Of a DNA stretch of 37,083 bases, positions 1 to 37,083 are shown piece by piece. This DNA comes from Candidatus Moraniibacteriota bacterium (GTDB lineage: Bacteria > Patescibacteriota > Minisyncoccia > Moranbacterales > JAPLXC01). Each line of letters opens with the position of its first letter. Within the stretch, counting starts at the first letter, position 1. The notes beneath the pieces are model-generated. The model was not told the DNA's origin. It did not search any database and saw only the letters and a program-made list of their open reading frames with translations. The stretch covers positions 1 to 37,083 of the forward strand of contig JAPLXC010000007.1 in NCBI GenBank assembly GCA_026396275.1. The letters run 5' to 3'. The position numbers and the translations under genes were made by a program.

Positions 1-534
1 GGTCGGAAGTTGCTTGATATTTATTTTTCCTCCTTTTCCCAGCTGAATAATATCTCCCTCTCGCGTGCCCAGTGTTGCCCCTCGCAGGAAATAAGAGTTT
101 ATTGCCGAGGGAACCGATCCTACTCTTTTCCGGGGAACCATTTCGCTGTCAGTGCCGATGCGGATTCCCAGATAATAATTGCTTAAAGTGGATCCGTGAA
201 AAGTAATTGATTCGGGAAAAGGAACAACTGTTCCGAGATAAGCATTGAGGATTCCGTCGTGAACATAAACTTTCTGGGTTTCTTCCCAAATTTTCCGGCC
301 GGCATCAGTGTCGGAAGGATAAGGATCAGATATTTCCCGGTCAATGGTATAAAAAGCAAATCTTACATCGTATTCACCATTAGGCACCGCTTCGTTTTGG
401 CTATTGACAATGTAAGCCGACACGTCAATACTCCTTGGTTCTTGGGCAACCGTGAAATTAAAACCCAACGCCACAACTCCGTAGATTGTCGCTATGGTTG
501 TAATCAGTATTAGAATTTTATTTTTGGTTGCCAT
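1..534 (-). CDS. Secreted or surface protein, N-terminal part (partial)
   Basis: The reading frame is open from an ATG at 534 to the left edge, giving the first 178 residues; the rest lies outside the window. Residues 5-25 are a hydrophobic signal peptide or membrane anchor following the basic start MATKNK. After it comes a beta-rich domain with the pattern V-P-N-G-E-Y-D-V-R-F-A-F-Y, then I-W-E-E-T-Q-K-V-Y-V, Y-L-G-I-R-I-G-T-D and P-R-K-R-V-G-S-V-P-S-A-I. This layout is known from large bacterial surface or tail-fibre-like proteins in which the module precedes long repeat regions; that placement is from family knowledge, the surface role is inferred. It starts 60 bases after the stop of the HTH/Fn3-like membrane protein and has no promoter of its own that I can see, so the two are probably cotranscribed. 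No Shine-Dalgarno is visible. Confidence 0.8.
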   Translation of the reverse strand, partial: MATKNKILILITTIATIYGVVALGFNFTVAQEPRSIDVSAYIVNSQNEAVPNGEYDVRFAFYTIDREISDPYPSDTDAGRKIWEETQKVYVHDGILNAYLGTVVPFPESITFHGSTLSNYYLGIRIGTDSEMVPRKRVGSVPSAINSYFLRGATLGTREGDIIQLGKGGKINIKQLPT

Positions 535-594
535 TTTTGTTTTCGGACGCTGAAATTTTTTAGGTCAATTAGGAATTAAATCAATTAGGTCAAT

Positions 595-1656
<1,062 letters not shown>

Positions 1657-1673
1657 ATTTTCCCTTTTACTAA

Positions 1674-1702
1674 ATTATATAGATTACAGATGCTCAATTC
1701 AA
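1674..1702 (-). promoter_or_regulatory. Sigma-70-type promoter for the HTH/Fn3 gene
   Basis: Minus-strand -35 TTGAAT (1702-1697), 17-base spacer, -10 TATAAT (1679-1674). The predicted start is near 1667, giving a leader of about 74 bases that holds two palindromes. Confidence 0.75.
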
Positions 1703-1740
1703 CAAAAAAAACGCCTTTTTTAGGTTATCCAAAAAGGGCG
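1701..1740 (-). terminator. Rho-independent terminator, orphan
   Basis: A 10-bp stem (1712-1721 with 1731-1740, one G-U pair) with a 9-base loop is followed on the minus strand by a run of T (A run at 1703-1711). gyrB already has its own terminator 240 bases upstream, so this one ends either read-through or an unannotated short transcript from 1742-1983. Confidence 0.6.
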
Positions 1741-1741
1741 C

Positions 1742-1983
1742 TTTTCATGAAAAAACCCTCCGATTTAGCAAATTAGGTCCTTTTTGTCAAAAAGTCCAAA
1801 TAATTCTGTTTTCTAGGCATTTTTATTTTCCTTTTACTTTTTCCGTTTCGGTTTTTCAAGAAAAACGCCATAATTTTCTGTCAAGAGCAATTTTCGCTAA
1901 ACTTGCAATATTTGTCGGACAATTTGCTTTGGTTTTATTGTTTTAACAAAAATAGGGCTTGGAAAATTTTATCATTGGCACAA
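1742..1983 (-). other. Gene-free stretch between two terminators; possible small RNA or micro-ORFs
   Basis: No ordinary gene is present. On the minus strand two tiny frames have ribosome binding sites: a 15-codon frame with AAAGGA upstream, and a 7-codon frame starting at ATG with GGAGG seven bases before it (near 1762-1755), whose codons run into the terminator stem at 1712-1740. This could be a leader-peptide-like or small-RNA unit. No convincing promoter was found, so this is only a candidate. Confidence 0.25.
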
Positions 1984-2019
1984 AAAAATAACTCCGCGTT
2001 GGCCTGCGGAGTTATTTTT
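1984..2019 (-). terminator. gyrB terminator
   Basis: Perfect 12-bp stem (1986-1997 AAATAACTCCGC with 2006-2017) and an 8-base loop, 17 bases after the gyrB stop, followed by T residues in the minus direction. It is symmetrical and could work both ways. Confidence 0.85.
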
Positions 2020-2034
2020 CTTTTTTACATTATT

Positions 2035-4044
<2,010 letters not shown>

Positions 4045-4113
4045 CTAGTTAATGAATTCGCGAGTTAGCAGATTATTTTTTAACTCGTTAATACATGAAC
4101 TCGTTAATAAATT
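4045..4113. repeat. Spacer repeat, TTAACTCGTTAA family
   Basis: Short near-repeats of AACTCGTTAA (for example 4080-4091 and 4099-4108) fill the spacer upstream of gyrB. The same word family recurs at 6201-6253 and 14290-14360. Confidence 0.6.
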
Positions 4114-4122
4114 GAGGGCAAC

Positions 4123-4491
4123 TTATCGAGACAAAAAATACAACTCCACCAAGAAAATTCCCGCGATAACCAAAAGTCCATCCCACCAGGTAAGTACCTG
4201 AAAGTGCTGAAGGACAAGAAGCAGAACAGCTAGAAGTCCTAAAAGCAGCCCTTGACGAAAACTTATCCCGAGATGGACAAAAGCAATTTCGCCTCCTCTG
4301 GCTTTTCTCCTCGCCCAGGTCAAAAACAGAATAAATGTGCCGGAAAGCGAAAGGAATAAAGTTAGATAAAAGAGAACTTGTCCGAAAATTCCCGTCTTCT
4401 CCGGATCAATAAAGCAGACCACCGCTCCCCAGGCCAGAAGAGACAAAAAAACACTTACTCTCATTCCCCAGAGGTAGAGTTTAAGCGTCAT
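4123..4491 (-). CDS. Conserved small integral membrane protein
   Basis: 122 residues, almost entirely hydrophobic, with four likely membrane spans (about 8-27, 38-60, 77-97, 100-119) and a short basic loop R-R-K-A-R-G-G (61-67). The motif I-D-P-E-(K)-(T/S)-G in the first loop and the ending V-E-L-Y-F-L-S-R resemble a membrane protein I believe is conserved in Parcubacteria, of unknown function. Start ATG at 4491. It has its own promoter at 4535-4563 and lies between gyrB and a tRNA unit, so it is probably monocistronic or reads through into gyrB. No catalytic residues can be identified. Confidence 0.75.
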   Translation of the reverse strand: MTLKLYLWGMRVSVFLSLLAWGAVVCFIDPEKTGIFGQVLFYLTLFLSLSGTFILFLTWARRKARGGEIAFVHLGISFRQGLLLGLLAVLLLVLQHFQVLTWWDGLLVIAGIFLVELYFLSR

Positions 4492-4534
4492 AATAAGTTT
4501 TTTTTCTTTTTGTTTAGATTCTAATTACTCCCTT

Positions 4535-4563
4535 ATTGTAGCGCAATTTCTGCTTTTTGGCAA
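4535..4563 (-). promoter_or_regulatory. Promoter for the small membrane protein
   Basis: Minus-strand -35 TTGCCA (4563-4558), 17-base spacer, -10 TACAAT (4540-4535). Predicted start near 4528, about 37 bases before the ATG at 4491. Confidence 0.65.
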
Positions 4564-4576
4564 GGAAAAAAACACT

Positions 4577-4600
4577 AAAAAAATGGCTCGAGAGAGCCAC
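4577..4600 (-). terminator. Terminator of the Met-Asp tRNA unit
   Basis: TGGCTC-gaga-GAGCCA stem (4584-4599 on the plus strand) followed on the minus strand by seven T residues (A run 4577-4583). It lies 66 bases after the tRNA-Asp 3' end. Confidence 0.85.
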
Positions 4601-4665
4601 TTGTTAGCAACTATTTACTCATTTTCACTAAAAACTTTGAACAGTCAATTTAAAATGGATTTTTG

Positions 4666-4742
4666 TGGCGGACCTGACCGGATTCGAACCGGCGATCTTC
4701 TCCGTGACAGGGAGACGTGTTAGACCACTACACTACAGGTCC
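4666..4742 (-). tRNA. tRNA-Asp(GTC)
   Basis: Complete cloverleaf of 77 bases. Acceptor GGACCTG pairs with CAGGTCC; anticodon stem TCTCC/GGAGA encloses loop CTGTCAC with anticodon GTC; T-arm GCCGG-TTCGAAT-CCGGT. The CCA end is encoded, unlike most tRNAs in this window. It is the last gene of a unit that begins at the promoter at 5091-5119. Confidence 0.95.
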
Positions 4743-4751
4743 ATTATTTTT

Positions 4752-4801
4752 GGTGCGGGGGCGAGGCAGGGAGGCGTGATAGGCCGCTACACTAACGATC
4801 C
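4752..4801 (-). pseudogene. 5' tRNA half (Asp/Gly-like) with CCCCGCACC tag
   Basis: 4767-4801 read on the minus strand resembles the first 35 bases of tRNA-Asp (GGATCGTTAGTGTAGCGG and onward, ending CTCCCTG in the anticodon loop). It then breaks and runs through CCTCGC into CCCCGCACC (4752-4760). There is no 3' half nearby. The next bases could supply a GCC anticodon (Gly), but the tag makes this uncertain. Confidence 0.6.
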
Positions 4802-4808
4802 GCTTTAA

Positions 4809-4914
4809 GCGGGGCAAGCAGGGAATTACTGGTTATTAAAGGGAGACGTGCCTGCCCCGTGAATCCGAGCCCTGCGAGGATTTTTTCGGGGTTAGGCCAC
4901 TACACTACGAGTCC
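4809..4914 (-). pseudogene. 5' tRNA half (Glu-like) interrupted by a hairpin in the D-loop
   Basis: Two tRNA pieces, 4891-4914 (GGACTCGTAGTGTAGTGG, then CCTAAC) and 4838-4850 (CACGTCTCCCTTT), join into a 5' half closely matching the neighbouring tRNA-Asp up to the anticodon loop; CTTT suggests tRNA-Glu(TTC). Between them lies a 40-base insert (4851-4890) with a CCCCG stem ending ACGGGGCAGG. After the second piece the sequence drifts and reaches CTGCTTGCCCCGC (4809-4821). No 3' half is found. Confidence 0.6.
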
Positions 4915-4931
4915 GGAAAATTTTAACCGAG

Positions 4932-5005
4932 TAGCAGGGGTGGGACTCGGACCCACGACCCACGGATTATGATTCCGTTGCTCTAACCAACTGAGCTACC
5001 CTGCC
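4932..5005 (-). tRNA. tRNA-Met(CAT), elongator type
   Basis: 74 bases, CCA not encoded. Acceptor GGCAGGG pairs with CCCTGCT (G-U at the end); D-arm GCTC/GAGC; anticodon stem ACGGA/TCCGT around ATCATAA; T-arm GTGGG-TCCGAGT-CCCAC. Position 55 of the T-loop is C rather than the usual T. A lysidine-type tRNA-Ile(CAT) is the alternative; the arm sequences favour elongator Met. Confidence 0.9.
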
Positions 5006-5013
5006 GCATAATT

Positions 5014-5090
5014 GGTGCGGGGTGAATCCTGTATAAACCAATTGCCTGCCCCGTGAATTCCAAAGGAATTTTACGGGGAGCTACCCTGGC
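5014..5090 (-). pseudogene. 5' tRNA half with D-arm hairpin insert and CCCCGCACC tag
   Basis: GCCAGGGTAGCT (5079-5090) looks like the acceptor and start of the D-arm of a tRNA. A 34-base insert follows (5045-5078): a perfect hairpin CCCCGT..AATTCC/GGAATT..ACGGGG plus CAGG. The tRNA-like sequence then resumes (CAATTGGTTTATACAGG, ATTCA; 5023-5044) and ends at CCCCGCACC (5014-5022). The promoter at 5091-5119 would start transcription at the first bases of this fragment. Confidence 0.6.
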
Positions 5091-5119
5091 ATTTTACAGC
5101 TAAAATTACTATATATCAA
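5091..5119 (-). promoter_or_regulatory. Promoter of the Met-Asp tRNA unit
   Basis: Minus-strand -35 TTGATA (5119-5114), 17-base spacer, -10 TAAAAT (5096-5091). Predicted start near 5084, inside the acceptor strand of the 5' tRNA fragment. Confidence 0.65.
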
Positions 5120-5148
5120 CCCCGCATTAACTTTGCCGATTGTTAATT

Positions 5149-5197
5149 GGCGGCGCTGCGGGCGAATAGCCCGGCCCTATTCGGGCCAAGCGCCGCC
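5149..5197. repeat. GC-rich nested palindrome
   Basis: Outer arms GGCGGCGCT (5149-5157) and AGCGCCGCC (5189-5197) are perfect. An inner pair GGGCGAATAG / CTATTCGGGC surrounds CCCGGCC. It is almost entirely G and C in an AT-rich spacer between two tRNA units, so it could fold as a cruciform or RNA hairpin. Confidence 0.7.
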
Positions 5198-5271
5198 GGA
5201 ATTTAGGACACTGGTATAAAATTAAAACTTGATTATATTAACAAAAGCAAAGTTAGTGGCGGGGTCAACAT

Positions 5272-5292
5272 AAAAATCCCGTCGCTACGGGA
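5272..5292 (-). terminator. Terminator of the tRNA-fMet unit
   Basis: TCCCGT-cgct-ACGGGA (5277-5292) with A residues at 5272-5276, that is a T run in the minus direction. It lies about 76 bases after the tRNA-fMet 3' end. Confidence 0.75.
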
Positions 5293-5337
5293 CTTTCATG
5301 CATTTTTATGGGCGCCAGATTTGCTTGCACTGAGTGA

Positions 5338-5356
5338 GTCCGATATTGCATCGGAC
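5338..5356. repeat. GTCCGAT/ATCGGAC hairpin, copy 1
   Basis: GTCCGAT-attgc-ATCGGAC, 7-bp perfect stem. Related hairpins occur at 26510-26528 and 34152-34170, each within a tRNA locus. Confidence 0.6.
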
Positions 5357-5367
5357 GAGTCGAAGTG

Positions 5368-5441
5368 TTGCGGGAGCAGGATTTGAACCTGCGACCTCGT
5401 GGTTATGAGCCACGCGAGCTGCCAGACTGCTCCATCCCGCT
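5368..5441 (-). tRNA. Initiator tRNA-fMet(CAT)
   Basis: 74 bases, CCA not encoded. Anticodon stem CGTGG/CCACG around CTCATAA; T-arm GCAGG-TTCAAAT-CCTGC; D-arm GGAGCAGTCTGGCAGCTC, all typical of bacterial initiators. The first pair is unpaired as required for formylation, but as A1-A72 instead of the usual C1-A72. Transcribed from the promoter at 5584-5612. Confidence 0.93.
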
Positions 5442-5497
5442 GCGTAAAATTCGCTTCGCTCACCACGCAGCTTAAAGCTGCTAACTATATCACAACA

Positions 5498-5549
5498 CTA
5501 CCAGTCACGTGGCGAAGCTTTACGTGACTCCATCCCGCTGCGTAAAATT
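5498..5549 (-). pseudogene. Duplicate of the tRNA-fMet 5' end with D-arm hairpin
   Basis: The 22 bases at 5528-5549 are an exact copy of 5430-5451, covering the first 12 tRNA bases and ten upstream bases. The copy is then interrupted by a perfect GTCACGT/ACGTGAC hairpin (5504-5528), resumes as CTGGTAG (5498-5504), and diverges. It is upstream of the intact gene in the same transcript. Confidence 0.65.
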
Positions 5550-5583
5550 TGTCTAAAAAAATTAATGGGAGATAACGCTCCCT

Positions 5584-5612
5584 AATATAGCAGATTTTAA
5601 AACCTTTGTCAA
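5584..5612 (-). promoter_or_regulatory. Promoter of the tRNA-fMet unit
   Basis: Minus-strand -35 TTGACA (5612-5607), 17-base spacer, -10 TATATT (5589-5584). A GGGAG/CTCCC hairpin and a T run (near 5555-5580) follow immediately, which could attenuate. Confidence 0.85.
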
Positions 5613-5638
5613 TAGTAAGTACAAAATGAGTACAGTTT

Positions 5639-6151
5639 TTACAAAAGCTCCAGATTCTTCAGCAATTTTTCATAAACCTCAATAACTTGCTCGGCTGTTT
5701 CCTTGTCTATGGAGAAACTCGCTTCCTGGATGACTCGATTGCGAATCTGATGAGCATGGCGGATATCCTCCAGGTTGTCTAATTGAGCCGGCGTGGCTGC
5801 TTCCAATCGTTCAGTCATATTTTTCCCTCTGAAGCCAATGCCCGCCAGAATTTTATCCGCGATACTGTCGGCTTCTATTATTGCCACTTTATACTGGGAA
5901 ACATTGTCGCTTTCCAGCCGTTTTCTGATTTTAGCCCATTTTTTACGCATCTGGCTTTTCGGAACGGCTGGAAAATCCATTCCTTTGAGCATCGTCCGCA
6001 CATCCGCCCCGAATCCCTTGAGTATCATAATAAGCACAATATCAATAACCAGCACCGCTACATAGACGCCCAGAATAAATTTTATCACAACAAAAAAGGC
6101 GGAGTGGTAAAAATTTATTGCGTATAACCCTATTTGGCTTAATAAATCCAT
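5639..6151 (-). CDS. Hypothetical protein with one membrane span
   Basis: 170 residues. The N-terminus holds one long hydrophobic segment, perhaps two close spans (about residues 8-45), followed by a soluble, helix-rich cytoplasmic part with many charged residues (M-R-K-K-W-A-K-I-R-K-R-L-E and a C-terminal coiled-coil-like E-Q-V-I-E-V-Y-E-K-L-L-K-N-L). I recognise it only as resembling a small family in Patescibacteria without known function. Its stop lies 27 bases from the tRNA-fMet promoter. The spacer to gatA is 79 bases, so it may be the last gene of a gatC-gatA unit, but a spacer repeat sits between them. Confidence 0.7.
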   Translation of the reverse strand: MDLLSQIGLYAINFYHSAFFVVIKFILGVYVAVLVIDIVLIMILKGFGADVRTMLKGMDFPAVPKSQMRKKWAKIRKRLESDNVSQYKVAIIEADSIADKILAGIGFRGKNMTERLEAATPAQLDNLEDIRHAHQIRNRVIQEASFSIDKETAEQVIEVYEKLLKNLELL

Positions 6152-6194
6152 AAAATTAGTTAAAAGTTAAATCAGTATTATAATTCTTTATTAA

Positions 6195-6253
6195 TTTATT
6201 AACGGGTTAACGCGTTAACGAGTTAGATTTTCAACCCGTGAACTCGTTAACTG
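6195..6253. repeat. Spacer repeat overlapping the gatA 3' end
   Basis: GTTAACGAGTT (6214-6224) and AACTCGTTAAC (6241-6251) form an 11-bp inverted repeat, with a second pair AACGGGTT/AACCCGT. It belongs to the TTAACTCGTTAA family. The gatA stop codon at 6231-6233 lies inside it. Confidence 0.7.
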
Positions 6254-7721
6254 ATTTAATAAATAATGATTCGCGAACTTCATACGCATATGCCGCGTTT
6301 AAAACATTTTCTTCGTCAAACCATTTTCCCATCAGCTGTCCGCCCAGTGGCAATTCTTTTCCCTCTTTGCTAATCGTCCCGATGGGAAATGAAATCGCCG
6401 GCACGCCGGCTAAATTGGCCGTTACCGTGTAAATATCAGAAAGATACATTTTCAGAGGATCGTCGGTTTTTTCCCCGAACTTGAAGGCCGTCTCTGGAGT
6501 AGTGGGAGAAAAAATTAAATCAACTTCCAAAAATGCATCCTCAAAATCCTTTTTAATGAGCGCCCGGACCCTCTGGGCTTTTTTATAATAAGCGTCATAG
6601 TAGCCAGCGGAAAGCGCGTAAGTCCCTAGCATTATCCTTCTTTTCACTTCTTCCCCAAAACCATATTTTCTGGTATCTAAATATGTTTCCAGCAATGCGC
6701 TTGCCGCGTGATCCGGTGTGTCGCCGGATTTTACGCGGTCATCTATTCGCATCCCATATTTTATCCCGTCAAACCGGGCCAGATTGGAACTGACTTCTGA
6801 AGGCATAATAATATAATAAGTCGGCAAGGAATATTGGCTGTGGGGAAGATTGATTTCCCTGATCTCTGCTCCAAGTTCTTTAAATTTCGCCACTGTTTCG
6901 TCAAATCTCTCCTGAATTCTGCCGTCCAGTCCTTCTAAATACTCACGAGGAATTCCGATTTTTAGGCCCTTAATACCGCCAGTAAGATAATCCTCGTATG
7001 GCTTTTCTCCGCTCTGCGCTGAAGTGGCGTCCTTTCCGTCAAATCCGGAAATTCGGGAAAGAATAATCGCCGCGTCTTCCACCGACCGGGCAATCGGCCC
7101 GATCTGATCCAAGCTGGAAGCCATAGCAATGAGTACGTATCGGGAAACCCGGACATAGTTTGGATTCAGTCCCACCACTCCGCAAAAAGACGCCGGCTGG
7201 CGAATTGATCCGCCGGTATCCGAGCCCAGCGCCCAAGCCGCCAATTCTCCCGCTACGGCTGTCGCTGACCCTCCGGAAGATCCGCCGGGAACTCTTTCGG
7301 GATCGATAGGATTTTTCGTTTTTTTATAAGCGCTGTTTTCCGTGGAAGAACCCATGGCAAACTCATCTAAATTTGTTTTACCGAGTATCACAGCGTCGGC
7401 TTCCTTGATATTTTTTATTACTGACGCGTCATAAGGAGCAATGTAATTATCCAGTATTTTTGATCCCGCCGTCGCCCGTGCTCCGTCAACGCAGATGTTG
7501 TCTTTCACGGCGCAAGGTATTCCGGCCAGAAGGTCAATTTTTTCTCCTTTTTTAATCTTTTCATCCACCAACTCCGCCTGCTTTAGAGCCAACTGCTCCG
7601 TTAAAGTCAGGTAGGCGCCGATCTCTTTGTCTTTCTTTTCAATCGCGTTGAAATACTGTTCAGTTAATTTTACTGAAGTAATCTCACCGGATATTAATTT
7701 GTTATGGAGTTCTTTGATCAT
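6231..7721 (-). CDS. gatA: Asp-tRNA(Asn)/Glu-tRNA(Gln) amidotransferase subunit A
   Basis: Amidase subunit of GatCAB, which converts mischarged Glu-tRNA(Gln) and/or Asp-tRNA(Asn) to the correct aminoacyl-tRNA. 496 residues, normal length. The amidase signature is complete: K73 (C-A-V-K-D-N), cis-Ser S148 (G-G-S-S-G-G-S) and nucleophile S172 (S-D-T-G-G-S-I-R-Q-P), spaced as in known GatA. gatC lies 107 bases upstream on the same strand; gatB is not in the window. The last residues S-V-N-E-F-T-G and the TGA stop are encoded by a spacer repeat (6231-6253), so the C-terminus was probably extended or replaced by repeat sequence. Confidence 0.95.
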   Translation of the reverse strand: MIKELHNKLISGEITSVKLTEQYFNAIEKKDKEIGAYLTLTEQLALKQAELVDEKIKKGEKIDLLAGIPCAVKDNICVDGARATAGSKILDNYIAPYDASVIKNIKEADAVILGKTNLDEFAMGSSTENSAYKKTKNPIDPERVPGGSSGGSATAVAGELAAWALGSDTGGSIRQPASFCGVVGLNPNYVRVSRYVLIAMASSLDQIGPIARSVEDAAIILSRISGFDGKDATSAQSGEKPYEDYLTGGIKGLKIGIPREYLEGLDGRIQERFDETVAKFKELGAEIREINLPHSQYSLPTYYIIMPSEVSSNLARFDGIKYGMRIDDRVKSGDTPDHAASALLETYLDTRKYGFGEEVKRRIMLGTYALSAGYYDAYYKKAQRVRALIKKDFEDAFLEVDLIFSPTTPETAFKFGEKTDDPLKMYLSDIYTVTANLAGVPAISFPIGTISKEGKELPLGGQLMGKWFDEENVLNAAYAYEVRESLFIKSVNEFTG

Positions 7722-7737
7722 CTTCTCTGTTTACTAA

Positions 7738-7826
7738 TTACTAATTTCGTACGAATATATGAATATTTTTTAACCGATGCTACTTTTACGCATTAGTATA
7801 TTCGTAATCGATTCGTAATTCGTAAA
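7738..7826. repeat. Spacer repeat, TTCGTAATTCGTAA family
   Basis: The gatA-gatC spacer contains overlapping words such as CTAATTACTAATT, TTCGTACGAATATA and ATTCGTAATTCGTAAAG with imperfect inverted symmetry. Similar words occur at 8140-8218 and 36428-36450. No gene is seen. Confidence 0.5.
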
Positions 7827-7828
7827 GG

Positions 7829-8116
7829 CTACAAAACGCTTTTCACTTTCACAAATCCCTTCTTCGTCTCTGGCGCGTTTTTCATAATCGCTTCTTTCCC
7901 CAAATCGCCAAAATCTTCCACTTCATCTTCCCGCAAAACATTAAACCGGCCCGTGATATGGCTGATTGGCTCAATGCCTTCCGTACCTAATTTCTGAAGT
8001 TCCTTGAAATAATCCAAAATCGCCGAAAGATCTTTTTGGTATTTTTCGGTTTCTTTGTCAGTTATTCCTATACGAGCAAGAGCAGCGATATGTTGGACTT
8101 CATCCTTTGTTAGCAT
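7829..8116 (-). CDS. gatC: Amidotransferase subunit C
   Basis: Small stabilising subunit of GatCAB. 95 residues, usual length, with the typical N-terminal V-Q-H-I-A-A-L-A-R-I and the later P-I-S-H-I-T-G-R-F-N-V-L-R-E-D-E segment that wraps the amidase. The ATG at 8116 has no Shine-Dalgarno. Located directly upstream of gatA in the same direction, as expected for a gatC-gatA pair; transcription order is gatC then gatA. ligA precedes it by 103 bases across another repeat-filled spacer. Confidence 0.92.
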   Translation of the reverse strand: MLTKDEVQHIAALARIGITDKETEKYQKDLSAILDYFKELQKLGTEGIEPISHITGRFNVLREDEVEDFGDLGKEAIMKNAPETKKGFVKVKSVL

Positions 8117-8139
8117 ATACTTATAATAGTTTTTCTTTA

Positions 8140-8218
8140 CTAATTACTAATCACTTACTAATATACTAATAAATTTATAAAAATTGGTATATTTATATAG
8201 AATTAGTAATTCGTAAAG
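8140..8218. repeat. Spacer repeat between ligA and gatC
   Basis: TTTACTAATTACTAAT near 8137-8152 and ATTAGTAATTCGTAAAG near 8202-8218 form a long imperfect hairpin, with tandem variants of ACTAATA between them. Confidence 0.6.
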
Positions 8219-8219
8219 A

Positions 8220-10484
<2,265 letters not shown>

Positions 10485-10503
10485 TCATCCGAAAGACAAA
10501 ATT

Positions 10504-10530
10504 AAAATCCGAGGTTGAACCTCGGATTTT
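10504..10530 (-). terminator. Palindromic hairpin, probable terminator of the minor pilin genes
   Basis: AAAATCCGAGGTT-g-AACCTCGGATTTT, 13-bp perfect arms, followed in the minus direction by TTTTAATTTTG. Its core GAGGTTGAACCTC is shared with the palindrome inside ligA at 9580-9600. A second hairpin TTGTCGAAAC/GTTTCGACAA lies at 10551-10573. The rest of 10473-10636 shows no gene. Confidence 0.6.
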
Positions 10531-10636
10531 CCTTTTATCGGATTTTCCTTTTGTCGAAACTAAGTTTCGACAACCCGAGCAATGCGTGGCTTAAACCGCC
10601 ACCGCGTTAAAGTTCAGCTTTAAGATCATTTCATTC

Positions 10637-11518
10637 TTAGCAGTTACCGTCTGTGACTTTCCAAGTGTTACCACCAGTAAAACTATTCCCTTCTCCCCAA
10701 GTCCCCGTGCTAACATTTGTATCTACGACTCCATTTACGCATTTCACTGTTCCTCTCCATCTTCCAGAACTCCCTCCGTTAGAATACCACCTGCCTTCAA
10801 CAATAGCTTCAAAGTTCGTTTTTCCATCCGTACCTATGGAATAACTAGTGCATTTATTAGACCCTCCAGTGACAGTATCTGTATACCAAGTAACTGTCTC
10901 GTGGCCATTACCATAGTCGGTTGCGCCACTTGCGCCGCCGATAAAATTCAAGTCGCTTGCGTCTGACCCAAAACAATTTCCGCGCAGAAGAACCATATCA
11001 GTATTTATTTTAGGACTTCCTTGACTAAATCTAACTAAACCCACCATCTCTCTTCCCGACCCCGTGGGTGGAGGGCCACCTGCCGCCACCGCCACCTCAA
11101 TGGCCCGGCTAGTTCCGGCGTAGGTGCCGACGGATTTGATTTTAGCGACATTGGAAACCGGATCTCCGCAAGGCACGATAACGGCTGGATCGGCATCATC
11201 ATAAAACGTCACGGTGTAATCCTTGCCGGAAGAAATAGAACCGGATATCGTTCCATTGGAACAGGTTGTTCCCAGTGAAGCAGCCAGCGAGTTAAGATCG
11301 GTCAGGGAATCGTCTTTGTAAATCTTCTGCAAAATTACCTCTGCCCCGCTGTCAGCCACCTGGAAGCCGGCGGTGGATTTCCCCGTCGTTCCGGCGGTCT
11401 TTCTTTCAATAACCGTTACCGAAGCGATTCCGATGGCGGTAGCCAGGATTATAAAGAGGACGATGAGGGTGAAAACCAGAATCGACCCGGAGATTTTTTG
11501 TTTGATTTTTTTTAACAT
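10637..11518 (-). CDS. PilX/GspK-like minor pilin
   Basis: 293 residues. The N-terminus has a basic leader (M-L-K-K-I-K-Q-K-I-S-G) followed by S-I-L-V-F-T-L-I-V-L-F-I-I-L and a 20-residue hydrophobic helix, the pattern of PilX-type minor pilins in which the mature chain begins with a small residue instead of Phe. The conserved A-D-S-G-A-E motif after the helix fits that family. The C-terminal two thirds is Gly/Ser/Thr rich with Cys residues that could form disulfides. Last gene of the pilus cluster in the direction of transcription. Inferred role: tip or initiation subunit of the type IV pilus. Confidence 0.8.
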   Translation of the reverse strand: MLKKIKQKISGSILVFTLIVLFIILATAIGIASVTVIERKTAGTTGKSTAGFQVADSGAEVILQKIYKDDSLTDLNSLAASLGTTCSNGTISGSISSGKDYTVTFYDDADPAVIVPCGDPVSNVAKIKSVGTYAGTSRAIEVAVAAGGPPPTGSGREMVGLVRFSQGSPKINTDMVLLRGNCFGSDASDLNFIGGASGATDYGNGHETVTWYTDTVTGGSNKCTSYSIGTDGKTNFEAIVEGRWYSNGGSSGRWRGTVKCVNGVVDTNVSTGTWGEGNSFTGGNTWKVTDGNC

Positions 11519-11523
11519 AGTTT

Positions 11524-11612
11524 TTTATTTAATAATTAGTGTTTCTTAGTTGTTTAGTTTCTTAGTTGCCTAGTTGTTAGTTGTTTAGTAGTTAGTTGTT
11601 TAGTTTCATTAT
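11524..11612. repeat. Spacer repeat, TAGTTGTTTAG family
   Basis: The spacer is made of variants of TAGTTGTTTAGT and CTTAGTTGCCTAG. Similar words (TTAGTTGTAAGTTGTTTAG) lie inside the ligA insertion at 10136-10154. Confidence 0.6.
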
Positions 11613-11651
11613 AACATGGCAGAACATTTTAAGATAGCAGGTGTTTTAGTT

Positions 11652-12239
11652 TTACAACCCCGTTTCCGTGTAATCCCGCAGCGACACGCTGGTCTGAATT
11701 TTGGCTTCGTCGCGCGGGTTGCCGTCGCAACCGGTTACCGGGCAAACTTTGAGAGCAATTGTCACTTTGCCAACTATCGTGGGGTCGGAAGAAGTGGAAT
11801 AAAAATTTCCCGTGACCGTTCCACTGGTAATACTTGCCGGACTGCTAAGCGAAGTAGTTGTGCACCAGTCGATTTTGTCTGGAGCGCTGTCGCCCGGATC
11901 ATCCGCTGATTCCAGGGTAATTTCTGTACCACTAAAAGCATATCTTATGCATTTATTTTGAGAATAATCAAAAATTCTAACCGAAGAAGTTGTCAGGTTT
12001 TGTCCTATCGGACTTGCCACGCTGCTGGTCCTCAAGGACTTGGCTATTAAATTAATCGCGTATTGGGCAGCTTCTAAATCTCTTTGGATGACTTTGGCGC
12101 TGCGGTACCCTTGAAATGCCCGGCCGAAGATACCGGAAACAGTAGTCATTATTATGACGAAAACAAACATCGCTACGATGACTTCTATAAGGGTAAACCC
12201 CCTGATGGTATTCATTTTTTTGTCCGCTGACTTTTCCAT
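11652..12239 (-). CDS. PilW/GspJ-like minor pilin
   Basis: 195 residues with a prepilin signal: leader ending T-I-R-G, then F-T-L-I-E-V at mature 1-6 with the conserved Glu at mature 5, and a hydrophobic helix with P absent. An internal ATG at residue 9 would give a shorter leader and is also possible. The region after the helix (S-A-K-V-I-Q-R-D-L-E-A-A-Q-Y-A-I-N) is typical of PilW/GspJ. It lies between the PilX-like and PilV-like genes, so a coordinated minor pilin set is encoded. Confidence 0.82.
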   Translation of the reverse strand: MEKSADKKMNTIRGFTLIEVIVAMFVFVIIMTTVSGIFGRAFQGYRSAKVIQRDLEAAQYAINLIAKSLRTSSVASPIGQNLTTSSVRIFDYSQNKCIRYAFSGTEITLESADDPGDSAPDKIDWCTTTSLSSPASITSGTVTGNFYSTSSDPTIVGKVTIALKVCPVTGCDGNPRDEAKIQTSVSLRDYTETGL

Positions 12240-12291
12240 TTGTTCTGTTTGTTCTGTTTTTCCAAATTAACGCGTTTGAAATTATGTTTTC

Positions 12292-12822
12292 CTATTTCCA
12301 GGAGGTAAGCAGCGCTTCGACGGAAACGCATTTATTTCCCGTAGTGCAGGAGGCCGGTGGAGAATTTGCTCCACTCCACCAAACCGTGCTGGTTACTCTT
12401 TTTCCGGCAGGACTCGCGGAGGTAGCAATAGCAACATTTCTTGAGAAGCGGGTCGCATCCCCGCTTCCGTACTGATATCTTCCATTAGTATCATATTTCA
12501 AGGCATAATTTCCTCCGGAGCACGAAAGGTTAGGATCAACCGTGGCTGAAGTATCTTTTGTAACATCAATACACTTATTTCCATCTGTTAGCCAGTAGAA
12601 AGGGTCCTCTGAATAAACGATAAAGGAATTATCGCGCAAGTTCCGCGTGAGTTCCGCTCCCTCCTGTGCCAATTGCGCCGCGATAATCTCATTGCGGCTG
12701 TCAATTGACTGGCTGATGCTTTTGGCGATAAGCCCCACCGCCGCCACAATTCCGACAGTAATGACAAAAAGCGAAATAATCACTTCTCCTATGGAAAAAC
12801 CTTTTTTTCTACTTCGTAACAT
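12292..12822 (-). CDS. PilV/GspI-like minor pilin
   Basis: 176 residues. Leader M-L-R-S-R-K-K-G, cleavage before F-S-I-G-E-V-I-I-S with Glu at mature 5. The motif Q-L-A-Q-E-G-A-E-L-T-R-N-L-R-D-N after the transmembrane helix is characteristic of PilV/GspI-type proteins. Separated by 52 bases from the PilW-like gene, same strand. Confidence 0.83.
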   Translation of the reverse strand: MLRSRKKGFSIGEVIISLFVITVGIVAAVGLIAKSISQSIDSRNEIIAAQLAQEGAELTRNLRDNSFIVYSEDPFYWLTDGNKCIDVTKDTSATVDPNLSCSGGNYALKYDTNGRYQYGSGDATRFSRNVAIATSASPAGKRVTSTVWWSGANSPPASCTTGNKCVSVEALLTSWK

Positions 12823-12825
12823 AAC

Positions 12826-12885
12826 GAGTTGTTAGTGGTTAATGGCTGGTGGTTAGTTATCAGCAGTCAGTGGTTAGTAGTTTAG
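12826..12885. repeat. Spacer repeat, GTTAGTGGTTA family
   Basis: Near-tandem words GTTAGTGGTTA, GGTGGTTAGTTA and CAGTGGTTAGTAG fill the gap between two minor pilin genes. Confidence 0.5.
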
Positions 12886-13352
12886 CACCCCTCCCCAATT
12901 CTCTTTTCCTCCACTCTCCCCGGAGGATAGACGCAGACATTGATAGTTTTTATAGTTGTGCTTGTTTGATTCTGCAGAGTTATGACAGTATTATTATTGG
13001 GCGAAAGCACTCCAAATGGAATGGAAAAAGAAAATGATCCTGAATTTTGAAATGTTACCTTGTTCTTCAGAGTATACTGAATGGGAGGATTGCTGCATCC
13101 GCTATTATTGCTTACGCTGTAATTAGAGCCGCCATAAGTGAAAACGTAAGAATTGCAGGTTGAACTGGCATTTTTTCCGGTGAGAGCGTTATTCTGCGCC
13201 TCCCGCACCGCCGCCGCCACTTCGCGCGCCGCCACCTCCAGCTCTCTGTCTTTCCGACTATCCCCGAGATAAACCAGCGTCACCGACGTCATAATGCCAA
13301 TAATGGCGATAACGATTATTAGTTCTAGCAATGTGAAACCTCTATTATTCAT
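12882..13352 (-). CDS. FimT/GspH-like pseudopilin
   Basis: 156 residues. Leader M-N-N-R-G, cleavage before F-T-L-L-E-L with Glu at mature 5, long hydrophobic helix, then R-E-L-E-V-A-A-R-E-V-A-A-A-V-R-E-A-Q-N, the hallmark of GspH/FimT pseudopilins. FimT-like proteins can bind DNA during transformation, so with comF nearby a role in DNA uptake is possible; that is inference. Four Cys residues could make two disulfides. Confidence 0.83.
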   Translation of the reverse strand: MNNRGFTLLELIIVIAIIGIMTSVTLVYLGDSRKDRELEVAAREVAAAVREAQNNALTGKNASSTCNSYVFTYGGSNYSVSNNSGCSNPPIQYTLKNKVTFQNSGSFSFSIPFGVLSPNNNTVITLQNQTSTTIKTINVCVYPPGRVEEKRIGEGC

Positions 13353-13472
13353 ATCAAAAATTAAAAATCAAACATCAAAATTACAATTTAAAAATCAAAA
13401 ATTATTTCTAATTTTAAAATCATTTTTGAATTTTGATTTGTCATTTTGCATTTTGATTTTTGATATTTGATT
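13353..13472. repeat. AT-rich spacer forming a long imperfect hairpin
   Basis: Words of the type AAAAATTAAAAATCAAACATCAAAA in the left half (longest exact pieces about 15 bases) are matched by their complements GATTTTTGATATTTGATTTT in the right half. No gene seen. Confidence 0.6.
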
Positions 13473-14270
13473 TTAAAAGTACAGAAACCAATACTTGATT
13501 GCCGGAAATATTTTTGGAACAAAAATTGTGAGGAACACTCCTGCCACCAGAAACGGCGCGAATGGCACTTGGCTTTGCATAGTTTTTTTCTTGAGCGCTA
13601 TTAATATAATACCTGAAATCGCCCCGATGGTAAAAGCCATCACTAATGCGACTAGAATAGCTGGCCACTTGATGATCAGTCCAGCGAGCAGCGCCGCGTA
13701 AGCGTCTCCTATTCCCATCCACCTTTCCTTGGAAACAGAAGCCAGCAGAAAAAAGAAAAGGAACGCTCCCAGTCCGGCCAAGAGTCCCGAGAAAATGTTA
13801 AGTGAAAATATATCAGAAGAGGCATTAAAGTTTAGCCAGTCAGTCAGAAGATAATAACTAACCGTTAGTCCCACTCCCAGCCAGACGGCTATCATCGGAA
13901 TTTCCATAAATTTCAAATCATATACGAAAATAATCAAAAGCAGTGAAAAAGCAATTAAAAGATAAAATGTCTCAAGCCAACTTTGGGGACTGGACGCTGA
14001 AAAGAAATAAAGTCCAGTGGCGGCAAAAATAATTCCGGTGGAGAGCTCCACTAATGGATACTGCCAGGAAATTTTCTCCCCGCAGTCCCGGCAGCGCATT
14101 TTGAGAATGGTAAAACTTAAAAGCGGAATATTGTCGTACCAGCGGATCCGCGCCGCGCAATGCGGGCATTTGGAATGACCCAAAATAGTTTCCGCCGTAT
14201 GCAATCTTGAAATTACTACATTCAGGAAACTGCCGACAATGAGACCGAGAATGAAAAAAATTACTATCAT
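13473..14270 (-). CDS. pilD: Prepilin peptidase / N-methyltransferase
   Basis: Aspartic membrane protease that removes the leader from the prepilins of this cluster and N-methylates the new N-terminus. 265 residues. N-terminal membrane span, then the cytoplasmic methylase domain with C35-P-H-C38 and C60-R-D-C63, then about six more spans. Catalytic aspartates are D118 (Y-D-L-K-F-M-E-I-P) and D189 (G-I-G-D). Normal length and complete motif set. ATG at 14270. Lies between the pilin genes, in the same direction. Confidence 0.93.
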   Translation of the reverse strand: MIVIFFILGLIVGSFLNVVISRLHTAETILGHSKCPHCAARIRWYDNIPLLSFTILKMRCRDCGEKISWQYPLVELSTGIIFAATGLYFFSASSPQSWLETFYLLIAFSLLLIIFVYDLKFMEIPMIAVWLGVGLTVSYYLLTDWLNFNASSDIFSLNIFSGLLAGLGAFLFFFLLASVSKERWMGIGDAYAALLAGLIIKWPAILVALVMAFTIGAISGIILIALKKKTMQSQVPFAPFLVAGVFLTIFVPKIFPAIKYWFLYF

Positions 14271-14287
14271 TTCTATTATCTATTAAG

Positions 14288-14365
14288 CTAGTTAATGGGT
14301 TTGCGAGTTAACGGGTTAATCCTAAAAATCTTAACTCGTTAATGCGTTAACTCGTTAATATAAAT
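14288..14365. repeat. Spacer repeat, TTAACTCGTTAA family
   Basis: GCGAGTTAACGGGTTAAT and TTAACTCGTTAATGCG with a further TTAACTCGTTAAT form a hairpin-prone array, like those at 4080 and 6201. Confidence 0.6.
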
Positions 14366-14383
14366 CAATAAGGAATAAAAAAA

Positions 14384-14785
14384 TTAATCGCATTCCGTTC
14401 CCGACGCAGCGTAGCATTTTTCCACATTGCAAATAAGCCGGCAGTCCCGGCAGTTGTTGTTTGTTGTTACCGCCCAACCCGAGTAATCCGAACCAATTAC
14501 AAATTGGGTAATACTCCCGCATTTAGCAGATAAAGTGGGATATTTTTCACTTCCGGAATTGCAAATTATTCCTGTGCCAGGAGCCCCGCTTCCTGCTGTT
14601 CCTCCGCTTCCAATGCACATCTCCACCGCTGTCCGCACGCTGTCCATTGAAGTTTTATAACCGTTTATCGCCGCCTTATTTTGGGCAGAGGATGCCCAAA
14701 GAGCCAAAATTATTGCCGTCAACAGCCCGATAATGGCGATGATGATCATTAGTTCAATAAGAGTGAATCCTTTTTCTTTCTTCAT
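14384..14785 (-). CDS. Type IV pilin-like protein
   Basis: 133 residues. Short leader M-K-K-E-K-G, cleavage before F-T-L-I-E-L-M with Glu at mature 5, and a classic I-I-I-A-I-I-G-L-L helix. The globular part is short and holds seven Cys residues (C-R-D-C-R-L-I-C and others), many for such a small pilin; extracellular disulfide cross-links are likely. No Shine-Dalgarno, unlike the pilin upstream. It could be a second major pilin or a minor pilin. Confidence 0.85.
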   Translation of the reverse strand: MKKEKGFTLIELMIIIAIIGLLTAIILALWASSAQNKAAINGYKTSMDSVRTAVEMCIGSGGTAGSGAPGTGIICNSGSEKYPTLSAKCGSITQFVIGSDYSGWAVTTNNNCRDCRLICNVEKCYAASGTECD

Positions 14786-14891
14786 AATTTCTAATTGATC
14801 TAATAAAATCCCAATTAACTAAATCCCAAATTTTTAGGTCAACTAGGTTAATTAGAAATTAGGTCAATTTATTGAATCCTTTATCTACTTT

Positions 14892-14990
14892 CCCCGCGCC
14901 AATTCTAACTTTAAATCAAGCATAGAAAAACCTATGGCATTTTTTAAAATCGGCGCGGGGCTTGCCGTCCCGCCGAAACAGGACAGCAAG
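14892..14990 (-). other. Two GC-rich hairpins after the main pilin gene
   Basis: CTTGCCGTCC (14961-14970) pairs with GGACAGCAAG (14981-14990), one mismatch; CCCCGCGCC (14892-14900) pairs perfectly with GGCGCGGGG (14952-14960) and encloses a CATAG/CTATG hairpin. Neither has a T run, so mRNA stabilising or processing structures are more likely than terminators. Otherwise 14786-15010 has only repeat words (TTAGGTCAATT). Confidence 0.55.
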
Positions 14991-15010
14991 CATAAAAGTT
15001 TTCAACTGTT

Positions 15011-15430
15011 TTAGCAACCGATCGGGAAAGCCACTCCTGCTGGAGTAATAGTAGCATTATTTCCATCGCAAGCAGTAACGCCGGTACCCGTAATTCCAAC
15101 CGTCATTGTAAAATCGCCACTTGAAGCGCAAGCTCCTCCAGTTATTGTTCCAATCTCGGCAATGTTGGGTATAATTGCTCCAATTAACGGACTGCAGATA
15201 TCAGCATTTTTAGCTGTTTGTAAGGCAGCACCACTCTGATCGCAACACAATATTGCCCCAGGAGCCATACTAGAAATTGATGACTTTACAGCAGCTACAC
15301 GAGCCTTACTCCTCGCACTATTCAAACTCACTAACACAATCGATGCCAGAATCCCGATGATCGCAATAACAATCAAAAGTTCAATCAAGGTAAAGCCCTT
15401 TTTCTTCTTTTTCGCTTTTTTCTTTGCCAT
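15011..15430 (-). CDS. Major type IV pilin candidate
   Basis: 139 residues. A very basic leader ([12 protein letters not shown]) is cut before F13[15 protein letters not shown], with E17 as the conserved mature Glu5. Four paired Cys residues suggest disulfides. It is the only pilus gene with a strong ribosome binding site (AGGAGGTG, 15439-15446), has a stable hairpin directly upstream of that site, and GC-rich hairpins downstream, all suggesting high and separately controlled expression. I therefore judge it the main pilus subunit; the alternative is a competence pilin. Confidence 0.87.
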
Positions 15431-15438
15431 TAAAATTC

Positions 15439-15487
15439 ACCTCCTTTCGCCAACTTTGTCAAAATCTATGATTTTGCAACAAAGTTG
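15439..15487 (-). promoter_or_regulatory. Pilin leader: hairpin plus strong Shine-Dalgarno
   Basis: CAACTTTGT (15451-15459) pairs perfectly with ACAAAGTTG (15479-15487), extended inside by AAAATC/GATTTT. The stem ends four bases before AGGAGGTG. A hairpin this close to the ribosome site could protect the 5' end of a processed pilin mRNA. Confidence 0.65.
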
Positions 15488-15489
15488 AG

Positions 15490-15783
15490 CGTCCCGCTCC
15501 TTTTCTTTAGATAGTCCTACTTTTATTTCAAGTTCAGGCGAAGCCGTTTCATGCTTATGGTAATAAATTTCCGTAAATTATCTTCGGAAAAGGGGCGGGG
15601 CTAGCTCATGTTGCCTCAAGACTTAACAAAGATTTTTTTAACTTTTAGTTTCTATATTTAAACAGTCAGTTATTTTGATTAATTTTCAATTATTAAAAAA
15701 TTTGAAAATTGTAAATTAATTGCTACCGCCTTGGCGGGGTCCCGACCTGGCGGGATAAATTGAGAATTGGAAATTGGAAATTA
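15490..15783 (-). other. Spacer between pilC and the pilin gene
   Basis: No gene. It holds an AATTTTCAA/TTGAAAATT stem near 15685-15711, two short GC hairpins CCGCC-tt-GGCGG and TCCCG/CGGGA near 15726-15755, and a TTTCCG/CGGAAA pair near 15569-15591. No clear sigma-70 promoter for the pilin could be picked; the best candidate is TTGAAA with a weak -10 near 15510-15535. Confidence 0.4.
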
Positions 15784-16992
15784 TCACAACTTTCCGGCTA
15801 TGTTATAGATAGGCAGCAGTATCGCGAACACCAGAATCGCCACTCCGATTCCCAAAATGACAATCAAAATCGGTTCAATCATCGTGGAAAGGTTGCGGGC
15901 GGTTTTGTCAACTTCCTGCTCATAAAAGGAGGAGACATTTTTGAGAACTTCGCCCAATTTCCCGGTCTCTTCGCCGATCTTCGTCATTTGGGAAACAATG
16001 GGAGGAACATCGGATGATTTGGCAAAGACCGTGCTGATGTGCCCTCCGGTTTTTACTTCGTCAGCGCTGCGCAAAATGATACTTTGATGGACGCTGTTTC
16101 CCACCACTTCACTGACGATAATGAGCGCCCGTACAATTGGTATTCCTGCTGTCAGCATCAAGGAAAGATTGTCGGCAAATCTCGCCAAATAAATGGAGCG
16201 AAAGAAATTTCCCAAAATCGGCAGCTTTATTTTCACCTGGTCCCACTCGCGCTTCCCCGCTTCGGTCTTCACATAATACAAAAACCCGCCAATGAGTCCC
16301 ACTATTACGATTAGCACCGCCCACCAGAAATTAGCCATAAAGTCGCCAATGAATATAATTGCCCGGGTGTACCAGGGAATGGCAACGTCCAGTTCTTTGA
16401 TGATTCCTGTGAGTTTGGGAAGAATAACGGTAATTACCAGAAAACCGATAATAAAAGCGACGGTAATCACAAAGGAGGGATAGAGCAAAGCGCTCCTTAT
16501 TTTAGAGACCAGTTGATAATTTTTTTCGGCGTTGTCAGCGACAAAAGATATTGCTCGCTGAAGATTGCCGGAGACCTCGCCTGCCCGGACCACACTTACC
16601 ATGATAGGGGAAAAAGCCGTCGGATGTTTTTCCAAGCTCTCGGAAAACGGCATTCCTTCCCGGACATCTTCGGTTATCTCCCGGATAACGAGACACAGGA
16701 ATTTATTGGTGGTCTGTTCTTCAATGGCCGCCAGTGACTGGGTAATAGGAACTTTGGCTTCAATCAAGGTAGCCAGTTGCCGGAAAAAAACAACTAATTC
16801 TCTTTGGCTCACTCCTTCCCAAATTCTTTGAATCTCCCTAATAAATGCAGGCGTTCTTTTTTCCTGCTCAACGAATATGGGAACAAGATTGCTCTTTTGG
16901 AGCGCCTGGACAGCGGCTTGCTCGCTGATTGATTCAATGGTTCCTTTTTTAACCGCTCCAGTTTGATCTTTGGCTTTGAAAATAAATCTCAT
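15784..16992 (-). CDS. pilC: Type IV pilus inner-membrane platform protein PilC
   Basis: Polytopic platform on which the PilB and PilT motors act. 402 residues, normal for the family. Two copies of the T2SF domain (about 65-190 and 265-395) with membrane segments near 168-190, 215-238 and 370-396. Motifs such as F-F-R-Q-L-A-T-L-I-E-A-K-V-P and F-A-D-N-L-S-L-M-L-T-A-G-I-P mark the two repeats. ATG at 16992. Follows pilT in transcription order with a 134-base spacer holding an ACAATCTTTT palindrome. Confidence 0.94.
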   Translation of the reverse strand: MRFIFKAKDQTGAVKKGTIESISEQAAVQALQKSNLVPIFVEQEKRTPAFIREIQRIWEGVSQRELVVFFRQLATLIEAKVPITQSLAAIEEQTTNKFLCLVIREITEDVREGMPFSESLEKHPTAFSPIMVSVVRAGEVSGNLQRAISFVADNAEKNYQLVSKIRSALLYPSFVITVAFIIGFLVITVILPKLTGIIKELDVAIPWYTRAIIFIGDFMANFWWAVLIVIVGLIGGFLYYVKTEAGKREWDQVKIKLPILGNFFRSIYLARFADNLSLMLTAGIPIVRALIIVSEVVGNSVHQSIILRSADEVKTGGHISTVFAKSSDVPPIVSQMTKIGEETGKLGEVLKNVSSFYEQEVDKTARNLSTMIEPILIVILGIGVAILVFAILLPIYNIAGKL

Positions 16993-17048
16993 ATGTGCTT
17001 CGCTAAAATCAAAGATTAAAATGCAAAATGCAAAATTAGGGAATTCGT

Positions 17049-17089
17049 TTCGCTTATAAACAATCTTTTAAAAGATTGTCGTAGAGCGA
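17049..17089. repeat. Palindrome between pilT and pilC
   Basis: ACAATCTTTTAAAAGATTGT (17060-17079) is a perfect 20-bp palindrome, extended by TCGCT/AGCGA outside. The flanks are AT-rich words GATTTTTAATTTTTGATTTT and their complements, as at 13353. Confidence 0.7.
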
Positions 17090-17126
17090 CACCAAAATTT
17101 TGATTTTTAATTTTTGATTTTTAATT

Positions 17127-18203
17127 TTACTTCTTAATTAGCATCTGCAAATATTCTCTGTTTTTTGAAAATTTGAGAGCGTCATCAATGGTAATCAGTC
17201 CTTGGTGAACCAAGTCCGCCAGCGATTTATCCAGCGATATCATCCCTTCCCCTAAGCTCGTTTCAATCACGGAGTCAATTTGATAGGTCTTATTTTCCCG
17301 AACAAGATTTTCCACCGCGTGGTTTTTAATCATAATCTCCACCGCCGGAATGCGCCCTCCTCCAATGCGGGGAATGAGCCGCTGGGAAACCACTCCCAGA
17401 AGAACATTGGCCAGTTGCGAACGGATTTGATTCTGCTGGTGAGCGGGGAAAACGTCAATGATGCGATCTACCGTCTGGGCGCTGTCATTAGTGTGAAGTG
17501 TCGCAAAGATAAGATGTCCGGTCTCGGCCGCCGTCATAGCGGTGCTGATAGTGTCAAGATCCCGCATTTCCCCAATCAGCACGACATTGGCGTCTTCGCG
17601 GAACACCGCCCGCAGGGCGTCCTGAAAGGAACGCGCGTCTTCTCCCACTTCCCGTTGATTGATAATGCAGCGGTCCTGTTCGTACACGTACTCAATCGGA
17701 TCTTCAATGGTAATAATATGCTTTTCCTCGTTGTGATTGATGCTGTCAATAAGTGCCGCCAAAGTCGTTGATTTTCCGTGACCGACCGGACCGGTAACTA
17801 GTAGGAGTCCTTGAGAATACTGCGCGAAATTATAAAGGGCGGTGGGGATATTCAGTTCTTCCAAGGTTCTCACTCTACTGGTAATCAGACGCATGGCGAT
17901 GCTAATGCAACCTTTCTGAAAAAAAACATTTGTCCGAAAACGGGCTTTGTCCTCAAAATTATAGGAAAAGTCGGCCTGATGGTCTTCCATCAGTTTCTTT
18001 TTATTTTCTCCGTTTAAAATAACATCGGAAAGCGCCTTGGTGTCTTCCGCTGTCAACATGCTCTCCTGCGTCAAAGGATATAATTTTCCATCTACGCGAA
18101 TAGTTGGGTATCTTCCCACTACCAAATGAAGGTCTGAAGCATTTTGCTGGGCCACAATTCGCAGTAAATTTTTCATTTTTTGTTCAATGTGGAGAGCATC
18201 CAT
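17127..18203 (-). CDS. pilT: Pilus retraction ATPase PilT
   Basis: Hexameric motor that depolymerises the pilus, needed for twitching and DNA uptake. 358 residues. Walker A G138-P-V-G-H-G-K-S145 (the usual T-G-S is replaced by V-G-H but the P-loop is intact), Asp box I-T-I-E-D-P-I-E-Y (164-172), Walker B V-L-I-G-E-M-R-D (208-215), His box T-G-H-L-I-F-A-T-L-H-T (228-238). The PAS-like N-terminal domain starts A-S-D-L-H-L. All motor motifs are present. Located between the response regulator and pilC. Confidence 0.95.
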   Translation of the reverse strand: MDALHIEQKMKNLLRIVAQQNASDLHLVVGRYPTIRVDGKLYPLTQESMLTAEDTKALSDVILNGENKKKLMEDHQADFSYNFEDKARFRTNVFFQKGCISIAMRLITSRVRTLEELNIPTALYNFAQYSQGLLLVTGPVGHGKSTTLAALIDSINHNEEKHIITIEDPIEYVYEQDRCIINQREVGEDARSFQDALRAVFREDANVVLIGEMRDLDTISTAMTAAETGHLIFATLHTNDSAQTVDRIIDVFPAHQQNQIRSQLANVLLGVVSQRLIPRIGGGRIPAVEIMIKNHAVENLVRENKTYQIDSVIETSLGEGMISLDKSLADLVHQGLITIDDALKFSKNREYLQMLIKK

Positions 18204-18258
18204 GTATTTTCTTGATTGTTCTATAATTCATTTTAGCAAACTTTGACTTCCGCCACAA

Positions 18259-18633
18259 TCACTTGAGCAGTGACCGGATTTTGCCCACAACTTCCGAGGG
18301 CGTAAAATGCGATTTTATGAGATAATCGGAAGCTCCTATGCCCAGCCCTTCTTCGACTTTTTCTTTTTCCGAGAGATTAGTGAGAAGAATAACGGGAATA
18401 TTCTTCCATTCTTTCTTCTCCTTGATCTTTTTTAGAACTTCTATGCCGTCCATATAGGGCATAATAATATCCAGCAGAATAAGATCAGGCAGTTGCTCCT
18501 CCAGCCGCTTTATGGCTTCCATGCCGTTTTCCGCCACCATAATTGCGAACCCTTCTTGCTCCAGTTTTGTGTGATATATATCCGTAACAAAAGCATCATC
18601 CTCCACGAGTAGTATAGTTTTCTTTTTCTCCAT
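18259..18633 (-). CDS. CheY-like single-domain response regulator
   Basis: 124 residues, receiver domain only. Acidic pocket D12/D13, phosphoacceptor D55 (L-I-L-L-D-I-I-M-P), T85 and K107 all present, so it should be phosphorylated. No output domain: it probably acts by protein contact, as PilG/PilH do on the pilus motors. It sits between pilB and pilT. No histidine kinase gene is in the window, so its partner is elsewhere. Confidence 0.9.
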   Translation of the reverse strand: MEKKKTILLVEDDAFVTDIYHTKLEQEGFAIMVAENGMEAIKRLEEQLPDLILLDIIMPYMDGIEVLKKIKEKKEWKNIPVILLTNLSEKEKVEEGLGIGASDYLIKSHFTPSEVVGKIRSLLK

Positions 18634-18659
18634 ATTTTCGCTTTTAACAAAATTATTAC

Positions 18660-18790
18660 TTCTAAATTGTCAGAAATCCCAATTCCAAAACTCAAATTCC
18701 AAATCAAGTTCAAATGTCTAAATGACAAAATTTAAAGAATTTTAATTTAGATTTGATTTGGAATAATTTGAGCTTTGAAATTTGAACTTT
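18660..18790. repeat. AT-rich hairpin spacer between pilB and the regulator gene
   Basis: CTCAAATTCCAAATCAA on the left pairs with TTGATTTGGAATAATTTGAG on the right, flanked by more imperfect complements. No gene. Confidence 0.6.
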
Positions 18791-18796
18791 TAAGAG

Positions 18797-20500
18797 CTAT
18801 CCCTGGTCATCGTCCACATCTCCCCCCACCGTCAAACTTCCTCCTGTCACTCTTTCCATTTCCGCCAAAGTAGTAATTCCCTTGAGAACCTTGAGAATTC
18901 CATCTTGTCTCATTGTAATCATTTTTTGTCTCTTGGCTTCTTTTCGGATTCCTGCTTCTCCGCCTTTCTCTTCGGAAATAACCTCCTGAAGGCGTTGATC
19001 TATCTCCAGCGCCTCAAAGACAGCCATTCTTCCCTTCAGTCCTACGTTGTTGCAAAGATCGCATCCTTTCCCTTGATAAAATTTTATGCCTTGCGATAAA
19101 TCCAGGTCGTATTTCGCGACTTCTTCCGGAGGAATTTCTTCCAGTTCTTTTCGAATGCGCTCTGCCACTCCATGAGGAACGCTAATTTCTTCCTTGCAGT
19201 TGGGGCAGATTTTTCTTGCCAGCCGCTGAGCCGCCACCACGCTTAGAGAGGCCGACAAAAGAAAGGGCTCAATTCCCATGTCTACCAGCCGGGGTATGGC
19301 GCCAATTGAATTATTGGTATGGAGAGTGGAAAAAACCAGGTGCCCGGTGAGAGCCGCGTGAATGGCGAGCTCCGCTGTTTCACCATCTCTGATTTCTCCC
19401 ACCATGATAATGTTGGGATCCTGGCGCAATATTGAACGCAGGCCGCTGGCAAAGGTATAGCCGATTTCCGGCTTTATCTGGCTTTGATTGACTCCCTCGA
19501 TGTAGTATTCTATGGGATCCTCCAGAGTTATGATGTTTCTTTCTTCCTGATTGAGCACTTGTAAAAAAGCGTAAAGAGTCGTTGATTTTCCCGAGCCGGT
19601 GGGGCCGGTGATAAGAATAATTCCGTACGGCTCCCGGATTCTTTTGTTTAAAATCTCCATATTTCTTCCGATCAGTCCCAGCACTCCGAAATCAAGCAGT
19701 CCTTCTTCCCTGTCCAGCACTCGAATCACCACTTTCTCGCCGTCGATGACCGGAAGAGTTGAGACCCTGAAGTCAATTGTCCTCCCTTGTTCCTTAACTT
19801 TAAAGCGGCCGTCTTGCGGTTTTCTCCTTTCATCGATTTTTAAATTGGAAAGGATCTTGATTCGCGACACAATGACTTTCCCAACCTCTTTCGGCAACAC
19901 CAGAGAGGAGTGAAGCACGCCGTCCATCCGGAAGCGCACGCGGTAATTTTCATCCATTGGTTCGATGTGAACGTCACTAGCCCGTCCGTCAATCGCGTGA
20001 TTGATAATTACCTGGACGAGTTTTGAGACCGGGGCATCTTGAATGACTTCTTCAATTCGGCCTCCGACTGGCTCCCTTTTTAATCGAAAGTCCTCGACTT
20101 CTTCTTTGAGCGATTGGATCACTTCTTCAACCGCTTTCTCCGTGCTGCTATATTGGGCGATGATATCCTGAAATGTTTGAAGGGAGATCAAATATATCTC
20201 TATCTCTAACTTCTCTTTTTCGGTAATGAAACGCAGGATATTGAGTGCTTCGATATCCTGGGGATTGACCATGGCTACTTTAAGCAGGCGCTCCTTCTTC
20301 TCAAACGCTGCCAGATGCTGTTCCCGCGCCACGTCTTCAGGAATTAAATTGATAACTTTTTTTTCAATTTTATTCGGCGCTTCAGGCAAAAACAAAACTC
20401 CAAAGGCCTTAGCTCTTTCCTCTATTGACCCTTCTTGAAGCAAGCTGCTGCCTGCCTGTCTCTTGTTATTTTTTTTAGCAACGCGCTGGGAAAAATTCAT
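18797..20500 (-). CDS. pilB: Pilus extension ATPase PilB
   Basis: Motor that polymerises pilin. 567 residues. N-terminal MshEN/T2SSE-N domain (about 25-125), then the ATPase core with Walker A G299-P-T-G-S-G-K-S306, Asp box L-E-D-P-I-E-Y (326-332), Walker B I-I-M-V-G-E-I-R-D (364-372) and His box T-G-H-L-V-F-S-T-L-H-T (385-395). The zinc-binding Cys pairs C432/C435 and C480/C483, typical of GspE/PilB, separate it from PilT. It begins 13 bases after pilO, so the two are cotranscribed. Confidence 0.95.
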   Translation of the reverse strand: MNFSQRVAKKNNKRQAGSSLLQEGSIEERAKAFGVLFLPEAPNKIEKKVINLIPEDVAREQHLAAFEKKERLLKVAMVNPQDIEALNILRFITEKEKLEIEIYLISLQTFQDIIAQYSSTEKAVEEVIQSLKEEVEDFRLKREPVGGRIEEVIQDAPVSKLVQVIINHAIDGRASDVHIEPMDENYRVRFRMDGVLHSSLVLPKEVGKVIVSRIKILSNLKIDERRKPQDGRFKVKEQGRTIDFRVSTLPVIDGEKVVIRVLDREEGLLDFGVLGLIGRNMEILNKRIREPYGIILITGPTGSGKSTTLYAFLQVLNQEERNIITLEDPIEYYIEGVNQSQIKPEIGYTFASGLRSILRQDPNIIMVGEIRDGETAELAIHAALTGHLVFSTLHTNNSIGAIPRLVDMGIEPFLLSASLSVVAAQRLARKICPNCKEEISVPHGVAERIRKELEEIPPEEVAKYDLDLSQGIKFYQGKGCDLCNNVGLKGRMAVFEALEIDQRLQEVISEEKGGEAGIRKEAKRQKMITMRQDGILKVLKGITTLAEMERVTGGSLTVGGDVDDDQG

Positions 20501-20513
20501 TGGACGGAAGAAT

Positions 20514-21338
20514 TTAGGGAAGAAAAGGATTAGCTTTGCCTTGGTCGCCGATTTCTAAAACAGGAATTTTTTTCGAAACAAGGTTGGTTAGTTTTTGGTA
20601 AGGAGCGAAATCGAATGATGATTGGGAAAAAATCGGCGCTGAATAATTCCTGCCGATGCGAACTTCGGACATATACCCGAAGTTAATTTCCGCTGTCAAG
20701 GACAAAATTCCCGGGCCAGTGCCGGCGGCCGACGGCTTGGCGCCAGGAGTCGCCTGACTTGTTTCCTCTTCCGAAGAAGAAATTGAAACGGAGGCGAGGT
20801 TGTGGAACATTTCCATTTTATAGACCTCTTCCAAAAATGTCCTGATGTTCTCGTAACTGCCTACCAGATTTGCCTCGATTTTAATCATCCGAATCTTATT
20901 TCCTTCTAACAGGCCTACTGACGTCCCCGGCTTATTTTCCGGAGCCCCAGAAAACAGAACTTCTTTGCTGGTCGATTCAGCCGTTGAGCCAGTTGGAATT
21001 TCTGTCGCTTCTTCTTTGACCTCCTTCAGGGATAAATTAACCAAAGACAATCCCGAATTAGAAGCCAAATAATTCATTCCGTCAATAATTCTTTCCTCGC
21101 TTTTCGCCAGAGGAAGGTAGCTAAGTACAAAACTCTCTTTATCTTGATTCTGGCTAAGAGCGCTTTTTAGATTTTCTATGTTATTTTTCTTTTCATTAAT
21201 GCTCGCCAAAACCTTCTTGCTTTCATCCAGTTCCTGCTTTGCCTTCAGTGCCGAGTTTAGTTCCGGCCAAGCGTAGGCTATGAAAATAACAATCGCCAGA
21301 GCCAGCGCGGCTGGAAAGATTAATATTTTGATTCGCAT
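20514..21338 (-). CDS. pilO: PilO-like pilus assembly protein
   Basis: 274 residues. One N-terminal membrane span (about 5-24), then a coiled coil (S-A-L-K-A-K-Q-E-L-D-E-S-K-K-V-L-A-S-I-N) and a ferredoxin-like PilO domain. In type IV pili PilN and PilO form the complex linking cytoplasmic PilM to outer parts. The order pilM-pilN-pilO supports the call, since sequence conservation of PilO is weak. A Ser/Glu/Thr/Pro-rich low-complexity stretch (about 190-212) interrupts the domain. Confidence 0.8.
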   Translation of the reverse strand: MRIKILIFPAALALAIVIFIAYAWPELNSALKAKQELDESKKVLASINEKKNNIENLKSALSQNQDKESFVLSYLPLAKSEERIIDGMNYLASNSGLSLVNLSLKEVKEEATEIPTGSTAESTSKEVLFSGAPENKPGTSVGLLEGNKIRMIKIEANLVGSYENIRTFLEEVYKMEMFHNLASVSISSSEEETSQATPGAKPSAAGTGPGILSLTAEINFGYMSEVRIGRNYSAPIFSQSSFDFAPYQKLTNLVSKKIPVLEIGDQGKANPFLP

Positions 21339-21472
21339 TTTTTTGTTTTTCCCGATTACTAGTTTTCCGGGAGATTTTACTTCCCTAAAACTAAAATCAA
21401 GAGGTTTTTAAATTAAAATTAATGAACTTAGCAAAATGCGTCACCATTTTTCCCTTTTGATCATGCCTACAG

Positions 21473-21994
21473 CTAAAAATTCATTCCCAAAGTAATCAGA
21501 ACTTTTCCTTCTTTGCTTCGGGAGATGGCAGTTACTTTAACATTGTTGAAATAATCGGACTTTTTGAAACTCAATACTTGTTTCGCCGCGGTAAGGAAAT
21601 TATCAGAAGCAATTTCCAAAATTAGCGATCCGGAAGTGCTTTTAAGCGATTGGACAACTGACCCTTGAATCATTGACTGGCTTGTTTGCTTAAGCATTTC
21701 ATTGGAATTTACCTCGGAGGAGATGCTTTTTTCAATTTGTAGCATCCTTTGCTGAAAATCGGCTATTCTGTCTACGTCTTTTCCTTCTAGGTTTCTTGCT
21801 CCGGCGGCAATTTTTTCATTGACCACCTTGGTCTCTGAATTCAGCCACATAGTCGCGCCTTTGAGCGCTCCGAAAATTAGAAGAGTAATGATTAAAACAG
21901 CAAGGGAAATGTAAATTCCTTTGTCAACGGGGTCGACTTTCCTCGCTCCCGCCTTTCCCTGCTGCATCGGTTGAGAGAGATTAATAGCAGTCAT
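21473..21994 (-). CDS. pilN: PilN-like pilus assembly protein
   Basis: 173 residues with a short cytoplasmic N-terminus (M-T-A-I-N-L-S-Q-P), one membrane span (about 28-48) and a coiled coil leading to a small alpha/beta domain. The N-terminal I-N-L motif that docks on PilM is preserved. Located between pilM and pilO. Upstream spacer 43 bases; the 134-base spacer after it contains no visible gene. Confidence 0.8.
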   Translation of the reverse strand: MTAINLSQPMQQGKAGARKVDPVDKGIYISLAVLIITLLIFGALKGATMWLNSETKVVNEKIAAGARNLEGKDVDRIADFQQRMLQIEKSISSEVNSNEMLKQTSQSMIQGSVVQSLKSTSGSLILEIASDNFLTAAKQVLSFKKSDYFNNVKVTAISRSKEGKVLITLGMNF

Positions 21995-22037
21995 TGTTTT
22001 GTTTTATTTGTTAAAAATTATGACTAAATCAAAGTTC

Positions 22038-23120
22038 TCAGCTTCGCTGATATTCCTCAATGCCTCGCAGAGCCAATCCCAGAGCCACTGAATAGGATGT
22101 TCCCATTTTTTTAACTACGGAAGACAGTTGTTCACTAACAATAATTTTCTTCCACGGATTGCCCAGCGAAGAACGAATTTCCAAGGTTTTAGAAAAATAT
22201 TCATCAATACCTTTCAGTTTTGCCGATCCACCTGAAAGAATAACTCCGTCTATTCTTGCGTCTCTGCCTCTCTCGCGGTAGGCGGAAATAATGCGCAGTG
22301 ATTCATTGGCAATCATCTCCAGCGTTGGAATAATAATAGACGACTCCTTGCTGTTTAAAAGATCCTTCCCTTCTTTCTTGAATGCCTCCGCCCGCTGCTT
22401 GGAGATATTTATGCTGTCGGCAATCGTGTTAGTAACTTCATTGCCCCCGGCGTCAATGTTCCGGTTAACTTTGACGATTCCCTTATCCACCAGCATAATA
22501 TTGGTTGCCCGGGCGCCAATGTCAATAATTAAGAAAGTTCCCAAATCATCGCCTACCAGGGATCGGGCCAGAGAAAACGTTTCGAGTTCTATGGCTTTAA
22601 CAGCCAGCCCTGTACCGCGAACGATGCTTTCATAGCGAGCTACCTCTTTGTTGGGAGCCGCTACCAATAAAACCTGGACTTTTCGAGCGGGATTTTTCTT
22701 TCCCAGCAGTTCGTTTTCTTCTTCCTTAGAAACAAAGTCCCACCCGAGAGAAATTTCACTAAGAGGAGTAGGAATGTATTTGTGGGCTTCGAACTGGATG
22801 GCTTTTTCCAGTTCTTCCCGCTTCATGGCCGGGAAATCAATAAGAACGACCAGCCCACTAAAGCCCGGCATGGAAACATAAGCCGAATTGGACTTTAGTT
22901 CCATCCGCTTAACCAGATCTTTGAGGCGAATCTTCAGCTTATCATCAAAAGAGAGAAGTTTTACTTCTTTTCCATTGCTATCAAGGGATAAGCCGAGCTC
23001 AATCCACCCGTAATTAACAAGGTGCGCCTTCTGGTTTTTGAGCGTCAGTTCAACTATTTTGACAGCCGAAGTCCCGAAGTCAATACCTAAAAAATAATTC
23101 TTTCTAAAAAAATTAAACAT
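22038..23120 (-). CDS. pilM: Actin-like pilus assembly ATPase PilM
   Basis: Cytoplasmic actin-fold protein that binds PilN. 360 residues. Phosphate-1 loop F-L-G-I-D-F-G-T-S-A-V-K (11-22), PilM hallmark M-P-G-F-S-G-L-V-V-L-I-D-F-P-A-M (near 104-119), phosphate-2 F-L-I-I-D-I-G-A-R-A-T-N (near 196-207) and adenosine motif G-V-I-L-S-G-G-S-A-K-L (near 293-303). First gene of the pilus assembly unit, with a promoter at 23183-23211. There are no pilP or pilQ genes, as expected for a cell without an outer membrane. Confidence 0.93.
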   Translation of the reverse strand: MFNFFRKNYFLGIDFGTSAVKIVELTLKNQKAHLVNYGWIELGLSLDSNGKEVKLLSFDDKLKIRLKDLVKRMELKSNSAYVSMPGFSGLVVLIDFPAMKREELEKAIQFEAHKYIPTPLSEISLGWDFVSKEEENELLGKKNPARKVQVLLVAAPNKEVARYESIVRGTGLAVKAIELETFSLARSLVGDDLGTFLIIDIGARATNIMLVDKGIVKVNRNIDAGGNEVTNTIADSINISKQRAEAFKKEGKDLLNSKESSIIIPTLEMIANESLRIISAYRERGRDARIDGVILSGGSAKLKGIDEYFSKTLEIRSSLGNPWKKIIVSEQLSSVVKKMGTSYSVALGLALRGIEEYQRS

Positions 23121-23182
23121 TCTGTTTTTGTTTTAGCTCAACAGCCATAAACAGAAAGGCAATTGTTCTTCCTGTTTAGTTT

Positions 23183-23211
23183 ATAATACCACATCTTGAC
23201 CAGTCAATCAA
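23183..23211 (-). promoter_or_regulatory. Promoter of the pilM-N-O-B unit
   Basis: Minus-strand -35 TTGATT (23211-23206), 17-base spacer, -10 TATTAT (23188-23183). Predicted start near 23176, leader about 55 bases, no Shine-Dalgarno before pilM. Confidence 0.65.
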
Positions 23212-23220
23212 ATATTTTAG

Positions 23221-23229
23221 TTATCCACA
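23221..23229. other. Single DnaA-box-like site
   Basis: TTATCCACA matches the DnaA box consensus exactly. It is single, in the divergent pilM-comF spacer, with no cluster or AT-rich unwinding region that would make it an origin. Confidence 0.4.
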
Positions 23230-23233
23230 GTAC

Positions 23234-23346
23234 ACCCCTACACCAATTCCAGGTAAGACCTGAAGTAACTTAAAGTCGTAAGGCGAAGCCGCCTATCAGC
23301 TTTAGTAATCGATTACCAAGGGTCTTTATAAGAATTGGTTAGGGGT
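23234..23346. repeat. 113-bp inverted-repeat element upstream of comF
   Basis: Terminal arms ACCCCTA-c-ACCAATTC (23234-23249) and GAATTGGTTAGGGGT (23332-23346) pair over 15 bases with one bulge. Inside are further pairs: AGACC/GGTCT, TTAAAG/CTTTA, GGCG/CGCC and the palindrome GTAATCGATTAC. It looks like a small palindromic mobile element or structured RNA. A separate CGCCTACC/GGTAGGCG hairpin follows at about 23361-23381. Confidence 0.6.
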
Positions 23347-23416
23347 AAAGAACTTGAAGCGCCTACCTCGCCGGTAGGCGAGTCAGTAAGGCAGATAGAT
23401 ATGTGGGGATTAATCA

Positions 23417-23444
23417 TTGACACCTGCCAGCAACAAAATACACT
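23417..23444 (+). promoter_or_regulatory. comF promoter
   Basis: -35 TTGACA (23417-23422), 16-base spacer, -10 TACACT (23439-23444). The predicted start is almost at the ATG at 23453, so the mRNA would be nearly leaderless. Confidence 0.6.
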
Positions 23445-23452
23445 GAAATCAA

Positions 23453-24190
23453 ATGCTGGCGAAGATAAAAAAATTCATTCTGGACACTTTATTTCCCGTT
23501 TCCTGCCTCTCCTGCGGAAAACCTGATGAGTGGATATGCGAGGAATGCTTTTCTAAAATCCCGTCGCTTCGCGACCAGGTTTGTCCCTGGTGCGAAAAAA
23601 TTCCCACTCCCGAAGGACGGGTGTGTTTTGCCTGCCGGAAAAAATCCTCGCTGGACGGCCTGCTGGTCGCTTCTTCTTATCAAAATAAGCTAGTAGCCGC
23701 CGCGGTCCATCACTACAAGTATCATTTTCTAGAAAATCTCTCCCTTCCGCTGGGAAGAATTCTCATCCAGGCAATCTTAGATTCTGGGTCTCCCCTTCCG
23801 GATATGATCGTTCCGGTTCCGCTTCACCCGCGGCGCCTGCGCTGGCGTGGATTCAACCAGGCCGGACTCCTGGCTGATTATTTAAGTTCCAATTTAACGC
23901 CGGGTTTTGCCATTCCGGTTTTCAATAATTTAATTGTCCGCCAGCGCTACACTCCGCCCCAGATGAAAATAAAAAACTATTCCCGAAGAAATAAGAACAT
24001 CGAAAATGCTTTCGGCATAAATAAAAAAGAGTATGGAAAAAAATTTTTAGAGAGTAAACATATTCTGCTTGTCGATGACATCGCCACCACCGGAGCAACT
24101 CTTTTTGAATGTGCCAGCGTTTTGAAAAAAGCCGGCGCAAAAGTTGTTTTCGCCACTGTGATTGCCAGACAGGAATATTCAAAAAAGTGA
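23453..24190 (+). CDS. comF: ComF family competence protein
   Basis: Phosphoribosyltransferase-fold protein needed for natural transformation, thought to act with the ComFA helicase or the DprA/RecA machinery on incoming DNA. 245 residues. N-terminal zinc-finger cysteines C18/C21/C29/C32, C44/C47 and C58/C61; C-terminal PRPP-binding motif L-L-V-D-D-I-A-T-T-G-A-T. All parts complete. Its place head to head with the pilus genes supports a competence cluster. Start ATG at 23453 with no Shine-Dalgarno; a terminator follows directly. Confidence 0.92.
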   Translation: MLAKIKKFILDTLFPVSCLSCGKPDEWICEECFSKIPSLRDQVCPWCEKIPTPEGRVCFACRKKSSLDGLLVASSYQNKLVAAAVHHYKYHFLENLSLPLGRILIQAILDSGSPLPDMIVPVPLHPRRLRWRGFNQAGLLADYLSSNLTPGFAIPVFNNLIVRQRYTPPQMKIKNYSRRNKNIENAFGINKKEYGKKFLESKHILLVDDIATTGATLFECASVLKKAGAKVVFATVIARQEYSKK

Positions 24191-24196
24191 AGCGCG

Positions 24197-24220
24197 CCCC
24201 GACCTTACAGTCGGGGTTTT
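24197..24220 (+). terminator. comF terminator
   Basis: CCCCGAC (24197-24203), loop CTTACA, GTCGGGG (24210-24216), then TTTT. Seven bases after the stop. Downstream to 24338 there is no gene; CCCCGCACC (24248-24256) and GGTGCGTGGG (24309-24318) are the tags seen at other tRNA loci, but no convincing tRNA half lies here. Confidence 0.8.
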
Positions 24221-24338
24221 AGCCCTTTCAGTTTTCGGAGCGCGGAACCCCGCACCGAAAGCTGCCTGAAGGCCATTTATCACACGAGCTGACGATCGTG
24301 GTTTTCTGGTGCGTGGGTAAAGCTTTGATTTAAAAACA

Positions 24339-24367
24339 TTGGAAAAAGTACAAAACTAAGTTATAAT
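24339..24367 (+). promoter_or_regulatory. tRNA-Ser(GCT) promoter
   Basis: -35 TTGGAA (24339-24344), 17-base spacer, -10 TATAAT (24362-24367). Start near 24374, two bases before the tRNA. Confidence 0.8.
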
Positions 24368-24375
24368 TGTTCCGA

Positions 24376-24465
24376 GGAAGGGTGGCTGAGCGGCTGAAAG
24401 CAGCACACTGCTAATGTGTTGAGCTCGAAAGGGCTCCGTGAGTTCGAATCTCACCCCTTCCGCCA
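24376..24465 (+). tRNA. tRNA-Ser(GCT)
   Basis: 90 bases with a long variable arm (GAGCTCGAAAGGGCTC) and encoded CCA. Acceptor GGAAGGG/CCCTTCC, anticodon loop CTGCTAA, T-arm GTGAG-TTCGAAT-CTCAC. Serves AGC and AGU codons. Confidence 0.95.
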
Positions 24466-24495
24466 ATTTTCAAAATTAGGGTTTTGGGCGATTGC

Positions 24496-24582
24496 CCTCA
24501 AGCAATTTCCAACCATAAACAATATAATCATTTCAATAAACGGCCAGACCGAAGACATTTTACAGCCGTAATTGGCTTGAGG
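24496..24582. repeat. Inverted repeat after tRNA-Ser(GCT)
   Basis: CCTCAAGCAATT (24496-24507) and AATTGGCTTGAGG (24570-24582) pair with one bulge. The sequence between them codes for nothing I can recognise. Confidence 0.5.
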
Positions 24583-24591
24583 CGGGCGCTA

Positions 24592-24619
24592 TTGACATTT
24601 TTCCCTATTGTGCTATTAT
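24592..24619 (+). promoter_or_regulatory. Promoter of the zinc-ribbon gene
   Basis: -35 TTGACA (24592-24597), 16-base spacer, -10 TATTAT (24614-24619). Confidence 0.75.
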
Positions 24620-24625
24620 GCATTC

Positions 24626-24765
24626 CAGGTGATTATTTCGATTAGTTTTCTAGTTTAGTTTAAATAAATTTAGATAAGCTATAAGAGTAGGTCACCAAAA
24701 TCATTATCCCGTCTTTTTCAGAAAAAGATCGGGACAAGCTAGAAAGAGAGGTGACTTTACTTAAA
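24626..24765 (+). promoter_or_regulatory. Long structured 5' leader of the zinc-ribbon gene
   Basis: About 140 untranslated bases lie between the predicted start and the ATG at 24766. They contain a hairpin TCCCG-t-CTTTTTC/GAAAAAG-at-CGGGA (24707-24734), a possible GGTGA/TCACC long-range pair, and the ribosome site AGAGAGGTGA (24745-24754). Such a leader is long for this genome and may be regulatory, for example temperature or ligand responsive; no known riboswitch was recognised. Confidence 0.45.
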
Positions 24766-24993
24766 ATGGCTTATCAAGACAACACTAACCGCCCTCCTCG
24801 ACAAATGTTCGACATTTCTGCGCTGAATATTACCTGCGCTGAATGCGGCACCGCAATTACCGAGCTTCCTTTTCAGCCAACTGAAAAAGAAGATGGGACT
24901 TACGGACGGCTTTATTGCTACGAATGCAATAAGCAAAGGATGAAAAGCCGAGGGCCCCGTAGGGACTTCGGAGGCGGAAAAGGTCGTTACTAA
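24766..24993 (+). CDS. Small zinc-ribbon protein
   Basis: 75 residues from the ATG at 24766; an in-frame GTG at 24751 lies inside the Shine-Dalgarno and is unlikely. C-A-E-C and C-Y-E-C pairs, 23 residues apart, form a zinc ribbon in the middle. The N-terminus is polar (M-A-Y-Q-D-N-T-N-R-P-P-R-Q) and the C-terminus is basic and glycine rich (S-R-G-P-R-R-D-F-G-G-G-K-G-R), suggesting RNA or DNA binding. Similar CxxC-CxxC zinc-ribbon proteins occur across bacteria, including Patescibacteria, with unknown function. It has its own promoter, strong ribosome site and terminator. Confidence 0.8.
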   Translation: MAYQDNTNRPPRQMFDISALNITCAECGTAITELPFQPTEKEDGTYGRLYCYECNKQRMKSRGPRRDFGGGKGRY

Positions 24994-25020
24994 TATCTCA
25001 AGTATTTTTAGCGATAACAA

Positions 25021-25044
25021 AAAACGGCTTTCGGGCCGTTTTTT
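25021..25044 (+). terminator. Zinc-ribbon gene terminator
   Basis: AAAACGGC (25021-25028), 6-base loop, GCCGTT (25035-25040) and a T run. Confidence 0.88.
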
Positions 25045-25147
25045 GATTGACCAAAAATTGGCGGAAGGGGTGAGATTCGTCCCGCACCTTTACCTTTTTA
25101 GACTCGTTCTTAATTTGCTATTTAATTCTTCTAACTGGTTTTTGATG

Positions 25148-25213
25148 CGGAAGAGGAGGGATTCGAACCCCCGAGGCCTTTGCAAACCTAACGGTTTTTC
25201 GCGACCCTGCACC
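25148..25213 (-). pseudogene. 3' half of a tRNA-Ser, tag GGTGCAGGG
   Basis: On the minus strand GGTGCAGGG (25213-25205) is followed directly by an anticodon-loop-like TCGCGAAAA, a variable-arm remnant, a good T-arm (GGGGG-TTCGAAT-CCCTC), the acceptor strand CTCTTCC and discriminator G. The 5' half is missing. The loop suggests anticodon CGA. CTCTTCC pairs perfectly with GGAAGAG of the 5' fragments at 25500 and 25557. Confidence 0.65.
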
Positions 25214-25224
25214 AAAAATGCTCG

Positions 25225-25287
25225 CGGAAGCGGGAGGATTCGAACCTCCGGTGCCCTTGCGGACACAACAGTTTTTCTCGACCCCGT
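25225..25287 (-). pseudogene. 3' half of a tRNA-Ser, tag TACGGGG
   Basis: TACGGGG is followed by TCGAGAAAAACTG, a variable arm TGTCC-gcaa-GGGCA, a perfect T-arm (GGAGG-TTCGAAT-CCTCC), acceptor strand CGCTTCC and discriminator G. No 5' half is attached. CGCTTCC fits the acceptor GAAAGCG of the fragment starting at 25605 in six of seven pairs. Confidence 0.65.
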
Positions 25288-25294
25288 AAGAAAG

Positions 25295-25381
25295 CGGAAG
25301 GGGTGAGATTCGAACTCACGGTACCGTTTCCGATACGACAGTTTTCAAGACTGTTCCCTTAAACCACTCGGGCACCCTTCC
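25295..25381 (-). tRNA. tRNA-Ser(TGA)
   Basis: 87 bases, complete, CCA not encoded. Acceptor GGAAGGG/CCCTTCC, anticodon stem ACAGT/ACTGT around CTTGAAA, long variable arm, T-arm GTGAG-TTCGAAT-CTCAC, discriminator G. It is flanked on its 5' side by four 5' tRNA fragments and on its 3' side by two 3' halves. Confidence 0.95.
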
Positions 25382-25388
25382 GCTTTTC

Positions 25389-25429
25389 TACGGGGCAAGC
25401 TGGTGCCTTACCATTCGGCGCAACCCTCC
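25389..25429 (-). pseudogene. 5' tRNA half ending CTTG, tag CCCCGTA
   Basis: GGAGGGTTGCGCCGAATGGT (from 25429) continues through a D-arm and anticodon 5' strand to CACCAGCTTG, then CCCCGTA (25395-25389). About 34 tRNA-like bases, broken in the anticodon loop. The isotype cannot be fixed; the acceptor does not match either 3' half well. Confidence 0.5.
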
Positions 25430-25436
25430 ATTTTTT

Positions 25437-25500
25437 GGTGCGGGGCAAGCCGCCTCATTCCTGCCTGCCGGCAGGTAGGCAACCACTCTGGCACTCTTCC
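25437..25500 (-). pseudogene. 5' tRNA-Ser half with D-loop palindrome, tag CCCCGCACC
   Basis: GGAAGAGTGCCAGAGTGGTTG (25500-25480, 21 bases) is interrupted by a near-perfect palindrome with core CCTGCCGGCAGG (25460-25479). It resumes as AATGAGGCGGCTTG and ends at CCCCGCACC (25445-25437). Its acceptor GGAAGAG and its tag both fit the 3' half at 25148-25213. Confidence 0.6.
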
Positions 25501-25510
25501 TTACTTAAAA

Positions 25511-25557
25511 GGTGCGGGATTCAAGACTGTTCCCTTAAACCACTCGGGCACTCTTCC
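25511..25557 (-). pseudogene. 5' tRNA-Ser half ending in the anticodon loop, tag CCCGCACC
   Basis: 38 bases from 25557 to 25520 match intact tRNA-Ser(TGA) except for one acceptor base (GGAAGAG for GGAAGGG), through the anticodon TGA and one further A. The sequence then changes abruptly to TCCCGCACC. Confidence 0.7.
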
Positions 25558-25562
25558 GCTCT

Positions 25563-25605
25563 ATACGGGACAAGCAGGTACGTTAAACCACTCCGGCACG
25601 CTTTC
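25563..25605 (-). pseudogene. 5' tRNA-Ser half, tag TCCCGTA
   Basis: GAAAGCGTGCCGGAGTGG (from 25605) continues TTTAACGTACCTGCTTG and then TCCCGTA. It sits at the predicted transcription start of this locus. The acceptor strand fits the 3' half at 25225-25287. Confidence 0.55.
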
Positions 25606-25607
25606 AT

Positions 25608-25636
25608 TATTTACAGTTTAATGACCATAAAATCAA
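25608..25636 (-). promoter_or_regulatory. Promoter of the tRNA-Ser(TGA) locus
   Basis: Minus-strand -35 TTGATT (25636-25631), 17-base spacer, -10 TAAATA (25613-25608). Start near 25601, inside the first 5' tRNA fragment. Confidence 0.6.
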
Positions 25637-25698
25637 TGTTATCAGCTAGCACTCCCTCTGTAAATATGTTACAGTTATTATATTCAACTGGCAATTCT

Positions 25699-26295
25699 AT
25701 GACTCTAGACATTAAAAAAAGAGTATCGCAAGAAAAAGATGAAGAAATTGAAAGCTTTTTTCAAGATCCGTCATCACAGTACGAGGAGGAATTATTAGAA
25801 TCGCCTGATAATCCATTACTCGAAGAACATTCTCGCGACGTGCTCCTCCATTGGAGGGCGCCGGAATACGAGATCCACCAATGGAACCGCAAATGGTATC
25901 TCGCCGCCACCTTGATTTTGGCCGCTATTATTGTTTACGCCCTGATTAGCAACAGCCCGATTATGGCCATCACTTTTATTTTAGTTGGCATCGTTGGCTA
26001 TTTGTATCTTCAAAAAGATCCGCGGGTTTTGGACTTCATGATAACCCCGGAAGGAATAATCGTTGGGGACGAAATATACGAGTTTGAAAATATCCAGTCA
26101 TTCTGGATTTTCTACAAGCCCTACGTGATGAAAGTTATCAGTTTGCGCGTCAAGGGCAAGCTTGTTCCCCATGTTCACATTCCCGTTCACGACCAGGATC
26201 CGGTGAAAATCCGAGAAATACTGCTGGAGTTTATTCCCGAGAAAAAACAGGAACTGACTCTAGTGGATACAATTGAGAAAGTTTTAAGATTATAA
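25699..26295 (+). CDS. Conserved membrane protein with PH-like C-terminal domain
   Basis: 198 residues from the ATG at 25699. The frame is open further upstream through tRNA debris, so the more distant starts are artefacts; ATGs at 25621, 25636 and 25669 remain possible. The acidic N-terminus (residues 12-46) is followed by W-R-A-P-E-Y-E-I-H-Q-W-N-R-K-W-Y, two membrane spans (about 66-83 and 87-104) and a soluble domain of mostly beta strands ending in a long helix, with F-M-I-T-P-E-G-I-I-V-G-D and I-Q-S-F-W-I-F-Y-K-P. It resembles a family common in Patescibacteria, function unknown. Confidence 0.75.
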   Translation: MTLDIKKRVSQEKDEEIESFFQDPSSQYEEELLESPDNPLLEEHSRDVLLHWRAPEYEIHQWNRKWYLAATLILAAIIVYALISNSPIMAITFILVGIVGYLYLQKDPRVLDFMITPEGIIVGDEIYEFENIQSFWIFYKPYVMKVISLRVKGKLVPHVHIPVHDQDPVKIREILLEFIPEKKQELTLVDTIEKVLRL

Positions 26296-26301
26296 CTGGC
26301 C

Positions 26302-26329
26302 GCGCTTGGCAGGAATCGGATCCCACACC
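26302..26329 (-). pseudogene. 3' tRNA fragment, tag GGTGTGGG
   Basis: GGTGTGGG (26329-26322) leads into a T-loop-like TCCGATT, CCTGC and the acceptor strand CAAGCGC with G as discriminator. CAAGCGC is perfectly complementary to GCGCTTG of the 5' fragment at 26557. The intact tRNA-Arg lies between the two pieces. Confidence 0.5.
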
Positions 26330-26335
26330 TTTTTG

Positions 26336-26409
26336 CGTCCTCAAGAGGATTCGAACCTCCGGCCTTCGGCTCCGCAAGCCGACGCTCTATCCAGCTGAGC
26401 TATGAGGAC
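26336..26409 (-). tRNA. tRNA-Arg(GCG)
   Basis: 74 bases, complete, CCA not encoded. Acceptor GTCCTCA/TGAGGAC, anticodon stem TCGGC/GCCGA around TTGCGGA, T-arm GGAGG-TTCGAAT-CCTCT. The anticodon is GCG, whereas bacteria usually read CGU and CGC with ACG edited to inosine. Confidence 0.92.
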
Positions 26410-26476
26410 AAGAAAAGGTGAGGGACAAGCCTGCTTTGTTATAAGCAACTTTATCCCGCACTAAAGCGTAGCTTTT

Positions 26477-26557
26477 GGTGCGGGGCACACGCTCTACCTG
26501 CCCCGTAGTTTCCGATGTCGCATCGGAATACTTCGGGGTCCACTGAGCTACAAGCGC
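26477..26557 (-). pseudogene. 5' tRNA half with D-loop hairpin, tag CCCCGCACC
   Basis: GCGCTTGTAGCTCAGTGGA (26557-26539) and TAGAGCGTGTG (26496-26486) join into a perfect tRNA 5' half with complete D-arm. A 42-base insert separates them (26497-26538): a CCCCG hairpin whose centre TTCCGATG/CATCGGAA resembles 5338-5356, ending ACGGGGCAGG. CCCCGCACC follows at 26485-26477. Acceptor partner is at 26302-26308. Confidence 0.65.
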
Positions 26558-26561
26558 ATTA

Positions 26562-26684
26562 TTATTTTTTATGAATTAAACCTGCGACCTCCCCGTAGCC
26601 GCGAAGCATTCCTAAATCATAAGGACTGACTTTTGCTTTTACCAGAGGAATTATTCTGCCGTTGAAATAGCAGTAATTTGGCAT
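26562..26684 (-). pseudogene. Truncated class IV aminotransferase, 5' end only
   Basis: A 40-codon frame begins M-P-N-Y-C-Y-F-N-G-R-I-I-P-L-V-K-A-K-V and continues S-P-Y-D-L-G-M-L-R-G-Y-G, which looks like the N-terminus of branched-chain or D-amino-acid class IV aminotransferases (about 290 residues when whole). After R-G-Y-G the match stops; the following DNA TACGGGG-AGGTCGCAGG resembles a tag plus a tRNA-fMet T-arm piece, and the frame ends at TAA 26562-26564. The break appears to be a recombination with tRNA-derived sequence. The lysine that binds PLP is absent, so it cannot be active. Confidence 0.6.
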
Positions 26685-26690
26685 AAGACA

Positions 26691-26718
26691 ATTATACTAA
26701 AATACCCACTCAGCGCAA
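26691..26718 (-). promoter_or_regulatory. Promoter reading into the truncated gene and tRNA-Arg locus
   Basis: Minus-strand -35 TTGCGC (26718-26713), 16-base spacer, -10 TATAAT (26696-26691). Probably the old aminotransferase promoter; it could now drive tRNA-Arg. Confidence 0.5.
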
Positions 26719-26728
26719 ATCCGGCAGG

Positions 26729-26757
26729 TTGACATTTGGAAAAAACCGTGCTAAGGT
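26729..26757 (+). promoter_or_regulatory. Promoter of the small structured transcript
   Basis: -35 TTGACA (26729-26734), 17-base spacer, -10 TAAGGT (26752-26757). Start near 26764. Confidence 0.65.
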
Positions 26758-26786
26758 AAAGTTATTGAGGGGGAAAGTTCTTTAAG

Positions 26787-26853
26787 AAAGGAGGTAAAAA
26801 AAATTCAGTACTGGTTAGCAGGGGAAATTATAAAAACAATTTATGTTTGGTGA
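26787..26853 (+). other. Strong ribosome site with a 16-codon leader frame (ATT start)
   Basis: AAAGGAGGT (26787-26795) is the strongest ribosome site of the window, yet no ATG, GTG or TTG follows at the right distance. Eight bases on, ATT (26803) opens a frame of 16 codons (I-Q-Y-W-L-A-G-E-I-I-K-T-I-Y-V-W) ending with TGA at 26851-26853, directly before the ribosome site of the next gene. ATT initiation is rare; a leader peptide coupled to the next gene is possible. Confidence 0.35.
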
Positions 26854-26864
26854 CGGAGGATTTT

Positions 26865-27068
26865 ATGCACGGTATGATAAGAGTTAAGGGAGATGTGAAA
26901 GCTGTGCTAGGAACATGCACAAGGAAAGTGCTGGGATATAACCCTAGCACAGAAGAATTACTCCTGCAGAAATTAAACGCGAAGGGAGGTGAAGAAAAGG
27001 AAGACGAAGGATTTGTTTTGTCCATCGATAGAGTCACCTATGTAGATGTAACAAAACTACCAAGCTGA
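26865..27068 (+). CDS. Small protein of unknown function
   Basis: 67 residues from the ATG at 26865, preceded by GGAGGA with a short spacer; the second ATG at 26874 is too far from it. No family recognised. The chain is soluble and mixed: M-H-G-M-I-R-V-K-G-D-V-K-A-V-L, a middle Lys/Glu/Gly-rich part and a last strand-like V-T-Y-V-D-V-T-K-L. The coding DNA contains a perfect inverted repeat CTGTGCTAGG (26902-26911) / CCTAGCACAG (26943-26952) and a competing local hairpin GTGCTGGG/CCC-t-AGCAC. That suggests mRNA structure matters, or that the transcript is partly a structural RNA. Confidence 0.55.
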   Translation: MHGMIRVKGDVKAVLGTCTRKVLGYNPSTEELLLQKLNAKGGEEKEDEGFVLSIDRVTYVDVTKLPS

Positions 27069-27090
27069 AAGCCGAGTTCTCTTTCTTAAG

Positions 27091-27236
27091 AGAGGGGTTG
27101 CAACCATAAATTCATGAGCCCCTCTTATTGAGGAGAAAACTGCCAAGGACGGTCTAAGGCGACGGGTGAAAGTTTTTCATCTGTCGCCCCTCCTCTAATT
27201 TTCTTGTAGGTCTCAACATTGTTGGGACTTTTTTAT
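27091..27236 (+). terminator. Three hairpins and terminator after the small gene
   Basis: AGAGGGG/CCCCTCT (27091-27125), GGCGAC/GTCGCC with inner pairs (27158-27188), and the terminator GTCTCAAC-att-GTTGGGAC (27210-27228) followed by a T run. The first two have no T run and extend the impression of a structured transcript. Confidence 0.65.
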
Positions 27237-27282
27237 TTTTTAAATACTAGATGCAAAATACCAAATACTATATACTTCAACT

Positions 27283-29451
27283 ATGATTACTCTTGAAACT
27301 CCTCTCAAAAATCTCCCCCGCATCGGTCCGAAATATGTTAAAAACCTGAAAAAACTCGGCATCGCGACTGTCGGAGATCTGCTTTTCCATTTTCCTTTCC
27401 GCTATGATGACTACTCCAAAATCTTGCCGGTTTCTTCTTCTTCCCGGGGCGATACAGTAACCGTTGAGGGAGAAATCATTGAAAGCCGGACTACCCGCAC
27501 CTGGAAACGAAAAATGTTTTTGACTGAAATCCTGCTCAAAGATGATTCCGGAACTATCCGGGCTTTGTGGTTCAATCAGCCGTATCTGGCCGAAAACTTG
27601 ACTGAAGGAAAAAAGATCAGGATCAGCGGAAAAATAACAGGCGACGCCAGCGGACTTTACTTTTCCAATCCGGCTTGGGAACTGGCTTCGCGCGCTCCTA
27701 CTAACACCGGTCGGCTGGTGCCGGTCTATCCGGAAACTGAAGGCGTAACCTCGCGCTGGCTCCGCTGGCAAATCCAATTTCTCCTAAAGTTCAACTTTAG
27801 GATAAGCGATCCGGTACCGGAAAAAATTCTCAAGAAATTAAATCTTCCGGGAACAGACAAGGCCATAAATTACATCCATTTTCCCGACACACTTGACCAC
27901 GCTCTCGTCGCCCAAAAAAGATTCGCTTTCGAAGAAATGTTTTTGGTACAGCTTAAGTCCCTGCAAATTCGTTCCAGCTGGCAAAAAGAGCAGGCGGTAA
28001 AAATCAAATTTAATGAAAAGCTGATTAAGAATTTTGTAAAAAAACTTCCTTTCAAACTCACCGACGCCCAGCGAAAATCAGCTTTTGAAATCCTGAAAGA
28101 CCTCGAAAAATCCCGGCCAATGAACCGGCTGCTTAACGGCGACGTGGGATCGGGCAAGACAGTCGTAGCCGCCGTTGCTTCTTTGCAGGCGATTAACAAG
28201 GGATATCAAGTCGCTATTATGGCACCGACCGAGGTTTTGGCTAGGCAGCATTTTGATAGTTTTATTAAGTTATTCTCCAGTTACAAAATAAATATTGGAC
28301 TTCTTACAAATTCATATAAGATGATAACTTGTCATCCCGAACTTGTTTCGGGATCTAATAATAAGATGCTGAAACACCTGCCCGCATCGCTATGCGAAGC
28401 ATTGCAGGCGGGAGTTCAGCATGATACCAGAACAAATCTCCTCAAAAAAATCCAATCCAGCCAAATTAATCTTGTCATAGGCACTCACGCCCTTATTCAA
28501 GAAGATATCCGTTTCAAAAATCTGGCTTTAATTATTGTTGATGAACAGCACCGCTTCGGCGTCACCCAGCGGGCTTATTTGCAACAGAAATCTTCTGAAA
28601 TAAACGACGGGCTTCCGGAAAAAATCCCTCACTTCTTAACTATGACCGCCACTCCCATACCCCGCACTCTGGCTCTGGCTTTTTTTGGAAATTTAGATAT
28701 CTCAATCCTGGACGAAATGCCCGCCGAGCGCAAAAAAATAATCACCGGGATTGTCAATCCTGTTGAAAGAAATAAAACTTATGAATTCATTCGTGCTGAA
28801 ATTAAAAAAGGCCGCCAGTGTTTTATTATCCTGCCTTTAGTGGAAGAGTCAGAAATACTAACTGAAGTGAAAGCGGCTGTTCAGGAATATGAGCGGCTGT
28901 CCCGAGAAATTTTTTCTGATCTTAAGCTCGGCCTTATTCACGGCCGGCTAAAGGCCGATGAAAAGGAAAAGGTGATGCGGGAGTTTGCCGGGAAAAAAAT
29001 TGACATCTTGGTTGCCACTCCGGTTGTGGAAGTAGGAATTGACATTCCCAACGCCACCGCGATGATTATTGAGGACGCTGACCGCTTTGGATTATCCCAG
29101 CTCCACCAATTCAGGGGAAGAATCGGCCGGGGCAAATACCAGTCATACTGCTTTTTATTCACCAGCAGCAATTCTTCAAATGTCAGAGCAAGATTGAAGG
29201 CGCTGGTTGAAAGTGAAGACGGCTTTAAGATAGCCGAGAAAGATTTGGAACTTCGCGGTCCGGGAGAATTTTTCGGCACCCGCCAGTCGGGCCTTCCTGA
29301 CATCGCCATGGAAAATCTGGCTAACGTTCGCCTTATCCAAATCGCCCGCGAAGAAGCGCAGGAATTGCTTAAATCTGATCCGCCGTTAAAAAATTATCCC
29401 TACCTTAAAAAAGCTTTGCAAAAATTTGAGCAAGAAATTCATTTGGAATGA
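27283..29451 (+). CDS. recG: ATP-dependent DNA helicase RecG with palindrome-derived insertion
   Basis: Remodels stalled forks and Holliday junctions. 722 residues, slightly long. N-terminal wedge OB domain (about 55-135), helicase motifs G286-D-V-G-S-G-K-T293, M-A-P-T-E-V-L-A, D420-E-Q-H423, T-A-T-P-I-P-R-T, and the motif V region V-V-E-V-G-I-D-I-P-N with Q-L-H-Q-F-R-G-R-I-G-R-G. All are intact. Residues 347-384, between motifs Ia and II, are extra and read H-P-E-L-V-S-G-S and N-K-M-L-K then V-Q-H-D, the peptides made by a palindromic repeat. A second small palindrome encodes L-L-K-F-N-F-R-I (27782-27802). Start ATG at 27283, no Shine-Dalgarno. Confidence 0.95.
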   Translation: MITLETPLKNLPRIGPKYVKNLKKLGIATVGDLLFHFPFRYDDYSKILPVSSSSRGDTVTVEGEIIESRTTRTWKRKMFLTEILLKDDSGTIRALWFNQPYLAENLTEGKKIRISGKITGDASGLYFSNPAWELASRAPTNTGRLVPVYPETEGVTSRWLRWQIQFLLKFNFRISDPVPEKILKKLNLPGTDKAINYIHFPDTLDHALVAQKRFAFEEMFLVQLKSLQIRSSWQKEQAVKIKFNEKLIKNFVKKLPFKLTDAQRKSAFEILKDLEKSRPMNRLLNGDVGSGKTVVAAVASLQAINKGYQVAIMAPTEVLARQHFDSFIKLFSSYKINIGLLTNSYKMITCHPELVSGSNNKMLKHLPASLCEALQAGVQHDTRTNLLKKIQSSQINLVIGTHALIQEDIRFKNLALIIVDEQHRFGVTQRAYLQQKSSEINDGLPEKIPHFLTMTATPIPRTLALAFFGNLDISILDEMPAERKKIITGIVNPVERNKTYEFIRAEIKKGRQCFIILPLVEESEILTEVKAAVQEYERLSREIFSDLKLGLIHGRLKADEKEKVMREFAGKKIDILVATPVVEVGIDIPNATAMIIEDADRFGLSQLHQFRGRIGRGKYQSYCFLFTSSNSSNVRARLKALVESEDGFKIAEKDLELRGPGEFFGTRQSGLPDIAMENLANVRLIQIAREEAQELLKSDPPLKNYPYLKKALQKFEQEIHLE
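28321..28434. repeat. Nested palindromic insertion in recG
   Basis: ATCCCGAA (28334-28341) pairs with TTCGGGAT (28347-28354), and ATGCTGAA (28366-28373) with TTCAGCAT (28415-28422). Inside the second pair, replacing its usual short loop, sits another palindrome with CCTGCCCGC and GCAGGCGGG ends (28377-28412). The frame stays open through all three. Confidence 0.85.
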
Positions 29452-29479
29452 GTTATTAGAATAAACTACAAAGATACCA

Positions 29480-29515
29480 TATTTCATTATACTGCGGCCG
29501 CAGTATAATGAAATA
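29480..29515. repeat. Perfect 36-bp palindrome between recG and the phosphomannomutase gene
   Basis: Each half is TATTTCATTATACTGCGG and its complement, with no loop and a GCGGCCGC centre. It lacks a downstream T run, so it is not an ordinary terminator, though it could end the recG mRNA as a stable hairpin. The rest of the 29452-29592 spacer holds the next promoter. Confidence 0.9.
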
Positions 29516-29547
29516 AATCTTCAGGATGGAAAATTTATAATTTGGTG

Positions 29548-29576
29548 TTGAAAATAAAGAGGAACTTAAGTAAAAT
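29548..29576 (+). promoter_or_regulatory. Phosphomannomutase promoter
   Basis: -35 TTGAAA (29548-29553), 17-base spacer, -10 TAAAAT (29571-29576). Start near 29583, ten bases before the ATG. Confidence 0.65.
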
Positions 29577-29592
29577 GTAGTTAAGTAAACAT

Positions 29593-30969
29593 ATGCAAAT
29601 TGACTCTAAAATTTTCAAGGCCTACGATATCCGGGGAATTTATCCCGACGAAATTAACGAGCAAGACGCCTACAAAATCGCCAAGGCCTTTTGCGAATAC
29701 CTGAAACCCAAAAATGTCGTCATTGGCAGCGACGTGCGCTTGTCGTCTCCTTCGCTTAAGCAAGCAACTGTAAAAGCAGTAACTGATGCTAGAATAAAAG
29801 TGATAGATGTCGGAATTATTTCCACTGACATGCTTTATTTTGCTGTCGCTAATTACGGCTACGCCGGCGGTTTTTCCATCACCGCTTCGCACAATCCGAA
29901 AGAATACAATGGAATAAAATTCGTGCGTGAGGGCTCAAGGCCCATTTCATCTGATACGGGGTTATTCGATATCAGGGACATTGCGTTTCGTAATAATTCA
30001 CCACTTACTACTGACAACCTCCGACTTAATGAAGAAAATTTAAAACTTATTGAAAAGAAGGATATTTTGGATGATTATATTAAAAAAATTAAAACTTTTG
30101 CTGACTTTTCAAAGTTTAGAAAGTTTAAAATCGTCGCCAATCCTAACTTCGGAGCAGCCGGAAAAACACTGGATAAACTTTTAGAAGGGACAGGAATAGA
30201 AATTGTAAAGCTCAATTATGAACCGGACGGAAATTTTCCCAAAGGCCGACCGGATCCGCTTATTCCTGAAAACCGGAAAGAGATATCAAAATTAATTATT
30301 GATTCTGGAGCAGATTTTGGCGTTGCCTGGGATGCCGACGCCGACCGCTGTTTCTTTTTCACCGAGAAAGGAGAATTTATTGAGGGATACTTTATTACCG
30401 CGTTTCTGGCTAAAATTTTTCTTGAACGCTATCCTGGATCAAAAATAATCCACGACACTCGCCTTACTTGGGCGATTGAAGATACTGTCAAGGAAAATGG
30501 CGGAATTGATATCGCCACTAAAGCCGGACACGCTTTTATCAAAGAGCGGATGCGGAAAGAAAATGCGGTCTTCGGCGGCGAAATGAGTGCTCATTATTAT
30601 TTCCGCGATTACTGGTTTTGCGACAACGGGATGATACCGCTCGTTATGATGCTAGAATTTCTTTCGGGGCAGGAAAAAACACTTTCCCAGATTATGCGGG
30701 AAATGTTCTGGAATAAATATTATGTTTCCGGCGAAATTAACAGCGAGGTGCCGGATGTCAAAACTATTTTAGAAAAAGCGGAAAACGCCTATTTTAACGG
30801 CGCAATTAAAGTTGACAGGGCTGACGGAATTTCAATTGATTTCCCCGACTGGCGCTTCAACCTCCGCGGCTCCAACACCGAGCCGGTGATTCGGCTTAAT
30901 GTGGAGGCCGAAACCAAAGAAAAGATGGAAGAAAAAAGAGATGAGCTGTTGAAGACAATCCAGAGTTAA
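29593..30969 (+). CDS. Phosphomannomutase/phosphoglucomutase
   Basis: Interconverts mannose-6-phosphate and mannose-1-phosphate, or the glucose forms. 458 residues, normal for alpha-D-phosphohexomutases. Phosphoserine loop T97-A-S-H-N-P (S99), metal-binding D-A-D-A-D-R (near 243-248), sugar-binding G-G-E-M-S-A-H (near 330-336) and the phosphate-binding R-G-S-N-T-E-P in domain 4. The E-M-S pattern allows both sugars. It supplies ManC with mannose-1-phosphate. A Ser/Thr/Asn-rich stretch near residues 135-150 (N-N-S-P-L-T-T-D-N-L) resembles translated spacer repeat. Confidence 0.92.
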   Translation: MQIDSKIFKAYDIRGIYPDEINEQDAYKIAKAFCEYLKPKNVVIGSDVRLSSPSLKQATVKAVTDARIKVIDVGIISTDMLYFAVANYGYAGGFSITASHNPKEYNGIKFVREGSRPISSDTGLFDIRDIAFRNNSPLTTDNLRLNEENLKLIEKKDILDDYIKKIKTFADFSKFRKFKIVANPNFGAAGKTLDKLLEGTGIEIVKLNYEPDGNFPKGRPDPLIPENRKEISKLIIDSGADFGVAWDADADRCFFFTEKGEFIEGYFITAFLAKIFLERYPGSKIIHDTRLTWAIEDTVKENGGIDIATKAGHAFIKERMRKENAVFGGEMSAHYYFRDYWFCDNGMIPLVMMLEFLSGQEKTLSQIMREMFWNKYYVSGEINSEVPDVKTILEKAENAYFNGAIKVDRADGISIDFPDWRFNLRGSNTEPVIRLNVEAETKEKMEEKRDELLKTIQS

Positions 30970-30993
30970 GCTTCTAGCTTATAGAAAAATTTC

Positions 30994-31021
30994 AGGAGCT
31001 CAATTTTTTGAGCTCCTTTTT
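30994..31021 (+). terminator. Phosphomannomutase terminator
   Basis: AGGAGCTCAA-tttt-TTGAGCTCCT (30994-31017) followed by T residues; perfect 10-bp stem. Confidence 0.9.
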
Positions 31022-31028
31022 GAAATCT

Positions 31029-31127
31029 TTATGGCCCGAGTATCAAACAGAGGAAAACTATAATTATTAGCGCAACTACTGACATCTTATAGCTTTCTTT
31101 GTTTCTTGCTATTCTCCCTTTTCTCAT
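31029..31127 (-). CDS. 32-residue membrane micro-protein
   Basis: ATG at 31127-31125, preceded on the minus strand by AAAAGGAG with eight bases spacing, one of the few good ribosome sites in the window. The product has a basic N-terminus (M-R-K-G-R-I-A-R-N-K-E-S-Y-K) and one hydrophobic helix (S-V-V-A-L-I-I-I-V-F-L-C-L-I-L) and ends G-P, stop TAA. It lies 30 bases after trpS in the same direction. No family recognised. Similar single-span proteins bind larger membrane complexes, but that is speculation. Confidence 0.6.
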   Translation of the reverse strand: MRKGRIARNKESYKMSVVALIIIVFLCLILGP

Positions 31128-31157
31128 TTTACTTCTCCTTTTCTTATGCAGGCGTTT

Positions 31158-32132
31158 TTACAAAAGACCGATTTTCTTTTTCACTTCAGCCAGTTTTGCT
31201 GAAGCCATCGGGCGTACTTTTTCCGCACCTTGTTGCAAAATTGCTAAAACTTTTTCATCAGAAATATCATAAAAATTCTTCTGAAAGGGCTCAAGAAAGT
31301 CAATTATCTCATCAGCTAGATTTTGCTTAAATTCGGCATACCCCTTCCCAACATATTTCTTCTCAATCTCCTTGACCGATTTTCCGGAAAGCACAGAGTA
31401 AATATTGATTAAGTTTTTCAGCGCCGGCTTGTCATCGCGATAGACAATTTCTTTTCCGGAGTCTGTAACTGCCTTTTTAATTTTATTCTTTACTGCCTCC
31501 GGACCATCCAAAAGGCCAACATAATTATAAATACTAGCTGCCGATTTACTCATCTTTTTGGCCGGATCATCCAGTCCCATAATCCGCATTCCTTCTTTAG
31601 TAATATAAGGTTCAGGAATAATAAAGGTTTCTCCGAATTTTTGATTAAACCTGTGAGCTAAAGTCCTGGTAATTTCAATATGCTGCAATTGGTCTTCGCC
31701 AACTGGAACTAAATTTGCGTCGTATAACAATATGTCCGACGCCATCAAAACCGGATAATCAAAAAGTCCCATAGCGACACTTTCTTTATTTTTTCCGGCT
31801 TTGTCTTTAAATTGCGTCATCCGTTCCAATTCAGAAATTTTCGTAATCGTATTCAAAATCCAAGTCAGTTCCACGTGCTCCGGAATATGCGATTGTACAA
31901 AGATCGTTGATTTTTTCGGATCAATTCCGGCGGCTAGATATATTTTAGCGACTTCAATTGTTTTTTTTCGTAATTCTTCCGGATCTTGGGGAACAGTGAT
32001 AGCGTGAAGGTCCACCACGCAAAAAATCGAGTCATACTCATCTTGAAGTTTAACCCAACTTTTAATGGCGCCCAGATAATTTCCAATATGCAGATTTCCG
32101 CTCGGCTGTACGCCGGAAAAGATACGTTTCAT
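31158..32132 (-). CDS. trpS: Tryptophanyl-tRNA synthetase
   Basis: Charges tRNA-Trp. 324 residues, normal for bacterial TrpRS. Class I signature S-G-N-L-H15-I-G-N18 and K193-M-S-K-S197 with the preceding A-K. The Trp-specificity region F-C-V-V-D-L-H-A-I-T and the D-I-L-L-Y-D-A-N-L-V-P-V-G-E-D-Q-L-Q segment are typical. ATG at 32132, no Shine-Dalgarno. The spacer to RNase J is a run of TATA-like words with several possible -10 boxes. Confidence 0.96.
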   Translation of the reverse strand: MKRIFSGVQPSGNLHIGNYLGAIKSWVKLQDEYDSIFCVVDLHAITVPQDPEELRKKTIEVAKIYLAAGIDPKKSTIFVQSHIPEHVELTWILNTITKISELERMTQFKDKAGKNKESVAMGLFDYPVLMASDILLYDANLVPVGEDQLQHIEITRTLAHRFNQKFGETFIIPEPYITKEGMRIMGLDDPAKKMSKSAASIYNYVGLLDGPEAVKNKIKKAVTDSGKEIVYRDDKPALKNLINIYSVLSGKSVKEIEKKYVGKGYAEFKQNLADEIIDFLEPFQKNFYDISDEKVLAILQQGAEKVRPMASAKLAEVKKKIGLL

Positions 32133-32146
32133 AAATTGTCTGAAAT

Positions 32147-32205
32147 ATAAAGCATTACTGTATACATAATACCTTATACATTATACTTTATACAAGTATC
32201 TATAC
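32147..32205. repeat. Spacer repeat, TATACATTATAC words
   Basis: TGTATACATAATACCTTATA and TTATACTTTATACAAGTATC are variants of one word. Similar words (AAATACTATATACTTC) precede recG at 27255-27280. The pattern creates several -10-like boxes for trpS. Confidence 0.45.
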
Positions 32206-33945
32206 TTCAATTACCACGGGAAGTATCATTGGCCTTCGTTGCGTCTTCTGATAGAGAAACGATCCCACTGATTCGCGGATATTGTTTTTGATGTAATCCC
32301 AGTTGATGTTTGATTCCGGCGAAGTTTTTTCGCGGATGATTTTTTCAACCACGCGCTTGGTGGCGTTCACCAGATCAAAATTTTCTTTGACATAAATAAA
32401 CCCGCGCGAAGTCACCTGGGGAACACCGATGATTTTCTTGGTTTTACTGTCAATGATTACGACAATGGTAAACATTCCGTCGCGAGCCAGCACCTGGCGG
32501 TCGCGAAGAACCACTTCTCCGACGTCTCCCACTCCCAGTCCGTCAACCATAATATTGTTGGTTGGGACTTTTTCGCCGGTAATCCTTCCCCGTTTTTCCC
32601 GGTCAAGCTCAATTACCTTGCCATTCTCTCCGATGAGAATCTGTTCCGGTTTCATTCCCACTGTCATTCCCAGTTCCCCGTGAAGTTTGAGCATATAGTA
32701 AGTGCCGTGAACAGGTATCAAATAGCGCGGGCGAATAAGATTAATCATCATTTTGAGATCTTCCTGGCGGGCGTGTCCCCCGGCATGAACGTCCATCATC
32801 TGATAATGAATGATTTTAGCTCCCCGCCGGTACAAAGTATCTTTCACACCTTGAACTGTCCGCTCATTTCCCGGAATTACCGAGGAAGAGAAAATGACAA
32901 TATCCCCTTCGTGAATTTTCACAAACCGGTGTTCGTTGTTGACGATGCGCATCAGCACCGCGTTGGCTTCTCCCTGCGCTCCGGTGCAAAGAATAACAAC
33001 TTTATTGTCCGGATAATCGCTTATCCTGTTAATCGGAATGAGCGTGCCTTTTTTCATTTTGAGATACCCTAAGGTCTTGGCAATTTCCACGTTAGTCCGC
33101 ATTGAATATCCGTCAACCGCTACCCGCCTTCCATACTTTTCTGCAACTTCAATGACTATCTGGATCCGGCTGATGAGGGCGGCAAAAGTCGCCACAATCA
33201 CCCGGCCGGGAGCATGCTCAATAATTTCTCCGATGGTTTTCCCAATACTTCCTTCGGAAATTGAATAGCCTTCGGTTTGGCTGTCGGTGCTGTCGGATAA
33301 AAGCGCCAACACCCCTTCGGAGCCGATGCGGGCGATTTTAGCGATATCGGCCGGTTCGTCAATCACTGGAGAGTGATCAAATTTAAAGTCCCCGGTATGC
33401 ACCAGTGTTCCCACCGGGGTTTTGATCGCCAGCCCTACTGATCCGGGAATAGTGTGATTAACATGGAAAAATTCCACTTCAAAAATGCCGAGCCGGATTT
33501 TGTCTGATTTCTTGACCACATGAATGTTAAGCGGAGCAGAATCCTTGAAATCCTCCTGGCGTTTCATTACAATTCCTCGGGTCAGTTCCGTCGCGTAAAG
33601 CGGCGGATTTCCCAGCCGCGGGATAAGATGCGGAATGGCTCCAATGTGATCGTAATGGCCGTGAGTAATAACCACGCCCCGGATATTTTTCTCCTTTCCT
33701 TGAAGATAAGAAATGTCGGGAATAATGTAGTCCACTCCCGGCATATCCTGGTCTGGAAACTGAAGGCCCATATCAACAATTATAATGTCCTGGTTATATT
33801 CAAAGATAGTCATATTGCGGCCGATTTCCTCAAGGCCTCCGAGTGGAATAACACGCAACCGTTGTTTGCCAAAGCCCTGCGCGGCAATTTCCGACGCGCG
33901 GATAAGGCGAATTTTTTGCCGTTGTCTTTTTCGTATCATACTCAT
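32200..33945 (-). CDS. rnj: Ribonuclease J
   Basis: Metallo-beta-lactamase exo/endoribonuclease of mRNA decay and rRNA maturation. 581 residues, typical. Zinc ligands H95-G-H-Y-D-H100, followed by V-G-T-L-V-H-T-G-D-F-K-F-D and the beta-CASP motifs, with the conserved H-V-H-A-G-G-H-A region (M-M-D-V-H-A-G-G-H) and P-V-H-G-T-Y. C-terminal dimerisation domain present. The basic N-terminus M-S-M-I-R-K-R-Q-R-Q-K may aid RNA binding. In a genome where pilin mRNA carries protective hairpins this enzyme is a plausible partner;that is inference. Confidence 0.95.
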   Translation of the reverse strand: MSMIRKRQRQKIRLIRASEIAAQGFGKQRLRVIPLGGLEEIGRNMTIFEYNQDIIIVDMGLQFPDQDMPGVDYIIPDISYLQGKEKNIRGVVITHGHYDHIGAIPHLIPRLGNPPLYATELTRGIVMKRQEDFKDSAPLNIHVVKKSDKIRLGIFEVEFFHVNHTIPGSVGLAIKTPVGTLVHTGDFKFDHSPVIDEPADIAKIARIGSEGVLALLSDSTDSQTEGYSISEGSIGKTIGEIIEHAPGRVIVATFAALISRIQIVIEVAEKYGRRVAVDGYSMRTNVEIAKTLGYLKMKKGTLIPINRISDYPDNKVVILCTGAQGEANAVLMRIVNNEHRFVKIHEGDIVIFSSSVIPGNERTVQGVKDTLYRRGAKIIHYQMMDVHAGGHARQEDLKMMINLIRPRYLIPVHGTYYMLKLHGELGMTVGMKPEQILIGENGKVIELDREKRGRITGEKVPTNNIMVDGLGVGDVGEVVLRDRQVLARDGMFTIVVIIDSKTKKIIGVPQVTSRGFIYVKENFDLVNATKRVVEKIIREKTSPESNINWDYIKNNIRESVGSFLYQKTQRRPMILPVVIEV

Positions 33946-34029
33946 TTGAAAATGTAACGTACAATTTATAAATTTTAAAAAATAAACCGCACGTTATATA
34001 AATAAAAATTACAAGATTAATTAATGAAG

Positions 34030-34113
34030 TGGGGATGGGGAGAGTTGAACTCCCACGATCTTGCGATCATAGCGCTCTGAACGCTACGTGTCTGCCAGTT
34101 CCACCACATCCCC
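34030..34113 (-). tRNA. tRNA-Leu(CAG)
   Basis: 84 bases, complete, CCA not encoded. Acceptor GGGGATG/CATCCCC, anticodon stem TAGCG/CGCTA around TTCAGAG, variable arm TGATC-gcaa-GATCG, T-arm GGGAG-TTCAACT-CTCCC. Confidence 0.95.
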
Positions 34114-34151
34114 TTTTTTGATATTTTTTAAGCTAGCGCGCTTGCTCCGTC

Positions 34152-34170
34152 GTCCGATATGACATCGGAC
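34152..34170. repeat. GTCCGAT/ATCGGAC hairpin, copy 2
   Basis: GTCCGAT-atgac-ATCGGAC with flanking CCGT/ACGG pairs. Same arms as 5338-5356. It lies between the tRNA-Leu fragment and the intact tRNA-Leu. Confidence 0.65.
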
Positions 34171-34173
34171 TTT

Positions 34174-34243
34174 ACGGGGTATACCAACTTGTCCCGCACC
34201 ATCCCGCTAAGCGGGATTGGTGCGTGGATTCCGCCACACGCCC
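34174..34243 (-). pseudogene. 5' tRNA-Leu fragment with D-loop hairpin, tag CCCCGTA
   Basis: GGGCGTGTGGCGGAAT (34243-34228) looks like the acceptor and D-stem of a tRNA-Leu. A 35-base insert (34193-34227) forms a strong hairpin CGCACC-a-ATCCCGC/GCGGGATGGTGCG. D-loop-like ACAAGTTGGTATA follows, then CCCCGTAAA. No 3' half is present. Confidence 0.55.
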
Positions 34244-34347
34244 AATTTAAAAAACGAAGAATAAGTCCTAAAGGGACCAGTTAAAGTAAGTTAAAAGATT
34301 TGAAAAAGAAGCATTTATTAAAATATGGAAGAAATCCTAGTGTCTAT

Positions 34348-34376
34348 ATGATAGCATACCTATTTCAATTTGTCAA
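34348..34376 (-). promoter_or_regulatory. tRNA-Leu locus promoter inside the manC 3' end
   Basis: Minus-strand -35 TTGACA (34376-34371), 17-base spacer, -10 TATCAT (34353-34348). The -35 box overlaps the last manC codons. The tRNA fragment begins about 100 bases later; 34244-34347 holds nothing else recognisable. Confidence 0.75.
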
Positions 34377-35748
34377 TGTTGCGGTTATAGACATCATCGT
34401 AGCGAATAATGTCGTCCTCTTCCAGATATTCTCCCGTTTGCACTTCCACCATCTCTAAATTTATTTCTCCTGGATTTTCAAGGCGGTGTTTGGCAAGCCT
34501 TGGAATAAAAGTGCTTTCGTTTTCATGCAGAATTAATTTTTTATCTCCATTGACTACTCCAGCAGTTCCTTTTACAACGACCCAGTGTTCAACGCGGCGG
34601 TTGTGGGCCTGCAAACTTAATTTTGCTCCGGGATAAACAAGTATCTTTTTTACCTTGTAAGTCGGCTGGTCAATGAGGACTTCGTATTTTCCCCAGGGGC
34701 GCTGGACAACAATGTTGTGCTCCAATTCTTTCAGATTTTTTTCTTTCAGATATTCAACAATCTTTTTTACATCTTCTCCTCGACCTTGCTTTTGCACCAA
34801 TATGCTGTCGGAGGTTTCAATTATATTCATATCTTCCACTCCCAGTGTGGCAACCAATCTGTTGCTGTCGCTATGAACAAAGATATTTCTGGAATCAATG
34901 CCGATATGTTTAGGATTGGGATCCTTGAGCGCCAGTTCCGCCAAACTGTCAAAGGAGCCGATGTCGTTCCAGCTGAATTCGCCCTCAAATACTATGACCT
35001 TTTTGGATTTTTCAGAAATTGCATAGTCAATGGAAATGGAGGGCAGAGTGCTGAATCTTTCCAAAAACGATTCATAACTTTGAGCCATCAAGGAATATAT
35101 TTCCGGCGAATACGCGCGCAGTTCTTCGGTAAAAGTCCGGGCGTTGAAAATATACATACCCGAATTCCATACGTATTCCCCGCTTTCCAGGTATTTTTCA
35201 GCCGTGGCTTTGTCCGGTTTTTCTTTAAATTCCAAGACCTTGTAATAACTATTTGCTTTTTCTCCCTTTTTAATATAGCCGTATCCGGTTTCCGGTTTAG
35301 CGGGAGTGATGCCAATTGTCCCAATATTGCTGCCTACTTCATTAGTCGCTTTTTCTACAACTTCCAAATACTTTTTTTTGTTGCCTATATAATGATCGGA
35401 TGGCAAAAATAAAACAGGTTCGTCTTCCGGCACCTTGGCCTTTTCCGACAAATGTTTCACGGCGTAAGTTATGGCCGGAGCTGTGTTTAAACTGGCAGGT
35501 TCGGTGAGAATTTGCTCCTGGCGGTAATCCTTCTCTACTTCCTTTATCTGGTTGAAAACATTAAACAGATTGTCTCTGCTGGTTACGAAAAAAATTTTTT
35601 CTTTAGGCAGCAGATCGCGCATTCTCAAATAGGTCTCCTGAAGAAGAGACCTGTCAGAATAAAGAGAAAGGAATTGTTTGGCGAAGTTTTTGCGGGAAAG
35701 CGGCCAGAGGCGGGTGCCTGAACCGCCGCAAAGAATGACGCTGTACAT
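34360..35748 (-). CDS. manC: Mannose-1-phosphate guanylyltransferase / mannose-6-phosphate isomerase
   Basis: Makes GDP-mannose and, by its C-terminal cupin, converts fructose-6-phosphate to mannose-6-phosphate. 462 residues, typical type II enzyme. Nucleotidyltransferase signature G-G-S-G-T-R-L-W-P-L-S-R (8-19), F-K-E-K-P (near 174-178), and isomerase motif Q-A-H-N-R-R-V-E-H-W-V-V-V near 383-395. The preceding gene makes fructose-6-phosphate and the phosphomannomutase at 29593 links the two reactions, so GDP-mannose for surface glycans can be made. ATG at 35748, 13 bases after the isomerase gene. Confidence 0.94.
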   Translation of the reverse strand: MYSVILCGGSGTRLWPLSRKNFAKQFLSLYSDRSLLQETYLRMRDLLPKEKIFFVTSRDNLFNVFNQIKEVEKDYRQEQILTEPASLNTAPAITYAVKHLSEKAKVPEDEPVLFLPSDHYIGNKKKYLEVVEKATNEVGSNIGTIGITPAKPETGYGYIKKGEKANSYYKVLEFKEKPDKATAEKYLESGEYVWNSGMYIFNARTFTEELRAYSPEIYSLMAQSYESFLERFSTLPSISIDYAISEKSKKVIVFEGEFSWNDIGSFDSLAELALKDPNPKHIGIDSRNIFVHSDSNRLVATLGVEDMNIIETSDSILVQKQGRGEDVKKIVEYLKEKNLKELEHNIVVQRPWGKYEVLIDQPTYKVKKILVYPGAKLSLQAHNRRVEHWVVVKGTAGVVNGDKKLILHENESTFIPRLAKHRLENPGEINLEMVEVQTGEYLEEDDIIRYDDVYNRNIDKLK

Positions 35749-35761
35749 AGTTTATTGCGTA

Positions 35762-36370
35762 TCAGCCTATTACTGGCAAACCACTCAGATCTTCCTTAAT
35801 AATAGTTTTATAAAGAGGATTTTTTTTGAGAGCGACTTCTCCATTATGTTCCACGACGTAATAAGCAAATCCTCTCATTTCTTTTACCAGCTCGTAGTCC
35901 GCGTGTCCGGGAAAACTGGCAGGATCCCGCTCTTCAAAATCTACCGGACTGTCATCAGCAGTGACAAAATATGTTTCTCCGGTGTTAACTAATAAATGTC
36001 CGAATTTGGAAGGCATAAATATTTCCTCTCTCTCCTTAACCGGAATTGCTTTAAATTCAGAAACGACATCGGGAATCATTTCTCCATTTTCACTCTCGGC
36101 CAATTTTTGAAGCAGAGCCACTCCCTGGCCATAAACAATCCAATAAGTTTCACTTAAGTTCCCAATGTGATAATGCCCGTAGGTTTTTATATATTCTCCA
36201 GATATTGTTCCGGGCTCCCAAACAGTTATATTTTTTTGGTCAGACCCGCCTCTAATCATATAATAGTGGATAGCAGGACCAACGCCGGTGGGATCCATAA
36301 GGACTTCTTTCATTTTTTCATGGGTTCGCGACGCGTAATGCTTGGGAACATTCGTAAAATTAATTGTCAT
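35762..36370 (-). CDS. Cupin-type glucose-6-phosphate isomerase
   Basis: Interconverts glucose-6-phosphate and fructose-6-phosphate with a metal-bound cupin active site, a type first known from archaea. 202 residues. Metal ligands are predicted at H66, H68 and E74 (T-Y-G-H-Y-H-I-G-N-L-S-E) and H125 (F-G-H-L-L-V-N-T). The preceding T-I-S-G-E-Y-I-K motif and the later Y-W-I-V-Y-G-Q-G are family marks. It is not related to the common bacterial Pgi. Directly upstream of manC (13-base gap), so both are in one unit of mannose metabolism. Confidence 0.9.
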   Translation of the reverse strand: MTINFTNVPKHYASRTHEKMKEVLMDPTGVGPAIHYYMIRGGSDQKNITVWEPGTISGEYIKTYGHYHIGNLSETYWIVYGQGVALLQKLAESENGEMIPDVVSEFKAIPVKEREEIFMPSKFGHLLVNTGETYFVTADDSPVDFEERDPASFPGHADYELVKEMRGFAYYVVEHNGEVALKKNPLYKTIIKEDLSGLPVIG

Positions 36371-36382
36371 AATACTATAATT

Positions 36383-36455
36383 TATTAATTATTAAGATGG
36401 TTTAAAAACACTTTTATTATTCGTACATTCATATGAATTCGTAATTCGTAGAGAA
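36383..36455. repeat. Spacer repeat, ATTCGTAATTCGTA family
   Basis: TTCGTACATTCATATGAATT and CGTAATTCGTAG are variants of the words at 7738-7826. No gene. Confidence 0.5.
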
Positions 36456-36459
36456 ACAC

Positions 36460-37083
36460 TTATTTTCTCACTCTCTTCGTTTTAATATACCACTTGTCCG
36501 CCTCGGAAAATCTTCCCGAAGGAGAGTTAACATTCTCCATTCTAATCCCTTTTACTTTTTGACTAACCGGATACAGGTAACTGGGACTGTACAGAAAAAC
36601 CGCCGGAATTTCTTCGGCCACAACTTTTTGAAATTCATGATAATACTCCACCCGTTTGTTTTCGTCCAGTTCCTGACGGGCTTTCTCCAGTAGCTCGTCC
36701 GCTTTTTTATCGTCCAGCAGGGAAAGGTTGAGACCGGGATCTTTCTTTTGACTGGAATGCCAAAATGAATAGGGATCGGGGCTAAAACTTACCGCCTGAC
36801 CAAATAAAAGTGCGTCGTATTCCCGGGGGCGGATATAGTTCTGCTGCAGATCAGAAACCGCGAGCACTTCAACTTTAACTTTGGCCCCTATCTTTTCCCA
36901 TTGACCGCGGAGAATATCAGCCGTCTGGGACAACTCCGGCCAGTCAGTGGTAAAAATTGAGAACTCAAGTTTTACGTCACCTTTCTTTCTTACTTTTTCT
37001 CCCTCATCGTATTTCCACCCGCTTTCTTCTAATATCTTCTCGGCTTTCTGAATATCGAAATCGTATTTATTAATCTCTTGTTC
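36460..37083 (-). CDS. Peptide ABC transporter substrate-binding protein, C-terminal part (partial)
   Basis: The frame is open from the right edge to the stop at 36460, giving the last 207 residues; the start lies outside the window. It matches the C-terminal lobe of SBP_bac_5 (OppA/DppA) proteins: A-E-K-I-L-E-E-S-G-W, Q-W-E-K-I-G-A-K-V-K-V-E, D-P-Y-S-F-W-H-S-S-Q, N-L-S-L-L-D-D-K-K-A-D-E-L-L and the ending P-A-V-F-L-Y-S-P-S-Y-L-Y-P-V. Family knowledge: these lipoproteins capture oligopeptides for import. No transporter subunits are visible. It is followed by a repeat spacer and the isomerase gene. Confidence 0.88.
   Translation of the reverse strand, partial: EQEINKYDFDIQKAEKILEESGWKYDEGEKVRKKGDVKLEFSIFTTDWPELSQTADILRGQWEKIGAKVKVEVLAVSDLQQNYIRPREYDALLFGQAVSFSPDPYSFWHSSQKKDPGLNLSLLDDKKADELLEKARQELDENKRVEYYHEFQKVVAEEIPAVFLYSPSYLYPVSQKVKGIRMENVNSPSGRFSEADKWYIKTKRVRK

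Follow-up and report, generated by a model that had tools for sequence, protein, structure and literature searches.

The window analyzed here is a stretch of 37,083 nucleotides (contig JAPLXC010000007.1, positions 1 to 37,083) from a Candidatus Moraniibacteriota bacterium, in which ARAGORN identified seven intact tRNA genes. Direct reading confirmed what a sequence-only reading had noticed earlier, namely that broken 5' parts of tRNA genes lie upstream of intact ones at four of the five tRNA loci, affecting the genes for Asp, Met, fMet, Ser(TGA), Arg, and Leu. Regarding tRNA-Asp, the intact, innermost copy (4666-4742; minus strand, as for all features below unless stated otherwise) is preceded in the sense of transcription by an exact match to the short tag CCCCGCACC (4752-4760), by the 5' part of an older, broken tRNA-Asp that stops in the anticodon loop (4762-4801), and by a second, outer broken 5' part of tRNA-Asp (4838-4917) with a hairpin insertion at about 4854-4891; both broken parts were read directly and recovered by a fragment search of the flanks. 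The intact elongator tRNA-Met (4931-5005) is preceded by another exact match to CCCCGCACC (5014-5022) and, by reading, by the 5' part of an older tRNA-Met, which extends to the anticodon loop and contains a palindrome at about 5049-5078 (5023-5090). Reading also revealed a short broken 5' part with a palindrome in the D-loop (5498-5540; palindrome, 5504-5528) upstream of the intact, initiator-like tRNA-Met (CAT; 5367-5441), the 5' part of a broken tRNA-Arg-like gene with a D-loop palindrome (26486-26557; palindrome, 26500-26539) behind an exact match to CCCCGCACC (26477-26485) upstream of tRNA-Arg (26335-26409), and a 5' part of tRNA-Leu with two hairpin insertions (34131-34243) upstream of the intact gene (34029-34113). 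A further short sequence, CCTGCCCCGT, occurs at 4851, 5045, and 26497. The Asp, Met, Arg, and Leu loci have 5' parts without 3' parts, and a reading in terms of gene replacement therefore requires, in these cases, either a deletion or the replacement of the 5' part only. No endonuclease gene adjoins the tRNA genes in the window.

The tRNA-Ser(TGA) locus is more elaborate, with at least three layers having both 5' and 3' parts around the intact gene at the center of the nest (25294-25381). Its downstream 3' fragments (25061-25280) were absent from the sequence-only reading. The innermost broken layer consists of a 5' part (25396-25429), which lies beyond the left arm ccccgta (25389-25395), and a 3' part (25224-25280) that follows the right arm tacggggt (25281-25288). 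In the next layer, the left arm is an exact CCCCGCACC (25437-25445), the 5' part contains the palindrome cctgccggcagg (25446-25500), and the 3' part (25147-25203) follows the right arm ggtgcagggt (25204-25213). The outer layer has the left arm tcccgcacc (25511-25519) and a 5' part that ends at the TGA anticodon (25521-25557); the 3' part of the outermost paired layer (25061-25079) follows the right arm ggtgcggga (25080-25088), and the oldest tRNA-Ser-like 5' part is located further out (25581-25605). All of these parts and the arms other than CCCCGCACC were read directly, and the flank search also found the parts at 25147-25203, 25224-25280, 25446-25500, and 25521-25557.

The tag itself occurs five times in the window against an expectation of 0.17, a number that none of 100 shuffles reached, and its exact copies are located where they had been reported, at 4752, 5014, 25437, and 26477 on the minus strand and at 24248 on the plus strand. 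The last of these, beside tRNA-Ser(GCT), is an exact copy, but no tRNA fragment adjoins it, and the repeat to which it belongs (24195-24320, plus strand, by reading) is a different, unrelated one, with copies at two other loci in the genome (L053 and L064). We then considered the whole genome (810,038 bases in 22 contigs, with 47 tRNAs), which has 25 exact copies of the tag. Fifteen are within 200 bp of a tRNA, a zone that covers at most 2.8% of the genome (binomial probability 1e-17), and the other 10 are at least 1.4 kb away from any tRNA, some in elements of approximately 100 nt that have the same arms and no tRNA and some in the unrelated repeat. All nine tags upstream of tRNAs read CCCCGCACC in the tRNA sense, and five of the six downstream read GGTGCGGGG; the sixth sits between two Ser tRNAs. 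The tag is thus the left arm of an inverted repeat (CCCCGCACC...GGTGCGGGG). On the downstream side of the intact tRNA, the right arm of this repeat precedes the 3' fragments, and the orientation of the tag relative to the tRNA results from this geometry. The proposal that the tag marks tRNA 5' fragments in one direction was consequently abandoned: the single orientation holds for the left arm and not downstream, and the association with tRNA genes leaves out 10 of the 25 copies, so that tags away from tRNA genes, which had been named beforehand as evidence against the proposal, were in part found. That tag and fragments belong together, and that random decay is insufficient to explain them, was upheld.

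In a conservative search of the 250-nt flanks of all 47 tRNAs, 16 5' fragments were found upstream (12 tRNAs) and 19 3' fragments downstream (14 tRNAs), all in the sense orientation; the opposite placement was found for seven downstream 5' and three upstream 3' fragments, antisense fragments were not found, and none of the 248 background tiles contained a 5' fragment. This search missed the window fragments of Met, fMet, Arg, and Leu because inserted palindromes break them up, and these were read by eye. The layout of an element is an outer 5' half, an arm, an intact tRNA, an arm, and an outer 3' half, in up to several layers. At the tRNA-Val(TAC) locus (L043), for example, a 5' half beginning GGATCCT and extending to the anticodon loop is followed in the tRNA sense by ttcaccccgcacc, the intact tRNA-Val, ggtgcggggcaa, and a 3' half ending AGGATCC; the two halves pair at 7/7 acceptor bases and thus represent one older tRNA. 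Orphan halves pair equally well across the intact tRNA at the loci for Ala (two layers), Val(GAC), and Ile. Considering this nested architecture, we interpret the fragments, with fairly high confidence, as what is left of tRNA genes that were invaded time and again by small mobile elements, each bringing a complete tRNA as a replacement.

Similar elements are present elsewhere in the class. The two-arm pattern CCCGCACC-N82..112-GGTGCGGG was detected in 48 of 383 genomes of the class, compared with two for the reversed pattern as a control. Among the 31 arm elements read in 30 loci, 14 have an intact tRNA between their arms, and in each of these cases parts of a different tRNA lie on the flanks. 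The insertion sites, as read by eye, are in the anticodon loop, or in the T-loop at three loci (L247, L248, and L259). A search for a right arm followed by an orphan T-arm yielded hits in five of the 383 genomes (control, 0), one of which was false, being a chance match inside an intact tRNA-Leu (L083 in G290). Regarding the identity of the nested genes, we compared 27 distinct arm-tRNA-arm elements of 11 isotypes, 10 from this genome and 17 from others, of which only L085 came from the search requiring an orphan T-arm. The outer flanks best matched the isotype of the inner tRNA in 25 of the 27, the exceptions being L239 and L240, whereas 100,000 shuffles of the isotype labels gave a mean of 3.4 and a maximum of 13. 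Since this genome mostly has one tRNA gene per anticodon, only a same-isotype replacement should survive, with which this result is in agreement.

The remaining 17 of the 31 arm elements have no tRNA. The arms are accordingly not specific to tRNAs, and the view that they mark tRNA fragments only was rejected, also in consideration of the 10 tags elsewhere. The tRNA-less elements of approximately 100 nt with the same arms are spread over the class (L249, L251, L253, L254, L256-L258, L262, and L264, and L044, L051, and L066 in this genome), and many have a common core such as CGGAATCGCCTGCGGCTTAG or GGCGAAGCC; a search of eight such loci against Rfam gave weak matches only, far below the gathering scores, none of which was credible. 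Two proteins encoded in the window contain odd inserted peptides, KEVRPLSTK...GRTSIDLD in a putative DNA ligase-like protein (8220-10472, minus strand) and GEVRPPSTK...[19 protein letters not shown]...LPASLCEALQAG in a putative RecG-like protein (27283-29451, plus strand), and these are likely to be repeats that entered coding genes in frame.

One clean pair of an empty and a filled site was found, in two genomes of the same genus. G391 has an intact, uninterrupted tRNA-Ala(CGC), reading ...CCGCATT CGCA TTGCGG..., and the same tRNA is split in G359, in which ...CCGCATT is followed by TTCACCCCAGCACC, another tRNA-Ala(CGC), GGTGCGGGGCAAG, and TTGCGG.... The sequence CGCA, namely, the anticodon and position 37, is replaced by the arm-tRNA-Ala-arm element; four bases are replaced and none is duplicated. 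The upstream flanks of the two genomes align at 77.5% over 360 columns and 77.9% over 226. Judging from the two sequences, the event in G359 is an insertion because a precise excision restoring the anticodon is implausible. The Ala types are nested in reverse in the genome of the window, in which the GGGGA type is broken and the GGGCT type is intact. At the adjacent tRNA-Ser(CGA), the roles of the two genomes are swapped: the gene is uninterrupted in G359, and in G391 it is split into a 5' part, followed by a LAGLIDADG ORF (PF14528, 7e-13), a tcccgcacc arm, and a new tRNA-Ser. In another comparison, of G391 with G394 at the GIY-YIG locus of tRNA-Asn, the ORF-less locus of G394 retains a leader that resembles the 3' end of the ORF, and this sequence suggests that the locus may be a deletion.

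The arm elements may instead be MITEs moved by some transposase, with the capture of a tRNA being secondary and selection retaining the same-isotype insertions, an alternative that preserves the replacement of tRNA genes and that we regard as possible, but rather unlikely. These elements have the terminal inverted repeats, small size (about 100-120 bp), and lack of an ORF expected of MITEs, the same arms occur with and without a tRNA, and copies of approximately 100 nt without a tRNA lie far from tRNA genes. However, the absence of a target duplication in the clean pair does not fit, and all 14 tRNA-bearing elements of the 30 loci are inside a broken tRNA even though insertion elsewhere would be harmless. 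Moreover, the arm bases beyond the ninth vary between elements and agree within them: in a comparison of 26 of the 27 elements, bases 10-13 match at 87 of 101 positions within an element versus 1308 of 2525 between elements. Such a difference is not expected of fixed transposon ends.

Besides the ORF-less CCCCGCACC...GGTGCGGGG elements, there is a second grade, in which a small GIY-YIG or LAGLIDADG gene separates the intact tRNA from the broken 5' part; the ORF and the intact tRNA often have bases in common. The GIY-YIG domain (PF01541) was detected at eight places in this genome (3e-17 and 9.6e-14 for two of the proteins), and five of the eight genes are directly upstream of a tRNA, namely Val(GAC), Glu(CTC), Gln(CTG), Pro(GGG), and Trp. 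All five ORFs stop at a TAG, which lies in the tRNA (positions 21, 13, 8, and 9) or has its last base on the first base of the tRNA. This stop codon and the place of the ORF behind a broken tRNA 5' part suggest, as far as the arrangement of the sequence indicates, that the ORF is read from a tRNA promoter. We extended the comparison to 110 GIY-YIG loci, comprising 80 named relatives, mostly from Parcubacteria-type records, and 30 of the order (at least one locus is seemingly in both sets, as L102 and L163, and L095 is from this genome). A tRNA on the same strand lies within 150 bp at 52 of the 110 loci, and one on the opposite strand at none. The same-strand tRNA is located from -60 to +150 of the stop codon at 37 loci, with the ORF overlapping it at 14, and within 150 bp upstream at 23. 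As the arrangement is also present in a complete chromosome (CP066689.1, L174), it is not caused by assembly errors. None of the GIY-YIG relatives in nine viral contigs lies beside a tRNA.

When these loci were examined for broken copies of the adjoining tRNA, the match was better than every control at only 12 of the 37 loci with a downstream tRNA and at four of the 23 with an upstream tRNA; on the far side of the ORF, it was in the top tenth of the other-isotype controls at 23 of the 37. The side after the tRNA, intended as a control, was positive at five of the 37, some of which are true 3' halves. Palindromes were present in the 260 nt before the ORF at 34 of the 37 loci versus 11 of 35 control stretches, and in the loci read they are mostly inside the broken tRNA copy. 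A palindrome common to both sides of the element was found at one of the 37 loci by a strict rule, and those of L151 are nearly identical by eye. Several other arrangements were noted among these loci. In L135, L145, and L187, the intact tRNA comes first and the GIY-YIG gene follows at a distance of about 90-110 bp, an interval that contains serial hairpins of the ACGCTNAGCGT type. L171 and L201 have a mirror form, in which the GIY-YIG start codon directly follows an intact tRNA-Phe; the gene of L171 is in turn followed by a broken 3' copy, the anticodon region of which contains a palindrome. In L182, a record named Omnitrophota, the palindrome tgccccgcacc...ggtgcggggca lies between tRNA-Gln and the GIY-YIG gene (about 2960-2990), and the same arms are thus present outside Patescibacteria. 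An ORF of approximately 210 aa that lies immediately before tRNA-Tyr and extends into it (L065, about 1530-2165, minus strand) was also considered as a homing enzyme and rejected because Pfam and NCBIfam gave nothing convincing.

The enrichment of palindromes before the endonuclease ORFs is also what might be seen if tRNA genes were duplicated in tandem and decayed in the ordinary way, with palindromic repeats entering the dead copies later. This explanation could still hold for single 5' parts such as those of the Asp, Met, Arg, and Leu loci in the window; however, it does not account for an intact tRNA between complementary halves of another, being contradicted by the paired loci, nor for the empty/filled pair and the sense-only, side-specific placement of the fragments, and we consider it improbable as a general explanation. 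The anticodon loop is the usual site of tRNA introns, and many of the insertions are in this loop; the outer halves might on this basis be exons, with the arms pairing into a stem and a second tRNA happening to sit inside. This is very improbable since the outer tRNA in G359 lacks the anticodon and base 37, so that the rejoined exons would have no anticodon, while the outer halves often have palindromes in the D-loop and have lost arms, and the eight tRNA-less loci had no credible match in Rfam. Integrative elements that target tRNA genes leave partial tRNA copies, and scars of such elements or of phages using tRNA genes as attachment sites would be expected to resemble the fragments, but we give this explanation the least credence because the inserts are either about 100-120 bp, too short for an integrase, or contain one small endonuclease ORF, the tRNA inside them is a complete gene and in many cases a divergent one, and on reading the loci no integrase was seen, with only the endonuclease ORF between the halves.

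We return to the invasion of tRNA genes by elements carrying a replacement, for which the nested architecture, the isotype match, the empty/filled pair, and the close association of such loci with endonuclease genes are direct observations. In the mechanism proposed, the simplest one to connect these findings, an element would enter a resident tRNA gene at one of its loops, in most cases that of the anticodon and sometimes the T- or D-loop, and thereby split the gene into 5' and 3' halves that are both dead, upon which the element's own intact tRNA of the same isotype would take over the function and rescue the cell; a later element may then split the carried tRNA, giving nested layers of dead genes around a living one. 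Entry would be initiated by an endonuclease that cuts the resident gene in the loop, and repair would copy the element in, namely, by homing. The elements are, on this basis, probably selfish ones that break an essential tRNA gene, supply the replacement, and spread by homing; the insertion was seen once, and we infer cleavage and homing. The ORF-less elements may derive from the endonuclease elements or use such endonucleases in trans; that they could be derivatives is suggested by the sequence of the G391 tRNA-Ser locus, which has an ORF, an arm, and a tRNA together. A more specific form of this proposal, which we put forward tentatively and with a little less than even confidence, is that these are natural home-and-rescue elements: the homing endonuclease would break the resident tRNA gene, the element would supply a cut-resistant tRNA of the same isotype, and the host would depend on it thereafter, with the nested loci being a fossil record of such takeovers and the arm-tRNA-arm elements without an ORF a non-autonomous form.

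The literature searched, from which subscription journals were mostly absent, gave no description of elements that carry a tRNA, split a resident one, and take its place, and the comparisons made here draw on partial texts of the sources cited. By analogy, the nearest principle described in these texts appears to be that of the mORFs of fungal mitochondria, reported in atp6, atp9, cox2, and nad3 of Glomus and in atp6 of Allomyces (PMC3630166). In both cases an insert supplies a substitute for the part of the host gene that it breaks: the mORF brings an endonuclease gene (LAGLIDADG, or GIY-YIG in atp9) and a foreign replacement end into an essential gene, the native end of which stays behind the insert (PMC3630166). 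The mORFs differ in that they affect protein genes of organelles and replace the C-terminal part, whereas bacterial tRNA genes are affected here and a whole tRNA gene is supplied as a complete replacement; in addition, the portion of PMC3630166 available does not describe nested layers or ORF-less arm elements for mORFs. SegB of phage T4 is a free-standing GIY-YIG homing endonuclease, the gene of which also lies among tRNA genes and drives the inheritance and amplification of the tRNA region; however, it belongs to a tRNA cluster of a phage, with tRNA-Arg and tRNA-Ile as its neighbors, and no split tRNA or substitute is described in the portions available (PMC2988022, PMC13096335). Group I introns with homing endonucleases are likewise mobile insertions in RNA genes and occur in tRNA and rRNA genes, including those of CPR bacteria, but they are removed from the RNA and leave the host gene alive, whereas the host tRNA is dead and replaced here (PMC8172020). 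Synthetic home-and-rescue drives follow the same logic, in that they disrupt an essential gene and bring a functional version of it; according to the text available, they are engineered, based on Cas9, and operate in Drosophila, unlike the natural, bacterial elements proposed here, for which cutting is an inferred step (PMC7968924).

If this explanation is correct, tRNA genes of reduced bacterial genomes, which are essential and supposedly stable, would have been repeatedly replaced by selfish DNA carrying tRNAs, and parts of the decoding machinery would be exchanged horizontally, isotype by isotype. It would provide a natural counterpart to engineered home-and-rescue drives and account for the presence, in these genomes, of small GIY-YIG genes next to tRNAs. 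The tRNA fragments, which are usually ignored, would then represent a history that may be read layer by layer.

Follow-up and report, generated by a model that had tools for sequence, protein, structure and literature searches.

How does one intact tRNA-Ser(UGA) gene come to lie among halves of other serine tRNA genes whose ends carry complementary tags? The locus occupies positions 25605 to 25062, minus strand, of the window, by which we mean the whole 37,083-nucleotide stretch analysed, a contig of Candidatus Moraniibacteriota bacterium (JAPLXC010000007.1). The host genome (810 kb on 22 contigs, 99.7% complete) encodes 47-48 tRNAs that cover all amino acids. A preliminary description had likened the halves to split tRNA genes, with a tRNA gene interrupted by an element with inverted ends and then decayed as the rival idea. 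In minus-strand order, the parts of the locus are the following (^ marks a junction).

25571-25605, minus strand: 5' half a, tRNA-Ser, GAAAGCG...CTTG, outermost, partner gone
25558-25570, minus strand: tag a, TCCCGTATAGAGC
25520-25557, minus strand: 5' half b, GGAAGAG...CAGTCTTGAA
25508-25519, minus strand: tag b, TCCCGCACCTTT, pairing 12/12 with b'
25446-25500, minus strand: 5' half c, GGAAGAG...GGCTTG
25460-25479: CCTGCC palindrome of 20 bp inside the D-loop of half c
25432-25445, minus strand: left hairpin arm c, CCCCGCACCAAAAA, pairing 13/14 with c'
25396-25429, minus strand: 5' half d, GGAGGGT...CAGCTTG, a decayed tRNA-Ser
25382-25395, minus strand: left hairpin arm d, CCCCGTAGAAAAGC, running on into the inner acceptor stem
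25295-25381, minus strand: intact tRNA-Ser(UGA), gene TGA, 57.5 bits
25282-25295, minus strand: right hairpin arm d', GCTTTCTTACGGGG, from the inverted-repeat search
25225-25281, minus strand: 3' half d', TCGAG^AAAAACTG...CGCTTCCG
25205-25218, minus strand: right hairpin arm c', TTTTTGGTGCAGGG, from the inverted-repeat search
25148-25204, minus strand: 3' half c', TCGCG^AAAAACCG...CTCTTCCG, acceptor strand 7/7 with c
25080-25091, minus strand: right arm b', AAAGGTGCGGGA, pairing 12/12 with b
25062-25079, minus strand: 3' remnant b', CGAATCTCACCCCTTCCG, truncated, last 18 nt kept

The inverted-repeat search revealed that the complementary tags nest as b(c(d[intact]d')c')b'. All 12 positions pair between b and b', 13 of 14 between c and c', and 19 of 21 between d and d' when the inner acceptor stem is included; tag a is without a surviving partner. 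Three nested inverted pairs arose in none of 1000 dinucleotide shuffles at seed 9 or 10, and in 15 of 1000 at seed 8. The four 5' pieces, the intact gene and two 3' halves of the preliminary description are thus all present, as are its complementary tags and the full acceptor match between c and c' (GGAAGAG/CTCTTCC), but it had overlooked the third 3' piece (25062-25091), had given tags a and b a CCCC start where they begin TCCC, and had not recognised the nesting of pairs b, c and d around the core.

Half b is 98% identical to the 5' part of the intact gene over 41 nt (repeat family D3), and remnant b' matches its 3' end at 19 of 19 positions (repeat family D5). As genes of their own, the separate halves score below tRNA level. 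The outer pieces bear marks of decay, namely the D-loop palindrome in c, the lost partner of a and the reduction of b' to 18 nt. On the plus strand (window 25148-25346), each of the three tRNA-Ser 3' halves is matched in antisense by Rfam family RF04351 (Plastid-psbl-rps4 3'UTR), which suggests that this family is an antisense trnS artefact.

Serine tRNA genes with the anticodons GCT, TGA, CGA and GGA are all intact in the host genome, and Ser(UGA) is supplied, among about 47 tRNAs, by a single gene, the nest core at 25295-25381. The core must therefore be the working copy and the halves dispensable. This bears directly on the possibility that the outer halves are functional and are joined after transcription, as in a split or intron-containing tRNA, with the inner tRNA as part of a large spliced intron. 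Such an arrangement would fit the complementarity of the arms, whose end pairs change on both sides (CCCCG/CGGGG versus TCCCG/CGGGA), the acceptor stems that often pair 7/7, and the outer copies that rejoin to perfect cloverleaves, as in the relative G010. It is at odds with the intact genes for all isoacceptors and with the cmscan of the window, in which tRNAs alone were matched and no intron family and no group I or group II ribozyme was found. Several outer copies are, moreover, truncated, interrupted in the D-loop or short of stem bases, and in one congener pair (G051/G058) the outer copy evolves faster than the inner. We consider functional halves highly improbable. The split-tRNA reading of the preliminary description fell as well: the halves lie in cis, nested round an intact gene, the outer halves vary faster between congeners and have acquired additional insertions, and Ser(CGA) and Ser(GGA), whose intact copies it had proposed to look for, were found intact. 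Its rival idea proved correct in outline. Interruption and decay stand; what it had missed is that the cargo is a complete tRNA-Ser that took over, and that the arrangement recurs throughout the genome.

Further elements of the same kind lie elsewhere in the window.

26302-26557, minus strand: second nest, outer tRNA-Arg, GCGCTTG...CAAGCGC, 7/7
26501-26538 and 26454-26485, minus strand: hairpins that break the outer gene of the Arg nest
26413-26425 and 26321-26334: arms of the Arg nest, around the intact tRNA-Arg(GCG) at 26335-26409
4743-4801, minus strand: tRNA-Asp 5' half (4762-4801) ending CCCCCGCACCAAAAA, directly upstream of an intact tRNA-Asp(GTC)
5009-5091, minus strand: broken tRNA 5' half ending TTCA^CCCCGCACC, directly upstream of tRNA-Met (4931-5005)
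5049-5078: D-loop hairpin within that broken 5' half
24702-24738, minus strand: solo element of this form that lacks a tRNA, CTTG^TCCCGATC...GACGGGA^TAATG

The genome-wide tally of nests was made on the stretches flanking all tRNAs. Another nest, of Ser(CGA), lies on contig 2. When the flanks of all 47 tRNAs were read by eye, about 12 proved to be bracketed by complementary arms of the YCCCG/CGGGR type (Ser-TGA, two Ser-CGA, Val-TAC, Gly-CCC, Ile-GAT, Thr-TGT, Leu-CAA, Leu-GAG, Ala-CGC, Arg-GCG and Pro-TGG); 8 of these tRNAs exceeded all 20 shuffles in an automatic arm score. Outside the arms lie outer tRNA pieces, many recognised by eye, around Val, Gly, Ile, Thr, Leu, Pro, Arg and Ser. The Val nest, for instance, reads GGATCCT...CTTCGCTTATTCA^CCCCGCACC, the Val gene, then GGTGCGGGG^CAAACCGAAG...AGGATCC, and the Gly nest GCGGATG...CCTTCCCAAG^...^CAAGGTTG...CATCCGC. 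Both the 5' and the 3' flanking halves surpassed 200 shuffles for six intact tRNAs (Val-TAC, Gly-CCC, Ile-GAT, Ser-TGA and both Ser-CGA), the other armed tRNAs being one-sided or too decayed in this test. Where the outer gene is recognisable, its amino-acid identity nearly always equals that of the inner gene, while its acceptor stem differs from the inner one and is usually fully paired. Palindromic repeats also occur in frame as peptides inside two essential proteins encoded in the window, ligA (8220-10472) and recG (27283-29451), as in Rickettsia palindromic elements.

Most relatives in the order carry, beside the same neighbour gene, one plain tRNA-Ser(UGA). A nest occupies this position in G051 and G058 (family f4) and in G010 (f11), and other or unplaced positions in G006 (f7) and G121 (f8). 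The outer gene of G010 rejoins perfectly (GGAGGAG/CTCCTCC, GCAGTCTTG^AAAACTGC), and the same architecture, with outer acceptors at 7/7, was found in Sungiibacteriota (L195) and Falkowbacteria (L198). Across 384 genomes of the class, the junction motif GGTGCGGGGCAAG gave 69 matches versus 3 for its reversed control; the contexts include Val-CAC in Val (L094, L115, L116), Met in Met (L101) and Leu in Leu (L114), and, at L100 (G283), a 5S rRNA, identified by eye, between the same arms within an older decayed 5S rRNA. A search of the phylum with CTTGCCCCGTAGAAA returned mostly solo or chance matches and one clear new nest, Val-GAC in Val, in another class (L287). Independent nests are present in Moranbacteria, Falkowbacteria, Sungiibacteriota, other families of the class and another class of the phylum. 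The pattern CGGGGTCGNGAAAAACYG, whose matches on genome contigs are mostly chance outside Patescibacteria, was usable for CPR matches only. Matches of GGTGCGGGGCAAG in FKBP- and prfB-like coding sequences (L097, L112) were dismissed as chance, and those of AGGGGTCGGGAAAAACTG in f7 genomes (L061-L066) were set aside as a different hairpin family behind gene 3' ends.

Two further elements came to light in these genomes. Hairpins of the family AGGGGTCGGGAAAAACTGGGTTTTCCCG (L061-L066, L078, L080) stand behind gene 3' ends and are followed by a second, diverged copy of the last codons (rpsI, another ORF). Upstream of tRNA-Ser(UGA) in f7 and f8 (L038, L052, L056, L060, L064, L073) lies a conserved element with a tRNA-Ser-like start, GGAAGCATGGCCGAGTGGG, and then two hairpins; compensatory changes affect 8 of its 25 predicted pairs, and it may represent either a tRNA-like regulatory RNA or a further kind of decayed tRNA.

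Which of the two genes in a nest is native can be read from genomes of other families. G079 and G121 belong to one genus and share the locus. The gene is uninterrupted in G079 (GGGAACAGTCTTGAAAACTGTC), and in G121 a gene of the G079 type is broken at the anticodon loop, as CTTG^TCCCGCACC, a tRNA-Ser, then GGTGCGGGA, so that an empty and a filled site can be compared directly. In a tree of tRNA-Ser(UGA) genes, the outer copy of G121 groups with G079 and its inner copy with other genera; similarly, the outer copies of G051 and G058 fall among other f4 genera and the inner ones among f8 sequences, the separating split having support of 95/98. Together with the empty and filled pair, these placements show that the resident is the outer gene and the newcomer the inner one. 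Between the congeners G051 and G058, the inner copy differs by 1 change in 88 nt and the outer by 7 in 93 plus a 19-nt insertion, which shows relaxed evolution of the outer copies in this one pair. For the window's own genome, the events are inferred from these genomes of other families.

The same comparisons weigh on a purely local origin, in which a hairpin arose in a tRNA gene and a nested copy was made by template switching at the palindrome, with no foreign DNA. The near-constant match of inner and outer identity would follow naturally from such copying, as would the identical T-arm of the inner and outer Val genes in the host genome (G000) and a repeated rpsI end that is identical over about 26 nt (L095). 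In most nests, however, the inner and outer acceptor stems are different yet fully paired, and the tree places the inner copies of G121 and G051/G058 with other lineages. Local duplication is thus quite unlikely, in our judgement.

The arms also occur without a tRNA. Solo hairpins of the form CTTG^YCCCG...CGGGR^T number 11 in the host genome versus 0 in a reversed control, which makes the arms members of a palindrome family that is scattered over the genome and has CTTG at its foot. The cassette, when folded as single-stranded DNA, yields an unbroken hairpin topped by the tRNA (z = -4.8). Its right-hand flanks vary (TCGNG, TGAA, CTTG or none), and so do the apparent element ends among loci. 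TIR transposons and MITEs are defined by terminal inverted repeats together with a constant target-site duplication; here the flank combinations CTTG..TGAA, CTTG..TCGNG and CTTG..CTTG come with inverted arms and no constant target duplication. Had insertion been purely random, armed tRNA cassettes would also be expected at plainly neutral sites outside tRNA genes, and none were found there. No transposase or recombinase tied to the arms was found. The host genome encodes two RAYT-like Y1 transposases; we rejected RAYT as the mover, as these two genes, together with 30 in 9 relatives, lack CTTG-CCCCG hairpins and have other palindromes or none. The two host ORFs, G000:C18:3480 (L092) and G000:C5:68358 (L093), contain palindromes of their own, TCGAGGAC/GTCCTCGA and TTTGGAGGTT/AACCTCCAAA.

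Beside the CCCCGCACC...GGTGCGGGG hairpin, duplicated gene ends were observed at L098 (G317), L121 (G403), L120 (G338) and L095 (G202), in genes that we take, from their translations, to be recA, htpX, mreB and rpsI. These duplicated 3' ends of protein genes resemble attL/attR scars, and tRNA fragments left by mobile-element integration are common (PMC9897764); both would agree with nests being what is left of larger phage or ICE elements that entered tRNA genes with a replacement tRNA and later lost their interior. Standard integration, by contrast, yields a restored gene and one fragment, with no complete foreign gene between the old halves. Furthermore, the arms begin right beside the tRNA, and the window ORFs near the Ser locus, read by eye, held no integrase remnants. 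We regard this origin as unlikely.

We therefore favour, with a probability of roughly 0.8, a matryoshka of serial tRNA-Ser(UGA) gene replacements by hairpin-armed cassettes; its core of insertion, replacement and decay is well supported. In such a short cassette, a complete tRNA-Ser(UGA) gene would stand between a left arm, (C/T)CCCG..., and its complement on the right, ...CGGG(G/A), and arms and tRNA presumably moved as one unit. Its target would be the anticodon loop of the resident tRNA-Ser(UGA), where it would enter beside CTTG and destroy the gene, and the dead halves would then decay; the cell would survive on the working gene for that codon which the cassette supplies. The next cassette would strike the new resident in the same loop, and the rings that build up in this way would enclose, at their centre, the youngest gene and the only one that still functions. 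Wrecks within wrecks would be the outcome of small hairpin-flanked tRNA pieces that struck the resident gene time after time and took its place. The rule of same identity probably stems from rescue selection, from a target preference for tRNA loops or from both. It would follow if single-copy tRNA genes are struck and only inserts of the same tRNA are survivable, and homology, or a preferred CTTG target in tRNA loops, may contribute. Movement may have passed through single-stranded DNA recognised by a putative REP/IS200-like enzyme.

Essential stable-RNA genes are usually regarded as vertically inherited, with mobile DNA tolerated chiefly at their margins. In the nests, the cargo seems to consist of the smallest essential genes themselves, a foreign copy of the same kind replacing a disrupted resident repeatedly and across lineages. 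Such replacement would offer a direct route for the horizontal exchange of tRNA and 5S genes, would explain why Patescibacteria genomes are rich in tRNA fragments and in spurious ORFs derived from tRNAs, and would make the nests a relative time series of replacements. More tentatively, and with rather less than even odds, Patescibacteria may harbour homing tRNA genes: mobile tRNA (or 5S rRNA) cassettes in hairpin arms that spread horizontally, enter the anticodon loop of the cognate resident and take over the role of that gene. Having taken on an essential function, such cassettes could not be lost, only replaced by the next one. We found no description of nested tRNA genes, or of palindromes in tRNA genes, in the open-access literature; an earlier one may exist.

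Several known systems share features with the nests. Archaeal split and intron-containing tRNA genes are likewise broken at the anticodon loop and have complementary GC-rich half ends, but there the halves are the sole source of the tRNA, whereas here a bacterial host has intact isoacceptor genes (Ser GCT, TGA, CGA and GGA) and the halves are decaying. Group I introns in bacterial tRNA anticodon loops share the insertion site; the insert here differs in carrying a tRNA, with no ribozyme found. Integrative elements with attB sites in tRNA genes resemble the nests in their target, in leaving tRNA fragments and in preserving function (PMC9897764). They are marked by attL/attR, a restored hybrid gene and an integrase, in place of which the nests show a unit of about 0.1 kb, both old halves flanking a complete foreign gene whose ancestry differs from that of the outer one in the tested pairs. 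Rickettsia palindromic elements also place palindromes within the genes of a small genome, but they lie in frame within functional proteins and bring no gene with them (PMC3733652), whereas the nests destroy and replace the host gene. Finally, REP/REPIN palindromes, mobilised by RAYT (TnpA-REP) proteins, which are IS200/IS605-like HUH enzymes, have a tetranucleotide 5' of a GC-rich hairpin, dispersed solo copies and a single-strand hairpin form. Like REP, the CTTG^YCCCG..CGGG elements are dispersed palindromes whose 5' foot is a conserved tetranucleotide. The foot itself, CTTG, differs from the GTAG/GTGG of REP (PMC6006769) and from the CGTC class in RPE-like repeats (PMC3733652), and a cognate RAYT is flanked by the same palindrome in REP systems, unlike the 2 RAYT-like genes here and the 30 in 9 relatives. 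What further sets the nests apart from REP/REPIN is the complete tRNA or 5S gene that they hold in the hairpin loop.

Follow-up and report, generated by a model that had tools for sequence, protein, structure and literature searches.

Intact tRNA genes nested inside broken tRNA genes of the same anticodon in a Candidatus Moraniibacteriota genome and its relatives

The tRNA genes are among the most conserved genes. In a 37,083 nt stretch of DNA from a Candidatus Moraniibacteriota bacterium, referred to here as the window (positions 1–37083 of contig C7 in the genome designated G000, an assembly of 810 kb in 22 contigs), pieces of such genes are cut by palindromes, and the tRNA-Arg locus at 26302–26557 raises the question of what these inserts are and what became of the genes that they interrupt. 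An earlier note on this DNA had described six hairpins inserted in or near the D-loop of 5′ tRNA fragments. All six are present, all on the minus strand, in Arg (42 nt insert), Asp, Met, fMet-like, Ser and Leu sequences (re-measured coordinates in Table 1). The ending ACGGGGCAGG is, as described, common to the three inserts starting at 26497, 4851 and 5045, and the intact tRNAs found using ARAGORN have no such insert. What had been overlooked were the matching 3′ halves, the nested intact tRNAs, and the inserts in the anticodon, T and variable loops. The 5′ pieces are real but they are not isolated, as many have 3′ partners placed around an intact tRNA with the same anticodon. The outer, broken gene is referred to below as the shell.

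Table 1. Shell pieces, hairpin inserts, cassette arms and intact tRNAs of the nested loci in the window
Feature	Position	Strand	Remark
Shell tRNA-Arg 5′ piece: acceptor 5′ strand, D-stem, D-loop to GTGGA	26539–26557	-	
D-loop hairpin insert of Arg shell, 42 nt	26497–26538	-	CCCCG...CGGGGCAGG
Shell tRNA-Arg: D-loop end, 3′ D-stem, 5′ anticodon stem	26486–26496	-	TAGAGCGTGTG
Second hairpin insert in tRNA-Arg shell, anticodon arm	26455–26485	-	Paired in fold
Cassette left arm, within T-loop of Arg shell	26413–26428	-	Pairs with right arm in fold
Inner tRNA-Arg(gcg), intact	26335–26409	-	ARAGORN, Rfam; sole intact Arg(gcg) found
Cassette right arm, Arg shell T-loop	26321–26334	-	Pairs with left arm in fold
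Shell tRNA-Arg 3′ piece: T-loop remainder, 3′ T-stem, 3′ acceptor	26302–26316	-	ATTCCTGCCAAGCGC
tRNA-Ser(tga), intact, core of multiple nest	25294–25381	-	
Ser nest innermost 5′ piece	25400–25429	-	Pairing with 3′ partner imperfect by eye
Ser nest innermost 3′ piece	25224–25282	-	
Ser nest second 5′ piece	25480–25500	-	Acceptor GGAAGAG
Palindrome in D-arm of second Ser shell	25460–25479	-	
Ser nest second 3′ piece	25147–25205	-	Acceptor CTCTTCC, pairs with GGAAGAG
Ser nest third 5′ piece	25520–25559	-	Near copy of intact Ser 5′ half (40/41 bases alike)
Ser nest third 3′ piece	25060–25079	-	T-arm and acceptor truncated
Ser-like 5′ piece	25575–25605	-	No 3′ partner found
Asp shell 5′ piece	4892–4914	-	
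Hairpin in or beside D-loop of Asp shell	4851–4891	-	
Second Asp-like 5′ piece	4767–4801	-	Upstream of intact tRNA-Asp 4666–4742
Met-type shell 5′ piece	5079–5090	-	
Hairpin at D-loop start, Met-type shell	5045–5078	-	
fMet-like shell 5′ piece	5528–5540	-	
Hairpin after fMet-like 5′ piece	5505–5527	-	
Leu shell 5′ piece	34228–34243	-	
Hairpin in D-loop of Leu shell	34188–34227	-	

In the predicted fold of the Arg locus, the 3′ acceptor strand of the shell (26302–26316) pairs with the shell start at 26557. The D-loop insert folds at −22.1 kcal/mol (z −5.1), with none of 200 shuffles as good. The earlier note had held that removal of this insert restores a good 5′ half; the restoration stands on the match to intact relatives, given below, and not on folding, as the 30 nt half without the insert folds no better than its shuffles (z −0.2) and a restored D-arm is not shown in this way. 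No target duplication is visible at the 26497–26538 insert. Beside the locus on the minus strand (~26570–26690), a short truncated frame, which presumably resembles the start of a class IV aminotransferase, runs into tRNA T-arm-like sequence at 26573–26591, and weak matches to its peptide are found close to intact Arg genes in L181 and L188.

The 128 genomes of the order were searched with a pattern that matches the uninterrupted Arg gene, and with the reversed pattern as control, yielding 28 matches in 25 of the genomes and none in the control. G000, the genome of the window, has no match to this pattern. The sequence GGATAGAGC is uninterrupted in all 28 relatives, a continuity that was not imposed by the search pattern, and hence the flanks of the D-loop insert were once joined; the refuting condition set by the earlier note, relatives showing flanks that were never adjacent, thus fails. 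The anticodon is GCG in 20 of the 28. The joined pieces of the shell 5′ half are identical to the intact Arg of relatives at 29 of 30 positions and the 3′ piece at 15 of 15, whereas the inner Arg, using a gap-lenient alignment, shares 54/72 positions with the same genes and 65/73 with a free-standing Arg(gcg) next to recG in a MAG of Moraniibacteriota. The recG gene lies within ~1.5 kb of the Arg gene in five of 20 fetched relatives, adjoins it in a Nealsonbacteria genome (L116), and is ~0.7 kb from the Arg locus in the window, which is inverted relative to recG. Given these identities and the recG neighbourhood, the shell resembles the resident gene, and the inner tRNA-Arg a newcomer. The RecG protein of the window is at 47–51 % to proteins of Nealsonbacteria, Moraniibacteriota and Wolfebacteria, the nearest among the named matches listed, which marks the genome as of Patescibacteria type; a search for close relatives by way of recG gave at best 51 % identity. 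Both recG (27283–29451) and ligA (8220–10472) apparently encode proteins with in-frame extra stretches, and the stretch CHPELVSGS...QAGVQHD of RecG is one that we take to be a palindromic-repeat peptide.

The Arg locus is one of several nests in G000. The genome has 48 tRNA matches, and the 47 tRNAs found using ARAGORN in the fetched stretches cover all 20 amino acids. Approximately 11 of these 47, identified by reading and not blind, lie between arms with shell pieces outside, namely Ala(cgc), Val(tac), Gly(ccc), Ile(gat), Leu(caa), Leu(gag), Ser(tga), Ser(cga), Arg(gcg), Thr(tgt) and Pro(tgg), the Thr(tgt) nest with a 3′ shell piece only. Asp, Met and Val(cac) are represented by 5′ pieces only. 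Some nests are multiple. At the Ser(tga) locus (25060–25605) one intact tRNA lies amid four 5′ and three 3′ pieces, and L047:2078–2398 is a triple nest around Ala(cgc) that as RNA is predicted to form nested cloverleaf-like stems (−123 kcal/mol, z −5.5, 0/100 shuffles). Two other Leu shells of G000 (L054 near 940 and L049 near 2560) have hairpins similar to that of the Leu shell in the window, at the same D-loop site. To judge from their similar ends, the D-loop hairpins (CCCCG...CGGGGCAGG) and the cassette arms may be of one family.

The shell and the inner tRNA have the same anticodon in 14 of the 15 nests with a readable shell anticodon, a count that was not blind, the shells having been found partly by eye or by tRNA likeness. 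A sixteenth row typed for this test, L048, was omitted as a neighbour rather than a nest. The matching nests are Arg(tct), Gly(ccc) (two), Ser(gga), Lys(ctt), Arg(ccg), Leu(cag), Ile(gat) (two), Leu(caa) (two), Leu(tag), Leu(gag) and Ser(cga). The sole mismatch (L164, AAG versus TAG) is one base off, and the similar nest in genome G027 matches. The two nests of each Ile, Leu(caa) and Leu(tag) pair probably go back to a single event, which leaves about 12 independent nests.

The positions of the inserts in the cloverleaf were mapped using 47 junctions curated by eye, of which the 36 with a score of at least 12 were tested and the 11 lower ones dropped. Thirty-one of the 36 lie in or border the D, anticodon or T loop, compared with 34.8 % of random cuts (p ~3e-10), in a list that was not blind and where a few best matches are to the wrong tRNA and the junctions are not all independent. 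Seven well-mapped T-loop cassettes (the Arg of the window, G021 Arg, G016 Gly, G016 Ser, G104 Arg, G024 Arg and G009 Asn) break identically, after position 53 in the standard tRNA numbering that we applied, with TTCR lost and the shell resuming at 58; G016 Lys has the same break at a lower score. Because positions 54–57 are gone, excision between the breakpoints cannot restore the T-loop. Exact removal that restores the tRNA thus fails for the T-loop nests, while the D-loop hairpin alone would fit.

A loose criterion of 6-base arms barely exceeded the null (12/47, 11/41, 6/36 and 5/37 in four genomes against 12.1 %), and the counts across relatives therefore rest on strict arms, CCCCGCACC...GGTGCGGGG at 80–110 nt apart. 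Among the tRNAs of G000, a longest-stem test gave a modest excess (7/47 with at least 10 bases against a null of 2.9 %), and nhmmer profiles of half tRNAs were too weak, with 16 and 32 matches at E up to 1 and one each below 0.01. Strict arms were found at 48 places in 26 of the 128 genomes of the order and at none with the reversed-pattern control; arms with 18–48 bases between them occur at 9 places in 4 genomes. Fifteen of the 48 strict-arm palindromes hold a tRNA, exactly one each (the Ala and Val nests of G000, one in G009 and 12 fetched from relatives), and by reading all 15 have tRNA pieces outside the arms. When the flanks of 65 distinct strict palindromes, drawn from the searches at both arm spacings among others, were compared with 173 intact tRNAs, the inner one excluded, tRNA-bearing palindromes scored 24–69 and plain ones 18–25, except one at 61. 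The shuffled maximum of 26 was exceeded by 14 of the 15 tRNA-bearing palindromes but by only one of 50 plain ones, and this one (L113) adjoins an intact Pro tRNA. None of the tRNA-less strict-arm palindromes is located within a tRNA gene. In 13 of 15 tRNA-bearing cases the best flank match was to a tRNA for the same amino acid as the inner one; of the other two, L160 has a neighbouring Lys gene as confounder and L164 scores at noise level.

Three other strict-arm places were found in a sample of the phylum outside the order (145 genomes, G000 included). In G507 an Ile(tat) tRNA is nested in a shell with like acceptor and T-arm. In G605 (L308) an Arg(ccg) tRNA lies between strict arms with no recognisable shell, which counts against the rule; this tRNA adjoins a prepilin-like frame near the contig end. 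The third has no tRNA.

The elements have terminal inverted repeats and no coding capacity, as do MITE-like elements; no autonomous partner with matching ends was noticed within spans of up to about 600 bases. In G009 the same arms bound palindromes of 44–111 bases, several of them in frame in protein genes and located in long open frames such as a uvrA-like (L095) and a comF-like (L096) frame. Of 50 plain elements, 11 are flanked by a direct 4-base duplication, against 1.7 expected, and in this they appear to behave as mobile DNA. No target duplication was seen in the 15 strict tRNA-bearing elements, where the end 4-mers are unlike, mostly a TNNA-type at one end and a CNNG-type at the other; the end 4-mers of plain elements vary, with TNNA or CNNG types common. 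Strict arms also occur at the same place of a similar gene, apparently for a membrane protein, in G000 (L014:1406–1509) and in G002 (L066:1406–1509), a member of another family.

Three further ideas on how the elements find their sites or spread were rejected. Targeting of hairpin loops as a general rule was not borne out by the 50 plain palindromes, as the complementarity of their flanks did not exceed that of permuted flanks. A single element (G009, L113:412–522) does occupy the loop of a terminator-like hairpin that precedes tRNA-Pro(tgg), and the corresponding hairpin of G016 (L205) is empty. Copying of the interior from the target fails for plain elements, with interior-to-flank scores averaging 9.0 (permuted 8.7); for tRNA-bearing interiors the mean is 18.4 (permuted 11.2). 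A viral vector was sought in IMG/VR, where 27 stretches match the strict arms, none of the 27 with a tRNA and most resembling GC-rich chance matches.

Some loci were found in different states in different genomes. The Leu(tag) gene upstream of a gene that we read as rluD-like is intact in G009 and nested in G016, and G027 has a nest very similar to that of G016. Beside an Arg gene, the Lys(ctt) of the shell's type is intact in G104, and in G016 this type is broken around another type, which is found alone in G021 and G000; G009 also has the shell's type intact. The Ile(gat) nest of G000 (L052:749–823) recurs in G104 (L210:628–702), a member of another family, with nearly identical arm and 20-base spacer and the same junction, and being common to two families is either old or transferred. 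The arm sequence of this Ile cassette was found in one of 383 genomes of a class sample, G000 itself; G104 is outside that sample.

The nested tRNA architecture is well supported. Shell and inner tRNA have the same anticodon, relatives have empty sites, and the resident gene lies near its usual neighbour with an inner tRNA of a different type. We lean towards the reading that the shells are resident tRNA genes which were broken by palindromic elements and replaced by cassettes with the same anticodon. The palindromic elements would break resident tRNA genes mainly in the loops of the cloverleaf, and many of them would carry a complete tRNA gene of the same anticodon between inverted arms. Entry of such a cassette would destroy the resident tRNA and replace it in one step, making the event viable and hard to lose later. 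The dead shell would then decay and gain more hairpins, such as the D-loop hairpin at 26497–26538, the inner tRNA could be invaded in turn, producing Russian dolls, and the shell would finally erode, leaving a tRNA of foreign type at the old place. More tentatively, and with rather less confidence than an even chance would imply, we suggest that mobile tRNA-carrying DNA homes into the cognate resident gene, killing and replacing it at once; the cognate aim might come from sequence similarity or from survival, and a RAYT-like Y1 transposase may move the elements. As plain strict-arm elements do not enter tRNA genes, insertion aimed at tRNAs is not a general habit of the family.

A history in two steps, where a plain palindrome broke the tRNA gene and a tRNA of the same anticodon was later captured into its loop, for instance by recombination, and kept since function was restored, seems to us doubtful. 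It would account for nest arms that match each other beyond the shared CCCCGCACC core, like the arms of one palindrome, for the similar total length of tRNA-bearing and plain elements, and for the tRNA-less hairpins that shells also have in D, anticodon and T loops. However, its first stage is missing in the strict-arm family, no plain palindrome of which was found in a tRNA gene (the single high score of 50 comes from a neighbour), and the cell would have to live with a broken single-copy tRNA until the capture took place. Ordinary decay, with tRNA remnants in clusters littered by palindromic repeats and the same-anticodon nests as the leftovers of selection, is improbable. Palindromes are frequent in these genomes, protein genes included, partnerless 5′ pieces exist (Asp, Met and Val), and shells do decay (L164 and L159), but decay is hard to square with 15 of 48 strict palindromes holding exactly one tRNA, all inside tRNA pieces, with anticodon agreement in 14 of 15, with identical T-loop breakpoints in the seven well-mapped cases, or with the empty sites in relatives.

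It is very improbable that the shell still functions as a split or intron-bearing tRNA from which the inner tRNA and hairpins are excised before the halves are joined. Some archaeal tRNAs have inserts in several loops of one gene, as do the shells, whose halves keep complementary extensions, and the triple nest folds as nested cloverleaves. Nevertheless, removal cannot restore the T-loop nests that lack 54–57, some shells have lost stem pairing or one half, and the codon is already read by the inner tRNA. A self-splicing intron was likewise rejected, as only tRNA families, and no intron family, reach the Rfam gathering score in the window. The view of the earlier note, an element with the D-loop as its specific target, can hardly be right: palindromes do interrupt tRNA genes near the D-loop, many of them in it or at its 3′ border, and three Leu shells share one site, but inserts in anticodon and T loops are also common in the curated list and related strict-arm elements lie in protein genes and elsewhere. 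An artefact of assembling metagenome bins is equally hard to credit, as, though most genomes searched are fragmented assemblies, similar nests recur for Ile(gat) in G000 and G104, Leu(tag) in G016 and G027, and Pro(cgg) in G033 and G047.

The nests look like swaps for a foreign tRNA caught part-way, at the original place, the shell being what is left of the old gene. Should the cassette aim at the cognate tRNA, it would be a natural analogue of a self-rescuing gene drive, resting on an essential RNA gene ~75 bases long. The cassette would then drive in-situ turnover of bacterial tRNA genes, with the Russian dolls as the record, and the tRNA debris in these reduced genomes would be explained as well. 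In addition, tRNA finders will miss or misread nested loci.

A search of a collection of PMC papers found work on mitochondrial hairpin elements, Rickettsia palindromic elements and archaeal split tRNAs and, among the papers listed, no description of a tRNA nested in a cognate tRNA. REP elements have a constant GTAG tetranucleotide at their ends. The elements described here resemble REP/REPIN and RAYT systems in the inverted palindromic pairs around a short spacer and in the presence of Y1 genes, but the two Y1 genes of G000 are not flanked by the motif, a constant GTAG at the foot of the palindrome is absent, with varying end 4-mers, and there is tRNA cargo. Neither GGTGCGGG nor CCCGCACC was found in the 3.2 kb loci around the two Y1 transposase genes of G000. 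Among relatives that we chose, five rich in elements have 3, 7, 4, 7 and 6 Y1 genes and seven poor in elements have 1, 0, 0, 0, 1, 0 and 3, a lead that is confounded by descent.

Rickettsia palindromic elements lie in frame in protein genes and also in RNA genes. The likeness to them is in short palindromes in a reduced genome, in frame in protein genes (G009) and in RNA genes; here the host is different, the interiors are unrelated between copies, and some elements, with an entire tRNA inside, lie in a tRNA that has the same anticodon. Rickettsia palindromic elements are cited in PMC5799277. Mitochondrial repetitive or double hairpin elements and GC clusters are also mobile hairpins that tolerate or seek the loops of RNA genes, and are reported, among coding regions, mostly in rRNA genes, at variable sites (PMC2800124). 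They are not known to carry a tRNA or to replace a host gene. Integrative elements in tRNA genes likewise combine insertion with restored tRNA function, but the cassette at ~100–125 bases is too short for an integrase, the restoring tRNA comes entire from within the cassette, and the two broken halves remain on its flanks. Archaeal split and multi-intron tRNAs share the complementary extensions on halves and the inserts in several loops, but here the T-loop nests are not restorable and the inner tRNA is intact and has the same anticodon.

Two minor observations concern other tRNA loci of G000. The hairpin CCCCTCTGAAGAGCTCTGCAGAGGGG occurs three times around tRNA-Trp (L063, ~1050–1500), each time adjoining tRNA-like sequence. 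At L049:14336–14659 two Ser(cga) tRNAs are adjacent, one of them low-scoring (41.7 bits) and with its own arms and a 3′ piece.
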